Assembly (NCBI GenBank): GCA_021769725.1
Contig: JAETSI010000007.1
Location: 1 to 64,000, forward strand
From: Oscillospiraceae bacterium
GTDB lineage: Bacteria; Bacillota; Clostridia; Oscillospirales; Ruminococcaceae
Length of the DNA stretch: 64,000 nt
Direction of reading: 5' to 3'
Each line of letters begins with the position of its first letter. The first letter of the stretch is position 1. The notes under the pieces were generated by a model. It was not told the origin of the DNA, searched no databases, and saw nothing but the letters and a program-made list of their open reading frames with translations. Shown here one piece after another: positions 1-64,000 of the stretch. The position numbers and the translations under genes are program-made.

Positions 1-114
1 CGCTTACTGCGTCAAAAATCCTTGTCATACGTCAGTATGTCTGCGAATTTTTTCCTTGTAGCCGACAAAATTATGCTCGAAAATCCGCACATAAAAAGAT
101 ACTGAACAGGCTCT
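1..114 (-). repeat. Family A structured repeat, copy cut by window edge
   Basis: Read on the minus strand this begins with AGAGCCTGTTCAGTATCTTT and follows, base for base over most of its length, the elements at 27354-27513 and 48537-48723. Shared internal blocks include ACAAGGAAAAAA, CGCAGACATACTGACG and AAGGATTTTTGACG. The inner CATACTGACGTATG hairpin is present. The second terminal repeat would lie left of the window. It sits downstream of the metK gene pair. Confidence 0.8.
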
Positions 115-117
115 AAA

Positions 118-158
118 AACAAAGCTGACAGTTTCTTTCTGCCAGCTTTGTTGTCACT
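118..158 (-). terminator. Probable terminator of the metK gene pair
   Basis: AACAAAGCTG (118-127) is complementary to CAGCTTTGTT (143-152), giving a 10-bp stem with a 15-nt loop. On the minus strand the stem is followed by TTTTTAGAG, a short U-run that runs straight into the family A element. It lies 35 bases past the stop of the small gene ending at 194. Confidence 0.65.
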
Positions 159-193
159 CATTACGCTAATGTTCGGAACTGAAGATAATCCCG

Positions 194-607
194 TTACGAT
201 TTTTTACTTGTTGTTCTTGTTATGGTAAACTCAGTATGCTGAGTAATATCCTTGTCTGGATTCTTTTCGTCCGGCTTTACAACGTTCATAGAAAGCCTTA
301 CATCACTGAAACTATCCATTACCTGTGCAAGTCTGTAAACTGTTTCACGGAGTATCTCTGTCTGATGTGACATATATATCTTTCCTACAGATGTTTCCGG
401 ATTACTCTCAAACAGCGCAAAAAGCAAACTTAGTACGTGTTCGCAGCAAGTCGGCGGCTCGGCAGGAGAATTCAGCTTGAATTTAAGATTTATCGTACCG
501 TCCGGCGCAATAAATTCTGCAAGTACGGAATTCTCCGCATATCGGCTGAATATTTCTATAAGAACCGCATTGGTCATATGGATCTCCGCATAATTTTTCG
601 TTTCCAT
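194..607 (-). CDS. Uncharacterised small protein downstream of metK
   Basis: A 137-residue soluble protein with no signal peptide, membrane segment or motif that I recognise; it has a Cys-Cys pair near residues 54-55 and a basic Thr/Ser/Lys C-terminus. The start at 607 is preferred because GAGGTG lies 7 nt upstream; an in-frame ATG at 625 overlaps the metK stop and lacks such a site. It follows metK by about 10 bases, so it is very likely translated from the same SAM-I controlled transcript. Function unknown; the context only suggests co-regulation with S-adenosylmethionine synthesis. Confidence 0.75.
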   Translation of the reverse strand: METKNYAEIHMTNAVLIEIFSRYAENSVLAEFIAPDGTINLKFKLNSPAEPPTCCEHVLSLLFALFESNPETSVGKIYMSHQTEILRETVYRLAQVMDSFSDVRLSMNVVKPDEKNPDKDITQHTEFTITRTTSKKS

Positions 608-617
608 CACATACACC

Positions 618-1802
618 TCATGCAAGAGCTGACTTTATCATCTCTGCCTTGTCTGTTTTTTCCCATGCTGCGCCCAGATCTTCTCTGCCCATGTGACCGT
701 AGGATGCAAGTTTTCTATACTGTGGCTTTCTCAGGTCGAGCATTTCAATAATAGCCGAAGGACGAAGATCGAACACCTTTGTAACTGCCTCGGACATCTT
801 GTCCTCATCGACCCTGCCCGTTCCGAACGTATCTACAAGAACTGAAATAGGCTCTGCTACGCCTATCGCATAGGAAAGCTGTACCTCACACTTGTCTGCC
901 AGTCCGGCTGCAACGATGTTTTTTGCAATATATCTTGCAGCATATGCAGCACTTCTGTCAACCTTTGTCGGATCCTTGCCGCTGAATGCTCCGCCGCCGT
1001 GACGTGAATATCCGCCGTATGTATCAACGATGATCTTTCTGCCGGTGAGACCGCTGTCTCCCTGCGGACCGCCGACTACAAATCTTCCTGTAGGATTAAT
1101 GAAAATCTTTGTATTTTCGTCGAACAGTTCCTTCGGAATAACGGGACGGATAACGAATTCCTCAATATCGCTGCGAAGCTGATTCATATTTATATCTGCT
1201 GAATGCTGCGATGAAACGACAACAGCATCAATTCTTACAGGCTTGCCGTCATCATATTCAACAGTTACCTGAGTTTTTCCGTCAGGACGAAGATAGCGCA
1301 GCGTACCGTCTTTTCTGACCTCAGTAAGCCTGAGGGCAAGCTTATGTGCAAGTGAAATCGGAAGCGGCATAAGTTCCGGTGTTTCATTGCAGGCATATCC
1401 GAACATAATTCCCTGATCGCCTGCGCCATTTGAAAGACCATCGCTTTCGTTGTTTTTCTCCCTATATTCAAACGCCTCGTTTACGCCCATTGCTATATCT
1501 GACGACTGTTCATCAATAGAAGTAAGAACGGAACAGGTATGAGCGTCAAAACCGTACTTTGCTCTGTCATATCCGATTTCTGAAACGACCTGTCGTGCTA
1601 TCTTGGGAATATCTATATCAGCCGTTGTAGTAATTTCGCCCATACAGAGTATCATGCCGGTCGTAACTGCTGTTTCGCAGGCAACACGTCCGAACTTGTC
1701 CTGTTCAAGAATTGCATCAAGGACGGCGTCTGATATTTGGTCGCATATTTTATCCGGATGTCCTTCGGTAACTGACTCCGAAGTAAAAAAACGTTTGCTC
1801 AT
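618..1802 (-). CDS. metK: S-adenosylmethionine synthetase
   Basis: Makes S-adenosylmethionine from methionine and ATP in the cytoplasm, releasing phosphate and pyrophosphate. The 394-residue length is normal for the family. The N-terminal GHPDK motif is at residues 14-18, signature 1 [12 protein letters not shown] at 126-137, and signature 2 [15 protein letters not shown] near residue 270. The start ATG at 1802 has a strong AGGAGG site. The leader carries a SAM-I riboswitch ending in an intrinsic terminator, so high SAM should stop transcription before the gene. A small unknown gene follows directly. Confidence 0.98.
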
Positions 1803-1819
1803 TAAAAAAACCTCCTGAA

Positions 1820-1966
1820 AATATAAAAACGCTCCGACCGGAGCGTTTCATTTTAATAGAAATCCTCATCTTCCGGGTAAACCGCAGGATTTAGCACCTT
1901 GTCTGATATACAGTCAGGTTGCCGGGCTTCACAGGACCTGTTTCCTCCGCCGCTCTTGATAAGGTT
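1820..1966 (-). promoter_or_regulatory. SAM-I (S-box) riboswitch with intrinsic terminator
   Basis: On the minus strand the leader contains CTTATCAAGAGCGGCGGAGG, then CCTGTGAAGCCCGGCAACCT and a later GGTGCTAAATCCTGC, which are the conserved blocks of the S-box aptamer. It ends with the hairpin AACGCTCC-GGTC-GGAGCGTT (1847-1828) followed by TTTATAT, just before the metK ribosome binding site. This is the known OFF-with-SAM architecture. The aptamer is at about 1862-1966, the terminator at 1822-1847. Confidence 0.96.
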
Positions 1967-1974
1967 ATATTTAT

Positions 1975-2003
1975 ATTATATATCACTTGCAGAATTTTGT
2001 CAA
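1975..2003 (-). promoter_or_regulatory. Sigma-A promoter of metK
   Basis: On the minus strand TTGACA (2003-1998), a 17-bp spacer and TATAAT (1980-1975), both perfect consensus. The start point would fall just upstream of the SAM-I aptamer. Confidence 0.88.
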
Positions 2004-2030
2004 TAGCTACAGAAAAATATCTTTAAAATT

Positions 2031-3263
2031 TCAAATAAGTCCAAGAAGAATTTTTCTCAGGTATACAAGATCAAAAGCGTCTGTAGTGCCGTCGTTGTCA
2101 ACATCGCAGGAATATACCGGCCTATGAACCACAAGAATCGTCTTTGTACAATATACAAGATCAGCCGTATTCACCTTTCCGTCATGGTTTACATCACCAA
2201 CAATAGCTGTTTCCGGAACATAAGCGCTTTCTGCAAGTTCAGGGTATGTAAATGCAGTAAACCCCAGTTCTTCGGAGGGGGTATGAGCTGTCAGAAACGT
2301 ATCTGCTCCTTTCAGAAAATATTGGTACTTAACTTCTTTACCGCCGTCGCCGTCAAGATCATCCCATGTCAGATCAACGGCATACCATTTTCCGTCTTCC
2401 ATCTGGACATAATTCCACATATGGGCTTCATTACTCTGATCGCTGAAATTACCGACAACAAGCACACAAGGAATATCAAGACTGTCACAGATAAGTTTAA
2501 ATCCCTCAGCATATGCCTCACAGACAGCCCCCGGTTCGACAAGAGCTCCAACCGCAGAACTTGCGAAAGGCGAACCAATATCATAATACGTATAAGAACA
2601 GATATAGTCATGAATACTTTTAAGCTGTTCATAGCGTGTATTTCCCTCAACAGGGAAATCTGCCACTGTATCGGCAAGTTTTTGTTTATACTCCATTACG
2701 CCGTCCAAAGAACCATAATTTTTATAATATGCAGGTGTAAAAGTTATCTCGTTTGCCTCAATGGTATAGTTTCTCTGCATGATATTGCGGATAACACTGT
2801 AATCGCTTATATTAACACCCATCTGCTCAATATCTATCCAGAAAAGCTCCGGAATATCAAAAAGAGCGCAGTCAATCCCCGGACGGCAGTTTGAAAACAG
2901 AGTATTCCTGTAGATATTAATATCTTCATCCGTCATTGAGGAATTATCAAGAGTAGAGACAGTAAACTTTATAGGATTCGGCAGCTTAACCGTTACGGTT
3001 TCAACAGAGGGATTAATCAGCTTCATCATTTCCATGTAGACCTGAACGTTGTTTTCGTCAAGAAATGTGCCGTAGTTGTATGAATTTTCCGAGTAATTCG
3101 CATAAAAATCAGTTTTGTCAAAATACACGGTCTCAAACCCGGAACTGCTGTCATATAACTGTCCTCCGGCATAATATGAATTATCCTCAGCATGGCACAT
3201 GGGTGTAATAACTGTCATCCCTGCTATAACGGCAGAAACAACAACTGATGAAAACTTTTTCAT
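2031..3263 (-). CDS. Secreted transglutaminase-like protein with C-terminal dockerin
   Basis: A 410-residue exported protein. Residues 1-25 form a signal peptide. A transglutaminase-like core carries a plausible Cys-His-Asp triad: Cys248 in GAVCEAYAEG, His281 in EAHMWNYV and Asp297 in VDLTWDD. Residues 356-410 are a type I dockerin with two calcium-binding repeats, starting GDVNHDGKVNTADLV and DVDNDGTTDAFDLV. Dockerins plug enzymes into cohesins of a cellulosome scaffold, so the protein probably acts on the cell surface complex. The transglutaminase-like fold may be a peptidase or a cross-linking enzyme; the substrate is unknown. It has its own promoter and a GGAGG site before the start. Confidence 0.9.
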   Translation of the reverse strand: MKKFSSVVVSAVIAGMTVITPMCHAEDNSYYAGGQLYDSSSGFETVYFDKTDFYANYSENSYNYGTFLDENNVQVYMEMMKLINPSVETVTVKLPNPIKFTVSTLDNSSMTDEDINIYRNTLFSNCRPGIDCALFDIPELFWIDIEQMGVNISDYSVIRNIMQRNYTIEANEITFTPAYYKNYGSLDGVMEYKQKLADTVADFPVEGNTRYEQLKSIHDYICSYTYYDIGSPFASSAVGALVEPGAVCEAYAEGFKLICDSLDIPCVLVVGNFSDQSNEAHMWNYVQMEDGKWYAVDLTWDDLDGDGGKEVKYQYFLKGADTFLTAHTPSEELGFTAFTYPELAESAYVPETAIVGDVNHDGKVNTADLVYCTKTILVVHRPVYSCDVDNDGTTDAFDLVYLRKILLGLI

Positions 3264-3314
3264 AAAATAACCTCCTTTTTTCCAATTCCCACAAAGTCTT
3301 CTCTATATGACTAT

Positions 3315-3343
3315 ATTATATATATAAAACTCATAATTGTCAA
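3315..3343 (-). promoter_or_regulatory. Sigma-A promoter of the dockerin protein gene
   Basis: On the minus strand TTGACA (3343-3338), 17 bp, TATAAT (3320-3315); perfect hexamers. The start of translation is about 50 bases downstream. Confidence 0.88.
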
Positions 3344-3470
3344 TGCCTTTTATTACATTTTTATAAAAATATATTCTTTTTTATATTGGTCAGAAAACAA
3401 CAGGACTATTTTTATGCAGAAAATAACAAAAAAATGCGATTTAAAGCCATAATATTTGTTATATTGTCAC

Positions 3471-3499
3471 TTGAAAAAAAAGTACTTATATGGTATACT
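3471..3499 (+). promoter_or_regulatory. Sigma-A promoter of the aminotransferase gene
   Basis: TTGAAA (3471-3476), 17-bp spacer, TATACT (3494-3499). The rest of the divergent gap 3344-3470 is AT-rich and shows no other structure. Confidence 0.8.
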
Positions 3500-3556
3500 T
3501 TAAGTTGGTACAAATCACAGATTTGATAATTCGATTTGAAAGGTGATGTTCCGGAA

Positions 3557-4837
3557 ATGGATTTATCTCAGATGAACAAAGAGCAGCTTCTCTGCTTCAA
3601 AAATGAAACTCAGGCTCTCTACGATGATTTCAAGGCACAGAAACTATGCCTGAACATGGCAAGAGGAAACCCTTGTAAAGAACAGCTTGAACTCAGCGTT
3701 GATATGCTTAGTTTGTTCAATGACGGCAACTTCGTCAGTGAAAACGGCATTGATGTAAGAAATTACGGTATGCTTGACGGTATTCCCGAGGCTAAGGAGC
3801 TCTTCTCAGATATGATAGGCGTTGACGACGACGAGGTCATTATTTTCGGAAATTCCAGCCTTAACGCTATGTTCTGGGCTGTTCAGACCGCTTACAATAA
3901 AGGTATCCTCGGCTGCACTCCTTGGGCTCAGTATGAAAAAATTAAATTTCTCTGCCCTGTTCCAGGCTATGACAGACATTTTAAGGTAACTGAATTTTTC
4001 GGAATCGAAATGATAAATATTCCTATGACAAAAAACGGTCCGGATATGGACATAATCGAAAAACTTGTTGCTGAAGACGATTCCATCAAGGGAATCTGGT
4101 GCGTTCCTCAATACTCAAATCCTGACGGAATTTCCTACAGCGACGAGACGGTAAGACGCTTTGCAAATCTTCATCCTGCCGCAAAGGACTTCAGAATCTT
4201 CTGGGACAACGCTTACTGCATTCATCATCTCACCGATAATCCTGTCATGATACTCAATATCCTGGACGAGGCAAAAAAAGCAGGAAATGAAGATATTGTC
4301 TATATTTTCGGCTCTACATCCAAAATCACTTTCCCGGGTGCAGGCGTTGCCGTAATGGGTGCAAGCAAAAGAAATGTTGAGGAGCTTAAAAAATATCTCG
4401 GTATCAGCATCATCAGCTACGATAAAATGAATCAGCTCCGCCATGTGAAATTCTTCGGAAGCTTTAAGAATATGTGCGAGCATATGAAAAAACACAAGGC
4501 AATAATCGCTCCGAAGTTCAAGCTTGTATGCAGAATTCTTGAACAGCATATCGCTCCACTTGGAATCGGTTCGTGGACTAATCCCGAGGGTGGATATTTT
4601 ATATCTTTCAACTCTATGAAAGGATGCGCTAAGCGTATCGTAAAACTTTGCAGCGAGGCTGGAGTTACTCTTACCGGCGCAGGAGCTACTTTCCCATACG
4701 GTATTGATCCCGATGACAGAAACATCAGACTGGCGCCTACATATCCTCCCATGGAGGATCTCGAAAAGGCAATGGAACTTTTTGTGATCTGTGTCAAGCT
4801 TGCAAGCGCTGAAAAACTTCTTTCTGAAATGAAATAA
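3557..4837 (+). CDS. Aspartate aminotransferase-like PLP enzyme
   Basis: A fold-type I pyridoxal-phosphate aminotransferase of about 426 residues, resembling the Pfam Asp_aminotransf (PF12897) group rather than classical AspC. Visible landmarks are NMARGNP near the N-terminus, the NYGMLDGIPEAKELF segment, FWDNAYCIHH carrying the cofactor-contacting Asp and Tyr, and GSTSKITFPGAG carrying the Schiff-base lysine. ATG at 3557 is chosen because AAAGGTGA lies 10 bases upstream; a TTG at 3536 is the alternative. Monocistronic: own promoter, and a terminator hairpin right after the stop. It probably transfers amino groups between aspartate or a related acid and 2-oxoglutarate. Confidence 0.88.
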   Translation: MDLSQMNKEQLLCFKNETQALYDDFKAQKLCLNMARGNPCKEQLELSVDMLSLFNDGNFVSENGIDVRNYGMLDGIPEAKELFSDMIGVDDDEVIIFGNSSLNAMFWAVQTAYNKGILGCTPWAQYEKIKFLCPVPGYDRHFKVTEFFGIEMINIPMTKNGPDMDIIEKLVAEDDSIKGIWCVPQYSNPDGISYSDETVRRFANLHPAAKDFRIFWDNAYCIHHLTDNPVMILNILDEAKKAGNEDIVYIFGSTSKITFPGAGVAVMGASKRNVEELKKYLGISIISYDKMNQLRHVKFFGSFKNMCEHMKKHKAIIAPKFKLVCRILEQHIAPLGIGSWTNPEGGYFISFNSMKGCAKRIVKLCSEAGVTLTGAGATFPYGIDPDDRNIRLAPTYPPMEDLEKAMELFVICVKLASAEKLLSEMK

Positions 4838-4841
4838 AATC

Positions 4842-4875
4842 AAGAGCCTGTCCGCATAGGATAGGCTCTTATATT
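4842..4875. terminator. Bidirectional terminator between aminotransferase and trpA
   Basis: AAGAGCCTGTCC (4842-4853) pairs with GGATAGGCTCTT (4859-4870) around a GCATA loop. T-rich tracts follow on both strands (ATATTTTA on plus, GATTTTATTT on minus), so it can end both convergent transcripts. The stem bases match the terminal repeats of the family A elements. Confidence 0.85.
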
Positions 4876-5652
4876 TTACGCTTCCATAACCGCTTGTTTC
4901 ATTGACTTTACATACTCCCCCACATACGGAGCTGCATTTTTTCCGTGCTTTTCCAATAGCCTGATAATTGCCGATCCTACTATTGTACCGTCGGAAACCG
5001 CTGCCATCGCTTTTGCTTGTTCCGGCGTTGAAATTCCGAAACCAATCGCACACGGAACGTCAGTATTTTCATGAATGATCTTTGTAATACTGCCAAGATC
5101 TGTATTTATCTCACTTCTCACGCCCGTAACCCCCAGACTTGAAACAAGATAAATAAATCCCTCAGCCTCCCTTGCAATCATAGCAATTCTCTTGTCGGAT
5201 GTCGGAGCAATAAGGGAGATAAGATCAATACCGTACTTCTTTGCAGCATCTGCAAATTCGCCTTTTTCCTCAAATGGCAGATCAGGAATAACGATACCAT
5301 CCATTTCAGTCTCACGGCATTTAATCATAAAACGCTCTGCACCATAGGAATAAACTACGTTTGCATATGTCATGAATACCATGGGTATCTTAACATCTTT
5401 GCGAAGTTCTTTTACAAAATCAAAAATCTTGTCAGTGGTAACTCCTCCTGCAAGCGCCCGGATGTTAGCTCCCTGAATCACAGGTCCCTCTGCGGTGGGA
5501 TCTGAAAAAGGTATGCCCAACTCAATCAGGTCAGCGCCGTTTTCAGCAGCAGCACGGACTACTTTTGCAGTAGTTTCCAGGTCGGGATCTCCACAGGTTA
5601 TAAACGGTATAAACGCCTTTCCGTCTGCAAATGCGGTTTTTATTTTACTCAT
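4876..5652 (-). CDS. trpA: Tryptophan synthase alpha subunit
   Basis: Cleaves indole-3-glycerol phosphate to indole and glyceraldehyde 3-phosphate and channels indole to TrpB. About 258 residues, normal length. The TIM-barrel motifs [21 protein letters not shown] (shortened here to ELGIPFSDP with catalytic Glu) and GTIVGSAII near the C-terminus are present. The start MSKIKTAF at 5652 overlaps the trpB stop in ATGAGTAA, which indicates translational coupling; longer in-frame starts inside trpB are less likely. Last gene of the trp operon, followed by a terminator. Confidence 0.97.
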
Positions 5653-6832
5653 ATATATCTTCTCCTCTGTATCTGGCAATTGCGGCACAATCCTTATCGC
5701 CCCTGCCTGAAATTGTAATGATTATTATTTTGTCCTTATTCATTGTCGGAGCAAGCTTCATTGCGTATGCAACTGCATGAGCCGACTCGATAGCCGGGAT
5801 TATCCCCTCGACCCTTGACAGATACTCAAAAGCATTTACAGCTTCTTCATCGGTGACAGGAACATATTCCGCACGTCCGATATCATGAAGATTTGCATGC
5901 TCAGGACCTACGCCAGGGTAGTCAAGACCTGCTGAAATCGAATATACAGGAGCTATCTGACCATATTCATCCTGGCAGAAATACGACTTCATACCGTGGA
6001 AAATACCGATTCTTCCAGTGTTTACCGTTGCAGCCGTCTCAAAAGTATCAATTCCCCTGCCTGCCGCTTCACATCCGATAAGCTTTACACCTGCATCCGG
6101 GATGTAATGATAAAAACTGCCTATCGAATTGGAACCGCCTCCTACACAGGCAATAACTGCATCCGGGAGACGTCCCTCCTTTTCGAGGATCTGTGCCCTT
6201 GATTCTCTGGAAATAACAGCCTGAAAATCACGTACAATGGTCGGAAACGGATGAGGTCCCATAACCGAACCGAGACAATAATGAGTATCGTCTATCCTTG
6301 ACGACCATTCTCTCATGGCTTCTGAAACAGCATCCTTGAGCGTTGCCGTTCCGGTAACAACAGGAACGACCTCAGCTCCTAAAAGACGCATTCTGTAAAC
6401 GTTCAGCGCCTGTCGGATCGTATCTTCCTTGCCCATAAAAACAACACACTCCATATTCAGCAGAGCGGCAGCCGTTGCTGTTGCAACGCCATGCTGTCCG
6501 GCTCCTGTTTCGGCAATAAGACGTGTTTTACCCATTTTCTTAGCCAGGAGCGCCTGACCCAGAACGTTGTTTATCTTATGCGAACCGGTATGATTAAGAT
6601 CCTCACGCTTCAGATAGATTTTTGCACCGCCAAGATCTTTCGTCATTTTCTCGGCGAAATACAGCAGCGACGGTCTTCCGGCGTACTCATTCAGAAGCTG
6701 TGTAAGCTCCCTGTTGAATTCCGGATCATTTTTATAATAATCATAAGCTTCTTCCAGTTCGTTAATAGCATTCATCAGCGTTTCGGGGATATACTGTCCC
6801 CCGTGAATGCCGAATCTTCCTTTAGATTCCAT
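5645..6832 (-). CDS. trpB: Tryptophan synthase beta subunit
   Basis: PLP enzyme joining indole and serine to tryptophan. 395 residues as expected for the standard TrpB1 class. The cofactor lysine is in [15 protein letters not shown], the glycine-rich phosphate loop is [10 protein letters not shown], and [15 protein letters not shown] is the catalytic-loop segment with the conserved Glu. It lies 14 bases downstream of trpF and overlaps trpA by 8 bases. Confidence 0.98.
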
Positions 6833-6846
6833 GTGTATCTTTCCTT

Positions 6847-7440
6847 TCAGTAAATTGAATCCATAAATTCTTTCATTTTTTCAAAGTCCTTAAAGCCGTC
6901 TGTTTCAATGCCGGAGCTGACATCAAGAGCATACGGCGCAAGTAATCTTACAGCATCGCCGGCACTCTCACAGTCAAGACCTCCGGCAAGAAAATAGGGG
7001 CGCTTAATATTTTTCAGCAGTGTATGATCGAACAGTTTTCCGCTGCCCATTCCCGAATCAAGCAGGATATGATCTGCCGGAGAATTTTCGGCACGTTTGC
7101 AGTCCTCTTCGCTTTCAACTATAAAAGCCTTTATGACAATAATATTCTCTTTCTGGAGAGCTTTGATGCACTCCTCGTTTTCATTTCCGTGGAGCTGTAC
7201 TATCTTTATCGTACCGCTTTTTATAAGTTTGATAACATTGTCTATTGGCTCGTCAACGAATACTCCGACAGGAATTATCCTTTTATCAAGAAGCTGCGTA
7301 AACCTTGCAGCCTGTTCAGGTGAAATAAAACGCTTGCTTTTCTTAGCAAACACATAACCAATGTAATCAGGAAGCAGCCTGTTTACATACTCAATGTCAG
7401 TTTCCCGACGAAGTCCGCACATTTTTACCTTGGTATTCAC
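6847..7440 (-). CDS. trpF: Phosphoribosylanthranilate isomerase
   Basis: Amadori rearrangement of N-(5-phosphoribosyl)anthranilate to CdRP. 197 residues, typical. It begins with [12 protein letters not shown], carrying the catalytic Cys of the KICG motif (here KMCG), and has VQLHGNE in the barrel core plus FLAGGL and LDVSSGIE near the end with the phosphate site and catalytic Asp. Start overlaps the trpC stop by 4 bases (ATGA-type coupling). Confidence 0.97.
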
Positions 7441-8237
7441 TTATTATCCCCTCTCAGCTCGGCAAGCTTTGCAGATTTATCAACCGCACGCATCAGCGTT
7501 TCGCCGATAAGCACTGCGTCCGCTCCTGCCTCCCGGAGAAGCTGAATATCTGCGGCGTCCTTTACGCCGCTTTCTGAAACAAAAAGCGTTCCCTCCGGAA
7601 TAAGCTCTCTCATGCGGCGGCTGTTGCTGGTATCGACGGAGAAATCATTGAGATTACGGTTATTTACACCTATAATGCGTGCCCCGACGTTTACAGCCTT
7701 TTTAATTTCACTTTCGTCGTGAGCCTCCACAAGAGCAGACATTCCGAGTTTATCACAGATACCGATATATTTTTTTATCTGCTGTTCCGACAGAATCGAA
7801 CATATCAGCAGAATCGCCTTTGCACCTAAAAGCTTGGCTTCATAAATCATATATTCGTCTACGGTAAAATCTTTCCTAATGCATGGAATCGAAACTGCAT
7901 CAGCTATTTCTTTAAGATATTCGTCGCTGCCGAGAAACCATTTTGGCTCAGTAAGAACAGAAATGCAGGCTGCTCCCGCTTGTTCGTAATCCTTTGCTAT
8001 CTGAAGATACGGAAAATCCTCGGAAATGATTCCCTTTGACGGGGAAGCCTTTTTGCATTCGCAAATAAACGCAATATCATTTCCATTAAAATTATTAAGT
8101 TCAATAGCCGTTTCAAACTCGAATTTACCAGTCGGAAGTGACATGGCGAGACTTTTAACTTCATCAATGGAACATTTTTCCTTTGCCGCACAGACACGCT
8201 TAAAAGCATATCCTGCAAGTTTATCAAGAATTGTCAT
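7437..8237 (-). CDS. trpC: Indole-3-glycerol phosphate synthase
   Basis: Closes the indole ring from CdRP with loss of CO2 and water. 266 residues. The ECKKASPSKGII motif with the catalytic lysine, the SVLTEPKWFLGS loop, RKDFTVDEYMIYEA with the second lysine, GVNNRNL and SESGV are all present in family order. It sits 9 bases behind trpD and overlaps trpF. Confidence 0.98.
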   Translation of the reverse strand: MTILDKLAGYAFKRVCAAKEKCSIDEVKSLAMSLPTGKFEFETAIELNNFNGNDIAFICECKKASPSKGIISEDFPYLQIAKDYEQAGAACISVLTEPKWFLGSDEYLKEIADAVSIPCIRKDFTVDEYMIYEAKLLGAKAILLICSILSEQQIKKYIGICDKLGMSALVEAHDESEIKKAVNVGARIIGVNNRNLNDFSVDTSNSRRMRELIPEGTLFVSESGVKDAADIQLLREAGADAVLIGETLMRAVDKSAKLAELRGDNK

Positions 8238-8246
8238 ATTTTCACC

Positions 8247-9266
8247 TCAGCCGTTTGAAACATCAACGAAAGCTTCAAGAGCTTTAAGCGCTTTTCCGCT
8301 GTCAATAAGATTTCCTGCAAGAACAATTCCCTCTTCTATTGAATCTGCCTTTCCACCAATATAAATTGCGGCTCCGGCGTTGAAGAGCACGGCATTACGC
8401 TTGTGATCTCTTATCTCTCCGCTGAGGATTCCACGTGTAATAGCCGCATTTTCAGCAGGTAAACCGCCAAGAAGATCTTCCTTTGTACAGCGCTTAAAGC
8501 CGAACTGCTCAGGAGTGATGACATAATTCTTCATCCATCCGTCCTTATACTCGCAAACCGCTGTAGGTGCACAAAGAGAAATTTCATCAAGCTTTTCAGT
8601 GCCGTAAACTACCATTCCTCTTTCAGAGCCAAGTTTCATGAGAACCTCAGCGACCGGTTCTGCCAAAGATCCGTCATAAACTCCGAGAAGATGATATTTC
8701 GGACTTGCAGGATTCGTGAGAGGCCCAAGGATGTTGAAAACCGTTCTGATACCAAGTTCCTTGCGGATAGGTCCCACATATTTCATGGACGTATGGTATT
8801 TCTGGGCAAAGAAAAAGCAAAATCCTGCTTTTTCAAGAAGCTCATGACATTTTTCAGGTTCAAGATTTATATTTCCGCCCAGCGCCTCCAGACAGTCCGC
8901 CGTTCCGCAGTCTGACGATGCTGCACGGTTTCCATGCTTTGCAACGAGAATTCCTGATGCTGCGATAACAAATGCTGAGGTGGTAGAAATATTAAAGCTG
9001 TGAGCGTTATCACCGCCTGTTCCGACAATTTCAAGAAGATCAAGATCATTTTCAAACTTTGTGGCATGATCTCTCATAGCGGCGGCACATCCGGTTATCT
9101 CGTCGATAGTCTCAGATTTGGTGCTCTTTGTGGACAAAGCGGAAAGAAACGCTGCGTTCTGTGTTGCGGTGGTCTCTCCGGACATTATTTCGGAAATTAC
9201 CTGGTACGCCTCGTCATATGTCAGATCCTGCTTATCAACTATTTTGACTATTGCTTCCTTAATCAT
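8247..9266 (-). CDS. trpD: Anthranilate phosphoribosyltransferase
   Basis: Couples anthranilate to PRPP. 339 residues, normal. The PRPP-binding [14 protein letters not shown] motif lies near residue 83-96 and [21 protein letters not shown] follows with the conserved KHGNR; the later metal site is [10 protein letters not shown] and LDEIS. A stand-alone TrpD, not fused to TrpG. It follows trpG by 18 bases with its own GGAGG-type site. Confidence 0.98.
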
Positions 9267-9284
9267 AAATCAAAACCTCCTGCA

Positions 9285-9851
9285 TCAAAGTGAAATAAAA
9301 TTGCTGAGCATCGTTTTGCCGTCCGGTGTCATAATAGATTCCGGGTGGAACTGAACGCCGTATATCGGGAACTCCCTATGCTGAACCGCCATTACATCAC
9401 CGTCGTCCGCCAATGCGGTAATCTTCAGACAGTCGGGAATGGTATCCGGGTCAGCCGCCAGAGAGTGATATCTTGCAACCGGAGCATTCGGAGCAATCCC
9501 CCTGAAAAGCGGACAATCCGAGCTGAAATTTATAACCGACTGTTTTCCGTGCATAAGTTTTCGTGCATATGTCACAGTTGCACCGTAAGCAGTGCAGATT
9601 GCCTGATGACCAAGGCATACTCCAAGCGTCGGTATCTTCCGGCATATGGTGCCTGCTGCTTCTACGATAACTCCGGCATCCTCTGGACGTCCGGGTCCGG
9701 GTGAAATTATGATTTTGTCGGGTGCAAGTTCCTCTATTTCACTTACCGTCATTTCATCGTTGCGGATAACTCTTATATCAGGACATATCTCACCGACAAG
9801 CTGAAAAAGATTATATGAAAAACTGTCATAATTATCTATCAAAAGTATCAT
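9285..9851 (-). CDS. trpG: Anthranilate synthase glutamine amidotransferase subunit
   Basis: Class I glutaminase that feeds ammonia to TrpE. 188 residues. The catalytic triad is visible: Cys in GVCLGHQAI and His-Glu in GVQFHPESIMTPDG; the oxyanion segment is SPGPGRPEDAG. The start overlaps the trpE stop (ATGA). A protein of this type may also serve as PabA for folate, since no pabA is seen here. Confidence 0.96.
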   Translation of the reverse strand: MILLIDNYDSFSYNLFQLVGEICPDIRVIRNDEMTVSEIEELAPDKIIISPGPGRPEDAGVIVEAAGTICRKIPTLGVCLGHQAICTAYGATVTYARKLMHGKQSVINFSSDCPLFRGIAPNAPVARYHSLAADPDTIPDCLKITALADDGDVMAVQHREFPIYGVQFHPESIMTPDGKTMLSNFISL

Positions 9852-11314
9852 ACATCCGCCTCCTCTGCTGATTTGAGAGCATCAATAACAGCTGCTGCCT
9901 TGTTTATGCACTCCTGGAATTCCTTTTCTGCAACGGAATCTGCAACAATTCCTGCCCCGCTTCTGACAAAGACTCTTCCGTTTTTCTTATAGGCAATACG
10001 TATGGCGATACAAGTATCAAGATTGCCTGTAAAATCAATGTAGCCGATAGCTCCGCCGTAAATTCCACGCTTGTTGTTTTCAAGCTCCGCTATAAGCTGG
10101 CAGGCTCTGATCTTTGGAGCACCTGAAAGCGTTCCCGCCGGAAGAACTGCACTCACAGCGTCAAGAGCGTCGAATTCGTCCCTTATCTCACCACGCACAG
10201 TAGAACCGATATGCATTACGTGAGAATACCGTTCAATACTGTGAAGTTTTTCTACCTGAACGCTTCCGAATCTGCTTATTTTTCCAAGATCGTTTCTGCC
10301 AAGATCGACCAGCATATTGTGTTCGGCAAGCTCTTTTTCATCGGCGAGAAGTCCTCTTTCAAGCTCCTTATCCTCCGCTTCGGTCTTTCCTCTGGGACGT
10401 GTTCCGGCAAGGGGGAATGTGTGAAGAACTCCGTCCTCAAGCCGGACAAGCGTTTCCGGAGATGCTCCGGCGATCTCCACATCAGTGCCCGAAAAATAGA
10501 ACATATACGGCGAGGGATTAGTTGTTCTGAGAACACGGTACGTATTAAAGAGACTTCCTTCAAATCCTGCGCTCAGACGGTTGGAAAGCACAATCTGAAA
10601 AATATCGCCTTCTCTGATATAATTCTTCGCCCTGTCCACCATTGAACAGTACTGCTCCTTGTTAAAAAGCGGCGTTACTTCGGTTGTAAGATGCCCGGCA
10701 GGTTCTTTTCTGCGCACGCCGTTCCGAAGAAGCTGCGCAAGCTGTTCAAGCTCGAATTTAGCTTTATTATAGCCTGTTTCCGGATCATCAAGACTCATAT
10801 TTGCAATGAGAATGATTTTCTGACGGAAATTATCGAAAGCTATAACTTTATCAAAAAGCATCAAGTCAACGTCCTTAAAATCCTCGGTATCCTCTACGCT
10901 GCTCCGGAGTGTCGGTTCTGTATATGAAAGGAAATCATATGAAAAATATCCCACAAAACCTCCTGTAAACGACGGCAGATAAGAAAATTTCGGGCTTCTG
11001 TACCTGGAAAGAATCTCTCGTATCTGAATACTCGGATTTTCGGTTTTTATTTTTACATCGCCGACAGTTATTTCATTGCCGACGGCTGTAATCTGTGTTT
11101 TCGGGTCAAAGCCAAGAAACGTGTATCTTCCCCACTTTTCATGTCCTGCTACCGACTCAAGCATATAGCAGTGGCTGGAAATATTTTTCAGGATCGTCAT
11201 TGCCTCGATCGGCGTGCAGATATCACTTAGTATCTCACAGCTCACCGGGAGAATATCGTAGCATCCTTTTTCCACAATTTGATTGACTTCTTTAAAATCA
11301 GGCAAAAATTTCAT
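9848..11314 (-). CDS. trpE: Anthranilate synthase component I
   Basis: Turns chorismate into anthranilate with ammonia from TrpG. 488 residues when started at MKFLPDFKEV (ATG 11314), which has GGAGGTGC directly upstream; reading further upstream would enter the T-box terminator and is rejected. The C-terminal chorismate-binding domain shows EGDIFQIVLSNR, TFPLAGTRPRGKT, LVDLGRNDLGKI, PAGTLSGAPKIRA and RIAYKKNGRVFVRSGAGIVADS, all hallmark blocks. First gene of the operon. The PVSCEIL segment near the N-terminus may be related to the tryptophan feedback site, but this is uncertain. Confidence 0.97.
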   Translation of the reverse strand: MKFLPDFKEVNQIVEKGCYDILPVSCEILSDICTPIEAMTILKNISSHCYMLESVAGHEKWGRYTFLGFDPKTQITAVGNEITVGDVKIKTENPSIQIREILSRYRSPKFSYLPSFTGGFVGYFSYDFLSYTEPTLRSSVEDTEDFKDVDLMLFDKVIAFDNFRQKIILIANMSLDDPETGYNKAKFELEQLAQLLRNGVRRKEPAGHLTTEVTPLFNKEQYCSMVDRAKNYIREGDIFQIVLSNRLSAGFEGSLFNTYRVLRTTNPSPYMFYFSGTDVEIAGASPETLVRLEDGVLHTFPLAGTRPRGKTEAEDKELERGLLADEKELAEHNMLVDLGRNDLGKISRFGSVQVEKLHSIERYSHVMHIGSTVRGEIRDEFDALDAVSAVLPAGTLSGAPKIRACQLIAELENNKRGIYGGAIGYIDFTGNLDTCIAIRIAYKKNGRVFVRSGAGIVADSVAEKEFQECINKAAAVIDALKSAEEADV

Positions 11315-11340
11315 AACGCACCTCCATGAAACAGAAAAAT

Positions 11341-11632
11341 AAAAAAGTCCCTGACAGAAAAATCTGTCAAGGACGAATGAACAAAATCCGCGGTACCACC
11401 TTGATTTACGGAAAAACACCGTACACTTGCAGGATACAATCATATCCCCGATATTTAACGCACATCAAACGTTGCAGAATACTGCGAAATCGTACAAATG
11501 TATCATACAATTCCTTTTCACTGCACCCTCAGCGGCCCATTTGCTGAACTGTTTTTCGCCCGGATCACAGCACCCCGGACTCTCTGAGCAAGCATATTCA
11601 GCTTTATCCCCGCATCATCGGTTTCTATGCAT
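11341..11632 (-). promoter_or_regulatory. T-box leader of the trp operon (likely tRNA-Trp sensing)
   Basis: On the minus strand the T-box sequence AAGGTGGTACCGCGG is at 11402-11388, followed by the terminator GTCCTTGACAG-ATTTTT-CTGTCAGGGAC (11374-11347) and a T-run. Upstream is a stem-I region with CTCAGAGAGTCCGGGG. A TGG triplet at 11539-11537, in the 3' side of stem I ahead of GCCGCTGAGGG, is the best specifier candidate and would fit uncharged tRNA-Trp. Uncharged tRNA is expected to stabilise the antiterminator and turn the operon on. Confidence 0.95.
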
Positions 11633-11661
11633 ATTATATCACTAAAAAACCGGTATGTCAA
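11633..11661 (-). promoter_or_regulatory. Sigma-A promoter of the trp operon
   Basis: On the minus strand TTGACA (11661-11656), 17 bp, TATAAT (11638-11633). Perfect consensus; transcription starts at the T-box 5' end. Only about 22 bases separate it from the ispF stop. Confidence 0.9.
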
Positions 11662-11683
11662 TAGAAAAAATAAATTTTTATTT

Positions 11684-12169
11684 TTAATTTTTGTTACATT
11701 TTATCATCAGTACAACAGCATGAGCTGAAATGCCGAGCTTTTCTCCGGTAAATCCAAGTTTTTCCTCAGTTGTAGCTTTGACGCTTATCTGAGAAGCGTC
11801 GCACCCACAGACATTTGCGATACTTTCACGCATTTGTGCGATATATGGTGCAAGCTTCGGCGCCTGAGCAATGATCGTTGAGTCAATATTGCCAATAACA
11901 TAGCCTTTTTCCCGGCAGACTTCACAGACCTTTTTCAGGAGTCCGGTGCTGTCGGCATCCTTGAAGCTGTCGTCATTATCCGGGAAAAGATGACCGATAT
12001 CGCCCAGCGCAAGAGCTCCCAGCATGGCGTCCATAACAGCGTGAAGAAGCACATCGGCATCGGAGTGGCCGAGAAGTCCTGTTGTATGAGGAATCTCCAC
12101 ACCGCCAAGAATCAGCTTTCTGCCCTCGGTAAGGCGATGAACGTCGTATCCGTGACCTATTCTGAACAT
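11684..12169 (-). CDS. ispF: 2-C-methyl-D-erythritol 2,4-cyclodiphosphate synthase
   Basis: Fifth step of the MEP isoprenoid pathway, cyclising CDP-ME 2-phosphate with release of CMP. 161 residues, typical trimeric IspF. The metal-binding GHGYDVHRL motif is at residues 4-12, and the [19 protein letters not shown] block follows; [11 protein letters not shown] is near the end. It overlaps ispD by 13 bases. Only a weak A/T hairpin follows it before the trp promoter. Confidence 0.97.
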
Positions 12170-12855
12170 AATGTTCCTCCTCTCATATCAAGAAGCACCT
12201 CTGCAAGCCTTATATCTTCCGGCGTGGTGATCTTGATATTCGTATAATCTCCCGTCGTCATGGCGATCTTGCCGCCGATAGCTTCCACAAGCTGACAGTC
12301 GTCAGTGAAATCAAGTGAATGTTCAAGAGCAAAATCAATTCCTTCAAAGTAAAGACGACGCTTGAAAACTTGGGGTGTCTGGGTGATATAGAGCAGTTTT
12401 CTTGGCGGAGTATCGGTAATAAGTCCGTCCTCCACCATTTTTATCGTATCTTTGACAGGAACGCCAAGGGCAGCTCCGCCGAAAACACCGGCATCCCTAA
12501 TAGTTTTTTCAATATGTTCCGGGCGCACCAGAGGACGTGCTCCGTCATGAACTGCTATCAGCTCCATATCGGCAGAAGCACACCTCACACCTTTTATAAC
12601 GCTTTTCTGACGTGTCTCCCCACCCGCAGTGCAGGCTGTCAGCTTTGTAATGCCCGCTGCCTCCGCTTCGGCTCTTATCGCCGGTATATCCGACTCTCTG
12701 GCTGCTACAATTATTTCTTTTATACTTTCGCACTGCTGAAAAGCCTGCATAGTTACTCCTATCACAAGACGCTCTCCCAACGGAAGAAGTATTTTATTAA
12801 CTCCGCCCATTCTGGAAGAATTTCCGGCGCATACTATAATAGCAGATGTATTCAT
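12157..12855 (-). CDS. ispD: 2-C-methyl-D-erythritol 4-phosphate cytidylyltransferase
   Basis: Third step of the MEP pathway, making CDP-ME from MEP and CTP. 232 residues. The N-terminal nucleotide loop is [20 protein letters not shown] with the conserved Arg and Lys; VHDGARPLV and GVPVKDTIK are the family's other signatures, and the C-terminal TDDCQLVE is present. Start is 16 bases after the histidine kinase stop, so both are probably on one transcript. Confidence 0.97.
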
Positions 12856-12871
12856 TTTATTTTCCTTTCGT

Positions 12872-14404
12872 TTACAGATAATATTTCAGCACATTTATAA
12901 TGCGTTCAGTATCAACAGGTTTGGCGATATGATGGTTCATTCCCGCTTCTTTTGCCTTTTCGACATCCTCAGAAAAAGCGTTTGCAGTCATTGCCACAAT
13001 AGGCATACTCTTTACATCTTCACGTGAAAGACGTCGTATCTGTCTTGCCGCCTCGTAGCCGTCCATTATCGGCATCTGAATATCAAGAAAAACCAAGTCA
13101 TAATATCCATCAGGACTTGTAATGATCTTCTCAACAGCTTCCATACCATTCACGGCTGTTTCAACTGAAATACCGGTCATGCCAATAAGTTCAACAGCTA
13201 TTTCACGGTTCATGTCATTATCCTCCACAAGCAGGACTCTTCTTCCGGTGAAATCAACTTTTGTACTCTTGACCAACTTCGGCGCAGTATCTGATTTTTC
13301 CGCCTTGGGGAACTTAAATCCCAGCAGGAATTCCGTTCCCTTTCCTGCTTGGCTTGAAACATTGATCTTTCCTTTCATTGCTTCAACGAGACGTTTTGTA
13401 ATAGCAAGACCAAGTCCGGCTCCCTGACGGCTGCTTTCCGTGGAGGTACGCTCTTTTTCAAATTTTCCGAAAATACTGCCGAGAAAAGCGTCACTCATAC
13501 CGATACCGTCGTCTTTTACCGAAATATACAAGTAAACGCTGTTCGTATCTTTTCCTTTTTTCTGCCTGACCGTAAGCCAGACATGACCTCCAGGCTTATT
13601 GAATTTCATAGCATTGCTCAGCAGATTCATAAGAATCTGGTTCAGATGTACAACATCACAGCAAACATCTGTATCACGTATTCCTTTTGTATCAGAAATA
13701 AAACTGAGCTGATTATGCTCCATATCTTCTTTAACCAAATTTCCGAGCACTGAAAAAAATTCGGTAAGATCACATCTTTCCGGTTCAATAGTGATATCGC
13801 CTTTTTCGATCCTTGCCATATCAAGAACATCACCCAGCATACGCATCAGGTTTTCACCGGAGATTTCGATTTTTTTAAAGCATCCTTTTGTCTTTATAGG
13901 ATTGTGGACGAACCGCTGACCAATTTTGGCAAATCCGAGAATTGCATTCATAGGAGTGCGTATATCGTGCGACATATTGAATAAAAAAGCAGATTTAGCC
14001 CTGTCTGCATCCTCAGCTCTTTTAAGTGCTTCCTTCAATTGCTGCTGAAGTATTTCCAACTGACTGTCAGCAGATTCTTTTGTACGTTTTGAAATCGAAC
14101 TCTCAGCAGTTCTTCTTACTTCGGGGGCATCGGTAAATGTTATAGCATAGCCCTCACCAGTCTCGGGAAGATCTACTTCCGACGACTGTATCAGGATCTT
14201 CCGATCGCCAAGAGCAAATATTCTCTGCTTCGTGCTGCTCAGCAGCGGACAGTGAGCGCATATGTCATTGCCGCCACCCATGAATTTATAGCATAGATCC
14301 CCCTTTTCAACGCCGGGATAAACTGCCCGGACTGCTTTATTGAAATAGAGGAGCCTGAATCCTTTGTCAATTATATACATTCCGTTTCCCGCTTCAATGC
14401 TCAT
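12872..14404 (-). CDS. Hybrid sensor histidine kinase with PAS-like sensor and receiver
   Basis: About 510 residues, no membrane segments, so a cytoplasmic sensor. A PAS-like N-terminal domain (residues 1-95) carries a Cys cluster: GDLCYKF, then NDICAHCPL. A coiled linker leads to the HisKA box FNMSHDIRTPMN with phospho-His near residue 146, an HATPase domain (KDDGIGMS, GAGLGLAITKRL) and a C-terminal receiver with LVEDNDMNR, phospho-Asp in FLDIQMPIMDG and conserved Lys in HHIAKPVD. The start at 14404 has AGGAGG seven bases upstream. No output domain or separate regulator is adjacent; it precedes ispD-ispF. The signal is unknown; the cysteines could bind metal or sense redox state. Confidence 0.9.
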   Translation of the reverse strand: MSIEAGNGMYIIDKGFRLLYFNKAVRAVYPGVEKGDLCYKFMGGGNDICAHCPLLSSTKQRIFALGDRKILIQSSEVDLPETGEGYAITFTDAPEVRRTAESSISKRTKESADSQLEILQQQLKEALKRAEDADRAKSAFLFNMSHDIRTPMNAILGFAKIGQRFVHNPIKTKGCFKKIEISGENLMRMLGDVLDMARIEKGDITIEPERCDLTEFFSVLGNLVKEDMEHNQLSFISDTKGIRDTDVCCDVVHLNQILMNLLSNAMKFNKPGGHVWLTVRQKKGKDTNSVYLYISVKDDGIGMSDAFLGSIFGKFEKERTSTESSRQGAGLGLAITKRLVEAMKGKINVSSQAGKGTEFLLGFKFPKAEKSDTAPKLVKSTKVDFTGRRVLLVEDNDMNREIAVELIGMTGISVETAVNGMEAVEKIITSPDGYYDLVFLDIQMPIMDGYEAARQIRRLSREDVKSMPIVAMTANAFSEDVEKAKEAGMNHHIAKPVDTERIINVLKYYL

Positions 14405-14435
14405 CTGAATTCCTCCTGATTTTTTTGCCAATTTT

Positions 14436-14464
14436 ATTATACACTATTAATATCTTTATGTCAA
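14436..14464 (-). promoter_or_regulatory. Sigma-A promoter of the histidine kinase gene
   Basis: On the minus strand TTGACA (14464-14459), 17 bp, TATAAT (14441-14436). The family B repeat ends 8 bases upstream of the -35 hexamer. Confidence 0.88.
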
Positions 14465-14471
14465 TAACATA

Positions 14472-14631
14472 GGCAACACCGCACAAAGATTGTACCGGAG
14501 ATGCACAGTCGATTTTTTCGTCAGATTGTATAAAAAAACAACGCAGCAGGCTGACGCCTGTCAAGGAGTTTTTGTGCAAGATGACGGAAAAAGCGTAAGC
14601 GGGTTCGGTACAATCTTTGTGCGGTGCCGCC
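14472..14631. repeat. Family B structured repeat (160 bp nested palindrome)
   Basis: Left arm 14472-14497 and right arm 14606-14631 are inverted copies, identical at 24 of 26 positions, with the core CACCGCACAAAGATTGTACC. Inside, TTTTTTCGTCA (around 14513-14523) can pair with TGACGGAAAAA (14582-14592), and the centre has the hairpin CAGGC-TGAC-GCCTG. It carries no protein coding sequence. A minimal hairpin with similar stem bases is at 48728-48769. Confidence 0.85.
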
Positions 14632-14657
14632 CATAATGTCCGGATGTCCTTCAGGCA

Positions 14658-14728
14658 TAAAAACGCCCCTTTTGTCAGGCTTCTTTCGGTATATTTATAT
14701 TATACCGCATTGTCTGACAAAAGGAGCG
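14658..14728 (-). terminator. Terminator of the lipoprotein gene
   Basis: GCCCCTTTTGTCAG (14665-14678) pairs with CTGACAAAAGGAGC (14714-14727); an inner stem CGGTATA/TATACCG extends it. On the minus strand the helix is followed by GTTTTTATG. It lies 27 bases past the stop of the gene ending at 14755. Confidence 0.8.
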
Positions 14729-14754
14729 CATTTCATTATGCAGCAGATTTTTTA

Positions 14755-16014
14755 TTATTCATTTTCAAGGTCAAGCTTGAAAGGTGCATATTTCTTATAT
14801 GCAGATTTATTCTTATCAACAGAATATCCGTCAGCCAGTTCCTTTATCCAATCGGCAAAATTATTGAAATACCTCTGTGAAATAAGCTGATCTTTCATAT
14901 CGTCCGTCCACATATCCTCATCATTCATACGCTCTTCAATATCAGCTTTGAGAATAACGTATATGGTATTATCGTCGTACTGATACTTTTCTGCGGTATA
15001 AAGGGGCATATCGCTGTTGAAGATCTTTTCGTCCAGAGCTTCTGAGGCTTTCTGGGCATCGGTTTTTTCAGTTGGTTCAGTAGTTGTAGCTTCGGAATCT
15101 TTTGCCGCCGTTGTTGTCGTCAGCTTTGCCACAATCTTTTCATTAGCATGGGGATCGGTAGTGGTTGTCGTTGTGGTAACATCGCTTGCAGCGGTCGTTG
15201 TCGTGGTTGTCGTAGTAGTTGTTGTTGCAGTCTGACCTGAAACAGTTGTAGTCAGCGTGGCTGCATACTCATCATATTCTTCTTTAAGCTCATCAACTTT
15301 AGCAAGCTTGTCCTCATTTTCTTTTTCTTCATTGATCTGTTTTACAAAATCATCAGCCATTTTGTCAAGATCGTGGATAGTATCCTTATCGTATGCATTT
15401 CCTTCGCCGTCAGCTGTTTTGATTTCGATATATTTAACTCTGGCATTATTTTCGATATAATATTCTCTGAGTTCGTCCTCTGAGCAGCCGTTCGGGCCGT
15501 CGATACCGTAATAATGATTGAAAAGATAGTCACGCTTGAATGAAACAGCCGCAACTTTTTTCAGAGATTCCTCGCCTATTCCGTTTTCTTCATAAAAATC
15601 ACGTGTTGCATCCGGCAGTGACTTAATGTATTGGTCGATCTGATCCTGTTCTTCATCCGAAAGAGAACCGTTTATCTTTTCAAATTCCTTTTCGATTGCC
15701 ACGAACTGGCGGCACTGCTCTGTAGCCTGATCCTGTATCCATGTTTCCGAATCAGTGCCGTCAATGTGAAATTTCTTTACATCGTCCGGTTTAGGTTCAG
15801 TATTCGTGCTGTAATAATACTGAGTAGCGGCACTATCATAAGCAGTCAGCTCATAAGCAATAAAAACTCCAGCCGGAATTTCATATCCGTCAATAGTTGC
15901 TGCTGTCTTTGTATTGTTGCCAAGCGTCACAGCACCCGGGGCTGAACATCCGGCAGAAACGGCAGCCAGTGCAAATGAAAGTGCAGCGGCTACAAACTTA
16001 TTAGTATTTTTCAT
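14755..16014 (-). CDS. SurA/PrsA-like lipoprotein with poly-Thr linker
   Basis: 419 residues. The signal peptide ends in a lipobox, VSAGC, with Cys23 as lipid anchor, so it sits on the outer face of the membrane. The N-terminal half is predicted helical and resembles the chaperone part of PrsA/SurA foldases (substrate-binding helices around residues 85-190); I see no parvulin prolyl isomerase domain. Around residues 255-305 there is a low-complexity Thr-rich stretch broken by short Ser/Ala/Val segments, then a short charged C-terminal domain. Most likely a secretion chaperone or folding factor without isomerase activity; assignment is by overall look only. Own promoter and terminator. Confidence 0.7.
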   Translation of the reverse strand: MKNTNKFVAAALSFALAAVSAGCSAPGAVTLGNNTKTAATIDGYEIPAGVFIAYELTAYDSAATQYYYSTNTEPKPDDVKKFHIDGTDSETWIQDQATEQCRQFVAIEKEFEKINGSLSDEEQDQIDQYIKSLPDATRDFYEENGIGEESLKKVAAVSFKRDYLFNHYYGIDGPNGCSEDELREYYIENNARVKYIEIKTADGEGNAYDKDTIHDLDKMADDFVKQINEEKENEDKLAKVDELKEEYDEYAATLTTTVSGQTATTTTTTTTTTTAASDVTTTTTTTDPHANEKIVAKLTTTTAAKDSEATTTEPTEKTDAQKASEALDEKIFNSDMPLYTAEKYQYDDNTIYVILKADIEERMNDEDMWTDDMKDQLISQRYFNNFADWIKELADGYSVDKNKSAYKKYAPFKLDLENE

Positions 16015-16057
16015 TTAAATTCCTCCGATTAAGTGAATGTATTCCATATACTGTATT

Positions 16058-16086
16058 ATTATACTATATTATTCTAAGTTTGTCCA
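16058..16086 (-). promoter_or_regulatory. Sigma-A promoter of the lipoprotein gene
   Basis: On the minus strand TGGACA (16086-16081), 17 bp, TATAAT (16063-16058). The gap 16087-16229 towards thyX is AT-rich without other visible structure. Confidence 0.82.
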
Positions 16087-16229
16087 TAGCAAATTTAAAT
16101 TTTCTTTAATTTATCACCAAATGCACAAATTAAGATATAATACGAAGAAGATTTTTTATGTTTTTTGTGCATATCGTCTAACTGATACTTCACATACGAT
16201 TAATTCTTTAAAATTTATCCTTTATTGTC

Positions 16230-16258
16230 TTGACTTAATCACTGAATAATGATAAAAT
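16230..16258 (+). promoter_or_regulatory. Sigma-A promoter of thyX
   Basis: TTGACT (16230-16235), 17 bp, TAAAAT (16253-16258), then a GAGGAGG site before the thyX ATG. Confidence 0.82.
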
Positions 16259-16294
16259 ATAAATGTATGTATTATTGTATGAGGAGGTTTTCCT

Positions 16295-17053
16295 ATGAAT
16301 GTTATTCTGCTTGAACATACCCCAGCCCCTGAAAAATTAGCCGCTACTGCGGCAAAGCTTTGCTATTCCAGCAGCGATATCGGCTCTCTCCGGGACGGTC
16401 TTACGGAGGACAAGATCAGTGATTTCATTGATATGCTCGTATCAATCGGTCACGAAAGCGTTATGGAGCATGTAAGCTTCACTTTTGGGATAGAAGGAAT
16501 CTCACGTGCCTGTTCACATCAGATCGTGCGCCACAGGATTGCCTCTTATTCCCAGAAAAGTCAGCGCTACGTCAACGAAAACGGCTTTGAATTTGTAACT
16601 CCTCCGGCTGTTAAAGCCTGCCCACGTGCAAACGAAGAATTCCAGAAAGCAATAGATTCTATCAAAACAAGTTATGATAATATTGCCGCTGCTCTTACAG
16701 AGATGCACCTCAGCACTCTGACTGCCCAGGGAATGGACGAAAAAAGCGCTCTCTCAAAAGCAAAAAAACTTGCCAACGAGGATGCCAGGTTTATTCTTCC
16801 GAACGCCTGTGAAACCAAGATCGTAGTAACCATGAACGTAAGGTCGCTGTTCAATTTCTTCCGCCATCGCTGCTGTAATCGTGCCCAATGGGAAATAAGG
16901 GCTGTTGCAAATGAAATGCTGCGTCTCTGTCTTGAGGCTGCTCCGCATATTTTTGCTCATGCCGGCCCTTCCTGCGTGGTTACAGGAAAATGTCCCGAGG
17001 GAAAAATGAGCTGCGGTAAGATTGCCGAAGTACAGAAGCAATACAAAAAATAA
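16295..17053 (+). CDS. thyX: Flavin-dependent thymidylate synthase
   Basis: Converts dUMP to dTMP using methylene-THF and FAD-bound hydride; an alternative to ThyA. 252 residues. The ThyX signature RHRxxSxxxxSxR is at residues 79-91 (RHRIASYSQKSQR). The substrate-contacting NVRSLFNFFRHRCCNRAQWEIR segment lies near 190-210 (shown here in part: FFRHRCCNRAQWEIR). It has a strong GAGGAGG site. A Cys-containing C-terminal extension (CVVTGKCPEGKMSCG) is common in clostridial ThyX. First gene of a plus-strand run. Confidence 0.97.
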   Translation: MNVILLEHTPAPEKLAATAAKLCYSSSDIGSLRDGLTEDKISDFIDMLVSIGHESVMEHVSFTFGIEGISRACSHQIVRHRIASYSQKSQRYVNENGFEFVTPPAVKACPRANEEFQKAIDSIKTSYDNIAAALTEMHLSTLTAQGMDEKSALSKAKKLANEDARFILPNACETKIVVTMNVRSLFNFFRHRCCNRAQWEIRAVANEMLRLCLEAAPHIFAHAGPSCVVTGKCPEGKMSCGKIAEVQKQYKK

Positions 17054-17071
17054 TTTCTCAGGGTGATATAT

Positions 17072-17956
17072 ATGCTTGAATTCAAAGATATTGAAATGAA
17101 AGACAAGGAAAGCATCACCGCCGCTCTGAATGTATCCGACTTCATGGGATGCGAATACAGTTTTGCCAATAACATGGCATGGAAACGTCTTGCCGGTTCA
17201 AAAATATCTTTCTGCAAAAATTTTTACATATGCTGCGCCTTTGAAACAAATGACGGTGCTCCGCATTTTATTTTCCCTGCCGGAAGCGGAGATTATCGTC
17301 TCGTAATCGGTGAAATGAAACGATTTTCGGAATCAACGGGCAACCCCCTCATTATTTCAGGAGTTACGGAAAAAACGCTCGGAATATTCAGCGAATTTTT
17401 CCCCGGACAGTTTACAGCGAAATGTGACCGTGACAGTTCAGACTATATTTATCTTTCCGATGACCTCGCATCATTGAAAGGCAGAAAATATCACGGAAAA
17501 CGCAATCATTTTTCAAAACTGAAAAATTATGTCTACACACCTGTAAGTGAAAAAGATTTTGATGACTGCATCTGCTTCTGCACCCGGTCATACAATGCAC
17601 GTTCCGACGCTCAGGATCATTCTTCCGTTGCTGAACAGTATGCAATAAATACATTTTTTAATCATTTCCACGAACTTGGACTCTGCGGCGGAATTATTCG
17701 TATTAACGGAGAAACAGCCGCTGTTGCACTAGGCGAACATCTTAATTCCGAAACATTCTGCGTTCATATTGAAAAAGCAGATACAGCCTTTCCGGGAATT
17801 TACGCAGGTATCAACAAGCTTTTTGCTGCAAATGCCGCAAAAGCTCTGAAATATATCAACCGTGAAGAAGATATGGGAATAGACGGACTGAGAAAAGCAA
17901 AACTGTCGTATCACCCTGCTTTTCTTCTTAATAAATATACTGTTATTTTTAAATGA
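17072..17956 (+). CDS. DUF2156 family protein (GNAT-like, LPG-synthase C-terminal domain)
   Basis: About 294 residues, no membrane segments. The overall pattern (YSFANNMAWK near the start, KGRKYHGKRNHFSKL in the middle, and NREEDMGIDGLRKAKLSYHP at the end) matches the DUF2156 fold found in the catalytic part of phosphatidylglycerol lysyltransferases and in stand-alone clostridial proteins. ATG at 17072 is preferred over an upstream GTG at 17063, since AGGGTG lies at the right distance. Stand-alone forms may transfer aminoacyl groups from tRNA, but the acceptor is unknown. Confidence 0.82.
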   Translation: MLEFKDIEMKDKESITAALNVSDFMGCEYSFANNMAWKRLAGSKISFCKNFYICCAFETNDGAPHFIFPAGSGDYRLVIGEMKRFSESTGNPLIISGVTEKTLGIFSEFFPGQFTAKCDRDSSDYIYLSDDLASLKGRKYHGKRNHFSKLKNYVYTPVSEKDFDDCICFCTRSYNARSDAQDHSSVAEQYAINTFFNHFHELGLCGGIIRINGETAAVALGEHLNSETFCVHIEKADTAFPGIYAGINKLFAANAAKALKYINREEDMGIDGLRKAKLSYHPAFLLNKYTVIFK

Positions 17957-17969
17957 AAGGATCTTACAT

Positions 17970-18512
17970 ATGATTTATGTCTTTCTTGCAAACGGATTTG
18001 AAGAAACAGAGGCGATCGCTCCTATTGATCTGCTGAGAAGAAGCGGAAAAAAAATTATCACTGTAGGCATCGGTGATAATATTATAACAAGTTCGCACGG
18101 TGTTACCGTTGTAACCGACACAGCAGCCCAGGAAGCTCCCCTGAACGACGAGCTGGAAATGATCATTCTCCCCGGCGGTATGCCCGGAACTCTCAATTTA
18201 GAGGCTTCACCCTATGTTCAGGCAGCGATCGACTTTTGCGTTTCACACAGCATTTATATAGGAGCTATTTGCGCTGCCCCATCAATACTCGGACACAAGG
18301 GTCTACTCACGGGCAGAAAAGCAGTTTGCTATCAGGGATTTGAAGATCAGCTCAATGGTGCTGAGATATGTGATACCCCCGTTGCCGAAGACGGTATCTT
18401 TATAACTGCAAGAGGTGCAGGAGCAGCTATCGACTTTGGTCTGAAACTGGTAGAAAAAGCTGTTTCCGAAGCCGAAAGCAAAAGACAGCGAGCCGCTATC
18501 CTCTATGACTGA
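17970..18512 (+). CDS. DJ-1/PfpI family protein (YajL/ThiJ-like)
   Basis: 180 residues. Conserved acidic residue in FANGFEETEAIAP (here LANGFEETEAIAP), nucleophile Cys in IGAICAAPSILG, and the GAGAAIDFGLKLVE C-terminal helix are all typical of the DJ-1/YajL branch. Members act on damaged proteins or glyoxal adducts or as chaperones; the precise activity here cannot be told. It overlaps the next gene by 8 bases. Confidence 0.9.
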   Translation: MIYVFLANGFEETEAIAPIDLLRRSGKKIITVGIGDNIITSSHGVTVVTDTAAQEAPLNDELEMIILPGGMPGTLNLEASPYVQAAIDFCVSHSIYIGAICAAPSILGHKGLLTGRKAVCYQGFEDQLNGAEICDTPVAEDGIFITARGAGAAIDFGLKLVEKAVSEAESKRQRAAILYD

Positions 18513-19074
18513 TCTTACGGATAAAAAACAGCTCCGCCGCTATTTTGCCAAAATCAGAAAAAAAGCAAAAAGCAAAGAAAATGACAGGCGGATAGCTGAA
18601 AGACTTCTCTCAGAGAATGCAGTAAAAAATGCGGATATTATACTTATGTACGCTTCATTCGGTACTGAGACAGATACATGGGAACTGGCAGAACAACTTC
18701 TGAAAAAACATATTGCCCTGGCATATCCGCTTTGCGGCGATAACTCTGAAATGACGTTCCATATCGTTTCATCTGTAAAGCAGCTCTCCGCCGGAAAATA
18801 CGGCATATGTGAACCGGACGCTTCCCTGCCCCAGCCATCCCTCACAGAAAAATCAATATGCATCGTTCCCGGACTTGCCTTCACGGAAAAAGGAGGCCGC
18901 CTGGGATACGGCGGCGGCTATTATGACCGTTTTTTAGCGGCTCATAAGGCTCCGTGCAGGATCGCACTTTCATATGAAAGTCTTATTGTAACAGAACTTC
19001 CGCTTATGCCATACGACATAAGAACAGATATAATTGTAACCGAAGAAAGGACGGTGCTCTGCAATGCAGAATAA
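18505..19074 (+). CDS. 5-formyltetrahydrofolate cyclo-ligase
   Basis: Converts 5-formyl-THF to methenyl-THF with ATP, which feeds the folate pool used by ThyX three genes upstream. 189 residues. The substrate-binding signature GGRLGYGGGYYDRFL is near residues 131-145, after PGLAFTEKG. N-terminal basic segment LRRYFAKIRKKAKS contacts ATP in relatives. It overlaps both neighbours by a few bases, so the genes are translationally coupled. Confidence 0.95.
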   Translation: MTDLTDKKQLRRYFAKIRKKAKSKENDRRIAERLLSENAVKNADIILMYASFGTETDTWELAEQLLKKHIALAYPLCGDNSEMTFHIVSSVKQLSAGKYGICEPDASLPQPSLTEKSICIVPGLAFTEKGGRLGYGGGYYDRFLAAHKAPCRIALSYESLIVTELPLMPYDIRTDIIVTEERTVLCNAE

Positions 19075-20527
19075 CGACGACCTCATAAATGATATTTTAA
19101 GCGAACTTGACGGACAAAAAAACGTACAGCCAACGGAAATATCTGCCCCGCAGGAAGAAGAAACAGTTGCTCCGGAAACCGAACCGGTTCAGGAGATAAT
19201 TCCGGAAGAAACGAATGCGTCTGTCAACGAGGATATTTTCCCCGGCGATTACCAGAATTACTATCAGGAATCTTCGGATTCTCCTGAAACAGCCAAAGAC
19301 ACCTATGCGGAAAACGGCGGATACCCGGATAATGAAAATTATCAGGATAATTACGGCTATCCCCCCGCAGAAGAATATCCCCCACAGAGACCCACACACA
19401 AAAAGAAAAAGAAGAAGAAAAAACGTAATCGTCTGCCCGGCGTTCTCATTCTCACCACGTTCATTTTTGCTGTATCTATAGTACTTGCAATGGTAATAAT
19501 CGGTTTCGGAAAGGATATGCTCGGCATCGGAAAAAGCGATACAACAAAGCTTATTATAATCAAAGACGGAGCTACTACAGAACAAATAGCCGAGCAGCTT
19601 AAAGATGAGGGTATTATCAAATCGCCGAAATTCTTTGTCCTGTTCTCACGTCTCCGGAAAGCAGATTCAATGTATATTGCAGGAGAACACTTTATCCGTG
19701 CAAATATGGCATATGAGACAATAATTCAGAATCTGACCACTGATGAAGAAGAAAATAAAAACGCCGTTGAAGTAACTTTCCCCGAAGGTATTACAATTTT
19801 TGATGCAGCTCAAATCCTTGAAGAAAAAAATGTATGCAGCCAAGAGGACTTCCTTTTCTACTTCAATGCCGCCGGCTACGGATTTGAGTTTGAAGATATG
19901 CTGCCCGTTGATTCACAGCTTAAATTCAAACCTATGGAGGGCTACGTTTTCCCGGATACATACTATTTCTACGAAGAAATGGATCCGGAAAAAGTCTGCC
20001 AGAAAATCTACCTTAACTTCAACAATAAACTTACAGACGACAGAATCAAGAAAATGGAAGAACTTCAGCTTTCACTTGACGAACTGATTACTTTCGCTTC
20101 TATCGTCCAGAAAGAAGCTGCAACTACTAATACAATGACTATGGTCGCCTCTGTTTTCTGGAATCGTCTAAACAATCCGGACGATTTCCCGAAACTCCAG
20201 TCAGACCCGACTACCAACTATGTGAATGAGGTAATAAAGCCAAATCAGGAAGTTTATAACAAAACCATGATAGAAGCTTATGATACCTATCAGGGCGCCG
20301 GACTGCCTCCGGGAGCTATCTGCAACCCCGGAATTGAAGCTATTGATGCGGTACTTGCAAATCAAAAGAGCGATTATTTCTACTTTATTGCCAATATATA
20401 CACCGGCGAAACGCTTTTTGCAGAAACTCTTGAAGAACATGAAGCCAATCAGCAGAAAATAGATGAAGAAATCGCTCAGATGGAAGCACAGCAGCAAGGA
20501 AATGGTGACGTCAATGGAATCGAATAA
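19064..20527 (+). CDS. mltG: Endolytic murein transglycosylase MltG
   Basis: Cuts nascent glycan strands and so sets strand length during wall growth. 487 residues: an acidic, disordered cytoplasmic tail (1-105), a very basic stop-transfer patch of lysines (about 108-120), one membrane segment (about 124-148), a LysM-like segment, then the YceG catalytic domain. The catalytic Glu is in FASIVQKEA; later family blocks are LQSDPTTNY, YDTYQGAGLPPGAICNPG and YFYFIAN. The long Glu/Pro/Tyr-rich N-tail is unusual compared with E. coli MltG but common in clostridia. Confidence 0.96.
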   Translation: MQNNDDLINDILSELDGQKNVQPTEISAPQEEETVAPETEPVQEIIPEETNASVNEDIFPGDYQNYYQESSDSPETAKDTYAENGGYPDNENYQDNYGYPPAEEYPPQRPTHKKKKKKKKRNRLPGVLILTTFIFAVSIVLAMVIIGFGKDMLGIGKSDTTKLIIIKDGATTEQIAEQLKDEGIIKSPKFFVLFSRLRKADSMYIAGEHFIRANMAYETIIQNLTTDEEENKNAVEVTFPEGITIFDAAQILEEKNVCSQEDFLFYFNAAGYGFEFEDMLPVDSQLKFKPMEGYVFPDTYYFYEEMDPEKVCQKIYLNFNNKLTDDRIKKMEELQLSLDELITFASIVQKEAATTNTMTMVASVFWNRLNNPDDFPKLQSDPTTNYVNEVIKPNQEVYNKTMIEAYDTYQGAGLPPGAICNPGIEAIDAVLANQKSDYFYFIANIYTGETLFAETLEEHEANQQKIDEEIAQMEAQQQGNGDVNGIE

Positions 20528-21740
20528 GCTTGAACTTTTATCCCCTGCCGGAGATGAGGAACGCTTTCTGGCAGCAGTAAAATACGGCGCTGATGCCGTT
20601 TATCTGGGAAGAAAGCAATTCGGCATGCGCTCCTCCCCTCTTAACTTCGACTTTGAACAGCTATGCAATGCAGTAAAATATGCTCATGAAAGAAATGTAA
20701 AAGTCTATCTGACCTGCAATACCCTACCAAGAAACAATGAGATACCTCATTTTGAGCAGTTTGTCCGTGAAGCTGAAGAAGCAGAGGTCGATGCTCTTAT
20801 CGTGGCAGACATCGGACTGCTTATGCTTATAAAAAGGTATGCTCCCGATATGGAGATCCATATATCAACACAGACCGGAATCGTCAACTATGTGACTGCC
20901 CGTGAACTGTATGATCTCGGTGCAAAAAGAGTTGTTCTTGCCAGAGAACTTTCACTGGAGGAGATTGCTGAGATCAGGGCAAAAACGTCTCCCGGACTTG
21001 ATATAGAAACTTTTGTCCACGGAGCAATGTGCGTTTCATTTTCCGGAAGATGTCTCCTTTCCCAGTACCTCGTCAACCGTGACGCCAATCGTGGAGAATG
21101 CGCTCAGCCATGCCGTTGGGGATATCACCTCATGGAGGAAAAACGCCCCGGTGAATTCTTTCCGGTTTACGAGGATGAAAAAGGAACATATATCCTCAAC
21201 TCCAAGGATATGTGCATGATAGAACACATAGACAAGCTTGCAGATGCCGGAATTACAAGCTTTAAAATCGAGGGAAGAGCAAAATCTGCATACTATGCAG
21301 CTGTTGTCACAAACGCATACAGAATGGCTATGGACGAGTATTACAGCGATCCTGCAAATTACAATCTCTCCGGTTGGATAAGGGACGAAGTCTATAAGGT
21401 GAGCCACAGGAAATATTGCAGCGGATTCTTTTTCGGTATTCCGGAGGAGTCCCAGTATTATGAGAACAGCGGCTATATCAGAAACTATGATGTAGTAGCC
21501 GTTGTGGAAAAATGCGAAAACGGAATGGTTTACTGCACTCAGCGGAATAAATTTTTTGCAGGCGATACTGTGGAAATTCTTCCGCCATCTCAGAAGCCTG
21601 TAGAGATCGTTCTTGATACGCTCTTTGATGAAAACGGTCAGGAGATCGAAACAGCCAATCACGCTATGATGCGATTCTCTTTCAGGTCTGATATGCAATT
21701 TGAACCGGGTTCATTTATCAGAAAATCAGTTGATAAATAG
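20514..21740 (+). CDS. U32 family protein (TrhP/YrrO-like)
   Basis: About 408 residues starting at MESNKLELL, which overlaps the mltG stop; the GGTG six bases upstream is a weak site and in-frame starts inside mltG are less likely. The U32 core shows LLSPAGDEERF, KYGADAVYLG and the signature GAMCVSFSGRCLLS, followed by the cysteine pair CAQPCRWGY that with others can hold an iron-sulfur cluster, and SKDMCMIEH. The C-terminal barrel PGSFIRK is seen in YrrO-type proteins. Such proteins hydroxylate U34 of tRNA, using prephenate in the E. coli/Bacillus examples. A larger paralogue lies at 60818-62848. Confidence 0.88.
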   Translation: MESNKLELLSPAGDEERFLAAVKYGADAVYLGRKQFGMRSSPLNFDFEQLCNAVKYAHERNVKVYLTCNTLPRNNEIPHFEQFVREAEEAEVDALIVADIGLLMLIKRYAPDMEIHISTQTGIVNYVTARELYDLGAKRVVLARELSLEEIAEIRAKTSPGLDIETFVHGAMCVSFSGRCLLSQYLVNRDANRGECAQPCRWGYHLMEEKRPGEFFPVYEDEKGTYILNSKDMCMIEHIDKLADAGITSFKIEGRAKSAYYAAVVTNAYRMAMDEYYSDPANYNLSGWIRDEVYKVSHRKYCSGFFFGIPEESQYYENSGYIRNYDVVAVVEKCENGMVYCTQRNKFFAGDTVEILPPSQKPVEIVLDTLFDENGQEIETANHAMMRFSFRSDMQFEPGSFIRKSVDK

Positions 21741-21778
21741 AATTTTGAAAATTTTCGGGTAAAAATATCGAAAACCTC

Positions 21779-21807
21779 TGGACAAATCTTGATTTATATG
21801 ATATAAT
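21779..21807 (+). promoter_or_regulatory. Sigma-A promoter of the small Cys-containing protein gene
   Basis: TGGACA (21779-21784), 17 bp, TATAAT (21802-21807), followed by GAGGTG before ATG 21840. Confidence 0.8.
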
Positions 21808-21839
21808 TTTAATATGTTTTATTCATGAGGTGATTTAAA

Positions 21840-22238
21840 ATGGGTATATTATCTTTCTTTAAAAGCGGCGGAAATTATTTTGATAAGAAAATAACTCCAA
21901 AATGCGACTACTGTCAATACGGAAAACGTACAAACGCCGGAAATAAAATTCTTTGCGAAATTAAGGCACTTGTTGACCCGAATTTTTCCTGCAATAAATT
22001 TGTCTATTCCCCTCTCAAAAGAATTCCGGTAAAGCAGCTTAATTCTGTAGGAATTCTTGACGATGAGCAGCTTTATATCGAATCTGCCGGCGATCGTGCA
22101 GAGAAAGAAGAAGAAAACAAAACTGCAAAATCTGAACAGAAAGCTTCGGAAAAACAACAATCCGGACAGAACAACCGCACTGATGAATCTGTTTCTGCCA
22201 GCGAAAATACTGAAGTTAAAGAATCCGCTGATACTTAA
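21840..22238 (+). CDS. Uncharacterised protein with zinc-ribbon-like N-terminus
   Basis: 132 residues. The first 60 residues hold four cysteines in the pattern CDYCQYG...CEIK...CNKF, as in small metal-binding ribbons, followed by FVYSPLKRIPVKQL. The last 60 residues are a low-complexity Glu/Lys/Ser/Gln tail, probably disordered. A similar short protein is common in Clostridia, with no assigned function that I know. It has its own promoter. Confidence 0.78.
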   Translation: MGILSFFKSGGNYFDKKITPKCDYCQYGKRTNAGNKILCEIKALVDPNFSCNKFVYSPLKRIPVKQLNSVGILDDEQLYIESAGDRAEKEEENKTAKSEQKASEKQQSGQNNRTDESVSASENTEVKESADT

Positions 22239-22290
22239 TGGTATAAATTAAATTCTTCCGGATAAATCGGTTGTTCGGAAAGGGGATAAA

Positions 22291-22743
22291 ATGAATTATA
22301 TAAGATCAGCATTATCAACAGATGCATCCCGTATTGCAGAGATCATTATTACTAATTACCGCACTAATTTTTATCCGTTCTTCCACAATGAATCATTTTA
22401 TTTCGGAGAGCTGAACGTTATTGATATGGCTTTGGAATATACAAAAGATTCAGAAGCGCTTAATAATACTTATGTATATGACGATGGTATAATAAAAGGA
22501 ATCATCCGCATTTCCGGCAGCGAAATTGAAAAGTTGTATGTTGAGCCACAATTTCAGAGTTGTGGAATCGGTGCACAGTTATTAGATTTCGCTGTCAGTG
22601 AAAAAAATGCGTCATGGCTGTGGGTGCTTGAATATAATACACGGGGAATTGCATTCTATCAAAATCATGGCTTTAAACTGAATGGCGAAAAAATTATTGA
22701 AGATGAATGGGTTCCGCTTTTGAAGATGTCAAACAAACTCTAA
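22291..22743 (+). CDS. GNAT family N-acetyltransferase
   Basis: 150 residues, single GNAT domain. The acetyl-CoA pyrophosphate loop is QFQSCGIGAQLL (Q/R-x-x-G-x-G/A), and YNTRGIAFYQNHGFKLNGE is the usual motif B end. AAAGGGG precedes the ATG. The substrate is unknown; short single-domain members act on amino-sugars, peptides or small amines. The base composition here is more AT-rich than in the core genes to the left. Confidence 0.88.
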   Translation: MNYIRSALSTDASRIAEIIITNYRTNFYPFFHNESFYFGELNVIDMALEYTKDSEALNNTYVYDDGIIKGIIRISGSEIEKLYVEPQFQSCGIGAQLLDFAVSEKNASWLWVLEYNTRGIAFYQNHGFKLNGEKIIEDEWVPLLKMSNKL

Positions 22744-22836
22744 ATGTGCTGCTGAATTATTTTTCCACTTAATGCCAGGTTTTAAATAAATATGCAATGA
22801 TTTATTTAAACAAGTTAGAATTTTGGGAGGAATCTT

Positions 22837-23238
22837 ATGAAATTAGACGGATTTGGTTTATTTGTTAATGATATGGGCAAAATGATTCGATTTTATAGAG
22901 ATGTCCTCGGTTTTGAAATCAAAGAAGATGAAAACACATCAAATGTATATTTGATAAAGGATAGTACGTTGTTTCTGCTTTACGGGCGAAATGATTTTGA
23001 AAAAATGACAAATAGAAAGTACGAATATATAAATAATGTGAATGGTCATTTTGAAATTGCTTTGTATGTTGATACGTTTGAAGAAGTGGATATTGAATAT
23101 CATAAAGCTGTCAAAAAAGGTGCAGCATCAATATTAGAGCCTACAACTGAGCCTTGGGGGCAGAGAACCTGTTATATTGCTGACCCGGAGGGAAATTTAA
23201 TTGAAATCGGCTCGTTTAATAAACCGTTTAAACGTTAA
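22837..23238 (+). CDS. VOC superfamily protein (glyoxalase/bleomycin-resistance fold)
   Basis: 133 residues made of two beta-alpha-beta-beta-beta modules. FGLFVNDMGKMIRFYRDVLGFEI is the standard start (metal or ligand position at the N-terminal strand occupied by Leu/Phe rather than His), and WGQRTCYIADPEGNLIEIGSF is the standard end with the C-terminal Glu. Members include glyoxalase I, dioxygenases and drug-binding proteins; the missing first His argues against a classical metal glyoxalase. GGAGGAA precedes the start. Confidence 0.85.
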   Translation: MKLDGFGLFVNDMGKMIRFYRDVLGFEIKEDENTSNVYLIKDSTLFLLYGRNDFEKMTNRKYEYINNVNGHFEIALYVDTFEEVDIEYHKAVKKGAASILEPTTEPWGQRTCYIADPEGNLIEIGSFNKPFKR

Positions 23239-23279
23239 AATTAAATTTATCAAGTATGTAATAAACCAATATTTTATAT

Positions 23280-23364
23280 GCGCCTGTGGTGAAATTGGCA
23301 GACACGCAAGATTTAGGTTCTTGTGCCGTGAGGCATGCAGGTTCGATTCCTGTCAGGCGCACCA
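23280..23364 (+). tRNA. tRNA-Leu, anticodon UAG
   Basis: Acceptor GCGCCTG (23280-23286) pairs with CAGGCGC (23354-23360), followed by ACCA, so CCA is encoded. Anticodon stem CAAGA/TCTTG encloses the loop TTTAGGT with anticodon TAG at 23314-23316. A long variable arm (GCCGTGAGGC) marks it as class II, and GTTCGATTC is the T loop. It reads CUN leucine codons. Confidence 0.97.
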
Positions 23365-23435
23365 GTTAATGCACAAAAACTGGGCAGCAATCCAGCCATG
23401 TCAAATCAAATGTTATAGATTATAATGGTGATATT

Positions 23436-24209
23436 ATGAATTTCTTTTTGGTTATCGCTTTTCTATTTGCCATTGGCAGTGTTATCGGTTGGGGTCTGGA
23501 GGTTGTTTTTCGCAAATTCTTTTCCGACTCAAATCCTAAGCACAAATGGATAAATCCCGGCTTTCTTATAGGTCCTTATTTGCCGCTGTATGGGTGCAGT
23601 TTAGTAATTTTGTTTTTACTGTCACATATGGAAACGTTTTTGCCTATAGAAAATATAGTATTAAGAAAGCTTACGCTTTTTATCATAATGGCACTGGCAA
23701 TAACGGCTGTGGAATATCTTACCGGTCTGATATTTATTGTAAAAATGAATATCAAACTTTGGGATTATTCTAACAATTTTGGAAATATAAAAGGTATAAT
23801 ATGCCCTACATTTACTTTTTTCTGGTATATATTGAGTGCATTTTACTATTTTCTTATAAATCCTTATATAATTAATACGCTTGAATGGCTTTCAAAAAAT
23901 CTTGCATTTTCATTTTTTATCGGATTTTTCTATGGAATTTTTATTATCGACCTTGTAAGCTCGGCGAAAGTAATAGATAAAATCAGACAGTATGCTAAAG
24001 ATAATGAAATAATAGTATTTATAGAAGAACTAAAAAAACAAATATTTACATATAAAGAGAGCAGATCCGAAAGCAGGAAATTCTTATTTGCTCTATACTC
24101 GTCGGAAAATTTATTGGAGCATCTGAAAAAATATAAAGAGATCCGACATGAAAACAAAAAACACTTCATAAAGAATCTGGAAAGCATAAAAAAAAAGCAT
24201 AAGCAGTAA
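23436..24209 (+). CDS. CmpB-type putative ABC transporter permease (PF06541-like)
   Basis: 257 residues with about five hydrophobic segments in the first 175 residues and a charged cytoplasmic C-terminal tail rich in Lys/Glu. The motifs GWGLEVVFRKF, NPGFLIGPYLPLYG, EYLTGLI and LWDYSNNFGNIKGIICP are characteristic of the PF06541 family. Despite the family name no ATPase or partner is nearby, so a transport role is unproven. It begins 72 bases after tRNA-Leu and is markedly AT-rich. Confidence 0.8.
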   Translation: MNFFLVIAFLFAIGSVIGWGLEVVFRKFFSDSNPKHKWINPGFLIGPYLPLYGCSLVILFLLSHMETFLPIENIVLRKLTLFIIMALAITAVEYLTGLIFIVKMNIKLWDYSNNFGNIKGIICPTFTFFWYILSAFYYFLINPYIINTLEWLSKNLAFSFFIGFFYGIFIIDLVSSAKVIDKIRQYAKDNEIIVFIEELKKQIFTYKESRSESRKFLFALYSSENLLEHLKKYKEIRHENKKHFIKNLESIKKKHKQ

Positions 24210-24251
24210 GAATAACTTAGAGCGTGCTCACATAAAATGAACGGTAAAATT

Positions 24252-24278
24252 ACGGCATGAAATTATGCCTGTATTTTT
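24252..24278 (+). terminator. Probable terminator after the CmpB-type gene
   Basis: ACGGCAT (24252-24258) and ATGCCTGT around a GAAATT loop, followed by ATTTTTAT. It separates the CmpB-type gene from the leader of the next acetyltransferase gene, unless a promoter upstream makes it part of that leader. Confidence 0.55.
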
Positions 24279-24291
24279 ATACATTATATTT

Positions 24292-24406
24292 AAGGAGATT
24301 GTTGTTTGAATAAAAATAACAGACCTGAGATAGCAGCGTAAACGGGTGGTTTGCGAATACTGCTATCTGACACAAACCTCCCGTTGCGTCACAACATTTC
24401 AGGAGG
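24292..24406 (+). promoter_or_regulatory. Candidate attenuator leader of the acetyltransferase gene
   Basis: Four segments can pair in competing ways. AGATAGCAG (24328-24336) is perfectly complementary to CTGCTATCT (24360-24368). ACGGGTGGTTTG (24342-24353) pairs with CAAACCTCCCGT (24373-24384), 11 of 12 bases. The order 1-2-1'-2' allows an H-type pseudoknot. CCTCC inside the last segment (24377-24381) can instead pair with the GGAGG ribosome site (24402-24406). A short reading frame with its own ribosome site runs through segment 1. This arrangement suggests translation-dependent control; no clear promoter is visible just upstream. Confidence 0.5.
24306..24341 (+). CDS. Possible 11-residue leader peptide
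   Basis: AAGGAGA (24292-24298) is followed after 7-8 bases by TTG AAT AAA AAT AAC AGA CCT GAG ATA GCA GCG TAA, coding for MNKNNRPEIAA. Its first 14 bases nearly repeat the start of the acetyltransferase gene (TGAATAAAAATAAC versus TGAATAAAAATGAC). Its last codons lie inside pairing segment 1 of the leader. Too short to judge by coding statistics. Confidence 0.45.
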   Translation: MNKNNRPEIAA

Positions 24407-24413
24407 AAAAACA

Positions 24414-25067
24414 ATGAATAAAAATGACTATATTATCCGTTTGGAAACAGAGAAAGACTATCGTGAAGTTGAAAATCTTACCCGTGAAGCATTCTGGAAT
24501 TTAAGCGTTCCCGGCTGCGATGAGCATTATTTTATCCATGTAATGAGAAAGCATAGGGATTTTATTCCGGAACTTGCTCATGTCATTGAAATCAATAAAA
24601 AAATAATTGGCTGTATTATGTATACAAAAGCCGAACTTACAGACGAAAACGGCAATATAAAACGAATCGTTACTATGGGTCCGCTTTGTATCCACCCTGA
24701 TTTTCAGCGCATGGGATATGGCAAGACTCTCCTTGAGCATACATTTGAAATCGTAAAGGAAATGGGATATGACGTGGTTATAAATTTCGGTAATCCCGAT
24801 AACTATGTTGCCCGTGGCTATAAAAGCTGCAAAAAGTACAATGTGTGTTTTGAGGGCGATGTTTTCCCCGCGCCCTTGCTTGTAAAGGTACTCAGCGCTG
24901 ACGCTCTTGATGGCAGAAAATGGTTCTATCACCCCAGTAATGCTGATGAACCATGCAGCGATACTAAGGCTGTTGCGGAATTTGACAAACTCTTTCCGCC
25001 AAAAATTAAGGCATGGCAGCCAAGTCAGGAAGAATTCTACATTCACTCTCATTCAGTTATCAGATAA
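24414..25067 (+). CDS. GNAT family N-acetyltransferase (YhbS-like)
   Basis: 217 residues from ATG 24414, which has AGGAGG seven bases upstream; longer in-frame starts run into the structured leader and are rejected. The acetyl-CoA loop is IHPDFQRMGYGKTLLEH, and a YhbS-like extension follows (FGNPDNYVARGYKSCKKYNV, then PLLVKVLSADAL). The C-terminal 60 residues are an unassigned tail. Substrate unknown; the leader architecture would be compatible with an antibiotic-induced modifying enzyme, which is inference only. Confidence 0.88.
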   Translation: MNKNDYIIRLETEKDYREVENLTREAFWNLSVPGCDEHYFIHVMRKHRDFIPELAHVIEINKKIIGCIMYTKAELTDENGNIKRIVTMGPLCIHPDFQRMGYGKTLLEHTFEIVKEMGYDVVINFGNPDNYVARGYKSCKKYNVCFEGDVFPAPLLVKVLSADALDGRKWFYHPSNADEPCSDTKAVAEFDKLFPPKIKAWQPSQEEFYIHSHSVIR

Positions 25068-25083
25068 TAACGGATAAAATTTA

Positions 25084-25116
25084 GCCGACAGTTTTTTCTT
25101 ACTGTCGGCTTTATAC
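25084..25116 (+). terminator. Terminator of the YhbS-like acetyltransferase gene
   Basis: GCCGACAG (25084-25091) pairs perfectly with CTGTCGGC (25102-25109) around a TTTTTTCTTA loop and is followed by TTTATACT. Confidence 0.85.
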
Positions 25117-25144
25117 TAATATGTTACAAATTAGGAGGGTGAAA

Positions 25145-25933
25145 ATGAAAGTCTTTCAAGTAAATCTTGACTGCAATCGTGACATTACCGACGCAACAAT
25201 CCCGGAAACTGCTTTCAGACTCTATTTTTTTAAAAAAGCAGCGAAATATACAATAAACGGCTGTGAAACCAACGTATCAGCAAATTCTGCAATAATACTC
25301 GGTGCAGGGGGAAAAAAAGATTTGCGATTTCCACCACGGCAGGATCTGAGATTTGACTGTATAAGTTTCTCCCCTTCAACTGAGGACAAAGAATTTATGA
25401 CATCAATAAAACTGCCTGTCAATACTCCAGTCAGAATTAAGGATGAATTCTCTCTCCTCTCCTCATTTATAGAAATAAAAAACAACTTTGTCTGTCAGGA
25501 AACTTACACCGATACTCTTCTTGAACTGCACTTAAAAATAATATTCGTTCTGATAAGTAAATTTCATACAAGCATTTTTCCCAAAAGTAATGACCTTATC
25601 CCACGGTATTCAGAGCTTAAAAAAATTCGCCGTTCAATATATGAAAAACCGTCGCTGGAATGGAATGCAACGGATATAAGTCTGAAACTGGGAATAAGCC
25701 GTTCATATCTGCATCGGCTGTACACAGAGGCTTTCGGCATTACATTTATTCGTGACGTAATAGAAAGCCGGCTTACACGAAGCTGTGAACTTCTGACATC
25801 AACCGATCTCTCCGTCAGTGCTATTGCAGAAAAATGCGGATATGAAAACGATTCCTATTTTATGCGTCAGTTCAAGAAATATAAGAACTGCACGCCGTCC
25901 GAATACCGCAGAATGGCTGAAAATAACGATTAA
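25145..25933 (+). CDS. AraC family transcriptional regulator
   Basis: About 262 residues from ATG 25145, preceded by AGGAGGGTG. The N-terminal part (1-140) is a cupin-like ligand domain; the C-terminal 100 residues carry two helix-turn-helix motifs: ATDISLKLGISRSYLHRLYTEAFG and the AraC signature LSVSAIAEKCGYENDSYFMRQFKKYKNCTPSEYRR (given here in part: IAEKCGYENDSYFMRQFKK). Its ligand and targets are unknown; it may control the adjacent zinc-ribbon gene or the acetyltransferase. Confidence 0.9.
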   Translation: MKVFQVNLDCNRDITDATIPETAFRLYFFKKAAKYTINGCETNVSANSAIILGAGGKKDLRFPPRQDLRFDCISFSPSTEDKEFMTSIKLPVNTPVRIKDEFSLLSSFIEIKNNFVCQETYTDTLLELHLKIIFVLISKFHTSIFPKSNDLIPRYSELKKIRRSIYEKPSLEWNATDISLKLGISRSYLHRLYTEAFGITFIRDVIESRLTRSCELLTSTDLSVSAIAEKCGYENDSYFMRQFKKYKNCTPSEYRRMAENND

Positions 25934-25945
25934 GGAGATACAGCA

Positions 25946-27232
25946 ATGTCTTTATATAAATGCAAAATGTGCGAAAGAGAGATAAAAACAGAACCCGGGC
26001 AATCTTTGTGTGTATGCAAATCCTGCAAAACGTCACAGACACTTCCTGTTTCGGACAAGGATGACATAACTGCCATACTTAACCGTGGAAATCATCTGCG
26101 GCAGATATGCGAATTTGACAAGGCTGCCGCCATATACAAAGAACTGCTTAAACATATACAGAATGATCCGGAAATATACTGGCAGCTTGTTCTTTGCCGA
26201 TATGGCATACGATACGAAGCAGATCGGGAAATTGACTTTATGACTCCAAAATGTCGGAAAGTACGGTATAAATCTGTTTTGTGCGATCAGGCATTTCTCG
26301 AAGCAATAAATAAAAGCGATATTCAAAGACGTAACGCATACTGCAAGGAAGCTGAATATATTGATGTAATGCAGAAAAAACTTCTTCATAATTCCCAAAA
26401 AAATTTGGTATTCAATGATGAATCGGAAAATGCCCTGGCAGCAGAAGATTTGATACGGCGTGGTAATCTATGCCTTGAAAAGCGAAAATGGGCACAGGCA
26501 GACGGATATTTCTGCCGTGCTATCGCTGTATCTCCAGATGAACCGTCAGCATATCTCGGAAAACTTCTGATCGAATGCGAACTTGATGATCCGGCAAGGA
26601 TACCTGAACTGAAATGTGATCTTTCTTTCAGCAGCAACTACAGAACAGCAGTCCGTCTGGGATGTCAGGAACTTGAAACGCTGAACAGACAAGCAATTTT
26701 TAACGGCGCTGTTCAGCTTATGGAATCTGCACGAAACTCCGAAGAAATCACAAAAGCAAGGGAACTTTTTTTAAAGTCCAGAGACTGCGAGGACGCCGGT
26801 ATAATGCTCGAAGAATGCAGCCGAAAAGCGGAAGCGTTCAAAGAGGAGGATTACACGAAAGCCTGCCGTATTCTCGAAGAAAGCATATCTTATGAGGAAA
26901 CCGAAAGAGCAAGGAATATTTTTATAAAACTTGAAAATTATAAGGATAGCTATATTAAAGTTCAGGAATGCACCGATCTTCTGCTCCGTAATGATTACGC
27001 ACTGGAAGAAGATTACAGAAAAGGCATTGAGCTGCTTGCAAATGCAGAATTTCACAGCGATTATGACAATGCTTCCCGTATTTTCAGCAGGCTGACCAAC
27101 TACAAGGACAGTTCCAGAATGCTGAAAAAATGTCTCATCAAACGAAGATTACTCTCTTTTTCTATTATCGTCAAAATAATGTTTATCGCAGGTGTCTGCT
27201 GCGCCGTTCCACGGCTGATTGAAAAGATATAA
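25946..27232 (+). CDS. Zinc-ribbon / repeat protein with C-terminal membrane anchor
   Basis: 428 residues. The N-terminus has a four-cysteine ribbon, CKMCEREI then CVCKSC. The middle is a string of alpha-helical tandem units of TPR-like character: ILNRGNHLRQICEFDKAAAIYKEL and LEKRKWAQADGYFCRAIAVSP, then repeats with KARELFLKSRDCEDAG, ERARNIFIKLENYKDSY and NASRIFSRLTNYKDSS. The last 25 residues form one membrane segment. Proteins of this layout are common and uncharacterised in Ruminococcus. It follows the AraC gene by 12 bases, so they are probably co-transcribed. Confidence 0.78.
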   Translation: MSLYKCKMCEREIKTEPGQSLCVCKSCKTSQTLPVSDKDDITAILNRGNHLRQICEFDKAAAIYKELLKHIQNDPEIYWQLVLCRYGIRYEADREIDFMTPKCRKVRYKSVLCDQAFLEAINKSDIQRRNAYCKEAEYIDVMQKKLLHNSQKNLVFNDESENALAAEDLIRRGNLCLEKRKWAQADGYFCRAIAVSPDEPSAYLGKLLIECELDDPARIPELKCDLSFSSNYRTAVRLGCQELETLNRQAIFNGAVQLMESARNSEEITKARELFLKSRDCEDAGIMLEECSRKAEAFKEEDYTKACRILEESISYEETERARNIFIKLENYKDSYIKVQECTDLLLRNDYALEEDYRKGIELLANAEFHSDYDNASRIFSRLTNYKDSSRMLKKCLIKRRLLSFSIIVKIMFIAGVCCAVPRLIEKI

Positions 27233-27297
27233 TCAACACTTCGTCTTAACCATATTGTAACTAAATTTCAAATTTCTTGTAAATTTCCAAAAAAAGC

Positions 27298-27326
27298 TTT
27301 ACAATCTGGATTTTTTGTGGTATAAT
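27298..27326 (+). promoter_or_regulatory. Sigma-A promoter of the M15 peptidase gene
   Basis: TTTACA (27298-27303), 17 bp, TATAAT (27321-27326). Transcription would begin near 27333, so the entire family A element at 27354-27513 lies in the untranslated leader. Confidence 0.82.
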
Positions 27327-27353
27327 ATAAAACAATTGGAAATAAAAAATTTA

Positions 27354-27513
27354 AGAACCTGTTCATTATCTTTTTATGAACGGATTTTAGAGCATGATTT
27401 TGTCGATGACAAGGAAAAAATCCGCAGGCATACTATCGTATGGCAAGGATTTTTGACGTAGCCAACGGCAAAATCTGCCGAAAAGACGTGCGAAAAAATA
27501 CTGAACAGGCTCT
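27354..27513 (+). repeat. Family A structured repeat, near-complete copy
   Basis: Ends AGAACCTGTTCA (27354-27365) and TGAACAGGCTCT (27502-27513) are inverted with one mismatch. Inside, AAAAAATCC/GGATTTTT and CATAC-TATC-GTATG form nested stems, and GATTTTGTCG faces CGGCAAAATC. No open reading frame of note. It aligns along its length with 1-114 (reverse) and 48537-48723. The ribosome site of the downstream gene begins 3 bases after its end. Confidence 0.88.
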
Positions 27514-27531
27514 AAGGAGAGATTCTTTTAT

Positions 27532-28614
27532 ATGAACAACGGAAATAAGCGTAGAGACAGACGCAGACAAGGCGTTTCTAAAAAATACAGAGTCAGATAC
27601 GACCGTATTGCTGCTGCCGTTCTCGTACTTATTGTTCTGATAGTTATACCCGCTTCCTGCATGAAAAGCTGCAAAAACGGGAAGAAAGACAACAAAAAAA
27701 AGCAGCAGGATAAGACTTCTGCTTCTGATGCGTCAGATATCGGTGATACTACCAGTGGAAATTCTGACTCAACTATTATAGATAATCTGATTACAAGCGA
27801 CGAAACTAATTCTATTCTTACTTCTTCCGACAAGACCAATACAACGGCTGCGGAATATACTACGGAAAATCATTCTTCCGTCGATCTGAGCTGCGGAAAT
27901 CTGATTCTGATAAATCAGGCTCATCAGTATACTTTCCCTGAATCGGATTCCGAGCCTGTTACCCTTTACGATCACATCAAAACTGATTATTACAGTGTAA
28001 GCGATTATGTAATGCGCCTGGATTCTGAAACTATTAATCAACTCAACAATATGATGGAGGCTTTTTATAAGGAATCCAGCAATAATGATATTATGATAAT
28101 CGGCGGATACAGAACACTTGAAGAGCAGAATGATAAGTATAACAGCGGAAGTTCACAGTATCAGGGCGGATATACAGACTATCATACCGCAAGAACCTTT
28201 GATATGGGAATTTTTCCTAAGGACGGTTCGAGTTCGGGATTCTACTCTCCTACCGGAATCTATACGTGGATCGACGAACACGCCGCTAATTACGGCTTCA
28301 TTGTCCGCTATCCGGAAGGCAAGGACAGCATTACAGGTGAAGCTCCGAGAACGCAGACTTACAGATACGTTGGTGTTCCTCATGCTTCTTACATAAAAGA
28401 AAACAGTCTGTGCCTTGAAGAGTATATCGACAAGGTTAAAGAGTATAATAGCAGTAAGCCTTTAGAGATCAGCGTTGGTTCTGATGTATATCATGTATAT
28501 TATGTTCAGGCAAGTTCAGGCAGTGATACGGCAGTTCCGGTTCCTGTAAACAAAACATATACCGTTTCCGGAAATAATTCTGACGGTTTTATTGTGACAG
28601 TAAACATGAACTGA
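27532..28614 (+). CDS. M15 family D-Ala-D-Ala carboxypeptidase (VanY-like)
   Basis: 360 residues. A basic cytoplasmic start and one membrane segment (about 25-43) are followed by a Ser/Thr/Asp-rich linker and an M15B peptidase domain. Zinc-site candidates are His and Asp in YHTARTFDMG and a further His in GVPHASY; IIGGYRTLEEQND is the family's SGYR-type block. Expected to trim the last D-Ala from peptidoglycan stem peptides outside the membrane. AAGGAGAG precedes the ATG, right behind the family A repeat. There is no vancomycin-resistance cluster around it, so a housekeeping role is more likely. Confidence 0.9.
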   Translation: MNNGNKRRDRRRQGVSKKYRVRYDRIAAAVLVLIVLIVIPASCMKSCKNGKKDNKKKQQDKTSASDASDIGDTTSGNSDSTIIDNLITSDETNSILTSSDKTNTTAAEYTTENHSSVDLSCGNLILINQAHQYTFPESDSEPVTLYDHIKTDYYSVSDYVMRLDSETINQLNNMMEAFYKESSNNDIMIIGGYRTLEEQNDKYNSGSSQYQGGYTDYHTARTFDMGIFPKDGSSSGFYSPTGIYTWIDEHAANYGFIVRYPEGKDSITGEAPRTQTYRYVGVPHASYIKENSLCLEEYIDKVKEYNSSKPLEISVGSDVYHVYYVQASSGSDTAVPVPVNKTYTVSGNNSDGFIVTVNMN

Positions 28615-28692
28615 TCTCACCATCTGCTTTCATATCATACAGAATACCAATAAGAGACAAACAGTAATTTCTGTTTCCGGCTTATTTCAGGC

Positions 28693-28726
28693 AACATGGC
28701 AATGATTTTGCAGTGTTGCCTTTATC
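28693..28726 (+). terminator. Terminator-like hairpin between peptidase and solute-binding protein genes
   Basis: GGCAACA pairs with TGTTGCC, with ATGGCAATGATTTTGCAG in between, followed by TTTATC. The ribosome site of the next gene begins only a few bases later and no promoter is evident between, so the hairpin may permit partial read-through. Confidence 0.6.
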
Positions 28727-28740
28727 AAAAGGAGATTAAA

Positions 28741-30375
28741 TTGAAAAAATTAACAGCATTATTTCTTGCTGCTCTCCTTGCGTTCCCGTTTTATTCATGC
28801 GGAAAGGATGACAAGGGAAGCGGCGCAAATCATATGTATGACGTCCCTCTTTCGGGGAATCCACAAAGTCTTGATCCTCAGTTTGCCAACGATCCATCCT
28901 CCAATACGGTAATAAAAAATCTGTACAGCGGTCTTGTTTCTGCCGACGAAAACGGAAATATCACCTGCTGCAATGCAGAAAGCTACACTATAACACCTGA
29001 TAATCTGACATATACGTTTATCCTGCGTAAGGATAACTACTGGTTTTTCGATACTAACGGCGATGACATTATCGGCGATGACGAATATTTTCCTGTAACT
29101 GCACAGGATTATGTCTTTGCTTTACAGCGTGTTCTTGACCCGAAAATGCAGTCGCCTTACACCTCTGATTTCATGTGCATAAAGAACGGCAGTAAGATAA
29201 TAAAAGGAGAAGCAGAACCGGAAAGCGCCGGAATATCTGCTCCGGATGATTATACACTGGAAATAACTCTGGAATATCCCTGTGCTGAATTTCTGGGAAT
29301 GCTTTCCACAGCAGCCGCTTTTCCATGCAACCGGGAATTCTTTGACTCAACAAAAGGACGGTACGGTCTTGACGATAAATCCGTTATGTCAAACGGTGCT
29401 TTCTATGTAAGACAATGGTTCTTTGACCCATACGGAAGCCACAATATCCTTTATATGAGAAGAAATGAAATAAATAAGAACGAACAGTTCCAAATTCTTC
29501 CGACTTATGTAAGTTTTACTATTCAGGATTCGGAAAGCGATATCCGGGAACTCTTTAAAGAAGATAAGATTGAATGCTTTTCAACGCTCAGCAATTCTTA
29601 CAGCAAGAAAAAATACTCGGTCAAAAGCAGTCCTGCCATAACGCTTGGGCTTATATTCAATCCGGATGACAAGTACTTTTCCAATACAAATCTTCGCAAG
29701 GCACTGGCTTACTCCATTGATTACAGCAGTCTCAGTGACCGTATTAGCAATGATACAGAAACAGCTTCCGGAATTATTCCACCTGCGGTAAAAGTTGCAG
29801 GAAGAAGCTACCGTGAACTTTCCTCTGACAACCAATTCAGCTTATACGATCTGGATCAGGCAAAAAAATATCTTCAGGATGCCAAAAGTGAGCTTAATAT
29901 AGGTTCTGTTGAATCAGTAAAAATACTGGTAAATGCCGAAACAGCTGATTCCGGGGATCTCCATATCCTTTCACAGTCATGGCAGGAAAAACTCGGAATA
30001 TATATTGGCATTGAAGATGTCACTGCCGCTGAATTTGATAAGCGTATTTCCGATGGCAACTACAGCATTGCTCTCTATCCGCTTAAAGGTGATCTTGACA
30101 GCGGACTTTCAGTGATAAGTCAGTTTGAAAAGAATGACTGTCTTAAAAAAATTATCAGCAATTCCTCGTTTACGGAAACGATCCTTAAATGCGGAGATAT
30201 TCAATCGCTGGTAAATGCATACACTTCAGCGGAAAAGACTATACTCAACTCATTTGGATTTATCCCGGTTTTTTATAAAAACGCTTATCTTGTTTCTTCA
30301 CGTGACAACGAATCACTGATATATGACCCGTTCACAGGAGCTATCGACTATCGTCTTGCGCAAAATTATAGTTAA
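28741..30375 (+). CDS. ABC transporter solute-binding lipoprotein (oligopeptide type)
   Basis: 544 residues from a TTG start at 28741, chosen because AAAGGAGA lies at the right distance and the signal peptide begins MKKLTALF there. The lipobox-like end is FYSCG. The SBP_bac_5 fold is shown by NPQSLDPQFANDPSS near the mature N-terminus, YTFILRKDNYWFF, DYVFALQRVLDP and LRKALAYSIDY. An EF-hand-like loop DTNGDDIIGDDE is at 29050-29085. No permease or ATPase genes are adjacent, so this is an orphan binding protein or works with a distant transporter. A terminator follows. Confidence 0.92.
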   Translation: MKKLTALFLAALLAFPFYSCGKDDKGSGANHMYDVPLSGNPQSLDPQFANDPSSNTVIKNLYSGLVSADENGNITCCNAESYTITPDNLTYTFILRKDNYWFFDTNGDDIIGDDEYFPVTAQDYVFALQRVLDPKMQSPYTSDFMCIKNGSKIIKGEAEPESAGISAPDDYTLEITLEYPCAEFLGMLSTAAAFPCNREFFDSTKGRYGLDDKSVMSNGAFYVRQWFFDPYGSHNILYMRRNEINKNEQFQILPTYVSFTIQDSESDIRELFKEDKIECFSTLSNSYSKKKYSVKSSPAITLGLIFNPDDKYFSNTNLRKALAYSIDYSSLSDRISNDTETASGIIPPAVKVAGRSYRELSSDNQFSLYDLDQAKKYLQDAKSELNIGSVESVKILVNAETADSGDLHILSQSWQEKLGIYIGIEDVTAAEFDKRISDGNYSIALYPLKGDLDSGLSVISQFEKNDCLKKIISNSSFTETILKCGDIQSLVNAYTSAEKTILNSFGFIPVFYKNAYLVSSRDNESLIYDPFTGAIDYRLAQNYS

Positions 30376-30404
30376 AAAATGGCAGTCATTGACTGCCATT
30401 TTTT
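30374..30404. terminator. Bidirectional terminator between solute-binding protein gene and glgA
   Basis: AAAAAATGGCAGTC (30374-30387) and GACTGCCATTTTTT (30391-30404) form a perfect 14-bp inverted repeat with an ATT loop; the flanking A and T runs make it functional on both strands. Confidence 0.92.
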
Positions 30405-30411
30405 ATTCCAA

Positions 30412-31827
30412 CTATGATAAAAGTTCCTTATACATATTAATATAGATATCAGCAGAAGCCTGCCAGCTATAGTCACAGCTCATTGCACGCTTGACGAGTG
30501 ATTTCCATGCATCCTTGTTTTCATAGTCTGACACTGCACGCTTCACCGCATCAAGCATATCTAACGCATTTATGGTCTTGAATGTAAAGCCGTTTCCGTT
30601 TATTCCTCCGTTGTCACGGACGGTATCACGCAATCCACCGGTTTCACGAACTATCGGAATTGTTCCGTACCTCATAGCGATCATCTGCGCAAGACCACAT
30701 GGTTCACTTTTTGAAGGCATAAGGAACATATCAGATCCGGCATATATTTTTTTCGATAATTCCGGAATAAATCCCAGATTCACCGATACACGTCCAGGGA
30801 ATCTTGCTGCCATTTCCGTAAAGAAATCCTCATACATTTTCTCTCCGCTTCCAAGAACAGCAAATTTAATGCCCATTCCAACCATTTCTTCAAAAACACA
30901 TCGGATAAGATCAATTCCCTTGTGATTGACAAATCGTGTAACAATGCCGATAATAGGCTCATCACCCTCATCAAGTTTCAATTCATTAAGGAGAGCAAGC
31001 TTACAGTAATTCTTACCTGAAATATCTTTAACAGAATACTTCTCAATAATTCCCAGATCAGTTTCAGGATCATAACGCACCGTATCTATTCCATTAAGAA
31101 TTCCCATCAGCTTGTACTGCTTGGTGACAAGAATTCTGTCCAGACCATGCGCATACCATGGGTCAAGAATCTCCCATGCATAGCTGGGACTTACTGTAAC
31201 GATCTTATCGGCTGTTTCAACGGCGCCTTTAAGCATATTAACATATCCGTCATAGTCGAGAAGATTGGCATTATAAGCCGGAATTCCCATTAACTCGCCG
31301 AGTACTTCCCGACCGTATCTGCCCTGATATTCAATATTATGTATTGTGAAAACTGTCCGGATTCCGTCGTAACCCTGCTGATATTTATAATATACATTAT
31401 AATAAACAGGAATAAGAGCAGTCTGCCAATCATTACAGTTAATAATTTCCGGAGCAAAATCAATATATTTCAGCATTTCCAGAACTGCTCTGCTGAAAAA
31501 GACAAAACGCTCACAATCGTCATAAAATCCGTAGAGACCGTCTCTCATGTAATAATATTCATTATCAATGAAATAATATGTAATACCGTCCCTGACTGCT
31601 GAAAAGATACCGCAATACTGCTTTCTCCAGGAAACATCTACTGTAATGTTGGTGATGAATTTCATTTCTTTGCGAAGTTCCGGACTGATCGACTTGTAAA
31701 GCGGAATAACCACACGGCAATCGTGATTTTTTGCACATATTGCCTTTGGAAGTGAACCCACCACATCAGCGAGACCGCCTGAGGCTGCATATGGAACAGC
31801 CTCACTTGCAGCAAAAAGGATTTTCAT
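30412..31827 (-). CDS. glgA: Glycogen synthase (ADP-glucose)
   Basis: GT5 glucosyltransferase that extends alpha-1,4-glucan from ADP-glucose. 471 residues. The N-terminal sugar-nucleotide loop is ASGGLADVVGSLPKAI (a KTGGL-type site with Ser for Thr), and the C-terminal domain has the MPSKSEPCGLAQMIAMRYG and VRETGGLRDTV blocks with the acidic residue that contacts ADP-glucose. Last gene of the glgB-glgC-glgD-glgA operon; it begins 15 bases after glgD. Confidence 0.97.
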   Translation of the reverse strand: MKILFAASEAVPYAASGGLADVVGSLPKAICAKNHDCRVVIPLYKSISPELRKEMKFITNITVDVSWRKQYCGIFSAVRDGITYYFIDNEYYYMRDGLYGFYDDCERFVFFSRAVLEMLKYIDFAPEIINCNDWQTALIPVYYNVYYKYQQGYDGIRTVFTIHNIEYQGRYGREVLGELMGIPAYNANLLDYDGYVNMLKGAVETADKIVTVSPSYAWEILDPWYAHGLDRILVTKQYKLMGILNGIDTVRYDPETDLGIIEKYSVKDISGKNYCKLALLNELKLDEGDEPIIGIVTRFVNHKGIDLIRCVFEEMVGMGIKFAVLGSGEKMYEDFFTEMAARFPGRVSVNLGFIPELSKKIYAGSDMFLMPSKSEPCGLAQMIAMRYGTIPIVRETGGLRDTVRDNGGINGNGFTFKTINALDMLDAVKRAVSDYENKDAWKSLVKRAMSCDYSWQASADIYINMYKELLS

Positions 31828-31842
31828 ATTCCGTCACCGCCA

Positions 31843-32964
31843 TTAAATTTTTCCGTTTTTATTAATATAAAGAGGATATGACTCTGATCCGGTCAAAACT
31901 TTATCATCGCTTATTTCAACATTCTTGTCAGTAATAACAGAGCTTATATTACACTTACTGCCGACCTTTGTTCCCTGAAGAAGCACACAGTTTCTTACAA
32001 CAGCACCCTTGCCGATCTTTACGCCTCTGAAAAGAACTGAATTTTCAACAGTACCCTCAATAATACATCCGTCTGCAATAAGTGAATCCTTTATATCAGA
32101 CTCCAGACCGTATTTTACAGGGCCGTTATCGCCTATTTTTGTGTAAACAGGCATTGATTTCTTAAAGAGTGCGGAGCGCTTTTCCTTATCAAGAAGCATC
32201 TTGTTGGCATTGTAATAACTCTGAATACTGTCAATCCTTGTGAAAAATTCCTTATGTTCATAACCAATTATCTTATACTCGTTCTTTTTGCCCTGAAGTA
32301 TTTCACGAGTGAAGCTGAACTGATTTCTGCTTGCTGCGTCAGAAACGATTTTCTTAAGGAATTCTTTGCTTATTATTAACATTTCTGTCCAGATATTGCA
32401 TTCTCCGGAGATCTTCGGAGCAACCAGAACATCCTTGAGACAGTTGTCATCGTCAAATTCCAGAACTGTTGTTGAAGCATTCTTTTCCCCGTCATAATAC
32501 CCCCTGCTGTAAATCAGGGTAATATCGGCTCCGGACTTCATATGCTGCTTGAGCACCGGGTCAAAGTTGATAGTAGTGATAACATCGCAGTTAGCCATTA
32601 TAACATACTGTGCCTTTGAATGTTCAACAAAACTCCAGACATTGTTGAGAGCGTCCAAACGGCCATTATAGATGCCGCCAGTCTGACTGTACGGAGGAAG
32701 AAGATGAAGTCCGCCCTTTTTACGTGACAGATCCCAATCACGTCCTGAGCCAAGATGATCGAGCAGTGATCCGTAGTTTGATTTTGTTATAACGCCTACC
32801 TCTGAAACTCCGGAATTGACCATGTTTGAAAGAGGAAAATCTATCAGCCTGTAACGGCCGCCGAAAGGGATAGATCCCATTGTTCTCTGCTTCGTTAGCT
32901 CGCTGACATAAGCATCATGCATACTTGCAAAAATAAGTCCTAAAACATTGTAATTAACACTCAT
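31843..32964 (-). CDS. glgD: Glucose-1-phosphate adenylyltransferase, GlgD subunit
   Basis: 373 residues from MSVNYNVLGL (ATG 32964), which has GGAGG upstream. It resembles GlgC throughout, but the N-terminal nucleotide loop is degenerate: LIFASMHDAYVSELT replaces the GGQGSRL loop, while [20 protein letters not shown] is kept. GlgD is known as a regulatory partner that forms a heterotetramer with GlgC in Firmicutes. The C-terminal left-handed beta-helix hexapeptides (DSLIADGCIIEGTVENS) are present. Confidence 0.95.
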   Translation of the reverse strand: MSVNYNVLGLIFASMHDAYVSELTKQRTMGSIPFGGRYRLIDFPLSNMVNSGVSEVGVITKSNYGSLLDHLGSGRDWDLSRKKGGLHLLPPYSQTGGIYNGRLDALNNVWSFVEHSKAQYVIMANCDVITTINFDPVLKQHMKSGADITLIYSRGYYDGEKNASTTVLEFDDDNCLKDVLVAPKISGECNIWTEMLIISKEFLKKIVSDAASRNQFSFTREILQGKKNEYKIIGYEHKEFFTRIDSIQSYYNANKMLLDKEKRSALFKKSMPVYTKIGDNGPVKYGLESDIKDSLIADGCIIEGTVENSVLFRGVKIGKGAVVRNCVLLQGTKVGSKCNISSVITDKNVEISDDKVLTGSESYPLYINKNGKI

Positions 32965-32980
32965 ACTAAAATTCCTCCGC

Positions 32981-34207
32981 TCAGATATTATCGCTGATGA
33001 TCTGCTTAGGCTCAACGACCTTATTTCCGGAAACGGTAACATTATGACCAACTACGGCTATTCCCCAGTCGTCTCTGTTTTCAACGTTTTCAGGACTTGT
33101 ACCTACTCTGGCGCCGCCCTCGATAACGCTGTCTTCACCAACGATCGAATACTCGACTACAGCTCCCGATTTAATTACCGTTCCTGGCATAACAATACTG
33201 TAATTTACAGTTGCTCCCTCCTCAATTGTAACACCAGAAAACAGAATCGAGAAATCAACAGTTCCGTCGATCTCGCTGCCCTCGGAGATCATTGAATTCT
33301 CGATATTGGCATTATCGCCGATATACTGGGGAGGCATATTGTTATTTCTGGAATAGATCTTCCAACTCGGATCATAAAGATCAAGCGGAACACTGGGGCT
33401 GAGGAGATCCATATTTGCTTCCCAGAGTGAATCAAGAGTTCCTACGTCCTTCCAGTATCCCTCAAACTCATAGGCGAACAAACGCTGATCGTCACGAAGC
33501 ATAGAGGTGATGATATCCTTACCAAAGTCTTTAGACCATTTTTCGCCTCTGTCACGCTTTGCATTGGCATCCTCTTCATTTTCAATGAGATACTTGCGAA
33601 GCTTATCCCAGCTGAACACATATATACCCATTGAAGCAAGAGTAGACTTAGGCTCCTTTGGTTTTTCAACGAAATCAATAACCTTGTTCTGGTCGTCACA
33701 GATCATGATACCAAAACGTGAAGCCTCGGCTCTCGGAACGTCAATAACAGAAATAGTGCAGTCTGCATTGTTGGCAACATGGAAATCAACCATTTTTGAA
33801 TAGTCCATTTTGTAGATATGGTCACCGCCGAGAACTACTACATACTCAGGATCATATCGCTCAATAAATCGTATATTCTGATAAATAGCATTTGCTGTTC
33901 CCTCATACCATGAAGCACCTGCCTGAGTCTCATATGGCGGCAGAACATGAACACCGCCGTTCATCTTATCCAGATCCCATGGCTGACCATTTCCGATATA
34001 CTCATTGAGCACAAGCGGCTGATACTGCGTGAGCACACCTACCGTGTCGATACCGGAATTGGTACAGTTTGAGAGTGGGAAATCAATCAGCCGGTATTTT
34101 CCACCGTAAGGAACTGCGGGTTTTGCTACATTTTTTGTCAGTGCATAGAGTCTGCTTCCCTGACCGCCGGCCAGAAGCATTGCAACGACTCTTTTCTTAG
34201 TATACAT
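32981..34207 (-). CDS. glgC: Glucose-1-phosphate adenylyltransferase, catalytic subunit
   Basis: Makes ADP-glucose from glucose 1-phosphate and ATP, the committed step of glycogen synthesis. 408 residues. Nucleotide loop [14 protein letters not shown] with catalytic Arg, then [29 protein letters not shown] and [13 protein letters not shown] with the metal Asp, and FVEKPKEP. C-terminal beta-helix follows. 16 bases separate its stop from glgD. Confidence 0.97.
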
Positions 34208-34239
34208 ATAGTATTCCTCCTAAAAGTGTTATATAATGA

Positions 34240-36225
34240 TTATTTATCTGCCGTTTTACCAGCCGGTTTTCTGGTTGTTTTCTTTGGCTTTTCGGCAGAT
34301 TCCGGCTCTGTCTTTTCTTTCGGAGTTCTCTTTTTCACCGGAGCATATTTAAGGTAGATAACCGAGAGAGGTGCAAGTGTCATAGAAATACTCTGATCGT
34401 GTCCATGCATTCCCTCATTTTCAGATTTAAACGACTTTTCCGTTACTCCCGAACCGCCGAATTCCTTGGCATCAGTATTGAACACCAGTTTATATCTTCC
34501 CTTATAGGGAACTCCGATTCTGTAATCCCGGCGTTCAACAGGCACAAAGTTGCACACTGCAATAACTTCATCACCGTTGTCGTCAATACGCCTGAAAGCA
34601 ATAACGCTCTGCTTGTAGTCGTCATTGGATATCCAGCTGAATCCTCCCCATGAATCATCATTCTGCCACAAAGGAGAATTTTCAGCATAGAATTTATTAA
34701 GTTTTTCCGAGAATTTAAGGAGATTTTTGTGGGAATCATATTCCATAAGATTCCAGTCAAGCTGAGACTGATAATTCCATTCATTCGTCTGTCCGAATTC
34801 CTGTCCCATAAAAAGAAGCTTTTTGCCGGGATGTGCCATCATATAAGCAAGGAAAGCACGGTATGAAGCAAATTTCTGATCGTACTCGCCGGGCATCTTG
34901 TTTATCATGGAGCACTTTCCGTAAACCACCTCATCATGAGAGATCGGCAGAATATAATTCTCAGAGAAAGCATAGAAGAAAGAGAACGTGAGCTTATCAT
35001 GATTGAACGAACGATAGATAGGATCAAGGGACATATAGTTCAGCATATCGTTCATCCAACCCATATTCCACTTGAAATTAAAGCCGAGACCGCCTATATC
35101 CGTAGGCTTTGTAACGAGAGGCCATGCCGTTGATTCCTCAGCTATCATAAGAGCATCAGGATGCTTTAAAAATACTGCTTCGTTAAGATGTTTCAGGAAC
35201 TCCACGGCTTCAAGGTTTTCATTTCCGCCGTAAATATTGGCGCACCATTCGCCGTCACGCCTGTCATAATCCAGATAAAGCATCGAGGCAACGGCGTCTA
35301 CACGAAGTCCGTCTACATGGAACTCATCAAACCAGTAGTTTGCGCTGGAGATAAGGAAAGAGCATACTTCTGCCTTGCCATAATCAAAAACTCTGGTTCC
35401 CCAAGCCTTGTGCTCTCTCTTACGCTCATCGGTATATTCATAACAGCAAGTTCCGTCAAATTCGTATAGTCCCGCACCGTCTTTCGGGAAGTGTGCCGGA
35501 ACCCAGTCAAGGATAACTCCGATGCCTGCTTCATGGAACATATCGACCATTTTCCTGAAATCGTCAGGAGTTCCGTATCTGGAAGTCGGAGCAAAGTATC
35601 CCGTTACCTGATATCCCCACGAGCCGTCAAAAGGATATTCTGTAAGCGGCATAAATTCGATATGGGTATAGGACATCTTTTTAAGATACGGAATTATCTC
35701 ACCTGCAAATGTGATATAGTCAATAAACTCACGATCTGTATCCCTCTTCCAGGAACTGAGATGAACTTCATAGACGTTTACCGGACTTTTATATATGATT
35801 TTTTCTTTTTTGGATTCAAACCATTTCTGGTCATTCCACTGGTAGCTGCTCTCAAAGATCTTGGAAGCTGTTCCGGGACGTGTTTCAAAATGAGTGCCGT
35901 AAGGATCTGATTTAAGGATTGTTCTTCCGTCTTTTGTCTCTATGCTGTATTTATATGTGTCAAACTGCTTCAGACGTGGAACATCAGCTTCCCACACGCC
36001 GTCAGCGATCAGTTTCATAGGATTTTTAGTACGATCCCATTCGTTAAAATCGCCGACAACAGATATGCTTACGGCATTAGGAGCCCAAACCTTAAAGTTG
36101 AACGTATACCCTCTTCCTTTTTTCTTTGAATGAACACCGAAAAATTTATAAGCCTCATAATTTTTTCCCTGATAAAACAGATACAGTGGAAAATCATTTG
36201 GATTTGAGTTATTATTACCTGACAT
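34240..36225 (-). CDS. glgB: 1,4-alpha-glucan branching enzyme (operon copy)
   Basis: Introduces alpha-1,6 branches. 661 residues: CBM48 (about 28-125), GH13 catalytic barrel, C-terminal beta domain, and a Lys/Pro/Glu-rich tail of about 30 residues. Catalytic residues: nucleophile Asp in [17 protein letters not shown], acid/base Glu in MIAEEST and transition-state Asp in [11 protein letters not shown]. It lacks the extra N1 domain of E. coli GlgB. First gene of the glg operon, 32 bases ahead of glgC. A second branching enzyme at 46714 differs strongly in the loop after the nucleophile. Confidence 0.96.
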
Positions 36226-36249
36226 AATTCAGCCCCCTTTGTTATTTAC

Positions 36250-36278
36250 ATTTTATCAGAAAATAAAGAATTATTCAA
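36250..36278 (-). promoter_or_regulatory. Sigma-A promoter of the glg operon
   Basis: On the minus strand TTGAAT (36278-36273), 17 bp, TAAAAT (36255-36250). The remainder of the gap to spoIIE (36279-36409) is very AT-rich, with TTAGTATATATATTAGT-like near-palindromes but no clear terminator. Confidence 0.75.
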
Positions 36279-36409
36279 GTTATTTTGAAAAATCGGATAT
36301 AATTTCAGACAATATGCTAATTATTAGTATATATATTAGTGCAATTTGCCATATTTTCTCATTTTACATATTAGCAAAATGCACACATGATACAAATTTT
36401 TGAACATCA

Positions 36410-38656
36410 CTATGATCTCATAACACGGATGCCTATTACAGTCACATCGTCGCTCCGCACGGTAGGATTAAAGACCTCTGATTTCATGCAGATCTCGTCA
36501 ACAATGCTTTTCAGATCACCGCCGCCCAGCAGAAGTTCCTTTATAAAGCTGTATGCATTTTCGCTGATACCGTCGGAGAACATGATAATAATATCTCCGG
36601 CCTCAAAATCGTAATCCCTGGAGAATGTATCGGACTGCTCATATATACCGATAGGAAAAGTCGGAGAAGTTATTTTCATTACACTGCCACGGTGACAGAT
36701 AAGCGTAGCGGTCGCTCCAGATTTTATAACGGTAAGTCCGCAGCTGTCCAGGTCTATCCTTACGGCGTCCAGCGTTGCGAAGGACTCCTCACGTGACTTT
36801 GTAAGCATAATGGAATTTATCAGCTTTATCGCCGAAGAATAATTGACGCCGCTGCTTATCAGACGTCTGAACATCCTTACCACCATGCGTGATTCCACCG
36901 CTGCGTTTTTTCCACACCCCATGCCGTCGGACAAAATAACATAGCTGACACCTGTTCCGTCGCTGAATATCATGGAAGTATCGCCGTTTTCTTTGGAATT
37001 ATCAGCGCATATCGAAGCCCCGTAAACTTCAAGGGAGTACTCCGGACGTTCAAAAAGACGTATTCTTACCTCCTGTCCGGAATTGACCATTCCGGCACTG
37101 TCAAGAGGAAGCCTGAGCTCATCAGAAACAAGATCACGTATCCGGCTGCATCCCGTCGGAGCATCTGCATAGCTAAAATAAATCTCCGCCATAAGTCTGT
37201 TTTTGGAATTATAATAAGCGATAACACTTTTTGGATTCATTCCGAATTTCACCAGTTTATCACGGATATTTCTGCTTATCGGCTCTGAATATCGCACATC
37301 CATGCGTTCTCCGGCGGATTCTGCCACTTCCTCGATGATCTTTATCTGCTCTGAAAGCAGTTTTCTGCTCTCTGAAAAACGCATTTCCAACAGCTTTGCC
37401 GTAGCTCTTTCACGTGCTTTTTTCTCAAACGATTCTTTCAGTTCTTTCTTATGAAGGCAGTCGTCAAGTTCAAACGGGAAGTTTTCCTCAGAAAATTCGC
37501 TCATCTGCGACAACCGGCGAAATCCCCTGACGGTATTGTCGTAATCGTTCTTCCAACAGTTAAGACGCCTGAAACAACGGCTGCATACAGAATTGGAATT
37601 ATCGGAGATCTCCTCTTTCTTTCCGGCTTTTTCAGCGATAATTCCGGCTATCTTTTCCGATTCGGCACGAAGATTGCCAATAGAATCCGACAAAAAACTC
37701 ATCCTTGCTCCGAGAATATCCGGCAGCGCAGCCGCAGAACTTTCAGCGGTGATTATCCATTTATCGGAATAGTATGGGGCAAGAAAACGAAATACAGCCG
37801 TTCCGCAGACTATATTGAACATACTGTTCATGCTTTCCGGATTGACTCCGGTAAGTATCATAAGCATAAAATTAAGACCGGTAAAAAATCCGGCTGCAAC
37901 GTTGATCTTCTGCCTGTACAGATAACCGGTGAGAAGTCCCGCAGCAGGAAGCAGCACAACAGTCATTCCGCATGAAGTTGAGGACAAAAAAGCTCCGCAG
38001 GTAGTAAGCGCTCCGCAAAGAACACCTCCTGTATAACGGTAAAAATATGCTCCGGCAAGAGTAACAGCCGCACCAAAAGCTATTCCTGCGTTCATGATCG
38101 GAAGCTCTGCCGAACAGAGCGCAGCAATCAGCATTGTATATACTATCGCATAAGCACATCCTGAAATTGATGACAGATCCGCCGCACGTCTCATTCTGAA
38201 CCCTGAAATTATCAGAGATACGGAATATGCAGTGTATCCTGCAAGAGCGGCGTAAAGCAAATAAAATATCAGCTTGTACACCAACTGACCCATAATAGCA
38301 GAAACAGCCGCTCCCGAAGCAAAAACAGCACAGAATGTTGAAATTCCGCTCCCTTTCGGATCATTCTTCGGTTCGGTGAACATCTTGATAATAACTACAA
38401 TGAGAGCGGCAGTTATTTTCACTATGTTACGTCCCACGTTCCTCTGTATAATACTCCTCACAAGAGCGCCGGTAAAAACAGCTGCCGAATACGGGAGATT
38501 CAGTCCTCCTGTCAGTGAAACATCTGCAAACGAAACAGCCCCGGTGATATTTGTCCCTGACAGCAGCCATCCAGCCGCCAAAGACAGAAGAAAAGCTCCT
38601 GCCGATGCCGCCGCAGGGCTTTTTATGATTTTTGTAACATTGTTCCTTTTCAACAT
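36410..38656 (-). CDS. spoIIE: Stage II sporulation protein E-like PP2C phosphatase
   Basis: About 748 residues, the length of clostridial SpoIIE. The N-terminal third has some ten hydrophobic segments; a central regulatory part with a Cys pair (CSRCFRRLNCW) follows; the C-terminal PP2C domain has LSDGMGCGKNAA, VIKSGATATLICHRG and IIIMFSDGISENA with metal-binding Asp residues. SpoIIE dephosphorylates the anti-anti-sigma factor SpoIIAA to release sigma-F. ATG 38656 is preferred over a GTG at 38665, because GAGGTGG lies just upstream. A family C repeat sits 25 bases upstream of the start. Confidence 0.93.
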   Translation of the reverse strand: MLKRNNVTKIIKSPAAASAGAFLLSLAAGWLLSGTNITGAVSFADVSLTGGLNLPYSAAVFTGALVRSIIQRNVGRNIVKITAALIVVIIKMFTEPKNDPKGSGISTFCAVFASGAAVSAIMGQLVYKLIFYLLYAALAGYTAYSVSLIISGFRMRRAADLSSISGCAYAIVYTMLIAALCSAELPIMNAGIAFGAAVTLAGAYFYRYTGGVLCGALTTCGAFLSSTSCGMTVVLLPAAGLLTGYLYRQKINVAAGFFTGLNFMLMILTGVNPESMNSMFNIVCGTAVFRFLAPYYSDKWIITAESSAAALPDILGARMSFLSDSIGNLRAESEKIAGIIAEKAGKKEEISDNSNSVCSRCFRRLNCWKNDYDNTVRGFRRLSQMSEFSEENFPFELDDCLHKKELKESFEKKARERATAKLLEMRFSESRKLLSEQIKIIEEVAESAGERMDVRYSEPISRNIRDKLVKFGMNPKSVIAYYNSKNRLMAEIYFSYADAPTGCSRIRDLVSDELRLPLDSAGMVNSGQEVRIRLFERPEYSLEVYGASICADNSKENGDTSMIFSDGTGVSYVILSDGMGCGKNAAVESRMVVRMFRRLISSGVNYSSAIKLINSIMLTKSREESFATLDAVRIDLDSCGLTVIKSGATATLICHRGSVMKITSPTFPIGIYEQSDTFSRDYDFEAGDIIIMFSDGISENAYSFIKELLLGGGDLKSIVDEICMKSEVFNPTVRSDDVTVIGIRVMRS

Positions 38657-38680
38657 CCAGACCACCTCAGAGATAACGTA

Positions 38681-38827
38681 GTCAACAACTTATTAAGTGG
38701 GGACTCTGTCCCCACACCCCTGCCAAAGGGGAATAAATCCCCTTTGGAATCCCAGTATTAATTCATTTCATTACCCATAAAGGGGTAATGAAATGAATTA
38801 GGATGAATATCCATAGGAGAAAAGTCC
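38681..38827 (+). repeat. Family C triple-hairpin repeat, copy 1
   Basis: Contains three successive hairpins: GTGGGGAC/GTCCCCAC, CCAAAGGGGA/TCCCCTTTGG and ATTCATTTCATTACCC/GGGGTAATGAAATGAA. The sequence is matched, in reverse orientation, by 42852-42994. It lies between rsmA and spoIIE, opposite to the direction of transcription. The remaining gap 38828-38931 shows a possible TATAAT on the minus strand near 38880 and nothing else clear. Confidence 0.88.
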
Positions 38828-38931
38828 CTTTAACGTGGTTATAAGAAACAGAATCTATTAAATTGTTGACATTAATATTATTATACCATTATCCTTTGGC
38901 GAAGCCTGTCGTATAAGCAGGTGAGAATCGG

Positions 38932-39792
38932 TCAATTCACTGATTTTTTCAGCAAGCGTGAAAATTCTGTAAGCTGACTCATGTCAAGTTCCTCGAGACG
39001 TGCGCTTTCACTCAGATCAAGAGCACGAAGGGCAGAATATATCCGGTCTTTCGGAATGCTCAATGCAGAGGAAAGAGCATTGGCAGCAGTTTTCCGGCGC
39101 TGTGAAAAACCTCCCCTGACCATCCTGAAAAAGAACTTCTCATCCGCTTCATCAAGGAGCGGCGTACTTCTCGGTTCAATTCTTATCACAGCAGAATCCA
39201 CATTCGGAGATGGCATGAAACTTCCTCTTGAAACGCCGAAAAGCTGCTTTGCAGTACCGTAATAATTAACGGCAACTGTAATCGCTCCCGATTCCCTGGA
39301 ACCCACACGGGCGCAAAGACGCTGCGCTGCCTCTTTCTGCACCATTACTGTTATGGATTCAACGGGCAGACGGCTTTCAAGCAGCATCATGAGCACCGGT
39401 GACGTTATATAATAAGGAAGATTTGCACAGACAGCCGCTTTCAGACCGCTGAATTCTTCCTGTATTATCTTCCGGAGATCGCACTTCATAACATCTTCGT
39501 TAAATATTTTTATATTATTAAAATCCGCAAGAGTCTCCTCCAGTATCGGCATAAGTCTGCTGTCGATCTCCACTGCGCAGACCTTGTCCGCACGCTTTGC
39601 AAGCTCTGCCGTCAGAACACCGATTCCGGTGCCGATCTCAATAATGCCAAATCCCGGACGTGCATTACCGTTCTCCGCTATTTTCGGGCAAATATCAGGG
39701 TTGGTAATAAAATTCTGTCCAAGTCCTTTTGAAAAACTGAAACCATGCCGTGAAAGGATATCTTTGATTGTTCCTATATTTGTCAGAATCAT
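38932..39792 (-). CDS. rsmA: 16S rRNA dimethyladenosine transferase
   Basis: Methylates A1518 and A1519 of 16S rRNA (E. coli numbering) late in 30S assembly. 286 residues. GLGQNFITNPDI, the SAM motif IIEIGTGIGVLTAELAKRA, VEIDSRL and the catalytic ANLPYYITSPV are at the expected places, and FSQRRKTAANALSS is the C-terminal signature. It overlaps the small upstream gene by 4 bases. Confidence 0.97.
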   Translation of the reverse strand: MILTNIGTIKDILSRHGFSFSKGLGQNFITNPDICPKIAENGNARPGFGIIEIGTGIGVLTAELAKRADKVCAVEIDSRLMPILEETLADFNNIKIFNEDVMKCDLRKIIQEEFSGLKAAVCANLPYYITSPVLMMLLESRLPVESITVMVQKEAAQRLCARVGSRESGAITVAVNYYGTAKQLFGVSRGSFMPSPNVDSAVIRIEPRSTPLLDEADEKFFFRMVRGGFSQRRKTAANALSSALSIPKDRIYSALRALDLSESARLEELDMSQLTEFSRLLKKSVN

Positions 39793-40067
39793 TTTTGCTT
39801 CTCCTGAATTCCATGGCGTTCTTTCTGCGAAAATTCCGACTGCTTTGCATTGTTCAGCTTGTTCATATCGTTGACAAGATAGTCTGCCGAACGGTAAGCA
39901 CGCTGGAAATCAAGATCGCTGAAATAAAATTTAAGATCAACGAACTCACCGTCAATAATGATGTCCATTTCTCTTATCTGCCGTCCGGGATGTTTTTTTC
40001 CTGCATATTCTATATACCAGTCAATCTCGCTCCGCTCCATTTTTCCGCCTATAACGTTAATTTTCAT
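39789..40067 (-). CDS. Uncharacterised 92-residue protein between a propeller-like protein and RsmA
   Basis: Starts at MKINVIGGKM (ATG 40067), inside the end of the upstream gene, with a GGAGG site six bases before it; its stop overlaps the rsmA start. It has a compact alpha/beta look (IDWYIEYAGKKHPGRQ, MDIIIDGEFVDLKFYFSDLD) and no membrane segment. I do not recognise it. The tight overlaps on both sides mean it is a real, coupled gene, and a ribosome-linked role is possible only by association. Confidence 0.8.
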   Translation of the reverse strand: MKINVIGGKMERSEIDWYIEYAGKKHPGRQIREMDIIIDGEFVDLKFYFSDLDFQRAYRSADYLVNDMNKLNNAKQSEFSQKERHGIQEKQK

Positions 40068-41199
40068 AATCTGCCTCCGGTATTCTGCACAGGCTGTGAG
40101 CCAACTCTGCTTTTGCAAGAACGGTTTCTCCGTCCTTTCCGATATGTATGACCGACCTGCCGTTTGAAATAACAAGTTCACCGTTTTCAAGCAGCAGATA
40201 GTCCTGAACTCCACGTCTCACCACGGTTTCCTCACCGTCCGGCGAGATTTTTATCAGTTCACGGCTTAAAGGAAATATTCCGGGATTTTCTTCACCCTTT
40301 GAAGCGTTTTCACGCTGATTTTTCTCAGCCTCTATCAGCCTTCCCTCGAAAAATAATTCCTTCTCAGATTTTTGCTTACTCTTCACGTCGCTCCTTTTTC
40401 TGCCGTCACGAAGAGGTTCGCCGCCGAATATGACGCTGAACGCATTGAGAAAACCTCCTATCGCCTTGATTATCCTTACTGGAAAAAGAAGTATGTCTTT
40501 CCAAAGCGGAGTCTTTTTTACCGTTGACTTGTACGGCTGTCTGATTAACCAAAGATTACCGTCCCTGTCTCTGCGTGGAAGCGCACAGTCTGTTTTTTCA
40601 CTGCTAAAAATTTCACTGATCGTATTTGCCGCAAGGTCAATGCTAAGCACAGCGCCGGGAGAAAAGATCATTCCTTTCTCCGAAACAGCGATTCCCTTTG
40701 AAACGCAAAGAAGCTCTCTGCCGTCAGCTGACCAGCTCGGAGCGCTCTCAACAGAATCTCCCTCTGTGATCTCGCTGCATCCATGATCGGAATCGTAAAG
40801 CGCAATATGACCGTTCATTTCAGCTGCAAACCGGTCTCCGTAAAACGAAATTCGTCCGATACCCGTATTCATAAGATTATAGATATGCTCCTCAGCAGCG
40901 TCCGGCTTATCCGGATTCATGCGGTAGACATTGCCCATTTCGCCCAGAACGCCGGAATACACAAGTCCCCTGCCGTCCCAGGCAAGTCCGTTAATACTGT
41001 AGTCAGAAGCTTCCTCGTCACTGAAGTCCCTGACAGCTCCGGTAAATCTCGCTCCTGTGCCGGTATATTTCCACTCTTTATTTTTGTTGATCGTCCTTAC
41101 AGTTTCAATATAATGAGCGACTCTTTTGCACGGAAGCTCTCTTACCGCTCCTCCCTCACAGAGATATATCTTTTTTTCAGAAATATATGCGATCCTCAT
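40057..41199 (-). CDS. Uncharacterised protein with propeller-like repeats
   Basis: 380 residues. Several segments resemble blades of TolB/WD-type propellers: INGLAWDGRGLVYSGVLGE, SAPSWSADGRELLCVS, DRDGNLWLIRQ and ISPDGEETVVRRG. A hydrophobic/basic stretch near residues 232-256 (DILLFPVRIIKAIGGFLNAF) could be a membrane-associated helix, followed by a Lys/Glu-rich linker. No signal peptide. Function unknown; it overlaps the FAD oxidoreductase gene upstream by 4 bases and the small gene downstream by 11. Confidence 0.78.
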   Translation of the reverse strand: MRIAYISEKKIYLCEGGAVRELPCKRVAHYIETVRTINKNKEWKYTGTGARFTGAVRDFSDEEASDYSINGLAWDGRGLVYSGVLGEMGNVYRMNPDKPDAAEEHIYNLMNTGIGRISFYGDRFAAEMNGHIALYDSDHGCSEITEGDSVESAPSWSADGRELLCVSKGIAVSEKGMIFSPGAVLSIDLAANTISEIFSSEKTDCALPRRDRDGNLWLIRQPYKSTVKKTPLWKDILLFPVRIIKAIGGFLNAFSVIFGGEPLRDGRKRSDVKSKQKSEKELFFEGRLIEAEKNQRENASKGEENPGIFPLSRELIKISPDGEETVVRRGVQDYLLLENGELVISNGRSVIHIGKDGETVLAKAELAHSLCRIPEADYEN

Positions 41200-42785
41200 A
41201 TTGACGCTCCTTTCATTCTGTCAATAACCGCTTCCGCACATTTCATTCCGTCTGCCGCTGCCGATACGATTCCGCCGGCATAGCCTGCCCCCTCGCCGCA
41301 TGGATAAAGCCCTTTCAGCGCCGTTGACTGCATATCTGCTCCCCTGTTTATTCTTACAGGAGAACTGCTCCGGCTTTCTACACCTGTAAGCACTGCTCCG
41401 GGATCGTCAAATCCCTTTATTTTTCTTCCCATTTCCGGGATTCCTGCTTTGAGCGATTCACAAACAAAATCCGGCAGATATTCCGACGGATCTGCCTTTT
41501 TCACCCCGGGAAGATACGACGGCGTCACACTGCTGCCGCCTGTAACTCCCAGAAATTCACCCACTGTAATCACGGGCGCACTGTAATCCGAGCCTCCTGC
41601 GATATATGCCTTCTCTTCAAGATCACGCTGAAAATACATTCCTGCCAAAGGATGATCGCTGCCGTAATCAGATACGTCAACATTAACAAGGAGAGCGCTG
41701 TTTGAATTTGCGGCGTCACGGGCAAAACGGCTCATTCCGTTGACGGCAAGACGCTTTTCTTCTGAGGACGCCGCAACCACTTCGCCGCCGGGACACATAC
41801 AAAAAGTATAAAGAGTGCGTCCGTTAGGCAGATGTACCGCCAGCTTGTAATCCGCAGCTTTCAGCGCCGGATGTCCTGCAAAATCTCCATACATTGCCCT
41901 GTCGATTGCCTGTCTCTGATGCTCTATCCGAACTCCGACAGCAAAATTTTTCTGCGACAGACTGATGTTTTTATTATACAGAAGTTCAAAAACATCCCTG
42001 GCGCTGTGACCGGAAGAAAGTATTACATCCGCTGACTCGATAGTATGTACGCATCCGTTCCGTTCATAAGAGACTGACGAGATACAGCCGTCTTTCGTCT
42101 CAAATCCGCAGAACCGTGCCCCGAACCGGACTTCACCGCCCAGAGAAATAACATATTCCCGGAGATTTTTAACTACGTCACGCAGCCTGTCCGTCCCGAT
42201 ATGCGGCTTTGCCATATAGAGTATCTCGTCCGGTGCACCGAATTCCACAAGACGTTCCATTATCCAGCCTATGCGCTTGTCCTTGATGCCTGTATTCAGC
42301 TTACCGTCAGAAAAAGTTCCGGCTCCCCCCTCCCCGAATTGAATGTTGCATTCTGTATTAAGTCTGCCCGTTATGCGGAATTCTTCGACTGTCCTGACAC
42401 GTGTATCTACATCAGCTCCACGCTCCAGAACAACGGGTCTTGCTCCCGCCATAGCAAGAACGACAGCGGCAAACATCCCGGCTGGCCCGAATCCGACTAT
42501 TACAGGTCTTGAATCTCCTGTCGGGACAGTATTGACTTTATAACTGATTTTTTCGGCAAAAACGGCATTTTTCAGGGTTCTCTGAAGATACTTTTCACCG
42601 CTTGCCTCAATCTCCAACGAAATGATAAAATGTACATTCGATTTTTTCCGGGCGTCCACTGATTTCTTTGCCAACCTTACGCTTCTGAGCTTTTCACGGG
42701 ATATTCCGAGTTTTTCGGTACAGAATTTATCCAGCGCCGAAAAATCAAAATCCAGAGGAACTCTTATATTTCCGATTCTTATCAT
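41196..42785 (-). CDS. FAD-dependent oxidoreductase (COG2509-like)
   Basis: 529 residues. An N-terminal ferredoxin-like domain (1-88) precedes a Rossmann FAD site, VGFGPAGMFAA at 97-107. Then NTECNIQFGEGGAGTFSDGKLNTG and KPHIGTDRL, both typical of COG2509 proteins, and GEGAGYAGGIVSAAADG near the end with the second FAD contact. The family is annotated as uncharacterised NAD(FAD)-utilising dehydrogenases; the substrate is unknown. GGAGGG lies before the start. Confidence 0.9.
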   Translation of the reverse strand: MIRIGNIRVPLDFDFSALDKFCTEKLGISREKLRSVRLAKKSVDARKKSNVHFIISLEIEASGEKYLQRTLKNAVFAEKISYKVNTVPTGDSRPVIVGFGPAGMFAAVVLAMAGARPVVLERGADVDTRVRTVEEFRITGRLNTECNIQFGEGGAGTFSDGKLNTGIKDKRIGWIMERLVEFGAPDEILYMAKPHIGTDRLRDVVKNLREYVISLGGEVRFGARFCGFETKDGCISSVSYERNGCVHTIESADVILSSGHSARDVFELLYNKNISLSQKNFAVGVRIEHQRQAIDRAMYGDFAGHPALKAADYKLAVHLPNGRTLYTFCMCPGGEVVAASSEEKRLAVNGMSRFARDAANSNSALLVNVDVSDYGSDHPLAGMYFQRDLEEKAYIAGGSDYSAPVITVGEFLGVTGGSSVTPSYLPGVKKADPSEYLPDFVCESLKAGIPEMGRKIKGFDDPGAVLTGVESRSSSPVRINRGADMQSTALKGLYPCGEGAGYAGGIVSAAADGMKCAEAVIDRMKGASI

Positions 42786-42851
42786 TGTATCCCTCCATTA
42801 ATGCCATATCAAGAACTTAAATGACTCCATTTCTCACCCTCGTGTCACAGC

Positions 42852-42994
42852 GGATTTTCTCTATGGTTATTCACCCTAATTCTTTTCATTACCCCTTTAT
42901 GGGGTAATGAAAAGAATTAATAATGGGTTTCCAAAGGGGATGTACTCCCCTTTGGCAGGGGTGTGGGGACGGCGTCCCCACTTTAAGTTATTGA
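42852..42994 (-). repeat. Family C triple-hairpin repeat, copy 2 (inverted)
   Basis: Reverse-strand copy of 38681-38827 with the same three hairpins; differences are concentrated in loops and in paired changes (TTCTTTTCATTACCCC with GGGGTAATGAAAAGAA here, TTCATTTCATTACCC with GGGTAATGAAATGAA there). The element starts within the last codons of the upstream gene: TCA ATA ACT TAA. It fills most of the gap 42786-42982. Confidence 0.88.
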
Positions 42995-44206
42995 CAATGC
43001 GCAGTTTTTTCCAGCCCACAGTCCTGACGACCACGCCCATTGAAGATTATAGCCGCCGCAGTCTCCGTCCACGTCGAGTATCTCGCCGCAGAAAAACAAT
43101 CCTTTATCACGGACAGACTGAAGCTTTTCGTCAACGCAGCCTCCGTGGATTCCTCCGGCTGTGACCTGTGCACTGTTCCATGAAGAACATCCCGTAACAG
43201 CGAATTCAAGATTTTTTATCCTGTCCGCAAGATTTATGAGATCTTCTCTGCACAGCGCTGAGATTTTTTCCGAAAGCGGAACATTCAATGTATTTTTCAC
43301 CAGATATACAGCCGGATTTCTGGCAAAAAGCCCCGTAAGCAGCTCCTGCACGGGATGCTCCGCTCTCTGGATTTTTACCGTTTCAAGATAACGCAGAAGC
43401 TCCGCCTTGTCCATATCGGCAGCCAGATCGAGCCGGAGCGTAAGCATTCCCTCATGATCCTTAAAAAAACGTGCAAGATTAAACACGCAGATCCCGGAAA
43501 GCGAATTTTCAGTAAACTGTATCTCTCCGTATTCCGTTTTCAGAATCTTTCCGCCGGAAACGGCAGATACGGAACCTTTCATCCTTACGCCTTTAAGTCC
43601 TCTGAGCTTGTCCGGTTCTGCTCTGAGCGGAGCAACTGCCGGGCACAGTTTTGATATCTTGTAACCCATATCCCTGAATATTCTTATAACAGAACCGTCC
43701 GTACCGAACTGCGGAGCTGCATAGCCTCCGGATGCTGCAATGACACGCCGGCATTCCACGGTTCTGCCGTCCGCTGAACCGAGAAAAAATCTGCCGCTGC
43801 TCTTCCGGATATTTTTCAGTTCAAATCCGCATTCCTCGGATATCCCCAGATCTGACAGTCTGAGCCTGAGTGCGCTCAGAACCGCAGCTGCACTTTCACT
43901 CCGGGGGTACATTCTGCCCTGATCGTCTGAAACCAGCGGTACTCCCATAGTCATAAAGAATTCCTCTGCCATGACAGCAGAATATATAATGTCCATTATA
44001 TTCCTCACAGAACCATGATAACATTCCGGAACAAGTTTTTTGCTGCTCAGATTGCATCTGCCGTTTCCGGTGGCAAGCAGTTTTTTTCCAACTCTGTCAA
44101 GCTTTTCAAGAACCGTTACAGAAAGGTCCGGATTTTCCGACTTTGCTCCGGCAGCGGCAGCAAGACCTGACGCTCCGCCGCCGATAACGGCAATATCAGT
44201 ATACAT
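42983..44206 (-). CDS. BaiN/HI0933-like flavoprotein
   Basis: About 407 residues from MYTDIAVIGG (ATG 44206), which has GGAGGAAAT upstream. FAD site IGGGASGLAAAAGA at 8-21, GNGRCNLSS, ASGGYAAPQFGTDG, and the C-terminal TAGGIHGGCVDEKL, GLFFCGEILDVDGDCGGYNLQWA (given in part) are HI0933/BaiN signatures. BaiN reduces bile-acid intermediates in gut clostridia, but most members of the family are of unknown substrate. Its last residues are encoded by the edge of a family C repeat. Confidence 0.9.
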   Translation of the reverse strand: MYTDIAVIGGGASGLAAAAGAKSENPDLSVTVLEKLDRVGKKLLATGNGRCNLSSKKLVPECYHGSVRNIMDIIYSAVMAEEFFMTMGVPLVSDDQGRMYPRSESAAAVLSALRLRLSDLGISEECGFELKNIRKSSGRFFLGSADGRTVECRRVIAASGGYAAPQFGTDGSVIRIFRDMGYKISKLCPAVAPLRAEPDKLRGLKGVRMKGSVSAVSGGKILKTEYGEIQFTENSLSGICVFNLARFFKDHEGMLTLRLDLAADMDKAELLRYLETVKIQRAEHPVQELLTGLFARNPAVYLVKNTLNVPLSEKISALCREDLINLADRIKNLEFAVTGCSSWNSAQVTAGGIHGGCVDEKLQSVRDKGLFFCGEILDVDGDCGGYNLQWAWSSGLWAGKNCALSIT

Positions 44207-44220
44207 ATTATTTCCTCCGA

Positions 44221-45081
44221 TCACTCCGGAACAACGTCGATAACAGCTATTTCCGGTCTGTTATTAAACCTTATAGGCGCAGGGGAAACTCCTATCCCCG
44301 AAGTTATGAACATATTTCCGCCGGCATACGGAAACATTCCTTTATCGTATATTTCCTCGTCAAGAGTCAGCTGGGGAAAAAGGCATCCGTAAGATGACGA
44401 ATAAACCGGGCCAAGATCAAAAGGCAGCTGAACCATTTCGCCGTGAGTATCGGCGCAGAGCGTCAGATCCGCTCTGAAAGACGAAAATTTCTCATAGTTC
44501 GGAATATGAGCCAGAAGAAGGCTGAAACAATCCTCACGGAGTGTAAATTCATTGGTCAGATCAAATGTATCGGAATAAAAGACATTATCAATACCCATGA
44601 TCTGCAATTTATTGCCGTTCAATTCAACAATCTCCTCCTTATAATTCATGACATGAGCGCCAGCATCCCCAACGGCTTCGATGTAGTCATGATCAAGATC
44701 GTGTTCACCGGTCACAAGATACACCGGATAGCCTTCATCCGAAATATTTCTTATAAGATCAACAGCTGTCTCCACTTTGTCCCGTGAACTGCCGGTGGTG
44801 TACATATCGCCAAGAACCGTCACAATATCAGGCTTTTCCCGGCATATCTTTCTGACTATCCGCTTGTTGCTTATGCCCACGGAAGAAGCATGAAGATCGC
44901 TTATCACAGCTATCCTGACGGGAGAAGTGAGTTTGTTCGATTTCACCTCCACAGTTATGACTTTCAGAGTAAAATTATTGAACCACCAGATCAACAGAAC
45001 GATAATGAGGAAAAGACAAAGCCTTCTGAATCGGTATTTAACCTTTGACGGTTTCCGGCAGGTTTTCTCCCCTTCATTCAT
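44221..45081 (-). CDS. Membrane-anchored metallophosphoesterase (YkuE-like)
   Basis: 286 residues with a basic N-terminus and one membrane segment (about 20-37), so the catalytic domain is outside. Metal ligands: ISDLHASS (Asp62, His64), VLGDMY, TGEHD in the place of the usual GNHE/D, LAHIP and ADTHGE in the place of GHTHGG. The two motif changes are unusual and could alter the metal site, yet the liganding Asp and His residues are mostly kept. It overlaps mscS by 4 bases. Substrate unknown; relatives act on lipid or nucleotide phosphates. Confidence 0.88.
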   Translation of the reverse strand: MNEGEKTCRKPSKVKYRFRRLCLFLIIVLLIWWFNNFTLKVITVEVKSNKLTSPVRIAVISDLHASSVGISNKRIVRKICREKPDIVTVLGDMYTTGSSRDKVETAVDLIRNISDEGYPVYLVTGEHDLDHDYIEAVGDAGAHVMNYKEEIVELNGNKLQIMGIDNVFYSDTFDLTNEFTLREDCFSLLLAHIPNYEKFSSFRADLTLCADTHGEMVQLPFDLGPVYSSSYGCLFPQLTLDEEIYDKGMFPYAGGNMFITSGIGVSPAPIRFNNRPEIAVIDVVPE

Positions 45082-46016
45082 GAGATCACATCCTTAATAT
45101 GCACATCCACCTGTTTATAGGGAATTTCAATACCGTTGGCATCAAACTTTTCCTTAACTGCTTCAAGAAGATAATATCTCATTGATTCATAATCCTCGTT
45201 CAGCACATGAACTTTCACATCAATAGAAACGGCACTTTCTCCATGTGAAGTCATATGCACTATTGGTTCAGGATCGGAAAGAAATTTCTTGTTTCCGCCT
45301 ATAACTTCCAATATCAGCGTTCTTGCCTTTTGGTAATCGTCGCCATAGCCTATATCAAACCTCAGATCAATACGTCTGGTAGGACTTGCGGTATAATTGA
45401 TGATCTTGGCATCAGAGACCTTGCCGTTGGGAATAGAGACCGCTTTTCCGTCAAAAGTCTGTATCTTGGTATAAAGAATGCTGATTTCCTTTACAGTTCC
45501 CACTGAACCGTCAATTTCTATTATATCCCCTGCGATAAACGGTTTTGAAAACAAAATAATAAAACCTCCGCACAGATTTGAAAGACAGTTCTGGAGAGCA
45601 AGACTGACCGCAAGTCCGGCAGCTCCGAATATGGTTATCACTGACGACATAGGAACGTTTATCACCGACAGAGCCATTATAATAACGACCATATAGAGCA
45701 TTATCCGCACCAGAGAAACTAGAAAACTTCTTGCCGCACCGTCAATATTAGACCGCTTCATAGTACGCTTTACAAGACCGGCAATCAGACGTGATATAAT
45801 GATTCCGATTATCAGCACCAGCAGTGCCATTATCAATGACGGAACGGCGCTTTTAAGATGATCCAGGGCACGTTCAAGGATGGTTGCAGTTCTTGTGACC
45901 TGTTCCTGAATAGAAACCTTTGTTGTTTCTGTTATTTCTGTGGAAGAAGCCTCGGCAGCGTTGAGCTCCGATACTATCTCTGCAATAGTTATAGCCGCAG
46001 CAGTTGTTATATTCAT
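45078..46016 (-). CDS. Small-conductance mechanosensitive channel (MscS family)
   Basis: 312 residues. An N-terminal extracellular or linker segment, about three membrane helices (residues 55-165), with the pore helix containing GAAGLAVSLALQNCLSNLCGG, then the cytoplasmic beta domain (KPFIAGDIIEIDGSVGTVKEI, VSIPNGKVSDAKIINYTASPTRR). Releases solutes on membrane tension. GGAGATG precedes the start. It lies 13 bases behind the tetR gene and 4 bases into the phosphoesterase gene. Confidence 0.95.
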   Translation of the reverse strand: MNITTAAAITIAEIVSELNAAEASSTEITETTKVSIQEQVTRTATILERALDHLKSAVPSLIMALLVLIIGIIISRLIAGLVKRTMKRSNIDGAARSFLVSLVRIMLYMVVIIMALSVINVPMSSVITIFGAAGLAVSLALQNCLSNLCGGFIILFSKPFIAGDIIEIDGSVGTVKEISILYTKIQTFDGKAVSIPNGKVSDAKIINYTASPTRRIDLRFDIGYGDDYQKARTLILEVIGGNKKFLSDPEPIVHMTSHGESAVSIDVKVHVLNEDYESMRYYLLEAVKEKFDANGIEIPYKQVDVHIKDVIS

Positions 46017-46029
46017 TTTATCATCTCCG

Positions 46030-46563
46030 TCAATCGTAGAGTTTAATTATTACGTCAGAAAATTTTTCCATGATATCAAGCACTGCTTTAAGGCCATAAT
46101 CACAATATTTAAAATATGTATAGTATCCTCCGTATATCATATATGACATTTTCATGCGGTTTTCCAGCGTGGGACTATAGTCCGGATGAACATTGCGGAT
46201 AACATCCATAAGTTCTTCTTCAAAAAGATCTGTAAATCTTCCGCTTCTGCTGCCTTCAAAAAGAATTTTTATAAGCTGTTCATTAGCAGCAAACGAGTCT
46301 CCCAGTTCCTTCATAAAGCGTCTGTTATTGCGGAAAAGTTCTTCAGGGTGCTGAATTCCTTCCAGAGTTGACTTCACCGCTTCGCGTTCAAGTGTCTCGG
46401 AAAGCTCATAAATGTCGTGATAATGAAGATAAAAGGTAGCTTTATTTATCTCCGCTCTGGCGGCAAGCTCCTTTACCGTAATTTTTTCCAAAGCTTTATG
46501 CGAACGCAGCTCCAGAAATGAATTTATAATACTTCTTTTGGTTTTTTCTACTCTGAGATCCAT
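46030..46563 (-). CDS. TetR family transcriptional regulator
   Basis: 177 residues from MDLRVEKTKR (ATG 46563), with GGAGGAACT upstream. The N-terminal HTH runs TVKELAARAEINKATFYLHYHDIYEL. The C-terminal ligand part is of the TetR_C_7-type seen in DhaS-like regulators. It is divergent from the second glgB and first in a row with mscS and the phosphoesterase. A palindrome at 46677-46693 in front of glgB is a candidate binding site. Confidence 0.9.
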   Translation of the reverse strand: MDLRVEKTKRSIINSFLELRSHKALEKITVKELAARAEINKATFYLHYHDIYELSETLEREAVKSTLEGIQHPEELFRNNRRFMKELGDSFAANEQLIKILFEGSRSGRFTDLFEEELMDVIRNVHPDYSPTLENRMKMSYMIYGGYYTYFKYCDYGLKAVLDIMEKFSDVIIKLYD

Positions 46564-46632
46564 TAAAGTTCCTCCGATTCCCGACATTTTTAGACAGCAG
46601 TTGAATAATAGACATTAGTTTAAAAATGCATA

Positions 46633-46661
46633 TTGAAAAAATGCTTTTTTTATCATATAAT
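46633..46661 (+). promoter_or_regulatory. Sigma-A promoter of the second glgB
   Basis: TTGAAA (46633-46638), 17 bp, TATAAT (46656-46661). Start point near 46668, about 45 bases before the ATG. Confidence 0.85.
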
Positions 46662-46676
46662 ATTATACAGAAAAAT

Positions 46677-46693
46677 CGGTTGATTGTCAACCG
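46677..46693. promoter_or_regulatory. Candidate operator palindrome in front of the second glgB
   Basis: CGGTTGA-TTG-TCAACCG is a perfect 7-bp inverted repeat with a 3-bp centre, located between the -10 hexamer and the ribosome site. Size and position fit a roadblock operator for the divergently encoded TetR protein, or a small leader hairpin. Confidence 0.5.
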
Positions 46694-46713
46694 GAAACCA
46701 AGGTGAAAAAATT

Positions 46714-48537
46714 ATGGATATCTACGGCTTTTACAAAGGAAATGTATTTAATGCATATGAATATATGGGCGCACATACTTCAAAAAGCGGAACTCTTTTC
46801 CGCACTTATGCTCCGAACGCTTCAAAGGTGTCGGTTATAGGCGATTTCAGCGGTTGGGATGATATTCCAATGAAACCGGCTGCCGACGGAAATTTCTATG
46901 AACTGACCGTTGGCGAAGCTCTTGAAGGAATGCGCTATAAATACCGTATCTACGATAAAAACGGCAATTTTATCGACCACTGCGACCCCTACGGCTACAG
47001 CATGGAGATCCGGCCGGGAACTTGTTCGGTTATCCGCAGCCTGAAAAATTACCGGTTCAGCGACAGCGAATGGATGAACCGTCGGACAGACTGCAAAGAC
47101 AAAGCCATGAACATCTACGAAGTTCACCTCGGCTCATGGAGAAAAGAGACAGACGAGCCGGGGAAATGGTATAATTACGCCGAGATCGCTGATCCGCTCA
47201 TTTCTTATGTCAAGGAATTCGGATATAACTTTATTGAGATCATGCCGCTGAACGAACATCCCTGTGATGAGTCATGGGGATATCAGAGTACCGGATTCTT
47301 CGCCCCCACCTCACGTTACGGCACTCCTGCCCAACTTATGGAATTCGTGGATAAATGCCATCGAAGCAACATCGGCATCATCGTTGATTTCATCCCCGTC
47401 CATTTCGCTGTGGATCACTACGGACTCACCGAATACGACGGCACACATCTCTATGAATATCCCAGCGATGACATCGGCTACAACGAGTGGGGCAGCCGGA
47501 ACTTTATGCACTCCAAAGGCGAAGTAAGGTCGTTTATTCAGTCCGCAGCCGATTACTGGCTTACCGTCTACCACTTTGACGGTCTGAGAATGGATGCCGT
47601 CCGGAATATGATATACTGGAACGGTGACGAAAACCGAGGGGAAAACAAATGCGCTATAGAATTCCTGAGATCAATGAATACCGGTCTGAAAGCAAGACAT
47701 CCCTCTGCAATCATCTCTGCCGAAGATTCTTCCGCATACCCAAAAGTAACCGCTCCGGTATCAGAAGGAGGTCTTGGCTTTGACTATAAATGGGATATGG
47801 GCTGGATGCACGATACTCTTGATTTCTTCCGCAGCTCCCCTATTTTCCGCAGCGGACTGTACAACAAACTGACTTTTTCCATGCTCTATTTCTACAATGA
47901 ACGCTTCATAATGCCTTTGTCTCACGACGAAGTCGTTCACGGCAAAGCGTCTATTGCTCAGAAAATGCACGGAGATTATGAAGATAAATTCCCCCAGGCA
48001 AGGGTATTATATATGTATATGACCGCTCACCCCGGCAAAAAGCTCAACTTTATGGGCAATGAATTTGCACAGCTCCGGGAATGGGACGAAAAGCGCCAGC
48101 AGGACTGGGATATGCTCAGATATCCTGTTCATGATTCCTTCCGCCGCTATATACGTAAGCTCAATATGATCTATCTTAAATACAATGCGCTTCACTACGA
48201 CTACGATCCGACAAATTTCATGTGGGAAGACTGCAATTCTTCCGAACGCTGCGTATATGCGATCAGAAGAAAAAGCAAGGACGGCGATATTCTTACAGTG
48301 CTTAATCTTTCCGACTGGTATCAGCCGGATTACACCGTAAAGATCGGCAGCAATTTCAAGGTAAAACTTCTGCTTGATTCCGACTGTCAGCTATACAACG
48401 GAAGAACTCCGGAGGGAAAAACATCTTTCCAGCCCCATGACGATATGATAACAATGGATATTCCGCCTTACTCCGGATTCATGTTCCTTCTTTCGCAGGA
48501 TAACAGACAAGTTGGCAAAAATCGTGAAGCAAATTAA
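46714..48537 (+). CDS. glgB: 1,4-alpha-glucan branching enzyme (second copy)
   Basis: 607 residues from MDIYGFYKGN, with AAGGTGA upstream. CBM48 (about 15-110) then GH13 barrel: nucleophile Asp in GLRMDAVRNMIYW, acid/base Glu in IISAEDSSAYP and PLSHDEVVHGKASI. Compared with the operon copy it lacks the Lys-rich tail and the segment with GGNENLEA after the nucleophile is replaced by a short NGDENRGENKCAIEF. It may prefer other chain lengths or act on another glucan. Own promoter, and a family A repeat begins at the last base of its stop codon. Confidence 0.94.
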   Translation: MDIYGFYKGNVFNAYEYMGAHTSKSGTLFRTYAPNASKVSVIGDFSGWDDIPMKPAADGNFYELTVGEALEGMRYKYRIYDKNGNFIDHCDPYGYSMEIRPGTCSVIRSLKNYRFSDSEWMNRRTDCKDKAMNIYEVHLGSWRKETDEPGKWYNYAEIADPLISYVKEFGYNFIEIMPLNEHPCDESWGYQSTGFFAPTSRYGTPAQLMEFVDKCHRSNIGIIVDFIPVHFAVDHYGLTEYDGTHLYEYPSDDIGYNEWGSRNFMHSKGEVRSFIQSAADYWLTVYHFDGLRMDAVRNMIYWNGDENRGENKCAIEFLRSMNTGLKARHPSAIISAEDSSAYPKVTAPVSEGGLGFDYKWDMGWMHDTLDFFRSSPIFRSGLYNKLTFSMLYFYNERFIMPLSHDEVVHGKASIAQKMHGDYEDKFPQARVLYMYMTAHPGKKLNFMGNEFAQLREWDEKRQQDWDMLRYPVHDSFRRYIRKLNMIYLKYNALHYDYDPTNFMWEDCNSSERCVYAIRRKSKDGDILTVLNLSDWYQPDYTVKIGSNFKVKLLLDSDCQLYNGRTPEGKTSFQPHDDMITMDIPPYSGFMFLLSQDNRQVGKNREAN

Positions 48538-48723
48538 GAACCTGTCTTCATAAGATATGTGTGCAGATTTTCGAGCAAATTTTACCGATTACAAGGAAAA
48601 AAGTCGCAGGCATACTGACGTCCCTAAAGGGATTTCCGTTGGTCATATAGCAAGGATTTTTGACGCAGTAAGCAGCGAAATTTGCCGAAAAGATGTGCAA
48701 ATTATCTTGTGAAGACAGGTTCT
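48537..48723 (+). repeat. Family A structured repeat, longest copy
   Basis: Ends AGAACCTGTCTTCA (48537-48550) and TGAAGACAGGTTCT (48710-48723) are perfectly inverted over 14 bp and extend to 20 of 21. Internal blocks are shared with the copies at 1-114 and 27354-27513 (ACAAGGAAAAAA, CGCAGGCATACTGACG, AAGGATTTTTGACGCAGTAAGC). It carries an extra inner hairpin CCC-TAAA-GGG. The first base is the last base of the glgB stop codon. Confidence 0.9.
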
Positions 48724-48727
48724 AAGG

Positions 48728-48779
48728 CAGCACCGTACAAAGCCGTCAGAATAGCTTTGTACGGTGCTGTTTTGTATTG
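48728..48779 (+). terminator. Hairpin with family B stem; likely glgB terminator
   Basis: CAGCACCGTACAAAGC (48728-48743) and GCTTTGTACGGTGCTG (48754-48769) form a perfect 16-bp stem with a 10-nt loop, followed by TTTTGTATT. The stem resembles the arms of the family B repeat at 14472-14631 (CACCGCACAAAG). Confidence 0.8.
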
Positions 48780-48780
48780 G

Positions 48781-49119
48781 TCATCCCTCTACATCCTGGA
48801 TATAAGTTTCCAGTTCCTCCACGTCATAGAACTCAACGCCTTCACGGAGCTGCTCACGGTCAAAATCGGGCAGAAGCGAAATGTTGAATTCAAGATAGCG
48901 GAACGGTCGTGAGCTTCCCCAGCAGAATACGGCAATTTTTCCGTTGTGCTCCCTGACGACATATAATGGATCGGGGTCTTCCTGAGCAGCAACCCCAAGT
49001 TTTGACTCGATCCGTTCCTGACGAACAGTCTGACTGAGAGTACAAATAATCAAAAAACCAGATACTGTTATCGCAGTCAGAATAATAAAATAAATACGCT
49101 TGTCAAAAATTTTATTCAT
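48781..49119 (-). CDS. Small membrane-anchored protein with BofC-like C-terminus
   Basis: 112 residues. One N-terminal membrane segment (about 9-29) and a periplasm-side domain with YVVREHNGKIAVF, then FDREQLREGVEFYDVEELETYIQD. This pattern is the one seen in the C-terminal domain of BofC and in many small clostridial proteins of unknown role. BofC itself restrains the SpoIVB protease in sporulation, but such a role here is not shown. Convergent with glgB. Confidence 0.75.
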   Translation of the reverse strand: MNKIFDKRIYFIILTAITVSGFLIICTLSQTVRQERIESKLGVAAQEDPDPLYVVREHNGKIAVFCWGSSRPFRYLEFNISLLPDFDREQLREGVEFYDVEELETYIQDVEG

Positions 49120-49263
49120 AGACCCACTCCTTTACATTGCAGAAACGACAATGAAATTCCATGCATACATAATTCATGCCAACAGCATTGTGCGGTGTTG
49201 ACATAAATATTATCGGATGAATTTTCTATAATTATACAAAATGACGTTTTTTTAAAAAAGTCC

Positions 49264-49292
49264 TTAACAAAAACAAATAAATGTGCTATAAT
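49264..49292 (+). promoter_or_regulatory. Sigma-A promoter of the PBP1A gene
   Basis: TTAACA (49264-49269), 17 bp, TATAAT (49287-49292). Start point near 49299. The remaining gap 49120-49263 has no other visible feature. Confidence 0.82.
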
Positions 49293-49319
49293 TTATGATG
49301 TATATTTATATGTATTTTT

Positions 49320-51986
49320 ATGAAAGGAGCGTCACTGCATTTTTTTGGAAATGCAGCGGCAAATTTCAGAATGGACGATAATAATTTCAACACGGAGTTT
49401 CCACAGACAGACGGCGCTGAGGAAATGAAACGACCGGAAGATCCGCCGCCGAAGAAAGGGGAAAAGAAGAAAAAAAAGCACAGTCTGCCTTTTCGTATCT
49501 TCAAAAAACTGATAGCCGTTATCGCAACGACTCTGCTTTCCCTGTTTCTTGTAATGATAATCACAGGAACTATAGTTGCAACGGCGCTGACGGTCTATGT
49601 GCTTGACTTCATGGACGACAGCAGCAGCATCACATTCCAGGCGCTTGAATCTGGCAGCGATACTTTCTTCTACGGTACTGAACTCGACGAGAACGGCAAA
49701 GAAAAAATCGTACAGCTCCACAGAGTAAAATCTACCGTTCAGCGTATCCCTGTCTCTATCGACAAGATACCGCAGCACGTCAGGGATGCCTTTGTTTACA
49801 CCGAGGATGAACGTTTTTACGTTCACGACGGAGTTGACTATAAGCGAACTTTCTCGGCGTTCCTGAATATGTTCCTGCACTTCTACGATACAAATCAAGG
49901 CGGATCAACAATTACCCAGCAGCTTATCAAAAATCTTACCGGCGACGACGAACAATCGCCGCAGCGAAAGATACGTGAGATCTTTGCAGCTATGCAGCTG
50001 GAAAAAACTTACTCCAAAGACCAGATATTAGAGGAATATCTTAACTACATCAGCTTTGGCGGAGCAGTCAACGGCATTGAACTTGCCTGCATCAACTACT
50101 TCGGAAAAACTGTGGATCAGATAAGCATTCCGGAAGCAGCGGTGCTCGCCTCAATACCTAAAGATCCGGAAAAATACGGTCCTATGCAGTATTATCACGA
50201 GGATGAACTTAATCTGAAAAGTCCTCTGATAAGTGACGGACGTGCCAACAATACTGTCCGTCAGAAATATGTTCTGTACAAGCTCTATGAAAACGGCGCT
50301 ATCACTTACGACGAGTATCAGGAATATCTCAATACTCCTATAATCTATACCGACTCGGAAGAATATCTGAAAGCTCATCCCGAAGATGCCGTCGAACAGC
50401 TTAAAAAAGAACAGGAAGCTTACTCCTGGGCTCTTGATGCGATCTATTTTGAAGCTATCGACTTCTTCATGAAAGAAATGAACATCGACTTTGATACGGC
50501 GCTCAAACGTATTAATACCGGCGGATACAAGATCTACTCCTACATCGACAACGATATGCAGAATTATGTTGAGGATAAATTCCTCAGCCTTGATAACTTC
50601 CTTTCATCCGACAGCGTAAGAAAATGGGTGGACATAAACGGCGACGGTGAAATAACCGATGACGAATCGCTCCCTCACGTTGCTTTCGTTGCTCTCAACT
50701 ACGATGGTTCGATCAAGGCTACCGTAGGCAACTGGGGTGAAAAGACACACTCTCTCGTAACCAACTACGCCGTAAGGGATAAGCGTTCTATCGGTTCGAC
50801 TATCAAGCCTATCTCAACCTACGGTCTGGCTCTCGAAACGGATCACATACACTGGGGTTCAGTTTATACCGACAAAAAAGTAATGGATGTAAACGGCAAA
50901 CCCTGGCCTACAAACTACTCTACAGGCGGCGATATCAGCATTTCGGGTCAGACGAACTTCATCTACTACTTCCTACAGAAATCATACAACACCGTTCCGG
51001 CACAGCTTTGTCAGGAACTCACACCCCAGGCTGTCTATAAATTCTGTACTGAACAAATGGGTCTTGACCTTGACCCCATGGACGGTGAAGTTCTTCCTCC
51101 GCTGTCAGTCGGATCCTTGACATACGGCATTACCTTGCAGGATATGGTAAACGCTTACCTGCCGTACGGAAACGAGGGAAATTTCTGCGAAGCACATATT
51201 ATTACAAAAATTGAGAACAGCAACGGCGACGTAATATATCAAAATGACGGAAATAAGCGTCAGGCAGTAAGTGATCAGACCGCATGGGTCATGAACCGTC
51301 TCCTGAAGAACGTAGTTGACAACGGTACAGGTACGGGCGCAAAGCTGAACAATAAAGTCGTATGCGGAAAAACCGGTACAAACGAAAACTGGTGGGATCT
51401 TACTTTCGTAGGTCTTACAAGAGATTTTGTAAGCGGAGTTACTATTGGCTACAAAGAATACAGAGACGATATGCAGCTTCCGAACTATATCCACTCGGCT
51501 GAAGTATGGAAGAATATTATCGGTGAATACGCAGATACCCACTTTACAAATACTCCGGCAGACTTCGATCCTGTACGAGGCGTAATTGAATCTCCATGGT
51601 GTACCGCTACCGGAAAAATTGCAGGACAAGGATGTCCAAGAAGTTCCCAGATGGGATACTGGAAAGAATCGAACGCTCCTTACTGCGACGGCGGTCATTA
51701 TGTAGCCCCGCAGGAACCCGTATACACAAATCCCGATAACAACAGTCAGACGGGCGGCAGTGACGTCGGCGGGAATACAGGCGGCGGTGATGTCAGCGGA
51801 GGAGACACAGGCGGCGGCGATGTCGGCGGAGGAAATACAGGCGGCGGCGACGTCGGCGGAGGAAACACAGGCGGCGATGTCAGCGGAGGAAACACAGGCG
51901 GCGACGTCGGCGGAGGAAACACAGGCGGCGGCGACGTTGGCGGAGGAAACACAGGCGGCGATGTTGGCGGCGATCAGACTTGGTAA
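49320..51986 (+). CDS. Class A penicillin-binding protein (PBP1A-like)
   Basis: 888 residues if started at ATG 49320. Basic cytoplasmic tail, one membrane segment (about 65-93), GT51 transglycosylase domain with catalytic Glu162 in TEDERFYVHDGVD and GGSTITQQLIKN, transpeptidase domain with SxxK Ser493 in GSTIKP, SYN in KSYNTVP and KTG in CGKTGTNENWW. An EF-hand-like loop DINGDGEITDDE is at 438-449 between the domains. The C-terminus (from about 810) is a Gly/Asp/Asn/Thr repeat tail. The start is uncertain: ATG 49320 lacks an upstream site; AAAGGAG at 49323-49329 would serve a CTG at 49335, and ATG 49371 has none. Confidence 0.95.
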   Translation: MKGASLHFFGNAAANFRMDDNNFNTEFPQTDGAEEMKRPEDPPPKKGEKKKKKHSLPFRIFKKLIAVIATTLLSLFLVMIITGTIVATALTVYVLDFMDDSSSITFQALESGSDTFFYGTELDENGKEKIVQLHRVKSTVQRIPVSIDKIPQHVRDAFVYTEDERFYVHDGVDYKRTFSAFLNMFLHFYDTNQGGSTITQQLIKNLTGDDEQSPQRKIREIFAAMQLEKTYSKDQILEEYLNYISFGGAVNGIELACINYFGKTVDQISIPEAAVLASIPKDPEKYGPMQYYHEDELNLKSPLISDGRANNTVRQKYVLYKLYENGAITYDEYQEYLNTPIIYTDSEEYLKAHPEDAVEQLKKEQEAYSWALDAIYFEAIDFFMKEMNIDFDTALKRINTGGYKIYSYIDNDMQNYVEDKFLSLDNFLSSDSVRKWVDINGDGEITDDESLPHVAFVALNYDGSIKATVGNWGEKTHSLVTNYAVRDKRSIGSTIKPISTYGLALETDHIHWGSVYTDKKVMDVNGKPWPTNYSTGGDISISGQTNFIYYFLQKSYNTVPAQLCQELTPQAVYKFCTEQMGLDLDPMDGEVLPPLSVGSLTYGITLQDMVNAYLPYGNEGNFCEAHIITKIENSNGDVIYQNDGNKRQAVSDQTAWVMNRLLKNVVDNGTGTGAKLNNKVVCGKTGTNENWWDLTFVGLTRDFVSGVTIGYKEYRDDMQLPNYIHSAEVWKNIIGEYADTHFTNTPADFDPVRGVIESPWCTATGKIAGQGCPRSSQMGYWKESNAPYCDGGHYVAPQEPVYTNPDNNSQTGGSDVGGNTGGGDVSGGDTGGGDVGGGNTGGGDVGGGNTGGDVSGGNTGGDVGGGNTGGGDVGGGNTGGDVGGDQTW
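51747..51980 (+). repeat. Coding tandem repeats (Gly-rich tail of PBP1A)
   Basis: Units of the form GGC GGC GAC GTC GGC GGA GGA AAC ACA recur about ten times, encoding GGDVGGGNT with variants GGDVSGGNT. The near-identity at the DNA level suggests recent slippage or unequal exchange. Same strand and frame as the PBP1A gene. Confidence 0.9.
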
Positions 51987-51995
51987 GGTGATATT

Positions 51996-53108
51996 TTGAA
52001 TAAAATAAGACTCTGCTGTCCATGCCATTTCGGTCTGGAAAGCGTACTAAAATATGAAATACAGAAAATAGGCGGCACAGATCTTCGTGTCAGTGACGGA
52101 AAAATAAGTTTCAGCGGGGATGAAAATATCCTCGCACGGGCTAATCTCTGCCTTTCAACGGCAGAAAGAGTGTTCATTGAACTGACGGAATTCCGTGCAT
52201 CTACCTTTGAAGATCTCTTTCAAGGCGTAAGAGCCGCAGAACTTGAACGATATATCGGCGAAAAAGACGCATTTCCCGTAAAGGGATATTCTCTCAATTC
52301 CACACTGCACAGTGTTCCGGACTGCCAGTCAATAGTAAAAAAAGCAGCGGCTGAACGCCTTAAATCAAAGTATGGTATCAGCTGGTTTGAAGAAACCGGA
52401 GCAACGGTGCAGATAAAATTCAGCATCCTGAAAGATGTTGTATCAATTTACCTTGATACAAGCGGCGTTGGACTGCACAAAAGAGGATACAGAAGAAATT
52501 CAAACGCCGCTCCTATTAAGGAGACACTTGCTGCCGGGATCGTTGATCTTGCCAGAGTACGTCCCGATACAGTGGTGTGCGATCCTTTCTGCGGCAGCGG
52601 AACGATCCTTATTGAAGCTGCATTCAAAGCATTGAAAATTGCTCCCGGTATCAACAGAAGATTCGCAGCCGAAAAATGGGAATGCTTCGATCAGAAGATC
52701 TGGCGTGAAGAGCGCAGCCGTGCGATCGACAACGTTGACCGCTCTGCAAAATTCCAGGGGTTCGGCGCAGATATAGATGATGCAGCCGTTGCCCTGACTC
52801 TCGACAATGCTCACAAGGCTGGAATAAAATCACGTCTTAAAATCGAACAGGCAGATATTACAAGTTTCCGTCAGCCGGAAAATTCCGTGGTGATCTGCAA
52901 TCCGCCATACGGCGAAAGACTTCTGGAACTCCGGGAAGCTGAAAGTATTTACCGTAAAATGGGACGTGTCCTCGGCAGGGGCGGAGACAAACAAAGCTAT
53001 ATCATCTCTCCCCACGAACAATTTGAGCAATTTTTCGGTGCAGATGCATCAAAAAGACGCAAGCTCTACAACGGCATGATAAAATGTCAGCTTTATATGT
53101 ATTTTTAG
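51996..53108 (+). CDS. THUMP-domain rRNA methyltransferase (RlmL/YpsC-like)
   Basis: 370 residues from a TTG start at 51996 with AAGGTGA upstream. An N-terminal THUMP region (about 40-150) precedes a Rossmann methyltransferase domain with VCDPFCGSGTILIEAA as SAM motif I and the N6/N2-type catalytic VVICNPPYGERL. This is the pattern of the YpsC / RlmL N-terminal half, which makes m2G in 23S rRNA (position 2445 in E. coli). It begins 9 bases after the PBP1A stop and is 9 bases ahead of rmuC. Confidence 0.93.
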   Translation: MNKIRLCCPCHFGLESVLKYEIQKIGGTDLRVSDGKISFSGDENILARANLCLSTAERVFIELTEFRASTFEDLFQGVRAAELERYIGEKDAFPVKGYSLNSTLHSVPDCQSIVKKAAAERLKSKYGISWFEETGATVQIKFSILKDVVSIYLDTSGVGLHKRGYRRNSNAAPIKETLAAGIVDLARVRPDTVVCDPFCGSGTILIEAAFKALKIAPGINRRFAAEKWECFDQKIWREERSRAIDNVDRSAKFQGFGADIDDAAVALTLDNAHKAGIKSRLKIEQADITSFRQPENSVVICNPPYGERLLELREAESIYRKMGRVLGRGGDKQSYIISPHEQFEQFFGADASKRRKLYNGMIKCQLYMYF

Positions 53109-53117
53109 GAGGAATAA

Positions 53118-54362
53118 ATGGATATCGTATTACTTATTATCGGAATAATCCTGATTATACTGATGCTGCTTATTCTTTCCGCATTAAGGCAAATGAGCAG
53201 AAATACCGCCAATACGGATATTGCACCTCAGCTTGAAGCTCTGAAAAAAGATACGGAAACATCCGGCAGACAACTGCGTGAGGAAGTCTCTGTCAGCATT
53301 AACAACAGCGTTAAAGCAATGGGAGATATGCTTGTCTCTGCGCAAAAAAATTCCGGAGATGCCGTAGAAAAGCAGCTTGGCATCCTGGAAAACAGATTCA
53401 GAACCCTTGAATCAAACAATGAAATAAAGCTTGAAGCCATACGTTCTTCCATGACAAAGCATCTCACTGGAATTCAGGAAGAGAACAGCAAAAAACTGGA
53501 AGCTATCCAGGCAACGGTCAATGAAAAGCTTGAAAACAAGATGAACGAATCTTTCCGGCTTGTCAGCGAACGTCTGGAACAGGTATACAAAGGACTCGGC
53601 GAAATGCAGAATATCGCTTCCGGCGTGGGTGATCTCAAAAAAGTTCTCTCCAATGTAAAAAATCGAGGAATACTCGGTGAAATACAGCTTGGTGCAATCC
53701 TTGGAGAGATCCTTGCACCGGAGCAGTATGACCGTGATACAGCCACGATACCCGGAAGCAGCAACCGTGTTGAATTTGCGGTAAAGCTTCCCGGAAACGG
53801 TGACGGATGCGTCTATCTCCCGATAGATTCCAAATTTCCGGGCGATACCTTTGAAGCGCTCCAGAATGCATACGAATCCGGCAGCACAGAAGCCATTGCC
53901 GCAGCGAAAAAGACTTTGCAGACCGCTCTAAAAAAATGCGCAAAGGATATACATGACAAGTACATAGAACCGCCCTACACCACCAATTTCGGAATTATGT
54001 TCCTGCCCTTTGAGGGATTGTACGCCGAAGTGGTAAACAGCGGAATGATTGAAATATTGCAGCGTGACTTCAACGTAAATGTCTGCGGTCCGTCTACCAT
54101 GGCAGCAATGCTTAATTCTCTGCAAATGGGATTCCAGACACTGGCAATACAGAAAAAAAGCAGTCAGGTATGGGAGATACTTGGAGCAGTCAAATCCGAA
54201 TTCCTCAAATTTTCAAAGGCACTTGAAGATACGCAGAAAAATATCAAGAAAGCCGAAGATGATCTGGAAAAACTGGTTGGAGTGCGTACAAGACAAATAA
54301 ACAGAAAACTCAGCTCTGTTGAAGCGATGAATATACCGCTCTGCAATGAATCAGAAGAATAA
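53118..54362 (+). CDS. rmuC: RmuC family DNA recombination protein
   Basis: 414 residues. One N-terminal membrane segment (1-25), a long coiled coil (about 30-170) and a C-terminal nuclease-like domain with VLSNVKNRGILGEIQLGAIL, LPIDSKFPGDTFEAL (active-site Asp and Lys of the PD-(D/E)xK type) and NFGIMFLPFEGLYAEV. RmuC limits inversions and recombination in E. coli, with unclear biochemistry. GGAGGAA precedes the ATG. Confidence 0.93.
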   Translation: MDIVLLIIGIILIILMLLILSALRQMSRNTANTDIAPQLEALKKDTETSGRQLREEVSVSINNSVKAMGDMLVSAQKNSGDAVEKQLGILENRFRTLESNNEIKLEAIRSSMTKHLTGIQEENSKKLEAIQATVNEKLENKMNESFRLVSERLEQVYKGLGEMQNIASGVGDLKKVLSNVKNRGILGEIQLGAILGEILAPEQYDRDTATIPGSSNRVEFAVKLPGNGDGCVYLPIDSKFPGDTFEALQNAYESGSTEAIAAAKKTLQTALKKCAKDIHDKYIEPPYTTNFGIMFLPFEGLYAEVVNSGMIEILQRDFNVNVCGPSTMAAMLNSLQMGFQTLAIQKKSSQVWEILGAVKSEFLKFSKALEDTQKNIKKAEDDLEKLVGVRTRQINRKLSSVEAMNIPLCNESEE

Positions 54363-54369
54363 TACAAAA

Positions 54370-54399
54370 ACCGCCCGGAAAATCCAGGGCGGTTTTACT
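54370..54399 (+). terminator. Terminator of rmuC
   Basis: ACCGCCC pairs with GGGCGGT around a GGAAAATCCA loop, flanked by AAAA on the left and TTTTAC on the right, directly after the rmuC stop and before the convergent tRNA. Confidence 0.85.
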
Positions 54400-54408
54400 G
54401 TATGTATA

Positions 54409-54485
54409 TGGCGTCCCAAAGAGGAGTCGAACCTCCGGCCTGCTGCTTAGGAGGCAGCCGCTCTATCCTACTGAGCTATTGGGAC
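54409..54485 (-). tRNA. tRNA-Arg, anticodon CCU
   Basis: On the minus strand the acceptor GTCCCAA pairs with TTGGGAC, followed by GCCA, so CCA is encoded. Anticodon stem GCTGC/GCAGC holds the loop CTCCTAA with anticodon CCT (54451-54449). T arm GGAGG-TTCGACT-CCTCT (one non-Watson-Crick pair at most). 77 bases, reads AGG. Confidence 0.97.
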
Positions 54486-54494
54486 AGCATAAAT

Positions 54495-54523
54495 ATTATA
54501 TCACATCCCCACGCAAAATGCAA
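54495..54523 (-). promoter_or_regulatory. Sigma-A promoter of tRNA-Arg
   Basis: On the minus strand TTGCAT (54523-54518), 17 bp, TATAAT (54500-54495). Confidence 0.82.
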
Positions 54524-54562
54524 CATCCTGAAAAATATTTTATTCTTTTATCTAAATACTGT

Positions 54563-54595
54563 CAGAATTAGTGAAAAATAATTCTGTTTTTTTTT
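54563..54595 (+). terminator. Strong terminator with no evident upstream gene
   Basis: CAGAATTA (54563-54570) and TAATTCTG (54579-54586) form a perfect 8-bp stem, followed by nine T residues. It is 170 bases beyond the rmuC terminator and upstream of the YfhO promoter. Confidence 0.75.
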
Positions 54596-54604
54596 AAAAA
54601 ACCT

Positions 54605-54632
54605 TTTATTTTCTGAAAAAATGTGTTATAAT
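54605..54632 (+). promoter_or_regulatory. Probable promoter of the YfhO-family gene
   Basis: TATAAT at 54627-54632, preceded by TGTG as a possible extended -10; the -35 region (TTTTAT near 54604) is weak. Confidence 0.55.
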
Positions 54633-54669
54633 AAGTAAGTAAATATATACATATAACACGGAGGCTGAA

Positions 54670-57174
54670 ATGTCAAAAAAAACCTGTGTATTTTCACGCT
54701 GCACAAAAGAAAAATACCTCGCAGCTTTTCTTCTGGGTGCGCTGTGCCTGCTGCTGCCTTTGCTGCCGATAATGATTTCCAATCACGGATACTTCATTTA
54801 CTGCGGAGATTATAATGCACAGCAGATACCGTTCTATAATATGGCTAACGATACCGTTCGGAGCGGCGGAACTTTCGGTTGGAACTGGCTTACCGATCTC
54901 GGATCGGATTTTATGACCTCCTATTCCTTTTACCTGTGGGGAAGCCCGTTTTTCTGGCTCTCTGCGGTTCTTCCGAGAGGACTCGTAACATTCTCCATGC
55001 CGGTTCTCCTGGCAATAAAACACGGTATGGCGTCCCTGACAGCGTATGCGTACATCCGGCGTTTCGTCCGCAGCAAGGATGCGGCGCTTATAGGAGGACT
55101 TCTATACGCCTGCTCCGGATTTCAGTGCTTTAATATTTTCTTTAACCATTTTCAGGACGTTACAGCTTTCTTCCCTCTCATGCTCATTGCAATGGAGGAA
55201 AATATAAATAACCGCAGAAAAGGTGTTTTTGCAGCTGCCGTAGCATTTATGGCTATCCTGAACTACTACTTTTTCTCAGGTCAGGCAGTATTTCTTGTAC
55301 TGTACTATCTTATACGAATGGGTGCTTCCGATTTTAAAACCTCCTGGAAAAAATTCTTCGGTCTTGTCTTTGAGGCTGTTATCGGAGTTATGATCGCTGG
55401 CTTTATCCTTATACCGTCAGCTCTGGCTATCGTTACAAATCATCGTGTCGATAATTTTGCCTACGGAACCGATATGGTTCTCTACAATGATAATACCCTT
55501 ATCCCGAGAATTATCCAGTCGTTCTTCATGCCTCCGGACACACCTGCAAGTCCAAATCTCTTCGCCTCGGACTATGAGAAATGGGCTTCTATCGGCGGAT
55601 ATCTTCCCCTCTTCTCAATGGCAGGAGTCGTCGCTTTCATCCGTGGACGGAAAAAACACTGGGCTGCAAAGCTCTCTGTCTGCTGCATTATCTTCGCATT
55701 CATTCCGTTTTTAAACAGCCTTTTCCAGGCTGTGAACTCCTACTACTACGCACGCTGGTTCTATATGCCCGTGCTGATATTCGCAATGATGACTGCCGTA
55801 TCGCTGGACGATGCAGAATCTGATCTCCGCTTCGGCTGGAAATTCTGCGCCGCCGTCCTGGTAGCATTTGCTGTGATCGGATGTCTGCCTACAGTTGACG
55901 AAAATGAAAAGCGCCATTTCTTCCGGCTGCCTTCTGACCCTCTGTATTTCTGGATAGTAATAGCCGTAGCTGCCGTTTGTCTTGCCGGATCTGCGGTGAT
56001 TTACACACTCAGGAAAAAAGGACGTCCTTTCATGAAGCTTGGCATCTGGATGACTGCCGCTGCCTCTGTACTGTGCATCTGCACCTCTGTGTACTACTGT
56101 GCCTCAACGGTAAAATATGCACGCCTCTATGTGGATTCCGCCGTGAAAGGCAAGGACGCTGTCTGTGAAAAGGTCAGTGAAGATAATTTCTTCCGAATCG
56201 ACATTTCAGAAAACTGCGATAACTATTCCATGCTCTGGGGACTTCCGAATATGAGAGCGTTCCAAAGCGTTGTAAATACCTCGATCATGGATTTTTACCA
56301 GGATATCGGTCTTAACCGTGATGTTGCATCCCGTGCTGATCCGGATCACTATACATTGCGTGGACTCTTTTCCGTAAAATACTATTACAGGGATATCCGT
56401 TTTGCAGAGCCATATGAAAAACTTGGCGAGCTGTCATCGGAAATCTCTTCAAAGCAGAATTCCGACGAAAAGGATTTCAGCAATTCCGATATCACTCAGC
56501 TTCTTCCCGGCTTTGAGTACAAGGAATCAAACGATTATTTCGAGATCTACGAAAATACGCTGTATATTCCCATGGGATCAGGCTACGACACTTACATTTC
56601 TACAAAAGATGCCGAAAAGCAAAAGAATATCTGCCGTGAAAAACTTCTCATAGATACGCTTGTACTCAGCGATAAACAAATCGAAAAATACTCTGATATC
56701 CTTGAAAAATATGAACCGGAACACGAACTTACAAAAGATGACTACATCCGCATCTGTAAAGAAAAACAGGCGAACTCTTCATCTGAATTCCGTTACAGCC
56801 ACTATGGATTCAGCTCCGAAATTACTCTTGATAAGCCGCAGCTCATATTTTTCAGCGTTCCTTACAGCAACGGATGGACAGCAGAAGTCAACGGAAAAAA
56901 AGCTGACGTTGAAAAAGTATCATACGGTTTTATGGCTGTCAGGGCAGATACAGGAACAAACGAGATCGTGTTCAGATACAGAACACCCGGTCTTACTTCC
57001 GGAACGATAGTAACTATCGTCGGAATCCTGCTCCTGACCGGCTACCTGATAATTAACCGGATCTTCTTTAAAAACGACGACGGAAACAGGCATACGCACT
57101 TCTACTGCTATGATTCCTTCAGCGAACCCGCCGCTTCACGGAAATACTGTGAAAATCTTCTTGGAAAGGATTGA
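54670..57174 (+). CDS. YfhO family membrane protein
   Basis: 834 residues with roughly 13 membrane segments in the first 480 residues and one near the C-terminus, and a large extracytoplasmic domain between. YNAQQIPFYNMANDTVRSG and FNWLTDLGSDF-like text (GWNWLTDLGSDF) near the N-terminus and VPYSNGWTAEVNGKKADV near the end are YfhO hallmarks. YfhO proteins are GT-C-fold enzymes linked to glycosylation of teichoic or lipoteichoic acids; the exact donor here is unknown. The stop is 4 bases before the Nudix start. Confidence 0.92.
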   Translation: MSKKTCVFSRCTKEKYLAAFLLGALCLLLPLLPIMISNHGYFIYCGDYNAQQIPFYNMANDTVRSGGTFGWNWLTDLGSDFMTSYSFYLWGSPFFWLSAVLPRGLVTFSMPVLLAIKHGMASLTAYAYIRRFVRSKDAALIGGLLYACSGFQCFNIFFNHFQDVTAFFPLMLIAMEENINNRRKGVFAAAVAFMAILNYYFFSGQAVFLVLYYLIRMGASDFKTSWKKFFGLVFEAVIGVMIAGFILIPSALAIVTNHRVDNFAYGTDMVLYNDNTLIPRIIQSFFMPPDTPASPNLFASDYEKWASIGGYLPLFSMAGVVAFIRGRKKHWAAKLSVCCIIFAFIPFLNSLFQAVNSYYYARWFYMPVLIFAMMTAVSLDDAESDLRFGWKFCAAVLVAFAVIGCLPTVDENEKRHFFRLPSDPLYFWIVIAVAAVCLAGSAVIYTLRKKGRPFMKLGIWMTAAASVLCICTSVYYCASTVKYARLYVDSAVKGKDAVCEKVSEDNFFRIDISENCDNYSMLWGLPNMRAFQSVVNTSIMDFYQDIGLNRDVASRADPDHYTLRGLFSVKYYYRDIRFAEPYEKLGELSSEISSKQNSDEKDFSNSDITQLLPGFEYKESNDYFEIYENTLYIPMGSGYDTYISTKDAEKQKNICREKLLIDTLVLSDKQIEKYSDILEKYEPEHELTKDDYIRICKEKQANSSSEFRYSHYGFSSEITLDKPQLIFFSVPYSNGWTAEVNGKKADVEKVSYGFMAVRADTGTNEIVFRYRTPGLTSGTIVTIVGILLLTGYLIINRIFFKNDDGNRHTHFYCYDSFSEPAASRKYCENLLGKD

Positions 57175-57178
57175 TATT

Positions 57179-57727
57179 ATGGACAGAAACATGCATCTTG
57201 AAGAAAAGACCATTGAAAGTCATACAGTATATGAAGGACCTATATTTACCATAAACCACGACACAGTGGAACTTGAAAACGGCGGACGGGCAATCCGTGA
57301 CGTACTGCTTCACAACGGCGGTGTCTGCGTCGTTCCGGTCACGGACAACAACGAAATATATATGGTTCGGCAATTCCGGTATCCGTTCGGTAAAGCAACT
57401 CTTGAAGTTCCTGCCGGAAAACTGGAAGCAGGTGAAGATCATTCCGACTGCGGACGGAGGGAACTCCTTGAAGAAACGGGATGTGTATGCAGCGAATATA
57501 CCTATCTCGGAGAAATGTATCCGACTCCTGCATACAATAGTGAGATAACTCATATGTATCTTGCCCGTGGACTGAAATACAAGGAGCAGCATCTCGATGA
57601 CGGAGAATTTCTTGATGTTGTGACCGTTCCTTTCGCCGAGGTCGTGAGAATGATAATGGATGGAGAGATAAAAGACGGAAAAACTCAGACGGCTATCCTG
57701 AAAGCAGCCCGAATACTTGATATTTGA
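57179..57727 (+). CDS. Nudix hydrolase, ADP-ribose pyrophosphatase type
   Basis: 182 residues from MDRNMHLEEK (ATG 57179), with GGAAAGGA upstream. The Nudix box is complete: G-x5-E-x7-REUXEEXGU in GKLEAGEDHSDCGRRELLEETG. An N-terminal beta extension before it (HTVYEGPIFTINHDTVEL) and VRQFRYPFGK fit the NudF/ADPRase branch, which splits ADP-ribose into AMP and ribose 5-phosphate. Translationally close to the YfhO gene. Confidence 0.93.
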   Translation: MDRNMHLEEKTIESHTVYEGPIFTINHDTVELENGGRAIRDVLLHNGGVCVVPVTDNNEIYMVRQFRYPFGKATLEVPAGKLEAGEDHSDCGRRELLEETGCVCSEYTYLGEMYPTPAYNSEITHMYLARGLKYKEQHLDDGEFLDVVTVPFAEVVRMIMDGEIKDGKTQTAILKAARILDI

Positions 57728-57742
57728 GATCGGAAACAAAAA

Positions 57743-57776
57743 CGACTCGCTCCGGAAGTGCTTCCGGAACGAGCCG
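57743..57776. terminator. Terminator shared by the Nudix gene and spoVG
   Basis: CGACTCG-C-TCCGGAAG (57743-57758) pairs with CTTCCGGA-A-CGAGCCG (57761-57776) around a TG loop. On the minus strand it is followed by TTTTTGTTTCC, a good U-run for spoVG; on the plus strand the tract is weak. Confidence 0.8.
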
Positions 57777-57805
57777 TATTCTGAATTCATTTACATTTTC
57801 CTCGG

Positions 57806-58114
57806 TCAGATTTCCGTATCTTCACCGGAAACGCTTTCCTCTTCTTCTGCTTTCATTTCTGCAAGCTGCTTCTCATAGGATTCAATAATGCTTTCCTCCA
57901 GAAGCTTTCTGGCAGAAGATGAAATCGGGTGAACAATGTCTCTGAAAATGCCGTTTTCTTCCTTTCTGCTGGGCATAGCAACGAAGAGTCTTTCGTCTCC
58001 CTGAACGACTTTGATGTCATGAACGGCAATCATGTCATCCAGAGTAATTGAAACAACTGCTCTGAGACGACCGTCTGACAGGATCTTTCTGATTTTTACG
58101 TCAGTGATCTCCAT
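57806..58114 (-). CDS. spoVG: SpoVG-like RNA/DNA-binding regulator
   Basis: 102 residues from MEITDVKIRK (ATG 58114), with AAGGAGG upstream. The core ITDVKIRKI, RAVVSITLDDMIAVHDIKV (shown in part), FVAMPSRK and FRDIVHPISSSARK is the SpoVG family. A Glu-rich tail follows, as in many Firmicutes. SpoVG binds nucleic acids and affects division, sporulation and virulence genes in different species. Its own promoter and a structured 5' leader lie upstream. Confidence 0.97.
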   Translation of the reverse strand: MEITDVKIRKILSDGRLRAVVSITLDDMIAVHDIKVVQGDERLFVAMPSRKEENGIFRDIVHPISSSARKLLEESIIESYEKQLAEMKAEEEESVSGEDTEI

Positions 58115-58213
58115 ACTCTTTAACCTCCTTGTTTTATAAATATTCTGTCCGCCTAACAAGACAGAACTTCAGCAAAAAGTGAGGGATAATAATATCCGTT
58201 ATCACTTACTAAT

Positions 58214-58242
58214 AATATATCACATAATTCTGTAAAATGCAA
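58214..58242 (-). promoter_or_regulatory. Sigma-A promoter of spoVG
   Basis: On the minus strand TTGCAT (58242-58237), 17 bp, TATATT (58219-58214). The leader that follows has two hairpins: AAGTGATAA/TTATCCCTCACTT near 58175-58207 with a T-run, and TTCTGTC/GACAGAA near 58142-58168. A GGGG-CATA-CCCC hairpin on the other strand near 58273-58284 precedes murC. Confidence 0.65.
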
Positions 58243-58310
58243 GAATTAATCTAAAAAATAAAAATTTACTGCGGGGCATACCCCTGAAATAAAAGAAAGG
58301 TTGCGATAAT

Positions 58311-59720
58311 TTGAACAAAAATATTTTAAATGGAAAAAAACACATTCATTTCATCGGAATTGGAGGGTCTGGAATGTACCCTCTCGCTCAGATTCTTCAT
58401 TCACAGGGATTCTTCCTTACAGGTTCTGACAACAATGAAACCGAGACCCTTGACGCAGTGCGTAAAATGGGAATCCCCGTTTTCATTGGTCAGAGAGCCG
58501 AAAATATTGAAGGCGCTGATCTTATAGTTCACACAGCAGCTATCATGGAAGATAATCCGGAGCTTATGGCTGCACGTCAGAGCGGAATCCCTGTCCTTGA
58601 AAGAGCTGATCTCCTTGGAATTGTAACATCATGGTATGACAATGCTGTATGCGTTACGGGAACTCACGGCAAAACCACCGTTACTTCTATGATAACGCAG
58701 ATCTTTTTCACTGCCGGAATTGATCTTTCCGCCTATATTGGTGGAAAACTGCCATGTATCGGAGGAAGCGGTCTCGCAGGGAAAAGCGATATTCTGGTAT
58801 GTGAATCCTGCGAATTTGAAGATCATTTTCTTAAACTTTCACCTGATATTTCTGTGATCCTTAATATTGACGCCGATCATCTTGACTACTTCGGAACACT
58901 GGAAAACATCAAGCAGTCATTCAGGAAATTTGCCGAAATGACTTCGAAGATCCTGATAGTTAACGGTTCAGACCCCAATACCGCCGACGCTCTGGAGGGA
59001 ATAGACAGGAATATCATAACTTTCGGCAAAGACCGTTCCTGCAATTTCTACCCTGAAAATATAAAGCACGAAAACGGTCTGCTCACTACGTTTGATCTGA
59101 TGAAAAACGGTACAAGACTTGGTAAGATAACCCTTCATATAGCCGGAATCCACAACGTTCTCAATGCTGTTGCCGCCGCCGCTGCCGCAGATTTCCTCGG
59201 TATAGGCTTCGATTCTGTTCAGAAAGGACTTGCAGACTTCCGTGGTGCAAAACGCAGATTTGAGAAGCTCGGTTATGAACAAGGAATAACTTTTGTGGAC
59301 GATTACGCCCATCATCCCACTGAACTTGAGGCTGCTCTCAATGCCGCTATGGAGATGAATTTCAATCATGTATGGGCTGTTTTCCAGCCGTTTACGTTTT
59401 CAAGAACTAAACTTCTGCTTGATGATTTCGCCCGGGTTCTTCAGATTCCGGATCATGTGATTCTTACCGATATTATGGGAAGCCGTGAGAAAAACATATA
59501 TGGTATATTCACACGCCATCTGGCAGAAAAAATTCCCGGATGCATATGGTTTCCACAGGACGAATCAGAAGAATGGACGGATGAACGGAAATATTTTAAC
59601 TTTCAGCAAGTGTGCGATTATGTATGCAGTCATGCAAAAAGCGGTGATCTTGTTATCACTCTAGGATGCGGAGATGCTTACAAAATTGCAGGAATGATAA
59701 TTAACCAATTAAAAAAATAA
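58311..59720 (+). CDS. murC: UDP-N-acetylmuramate--L-alanine ligase
   Basis: Adds L-Ala to UDP-MurNAc, first stem-peptide step. 469 residues from a TTG start at 58311, with GAAAGG upstream. The N-terminal Rossmann motif IHFIGIGGSGMYPLA, the ATP loop VTGTHGKTTVTSM, the metal Glu region and YAHHPTELEAAL are all present. The next gene, lexA, starts 15 bases downstream, so both may be on one mRNA. Confidence 0.97.
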   Translation: MNKNILNGKKHIHFIGIGGSGMYPLAQILHSQGFFLTGSDNNETETLDAVRKMGIPVFIGQRAENIEGADLIVHTAAIMEDNPELMAARQSGIPVLERADLLGIVTSWYDNAVCVTGTHGKTTVTSMITQIFFTAGIDLSAYIGGKLPCIGGSGLAGKSDILVCESCEFEDHFLKLSPDISVILNIDADHLDYFGTLENIKQSFRKFAEMTSKILIVNGSDPNTADALEGIDRNIITFGKDRSCNFYPENIKHENGLLTTFDLMKNGTRLGKITLHIAGIHNVLNAVAAAAAADFLGIGFDSVQKGLADFRGAKRRFEKLGYEQGITFVDDYAHHPTELEAALNAAMEMNFNHVWAVFQPFTFSRTKLLLDDFARVLQIPDHVILTDIMGSREKNIYGIFTRHLAEKIPGCIWFPQDESEEWTDERKYFNFQQVCDYVCSHAKSGDLVITLGCGDAYKIAGMIINQLKK

Positions 59721-59735
59721 TAAAGGAGGAGCATT

Positions 59736-60317
59736 ATGCTTACAGATAAGGAAATCGAAGTTTTCAACTTTATAAAAAAGTGTCTCGGTGAGGGATATTC
59801 TCCATCGGTAAGAGAAATTATGGACTACATGGGATTCAAATCCACCTCAACGGCTCACAGATATATCGAAATTCTCTGTAACGAAGGACTTATCGAGAAG
59901 AAGGACAATCTCAACCGTACTCTGCGCCTGCCCAACAGCGGCTGCGCCTCTGTTCCGATCATAGGAACAGTTACAGCCGGACAGCCTATTACAGCTATTG
60001 AAGATATCACAGGATATGTCGGATTTGAAACGACACGGTGTGATCCAAGCGAACTCTTCGCCCTGACGATCAGGGGGGAAAGCATGATAAACGCCGGCAT
60101 TCTGGACGGTGATATAGTTATCGTACAACGCTGTTCCTACGCTGAAAACGGTGATATCGTCGTTGCCTTTATCGACAGAAGCGACGCCACTGTCAAGCGG
60201 TTCTATAAAGAAAACGGGCACTTCCGTCTCCAGCCTGAAAATGATACCATGGAACCTATCATCGTTGATGAAGTGGAGATCCTTGGAAAAGTTATCGGAC
60301 TTAAAAGATATTACTAA
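59736..60317 (+). CDS. lexA: LexA repressor
   Basis: SOS repressor that cleaves itself when RecA is active. 193 residues. Winged HTH 1-65 with PSVREIMDYMGFKSTSTAHRYI (shown in part), cleavage site Ala81-Gly82 in TVTAGQP, nucleophile Ser116 in RGESMINAG and general base Lys154 in ATVKRFY. No Gram-positive LexA box GAAC-N4-GTTC was found near its start. GGAGGA precedes the ATG. Confidence 0.96.
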   Translation: MLTDKEIEVFNFIKKCLGEGYSPSVREIMDYMGFKSTSTAHRYIEILCNEGLIEKKDNLNRTLRLPNSGCASVPIIGTVTAGQPITAIEDITGYVGFETTRCDPSELFALTIRGESMINAGILDGDIVIVQRCSYAENGDIVVAFIDRSDATVKRFYKENGHFRLQPENDTMEPIIVDEVEILGKVIGLKRYY

Positions 60318-60384
60318 AAGTTTTCCAATTTTAGGCGAAAAATATAATTCCCGGAGAATTATCAAAAAATATCTGAAAAACTAT

Positions 60385-60412
60385 TTCAAAATGAAAGAAA
60401 ATGTTGTATAAT
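60385..60412 (+). promoter_or_regulatory. Probable promoter of zapA and downstream genes
   Basis: TATAAT at 60407-60412 with TTCAAA at 60385-60390 (16 bp). Start point near 60419, so a start codon at 60429 would leave a leader of only 10 bases. Confidence 0.55.
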
Positions 60413-60452
60413 ATAGAACGGAGCAATTATGCCCGGAAAGGAAAAGACAAAA

Positions 60453-60818
60453 ATGCTTAATGATGTAAAAGTTATTATATGCGGCAAGGAGTACAAACTT
60501 AAGACATCTGAGTCGCCCAACTACGTATTCTCTCTTGGAAGAGCACTTGAAGCAAAGATAAATGAGATAATCAACTCCGGCAGCGGATCTTCTCCCTACG
60601 GAGCTTCCATAATGGTAGCTCTCAGCCTTCTTGACGATCTCAACAAAGCTAATCAAAAGCTTGACAGCGTCAGAAATCAGACAAAGGAATATGTTGACGA
60701 GGCTGGAAAATCAAGGATAGAACGTGATTCTGCACAGAAAGAAATAGAAGTGCTCAAATCAAAGATCGTACAGCTTGAAAATATGGTTAAACTTAAACAA
60801 CTCAAGGACAGCATCTGA
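60453..60818 (+). CDS. zapA: Cell division protein ZapA
   Basis: 121 residues from ATG 60453; ATG 60429 is an alternative with GGAG close upstream but a nearly leaderless transcript. DVKVIICGKEYKLKT is the ZapA N-terminal domain; SPYGASIMVALSLLDDLNKA is the dimerisation helix and the last 50 residues form a coiled coil. ZapA crosslinks FtsZ filaments at the ring. The stop overlaps the start of the U32 gene (TGATG). Confidence 0.88.
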   Translation: MLNDVKVIICGKEYKLKTSESPNYVFSLGRALEAKINEIINSGSGSSPYGASIMVALSLLDDLNKANQKLDSVRNQTKEYVDEAGKSRIERDSAQKEIEVLKSKIVQLENMVKLKQLKDSI

Positions 60819-62848
60819 TGACATCATCTGAGATCCTCGCCCCTGCCGGAAGTCCGGAAGCTCTTAAAGCTGCCCTGCGCACCGGAGCAAATGCAGTCTA
60901 TGTCGGAGGCAGACGTTTTTCCGCCCGAAACAGTCAGGCTGCCGGTCTTGACAATGAAGAGCTGAAAGAAGCATCACGCCTTTGCCACCTGTACGGAGCA
61001 AAGCTCAACATAGCGGTAAATACGGTTATTACCGACGAAGAAGCTGAGGAATTCTGCAATTTTATAAAATTTGCAGCTTCTATCGGCACAGATGCATTTA
61101 TTGTCCAGGACTGGGGCTGTCTTGAACTCATAAAAACCACTGTCCCCGACGCCGTTATTCACGGCTCGACGCAAATGTCCGTTCATACTGCTGCCGGTGC
61201 TGAATTACTAGGGAAACTGGGCTTTTCACGTGTCGTTCCAGCCAGAGAACTAGACAGAAATACTATTAAAAAAATCTGTTCCCAAAACATTGAAACAGAA
61301 ATTTTTGTCCACGGTGCGCTTTGTATGTCCGTATCCGGTCAGTGCTATATGTCGGCAATGATGGGCGGACGTTCTGCCAATCGTGGATGCTGCGGTCAGG
61401 CGTGCCGGCTGCCGTTTTCTGCGGTCGGAAATAAAAATTTCTGCGCTCTGTCACTGAAAGATCTTTCCCTGCTGCGTAATGCACGGGAACTTGAATCCAT
61501 AGGTGTGGATTCATTCAAGATAGAGGGCAGGATGAAGCGTCCGGAATATGTTGCGGCTGCCGTATCGGAGTTGAAAAAATCGCTCGGCGGTCAGAATCCC
61601 GATATGCAGCTTCTGAAAGATATATTCTCACGCAGCGGATTTACAGACGGCTATTTTTCGGGAAACAGAACCGATATGTTCGGCAGGCGTGAAAAAGACG
61701 ACGTTGTTTCTGCACGCACTGTCATCCCGAAACTTCATGAGCTTTACCGCTCTGAACGTCAGATACACGGGGTAAGATTCCATGCGGAAATACGGAAGAA
61801 TATGCCTGTTGCCGTAACTGCCCGCTGCTCAGGCATCGTGATACAGGTACAAGGAGATATTCCGGAAATTGCACAAAACCGTCCCACCGATAATGAAATG
61901 GTCAGAAAACAGCTTTCAAGGCTTGGAGATACGGTTTTCTTTGCGGAAGATGTAACTTCCGATATAGACTGCGGTCTTATCGTCACTGCCGGAAAGCTCA
62001 ATGAAATACGTCGGAAGCTTACAGAAAAGCTCACCGAACTTGTAATAAGGAAAAATACGTCTGTTTTCAGCATAACAGACAATATGCCGGTTCTGCCGGA
62101 GAAAAGAACATATGCCGCTGCAGCTCCCATGCCTGTACGGACATTCTGCCGCAGTACAGAGCAGATCGAAGCGGCAGCGGAACTATCGGAATATGTCATT
62201 GTTCCGATTGAACTGATAAACGAAAATATTATTTCTACAGTCGGAACTGAGAAGCTTATCATTTCACCGCCGAGACTTATTTCCAGCGAAGAAAAACTGA
62301 TTTCCCGGCTTGTCAGGCTCAAAGAAGCCGGACTTTTCCGGCTGTTCTGCCATACTCCCGATTCAATAGCTATAGGCAAAAAGCTCGGCTTTAAACTCCA
62401 TGGAAGCAGCACTCTTAACATCTGTAATTCATATGCCGCTGAAAAAATGAGGGAACTCGGTCTGGAGGACTGTGTTTTCTCTGTTGAAACAAAAATCTCA
62501 CGGCTCGAAAACATAAAGACGGATCTTCCGCTGGGAATCGTTGTATACGGTCATCTGCCGCTTATGCTTACCAGAAATTGTCCCATAAAAAATGAAACCG
62601 GATGCTCCGGATGCACAGGTCAGCTTACCGACCGCATGGGAAAACAGTTTCCTGTGATATGCTCAAAGGATTATTCGGAGATTCTTAATCCGGATGTCCT
62701 GTTTATGGCTGACAAAAAGCTTCCGGATATGATCCGTTTCGGAATCATAATGCTGACACATGAAAACAAGGAACAGACACGTCTTGCAATATCCGGCAGA
62801 ATTCCGGACGAAAAATTTACACGTGGTCTGTATTACAGAGGGATATAA
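60818..62848 (+). CDS. Large U32 family protein with DUF3656-like region (RlhA-like)
   Basis: 676 residues, twice the single-domain size. The U32 core has LAPAGSPEALKAALRTGANAVYVGG (in part), GALCMSVSGQCYMSAMMGGRSANRGCCGQACR (in part) with the iron-sulfur cysteines, and SLKDLSLL. The C-terminal half with YAAAAPMPVRTF, and SGCTGQL plus DRMGKQFPV, has the DUF3656-like layout. RlhA hydroxylates C2501 of 23S rRNA in E. coli. A second U32 protein, probably the tRNA-type enzyme, is at 20514-21740. Confidence 0.88.
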   Translation: MTSSEILAPAGSPEALKAALRTGANAVYVGGRRFSARNSQAAGLDNEELKEASRLCHLYGAKLNIAVNTVITDEEAEEFCNFIKFAASIGTDAFIVQDWGCLELIKTTVPDAVIHGSTQMSVHTAAGAELLGKLGFSRVVPARELDRNTIKKICSQNIETEIFVHGALCMSVSGQCYMSAMMGGRSANRGCCGQACRLPFSAVGNKNFCALSLKDLSLLRNARELESIGVDSFKIEGRMKRPEYVAAAVSELKKSLGGQNPDMQLLKDIFSRSGFTDGYFSGNRTDMFGRREKDDVVSARTVIPKLHELYRSERQIHGVRFHAEIRKNMPVAVTARCSGIVIQVQGDIPEIAQNRPTDNEMVRKQLSRLGDTVFFAEDVTSDIDCGLIVTAGKLNEIRRKLTEKLTELVIRKNTSVFSITDNMPVLPEKRTYAAAAPMPVRTFCRSTEQIEAAAELSEYVIVPIELINENIISTVGTEKLIISPPRLISSEEKLISRLVRLKEAGLFRLFCHTPDSIAIGKKLGFKLHGSSTLNICNSYAAEKMRELGLEDCVFSVETKISRLENIKTDLPLGIVVYGHLPLMLTRNCPIKNETGCSGCTGQLTDRMGKQFPVICSKDYSEILNPDVLFMADKKLPDMIRFGIIMLTHENKEQTRLAISGRIPDEKFTRGLYYRGI

Positions 62849-62849
62849 T

Positions 62850-63290
62850 ATGAAGCTGACGTTTAAGAAACTAAAAGAAAAAGCCATAATCCCCTGCCGG
62901 GCAACTCCGGGCAGCGCTGGTATGGATATATTTGCCTGCATTGACGAACCCGTCACGCTGGCTCCTGGGGAAATAAAAACTATCCCTGTCGGAATAACTG
63001 CCGAACCTGACGAAAACGATGTAGCTTTGCTGATTTACCCACGCTCCGGACTATCGTCCGGATTTGGTATTTCCCTTGTCAACTGCGTTGGCGTAGTTGA
63101 CAGCGACTACCGTGGAGAATGGCAGATACCGCTTATAAATCACGGCAGTGCAGCCTTTACCGTAGAACACGGAATGAGGATCGCACAGCTGATCCCCACA
63201 AGAATACTCATTCCTGAAATTCAGGTCAGCGAATTACTCTCAGATACAGAACGAGGAGAAAGCGGCTTCGGATCAACAGGAATCAAATAA
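62850..63290 (+). CDS. dut: dUTP diphosphatase
   Basis: Hydrolyses dUTP to dUMP, the substrate of ThyX. 146 residues from MKLTFKKLKE (ATG 62850), one base after the U32 stop and with GAGGGA upstream. All five family motifs are visible: PGSAGMDIFA, YPRSGLSSGFGI, GVVDSDYRGEW, HGMRIAQLI and the C-terminal P-loop-like ERGESGFGSTG that closes over the substrate. Confidence 0.97.
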   Translation: MKLTFKKLKEKAIIPCRATPGSAGMDIFACIDEPVTLAPGEIKTIPVGITAEPDENDVALLIYPRSGLSSGFGISLVNCVGVVDSDYRGEWQIPLINHGSAAFTVEHGMRIAQLIPTRILIPEIQVSELLSDTERGESGFGSTGIK

Positions 63291-63308
63291 AAAGAACGGA
63301 GACTGAAA

Positions 63309-63572
63309 ATGAAAAAAACACTTTATATGCTGCTGCTTATCATCACAGCGATCGTCAGCGGCAGTCTTATCGGAAAGGCGGCCAAAGGCTCTTTAAAATG
63401 GCTTGGCTACTCAAAGACTTTCTCATTCCTGCGTGACGGAAACATCATTGATACCGAAGTATTCAAACTGAATTTCGGATTTTACATAAGCATAAATATT
63501 GCGCAGATACTCTGCATACTTGTGGCAATTTTCGTTTACTACAAATCAGCATCAAAGCTTTTCACAAAGTAA
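63309..63572 (+). CDS. Small two-helix membrane protein (DUF4321-like)
   Basis: 87 residues with an N-terminal membrane segment (4-22) and a C-terminal one (58-78); the loop has GKAAKGSLKWLGYSKTF. It resembles DUF4321 proteins, which are often found just upstream of mreB in Clostridia, so a link with cell shape or division is likely but unproven. It is 18 bases after dut. Confidence 0.82.
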   Translation: MKKTLYMLLLIITAIVSGSLIGKAAKGSLKWLGYSKTFSFLRDGNIIDTEVFKLNFGFYISINIAQILCILVAIFVYYKSASKLFTK

Positions 63573-63603
63573 CAATTTTTTGCGTGCAGGACATTACAGA
63601 TAC

Positions 63604-63695
63604 TATAGCGATCTCCCAAAATCGCTATAAAAGACAAAAACCGCAGCTTAGAGCCTGCTCAGTATCTTATGCAGATATCCGCTGCGGTCATATAT
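63604..63695 (+). repeat. Two hairpins between the DUF4321-like gene and mreB
   Basis: First hairpin: TATAGCGAT (63604-63612) and ATCGCTATA (63621-63629), perfect. Second: ACCGCAGC (63640-63647) and GCTGCGGT (63681-63688), with GAGCCTGCTC and a family A-like end (63650-63668) in the loop. Neither is followed by a strong T-run, so read-through into mreB is possible. Confidence 0.6.
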
Positions 63696-63713
63696 ATTTT
63701 AAGGAGCATAAAA

Positions 63714-64000
63714 ATGTTTACAAAAGATATTGGTATTGATCTGGGTACGGCAAATACCCTCGTTTACGTCCGCGGCAAGGGAATCATAATCAGAGAACCG
63801 TCTGTCGTGGCAGTAAACACAAGAACCGACAAATGCCGCTATGTAGGCAAAGAAGCAAAAGACGTCATCGGCAGATCTCCGGGTTCCATTGTAGCCGTGA
63901 GACCTCTTAAAGACGGCGTTATAGCAGATTTTGACATTGCTACTACCATGCTTCAGGAATTCATAAAAAAGGCTCTCCGGGGAACACTTTTTACAAAGGC
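63714..64000 (+). CDS. mreB: Rod shape-determining protein MreB, 5' part
   Basis: The first 95 codons only; the gene continues beyond the window. [19 protein letters not shown] is the actin-fold phosphate-1 loop, and [20 protein letters not shown] and [19 protein letters not shown] are typical MreB. MreB filaments guide the elongation machinery. AAGGAGC precedes the ATG by six bases. Confidence 0.97.

Follow-up and report, generated by a model that had tools for sequence, protein, structure and literature searches.

The window analysed here, 64,000 nucleotides of a contig from an Oscillospiraceae bacterium, carries a gene for a VanY-like D-Ala-D-Ala carboxypeptidase (M15), and between the promoter-like site and the ribosome site of this gene lies a short element whose inverted ends are complementary to each other at all but one of 12 positions (11 of 12; Table 1). 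The first-pass annotation had placed the element at 27354-27513, which is correct within one base, and its account of 12-bp inverted ends, of a promoter upstream and of an interior lacking a transposase agrees with what we find: there is no transposase and no open reading frame of 80 amino acids within the element. Compared with the family end that we call F1, GAGCCTGTTCAGTATC, its own ends deviate at 2 of 16 and 1 of 16 positions. Our Rfam search of the element gave nothing above the gathering score, the best hit being at chance level (E 6), and a known Rfam family is therefore rejected. Elsewhere in the window, Rfam marks a SAM riboswitch and two tRNA genes, at 1863-1965 (minus strand), 23280-23361 (plus) and 54412-54485 (minus).

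Table 1. The M15 locus and the copies of the element in the window
Feature	Position	Strand	Remarks
VanY-like D-Ala-D-Ala carboxypeptidase gene (M15)	27532..28614	+	PF02557
Promoter-like TTTACA-17-TATAAT, upstream of the insertion	27298..27326	+	11/12 consensus positions
F1-type MITE, 158 bp	27355..27512	+ (plus = best-folding strand)	ends GAACCTGTTCATTATC / GAGCCTGTTCAGTATT
Left target-site duplication TAA	27352..27354	.	flank reading; empty site TTTAAGGAGAG in relative G119
Right target-site duplication TAA	27513..27515	.	overlaps start of Shine-Dalgarno AAGGAGAG
Conserved folding core, 124 model positions	27373..27496	+	core model R1, 121.8 bits
Second F1 copy, 185 bp	48538..48722	+	end GAACCTGTCTTCATAA; TAA both sides
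Third F1 copy	1..113	-	end GAGCCTGTTCAGTATC; truncated by contig start, so duplication uncheckable
Fourth copy, with F2 ends (GGCAACACCGCACAAAG) around a core of the same plan	14472..14631	+	CATA / CATA flanks; R1 34.2 bits

Comparison with a relative, G119, shows that the element jumped into the Shine-Dalgarno region of the M15 gene, at the TAA of TAAGGAG, and duplicated this TAA. The M15 protein of G119 is 93% identical to that of the window, and its gene is preceded by the promoter and then by AAATTTAAGGAGAG with no insert, the empty site TTTAAGGAGAG having exactly one TAA. The promoter-like site is aligned in three relatives (G119, G050 and G056), all without the insert. The stretch common to the window and G119 extends over approximately 33 kb at approximately 82-91% identity in long blocks, and the M15 insert is found only in the window. 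Because the insertion struck the opening TAA of TAAGGAG and this TAA was duplicated, the ribosome site AAGGAGAG, which starts within the right-hand TAA, was preserved. The element is short and non-coding, has terminal inverted repeats, a target-site duplication and an empty site, and has relatives with the same ends that are autonomous in the genus, all of which are features of a MITE. The empty site, the target duplication, matching IS5-family transposons and strong covariation bear out the earlier description of a MITE or a mobile structured RNA element.

The likeness claimed to two other places in the window is significant for both: the minus strand of 1-118 is 86% identical to the M15 element over 112 nt (E 4e-33), where the contig start cuts the match, and 48531-48727 is 67% identical (E 1e-13). 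This second copy has approximately 25 extra nt in its apical loop. At its site, the window and G119 each have an F1-type copy, and the two copies differ in ends, target triplets and core type; we take these as two insertions, not as proof of end swapping. Directly after it, at 48726-48769, is a terminator-like hairpin, GGCAGCACCGTACAAAG...CTTTGTACGGTGCTG, which resembles the F2 terminal repeat. The fourth copy was detected by the core model at E 1.3e-6 in the window and 7.6e-5 in the whole genome, and is not significant by a sequence-only profile (8.9 bits, E 3.4). In the window's genome, blastn with the M15 element found 34 matching places, several of which end at contig ends, as is expected of near-identical recent copies, and the core model found 75 places at E <= 1, 67 of them at E <= 0.001. 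A single ancient leader absent elsewhere in the genome, which had been offered as grounds for refutation, is contradicted by these many copies and by the empty site in the relative. Two lone F1 terminal repeats with no second end found nearby (L037, G000:C72:21039, and L042, G000:C115:25001) adjoin the ends of reading frames, and we suggest that they are relics or deletion footprints. The same comparison with G119 revealed other insertions as well. Opposite an empty site at 54642 of the window, G119 has a ~160-bp insert (L428, G119:C14 ~48085-48241) with a GGGC-TGAC-GCCC hairpin and with ends that differ again, AGACCTCCTCGGAAACTAA. An inverted pair of another ~190-bp repeat with a CCCATAAAGGGG hairpin (38680-38874 and 42795-42989) is present in the window and absent in G119, and the core model has no match to either member.

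Target duplications and complete transposons point to the enzymes that may move F1 elements. Of 73 distinct near-full copies, 53 have equal 3-bp flanks, where random left/right pairing would give 32% (binomial p 1e-12), and 51 of the 53 triplets are TAA or TTA; 58 of the 73 copies are 159-162 bp long. These copies come from the window's genome, its genus and public genomes (99 near-full matches less 5 without clear ends and 21 duplicates, with 54 partial matches set aside), and the public-genome scan, having been made with one end type, biases the set towards that type. The same scan found partial transposase genes beside such ends, and one transposase fragment has relatives in 16 of the 125 genus genomes searched. 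The suggested check for transposons with matching ends uncovered IS5-family elements with F1 ends and the duplication in the genus. Two complete elements of IS5 type (L227 and L228, 882-884 bp) have the ends GAGCCTGTTCAGTATC with TAA or TTA on both sides, and a third (L233, 806 bp) has the ends GAACCTGTCCACATAG with TTA on both sides. Further IS5-type elements in the genus have the ends GAACTTGTCTTCACAAG and GAACTTGTTCTCATAG, and the flanking triplets of L242, L244, L235 and L238 are unequal. Both of the transposases scanned with Pfam consist of two frames, DUF4096 and DDE_Tnp_1, and their second frames are mutually 31% identical. These sequence matches support the idea that the M15 element is of a type that would be moved in trans by IS5-family (DUF4096 plus DDE_Tnp_1) transposases. 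No intact IS5 with F1 ends was seen in the window's genome, whose 213 contigs could hide one; the genome has one match to the transposase fragment, decayed and containing a stop (L234), and no DDE_Tnp_4 transposase was found in it. The six PF01609 matches of this genome are probably not the partner: the TNA plus GARC-type end pattern gave nothing in all six loci, and two of them (L059 and L061) are flanked by inverted repeats of other sequences.

The M15 element belongs to an order-wide family that has a conserved, covarying core of ~124 nt, a usual length of ~156-172 bp and, surrounding the core, many different matched pairs of terminal repeats. A core-only covariance model, R1, was built from 36 copies with F1-kind ends. 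It has matches in 83 of 125 genomes of the genus and in 141 of 394 genomes, or 66 of 168 genera, sampled across the order; both scans used strict filters and scored 28 and 9 candidates in each genome, which makes the counts per genome lower bounds. The blastn and covariance-model check proposed in the first-pass annotation thus places the element in an order-wide family with many copies. In the window's genome, R1 also matches copies with non-F1 ends, at E down to 4.5e-16 (the F4 copy L300), and the 29 order-level copies have, by eye, many further end types around CAAGG ... CGCAG - hairpin - CAAGG ... CGCAG. Eight stool-phage records match the core and none of them matches the query's ends; a search of plasmids gave no match. 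The literature searched, with most subscription journals outside its reach, held no description of such a family. In one genome of another genus of the bacterial family (L429, G440 contigs C1-C5), at least 9 copies share the top score of 131 bits, which is probably a very recent burst. At L442, L448 and L450, two core matches on opposite strands lie side by side within ~230 bp, possibly forming a double-core element.

From one copy to another, the ends can be wholly unrelated. Among the 67 own-genome places examined (out of 75, leaving out five contig-end pieces and three others), 56 have matched ends, which fall into seven families in our grouping by likeness to hand-chosen end sequences (F1 18, F3 16, F2 14, F4 4, F5 2, F6 1 and F8 1); the other 11 are without matched ends, several being truncated. 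F2 ends are GGCARCACCGCACAAAG, and F3 ends are TACTC.CCTCTRTTGCAA and variants, with TA flanks. The 4-bp duplication of F2 occurs in 10 of 18 copies against 4.9 expected; the TA flanks of F3 are invariant and so offer no statistical proof of duplication. From their different ends and different duplications (3 bp for F1, 4 bp for F2, TA for F3), we infer that ends have been exchanged between F1, F2 and F3. In one chimera (L343, G000:C73:6671-6749 plus flanks), an F3 end is combined with an F1 end, which makes this copy a possible intermediate of such an exchange. Within F1, end exchange is likely, not proven. Pairs of copies that both have end type A are 0.92 alike in their terminal repeats and 0.65 in their cores, and A-B pairs are 0.56 and 0.67 alike, respectively; in the 10 B-B pairs the ends are 0.90 and the cores 0.80 alike, so that B cores are closer to each other than to A. 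A core tree of 61 typed copies and 121 columns (9 copies dropped for length or poor ends and 6 as untyped, 4 of the 7 order-level copies being untyped) requires 14 end changes, the minimum being 5 and the shuffled mean 20.9, and end types are clustered on it. Its well-supported branches force at least 4 end changes for B, and in AU tests on these 121 columns, which are few, a single origin is rejected neither for B (p 0.11) nor for E (p 0.10). No autonomous partner with paired F2, F3, F4, F5, F6 or F8 ends was found in the loci examined, nor a partner for the F2 end in the 11 viral-contig stretches found, and no viral contig matched the F3 end pattern. An IS630-like DDE_3 element in G051 (L377) has a terminal inverted repeat, TATACTATCCACTATTGCAAATT versus TATACTCCCCTCTATTGCAAAAC, similar to F3 ends, the only such case in the 17 loci checked for ends of 30 with IS630-type genes. 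On this resemblance, the F3 partner may be IS630-like.

The core fold is conserved by compensatory change. The M15 element folds at -56.7 kcal/mol, against a mean of -33.5 (sd 3.6) for 200 shuffles (z -6.5). In the core alignment, from which the fold itself was taken and whose statistics ignore relatedness, 93.5% of cells pair versus 79.0% with the 3' letters shuffled (0 of 500 shuffles as high), pairing falls to 35-48% when the partners are slid by 1-3 columns, and double changes occur in 35 of 43 core pairs. Fold conservation appears somewhat stronger on one strand: RNAalifold gave -60.8 kcal/mol on the window's plus strand versus -26.7 on the other with separate alignments, and -124.7 versus -99.6 with a single alignment and another scoring. 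In pairs independently predicted by both strands, G-U cells outnumber A-C cells in F1 (90 vs 51), F3 (30 vs 10) and F2 (21 vs 12), F4 with its four copies being left out. Counted by columns the ratios are 27:12 (p 0.024), 17:6 (p 0.035) and 10:9 (p 1.0), respectively, and 54:27 in sum (p 0.0036), again with statistics that ignore relatedness. This excess, which is of moderate size and does not show in the column counts of F2, points to selection on a single-stranded form. At two close sites, a wobble UG is found in 28 and 29 of the 36 rows, and by eye the CAAGG / CGCAG internal loops are kept in copies from many genomes.

Several other explanations could account for parts of these results. Its place after a good promoter and before the ribosome site, together with a strong fold whose strand is the sense strand, might suggest a leader RNA that regulates the M15 gene in cis, as an attenuator or riboswitch. 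However, the element is missing from the 93% relative, and the core model, run on both strands of 30 M15 loci (the best 30 of the matches in 125 genomes), found a copy in just one, namely the window's own. With 1 of 30 loci occupied, the element is not an ancestral regulator, and it lacks the conservation at the gene across relatives that marks a riboswitch or regulatory leader. An ancestral regulatory leader is ruled out by the absence from G119 and from all 29 M15 loci scanned besides the window's own. The genome also has dozens of further copies, in every orientation, and Rfam gave no match. At 60 of 63 places, those with a gene called on both sides, 20 copies run the same way as the genes around them and 17 the opposite way, 13 lie between divergent genes and 10 between convergent genes (the reading-frame calls are crude, and 8 places overlap a called frame); this lack of a preferred orientation gives no sign of a host-level RNA role. 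We therefore give the leader explanation hardly any credence. Of the first-pass reading that the element has become part of a regulatory leader, only the position stands, and nothing shows the M15 gene to be regulated by the element. Another explanation concerns the family itself: the likeness of cores with different ends could be an artefact of a covariance model that scores any long hairpin. The reverse strands of true copies do score 14 to 28 bits with R1, most F2 and F3 matches reach just 34 to 60 bits, and several of these score weakly by sequence alone. Nevertheless, the decoy R2, a single model with its columns permuted in order and with column content and pairing nearly the same, had nothing at E 1 in 271 kb and nothing in 29 order-level loci, whereas R1, at E 0.05, had 76 matches in the loci that make up 207 kb of that sequence (with some places counted more than once where loci overlap), more in the window, and 35 at E 0.01 in the order-level loci. 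The sequence-only profile recovered most F2, F3 and F4 copies at 9 to 36 bits, ranking many above chance, with several F2 and F3 copies not significant; by eye, the loops keep their letters. Through the decoy and this profile, a generic-hairpin artefact is largely rejected, and we regard it as very improbable.

The two remaining alternatives accept the family and explain its fold differently. In an ordinary DNA palindrome MITE, the fold would be a by-product of fold-back copying or cruciform repair, which would keep the inverted arms alike, and would have no single-stranded role. Matched ends and double changes would then need no selection, and the indifference of the copies to gene orientation and the even F2 columns agree with this idea. 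However, fold-back copying would perfect the pairing, yet the wobble pairs and the CAAGG / CGCAG loops persist, and the summed excess of G-U over A-C columns also speaks against it; we consider the palindrome explanation rather unlikely while taking it seriously. The element could also move as folded single-stranded DNA, its terminal repeats being secondary, as a single-strand hairpin element of the attC- or REP-like kind. The one-strand fold bias, the recurring internal loops and the quasi-palindrome would fit such an element, but the transposase-type target duplications, the full IS5 elements with the same ends and the clean empty site make it improbable.

Taking these results together, we think it quite probable that the family consists of non-coding mini-transposons in which the folding core is conserved while the terminal repeats are exchanged, the M15 copy being of the type moved by IS5-family transposases. 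The leader element itself, absent from the aligned G119 site and ordinary in its landing, is a mini-transposon, and copies in leaders such as that of the M15 gene would be incidental landings. The core would be the stable unit of the family, and its ends could be replaced via recombination inside the homologous core, one arm per event, as the chimera L343 may illustrate; a second exchange, or else fold-back copying, would then restore symmetry. In this way, the element may pass between transposases of IS5 types, probably of an IS630-like type, and of at least one more. Less certainly, the core may be kept because one single strand, most likely a transcript, must fold into a rod. Such a rod would have fixed internal loops, and its wobble pairs and mismatches would preserve this fold and at the same time avoid a long perfect DNA palindrome. 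Only tentatively, and at less than even chances, do we propose a wider reading in which the core is itself a selfish module of structured RNA (or ssDNA), spread across the order. It would survive by repeatedly changing its terminal repeats, so that transposases of unrelated families (IS5, IS630-like and others) carry it, and selection would act on its one-strand fold.

RUP of Streptococcus pneumoniae is an IS630-associated, MITE-like element; by description it shares the TA target with the present F3 copies, and we know of no common core reported for it. Correia/NEMIS and ERIC have, to our knowledge, one end type each. Both are folding repeats like the present family, but of other taxa, and, compared by description in the portion of the review drawn on here, they have folding transcripts with RNase III cleavage or an effect on mRNA decay (PMC10969869). 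The same portion describes bacterial IS5-family MITEs as shorter than 500 bp, with terminal inverted repeats and target duplications, moved in trans by an IS, intergenic, and with a predicted folding transcript, general features that are common to the M15 element family (PMC10969869). The MITEs described there are decayed transposable elements, whereas here the interior is common to copies with unrelated ends (PMC10969869), and the core model had no match in the 11 scanned loci with IS5- or IS630-like genes. The bcr1 repeat of the Bacillus cereus group is 147-167 bp long and has tens of copies in each genome, a predicted conserved structure and signs of mobility, and by description the present family is alike in all of these (PMC6542083, PMC2267715). 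In the sections of those papers used for comparison, mobility of the bcr1 type is linked with a TTTAT motif and perhaps with a site-specific-like mechanism, whereas the targets here are TAA or TTA, and exchangeable ends are not mentioned for bcr1 (PMC6542083, PMC2267715).

The results have a practical side for annotation: leader RNAs in such genomes may be insertions that are absent from relatives. In the usual view, a MITE is a relic of one insertion sequence, in which the ends matter and the interior does not. The core family reverses this view, its interior being constant and its ends changeable. If this holds, a structured RNA or ssDNA motif with no Rfam match would be widespread in gut and rumen bacteria, and such a parasite could escape extinction once its transposase dies out.
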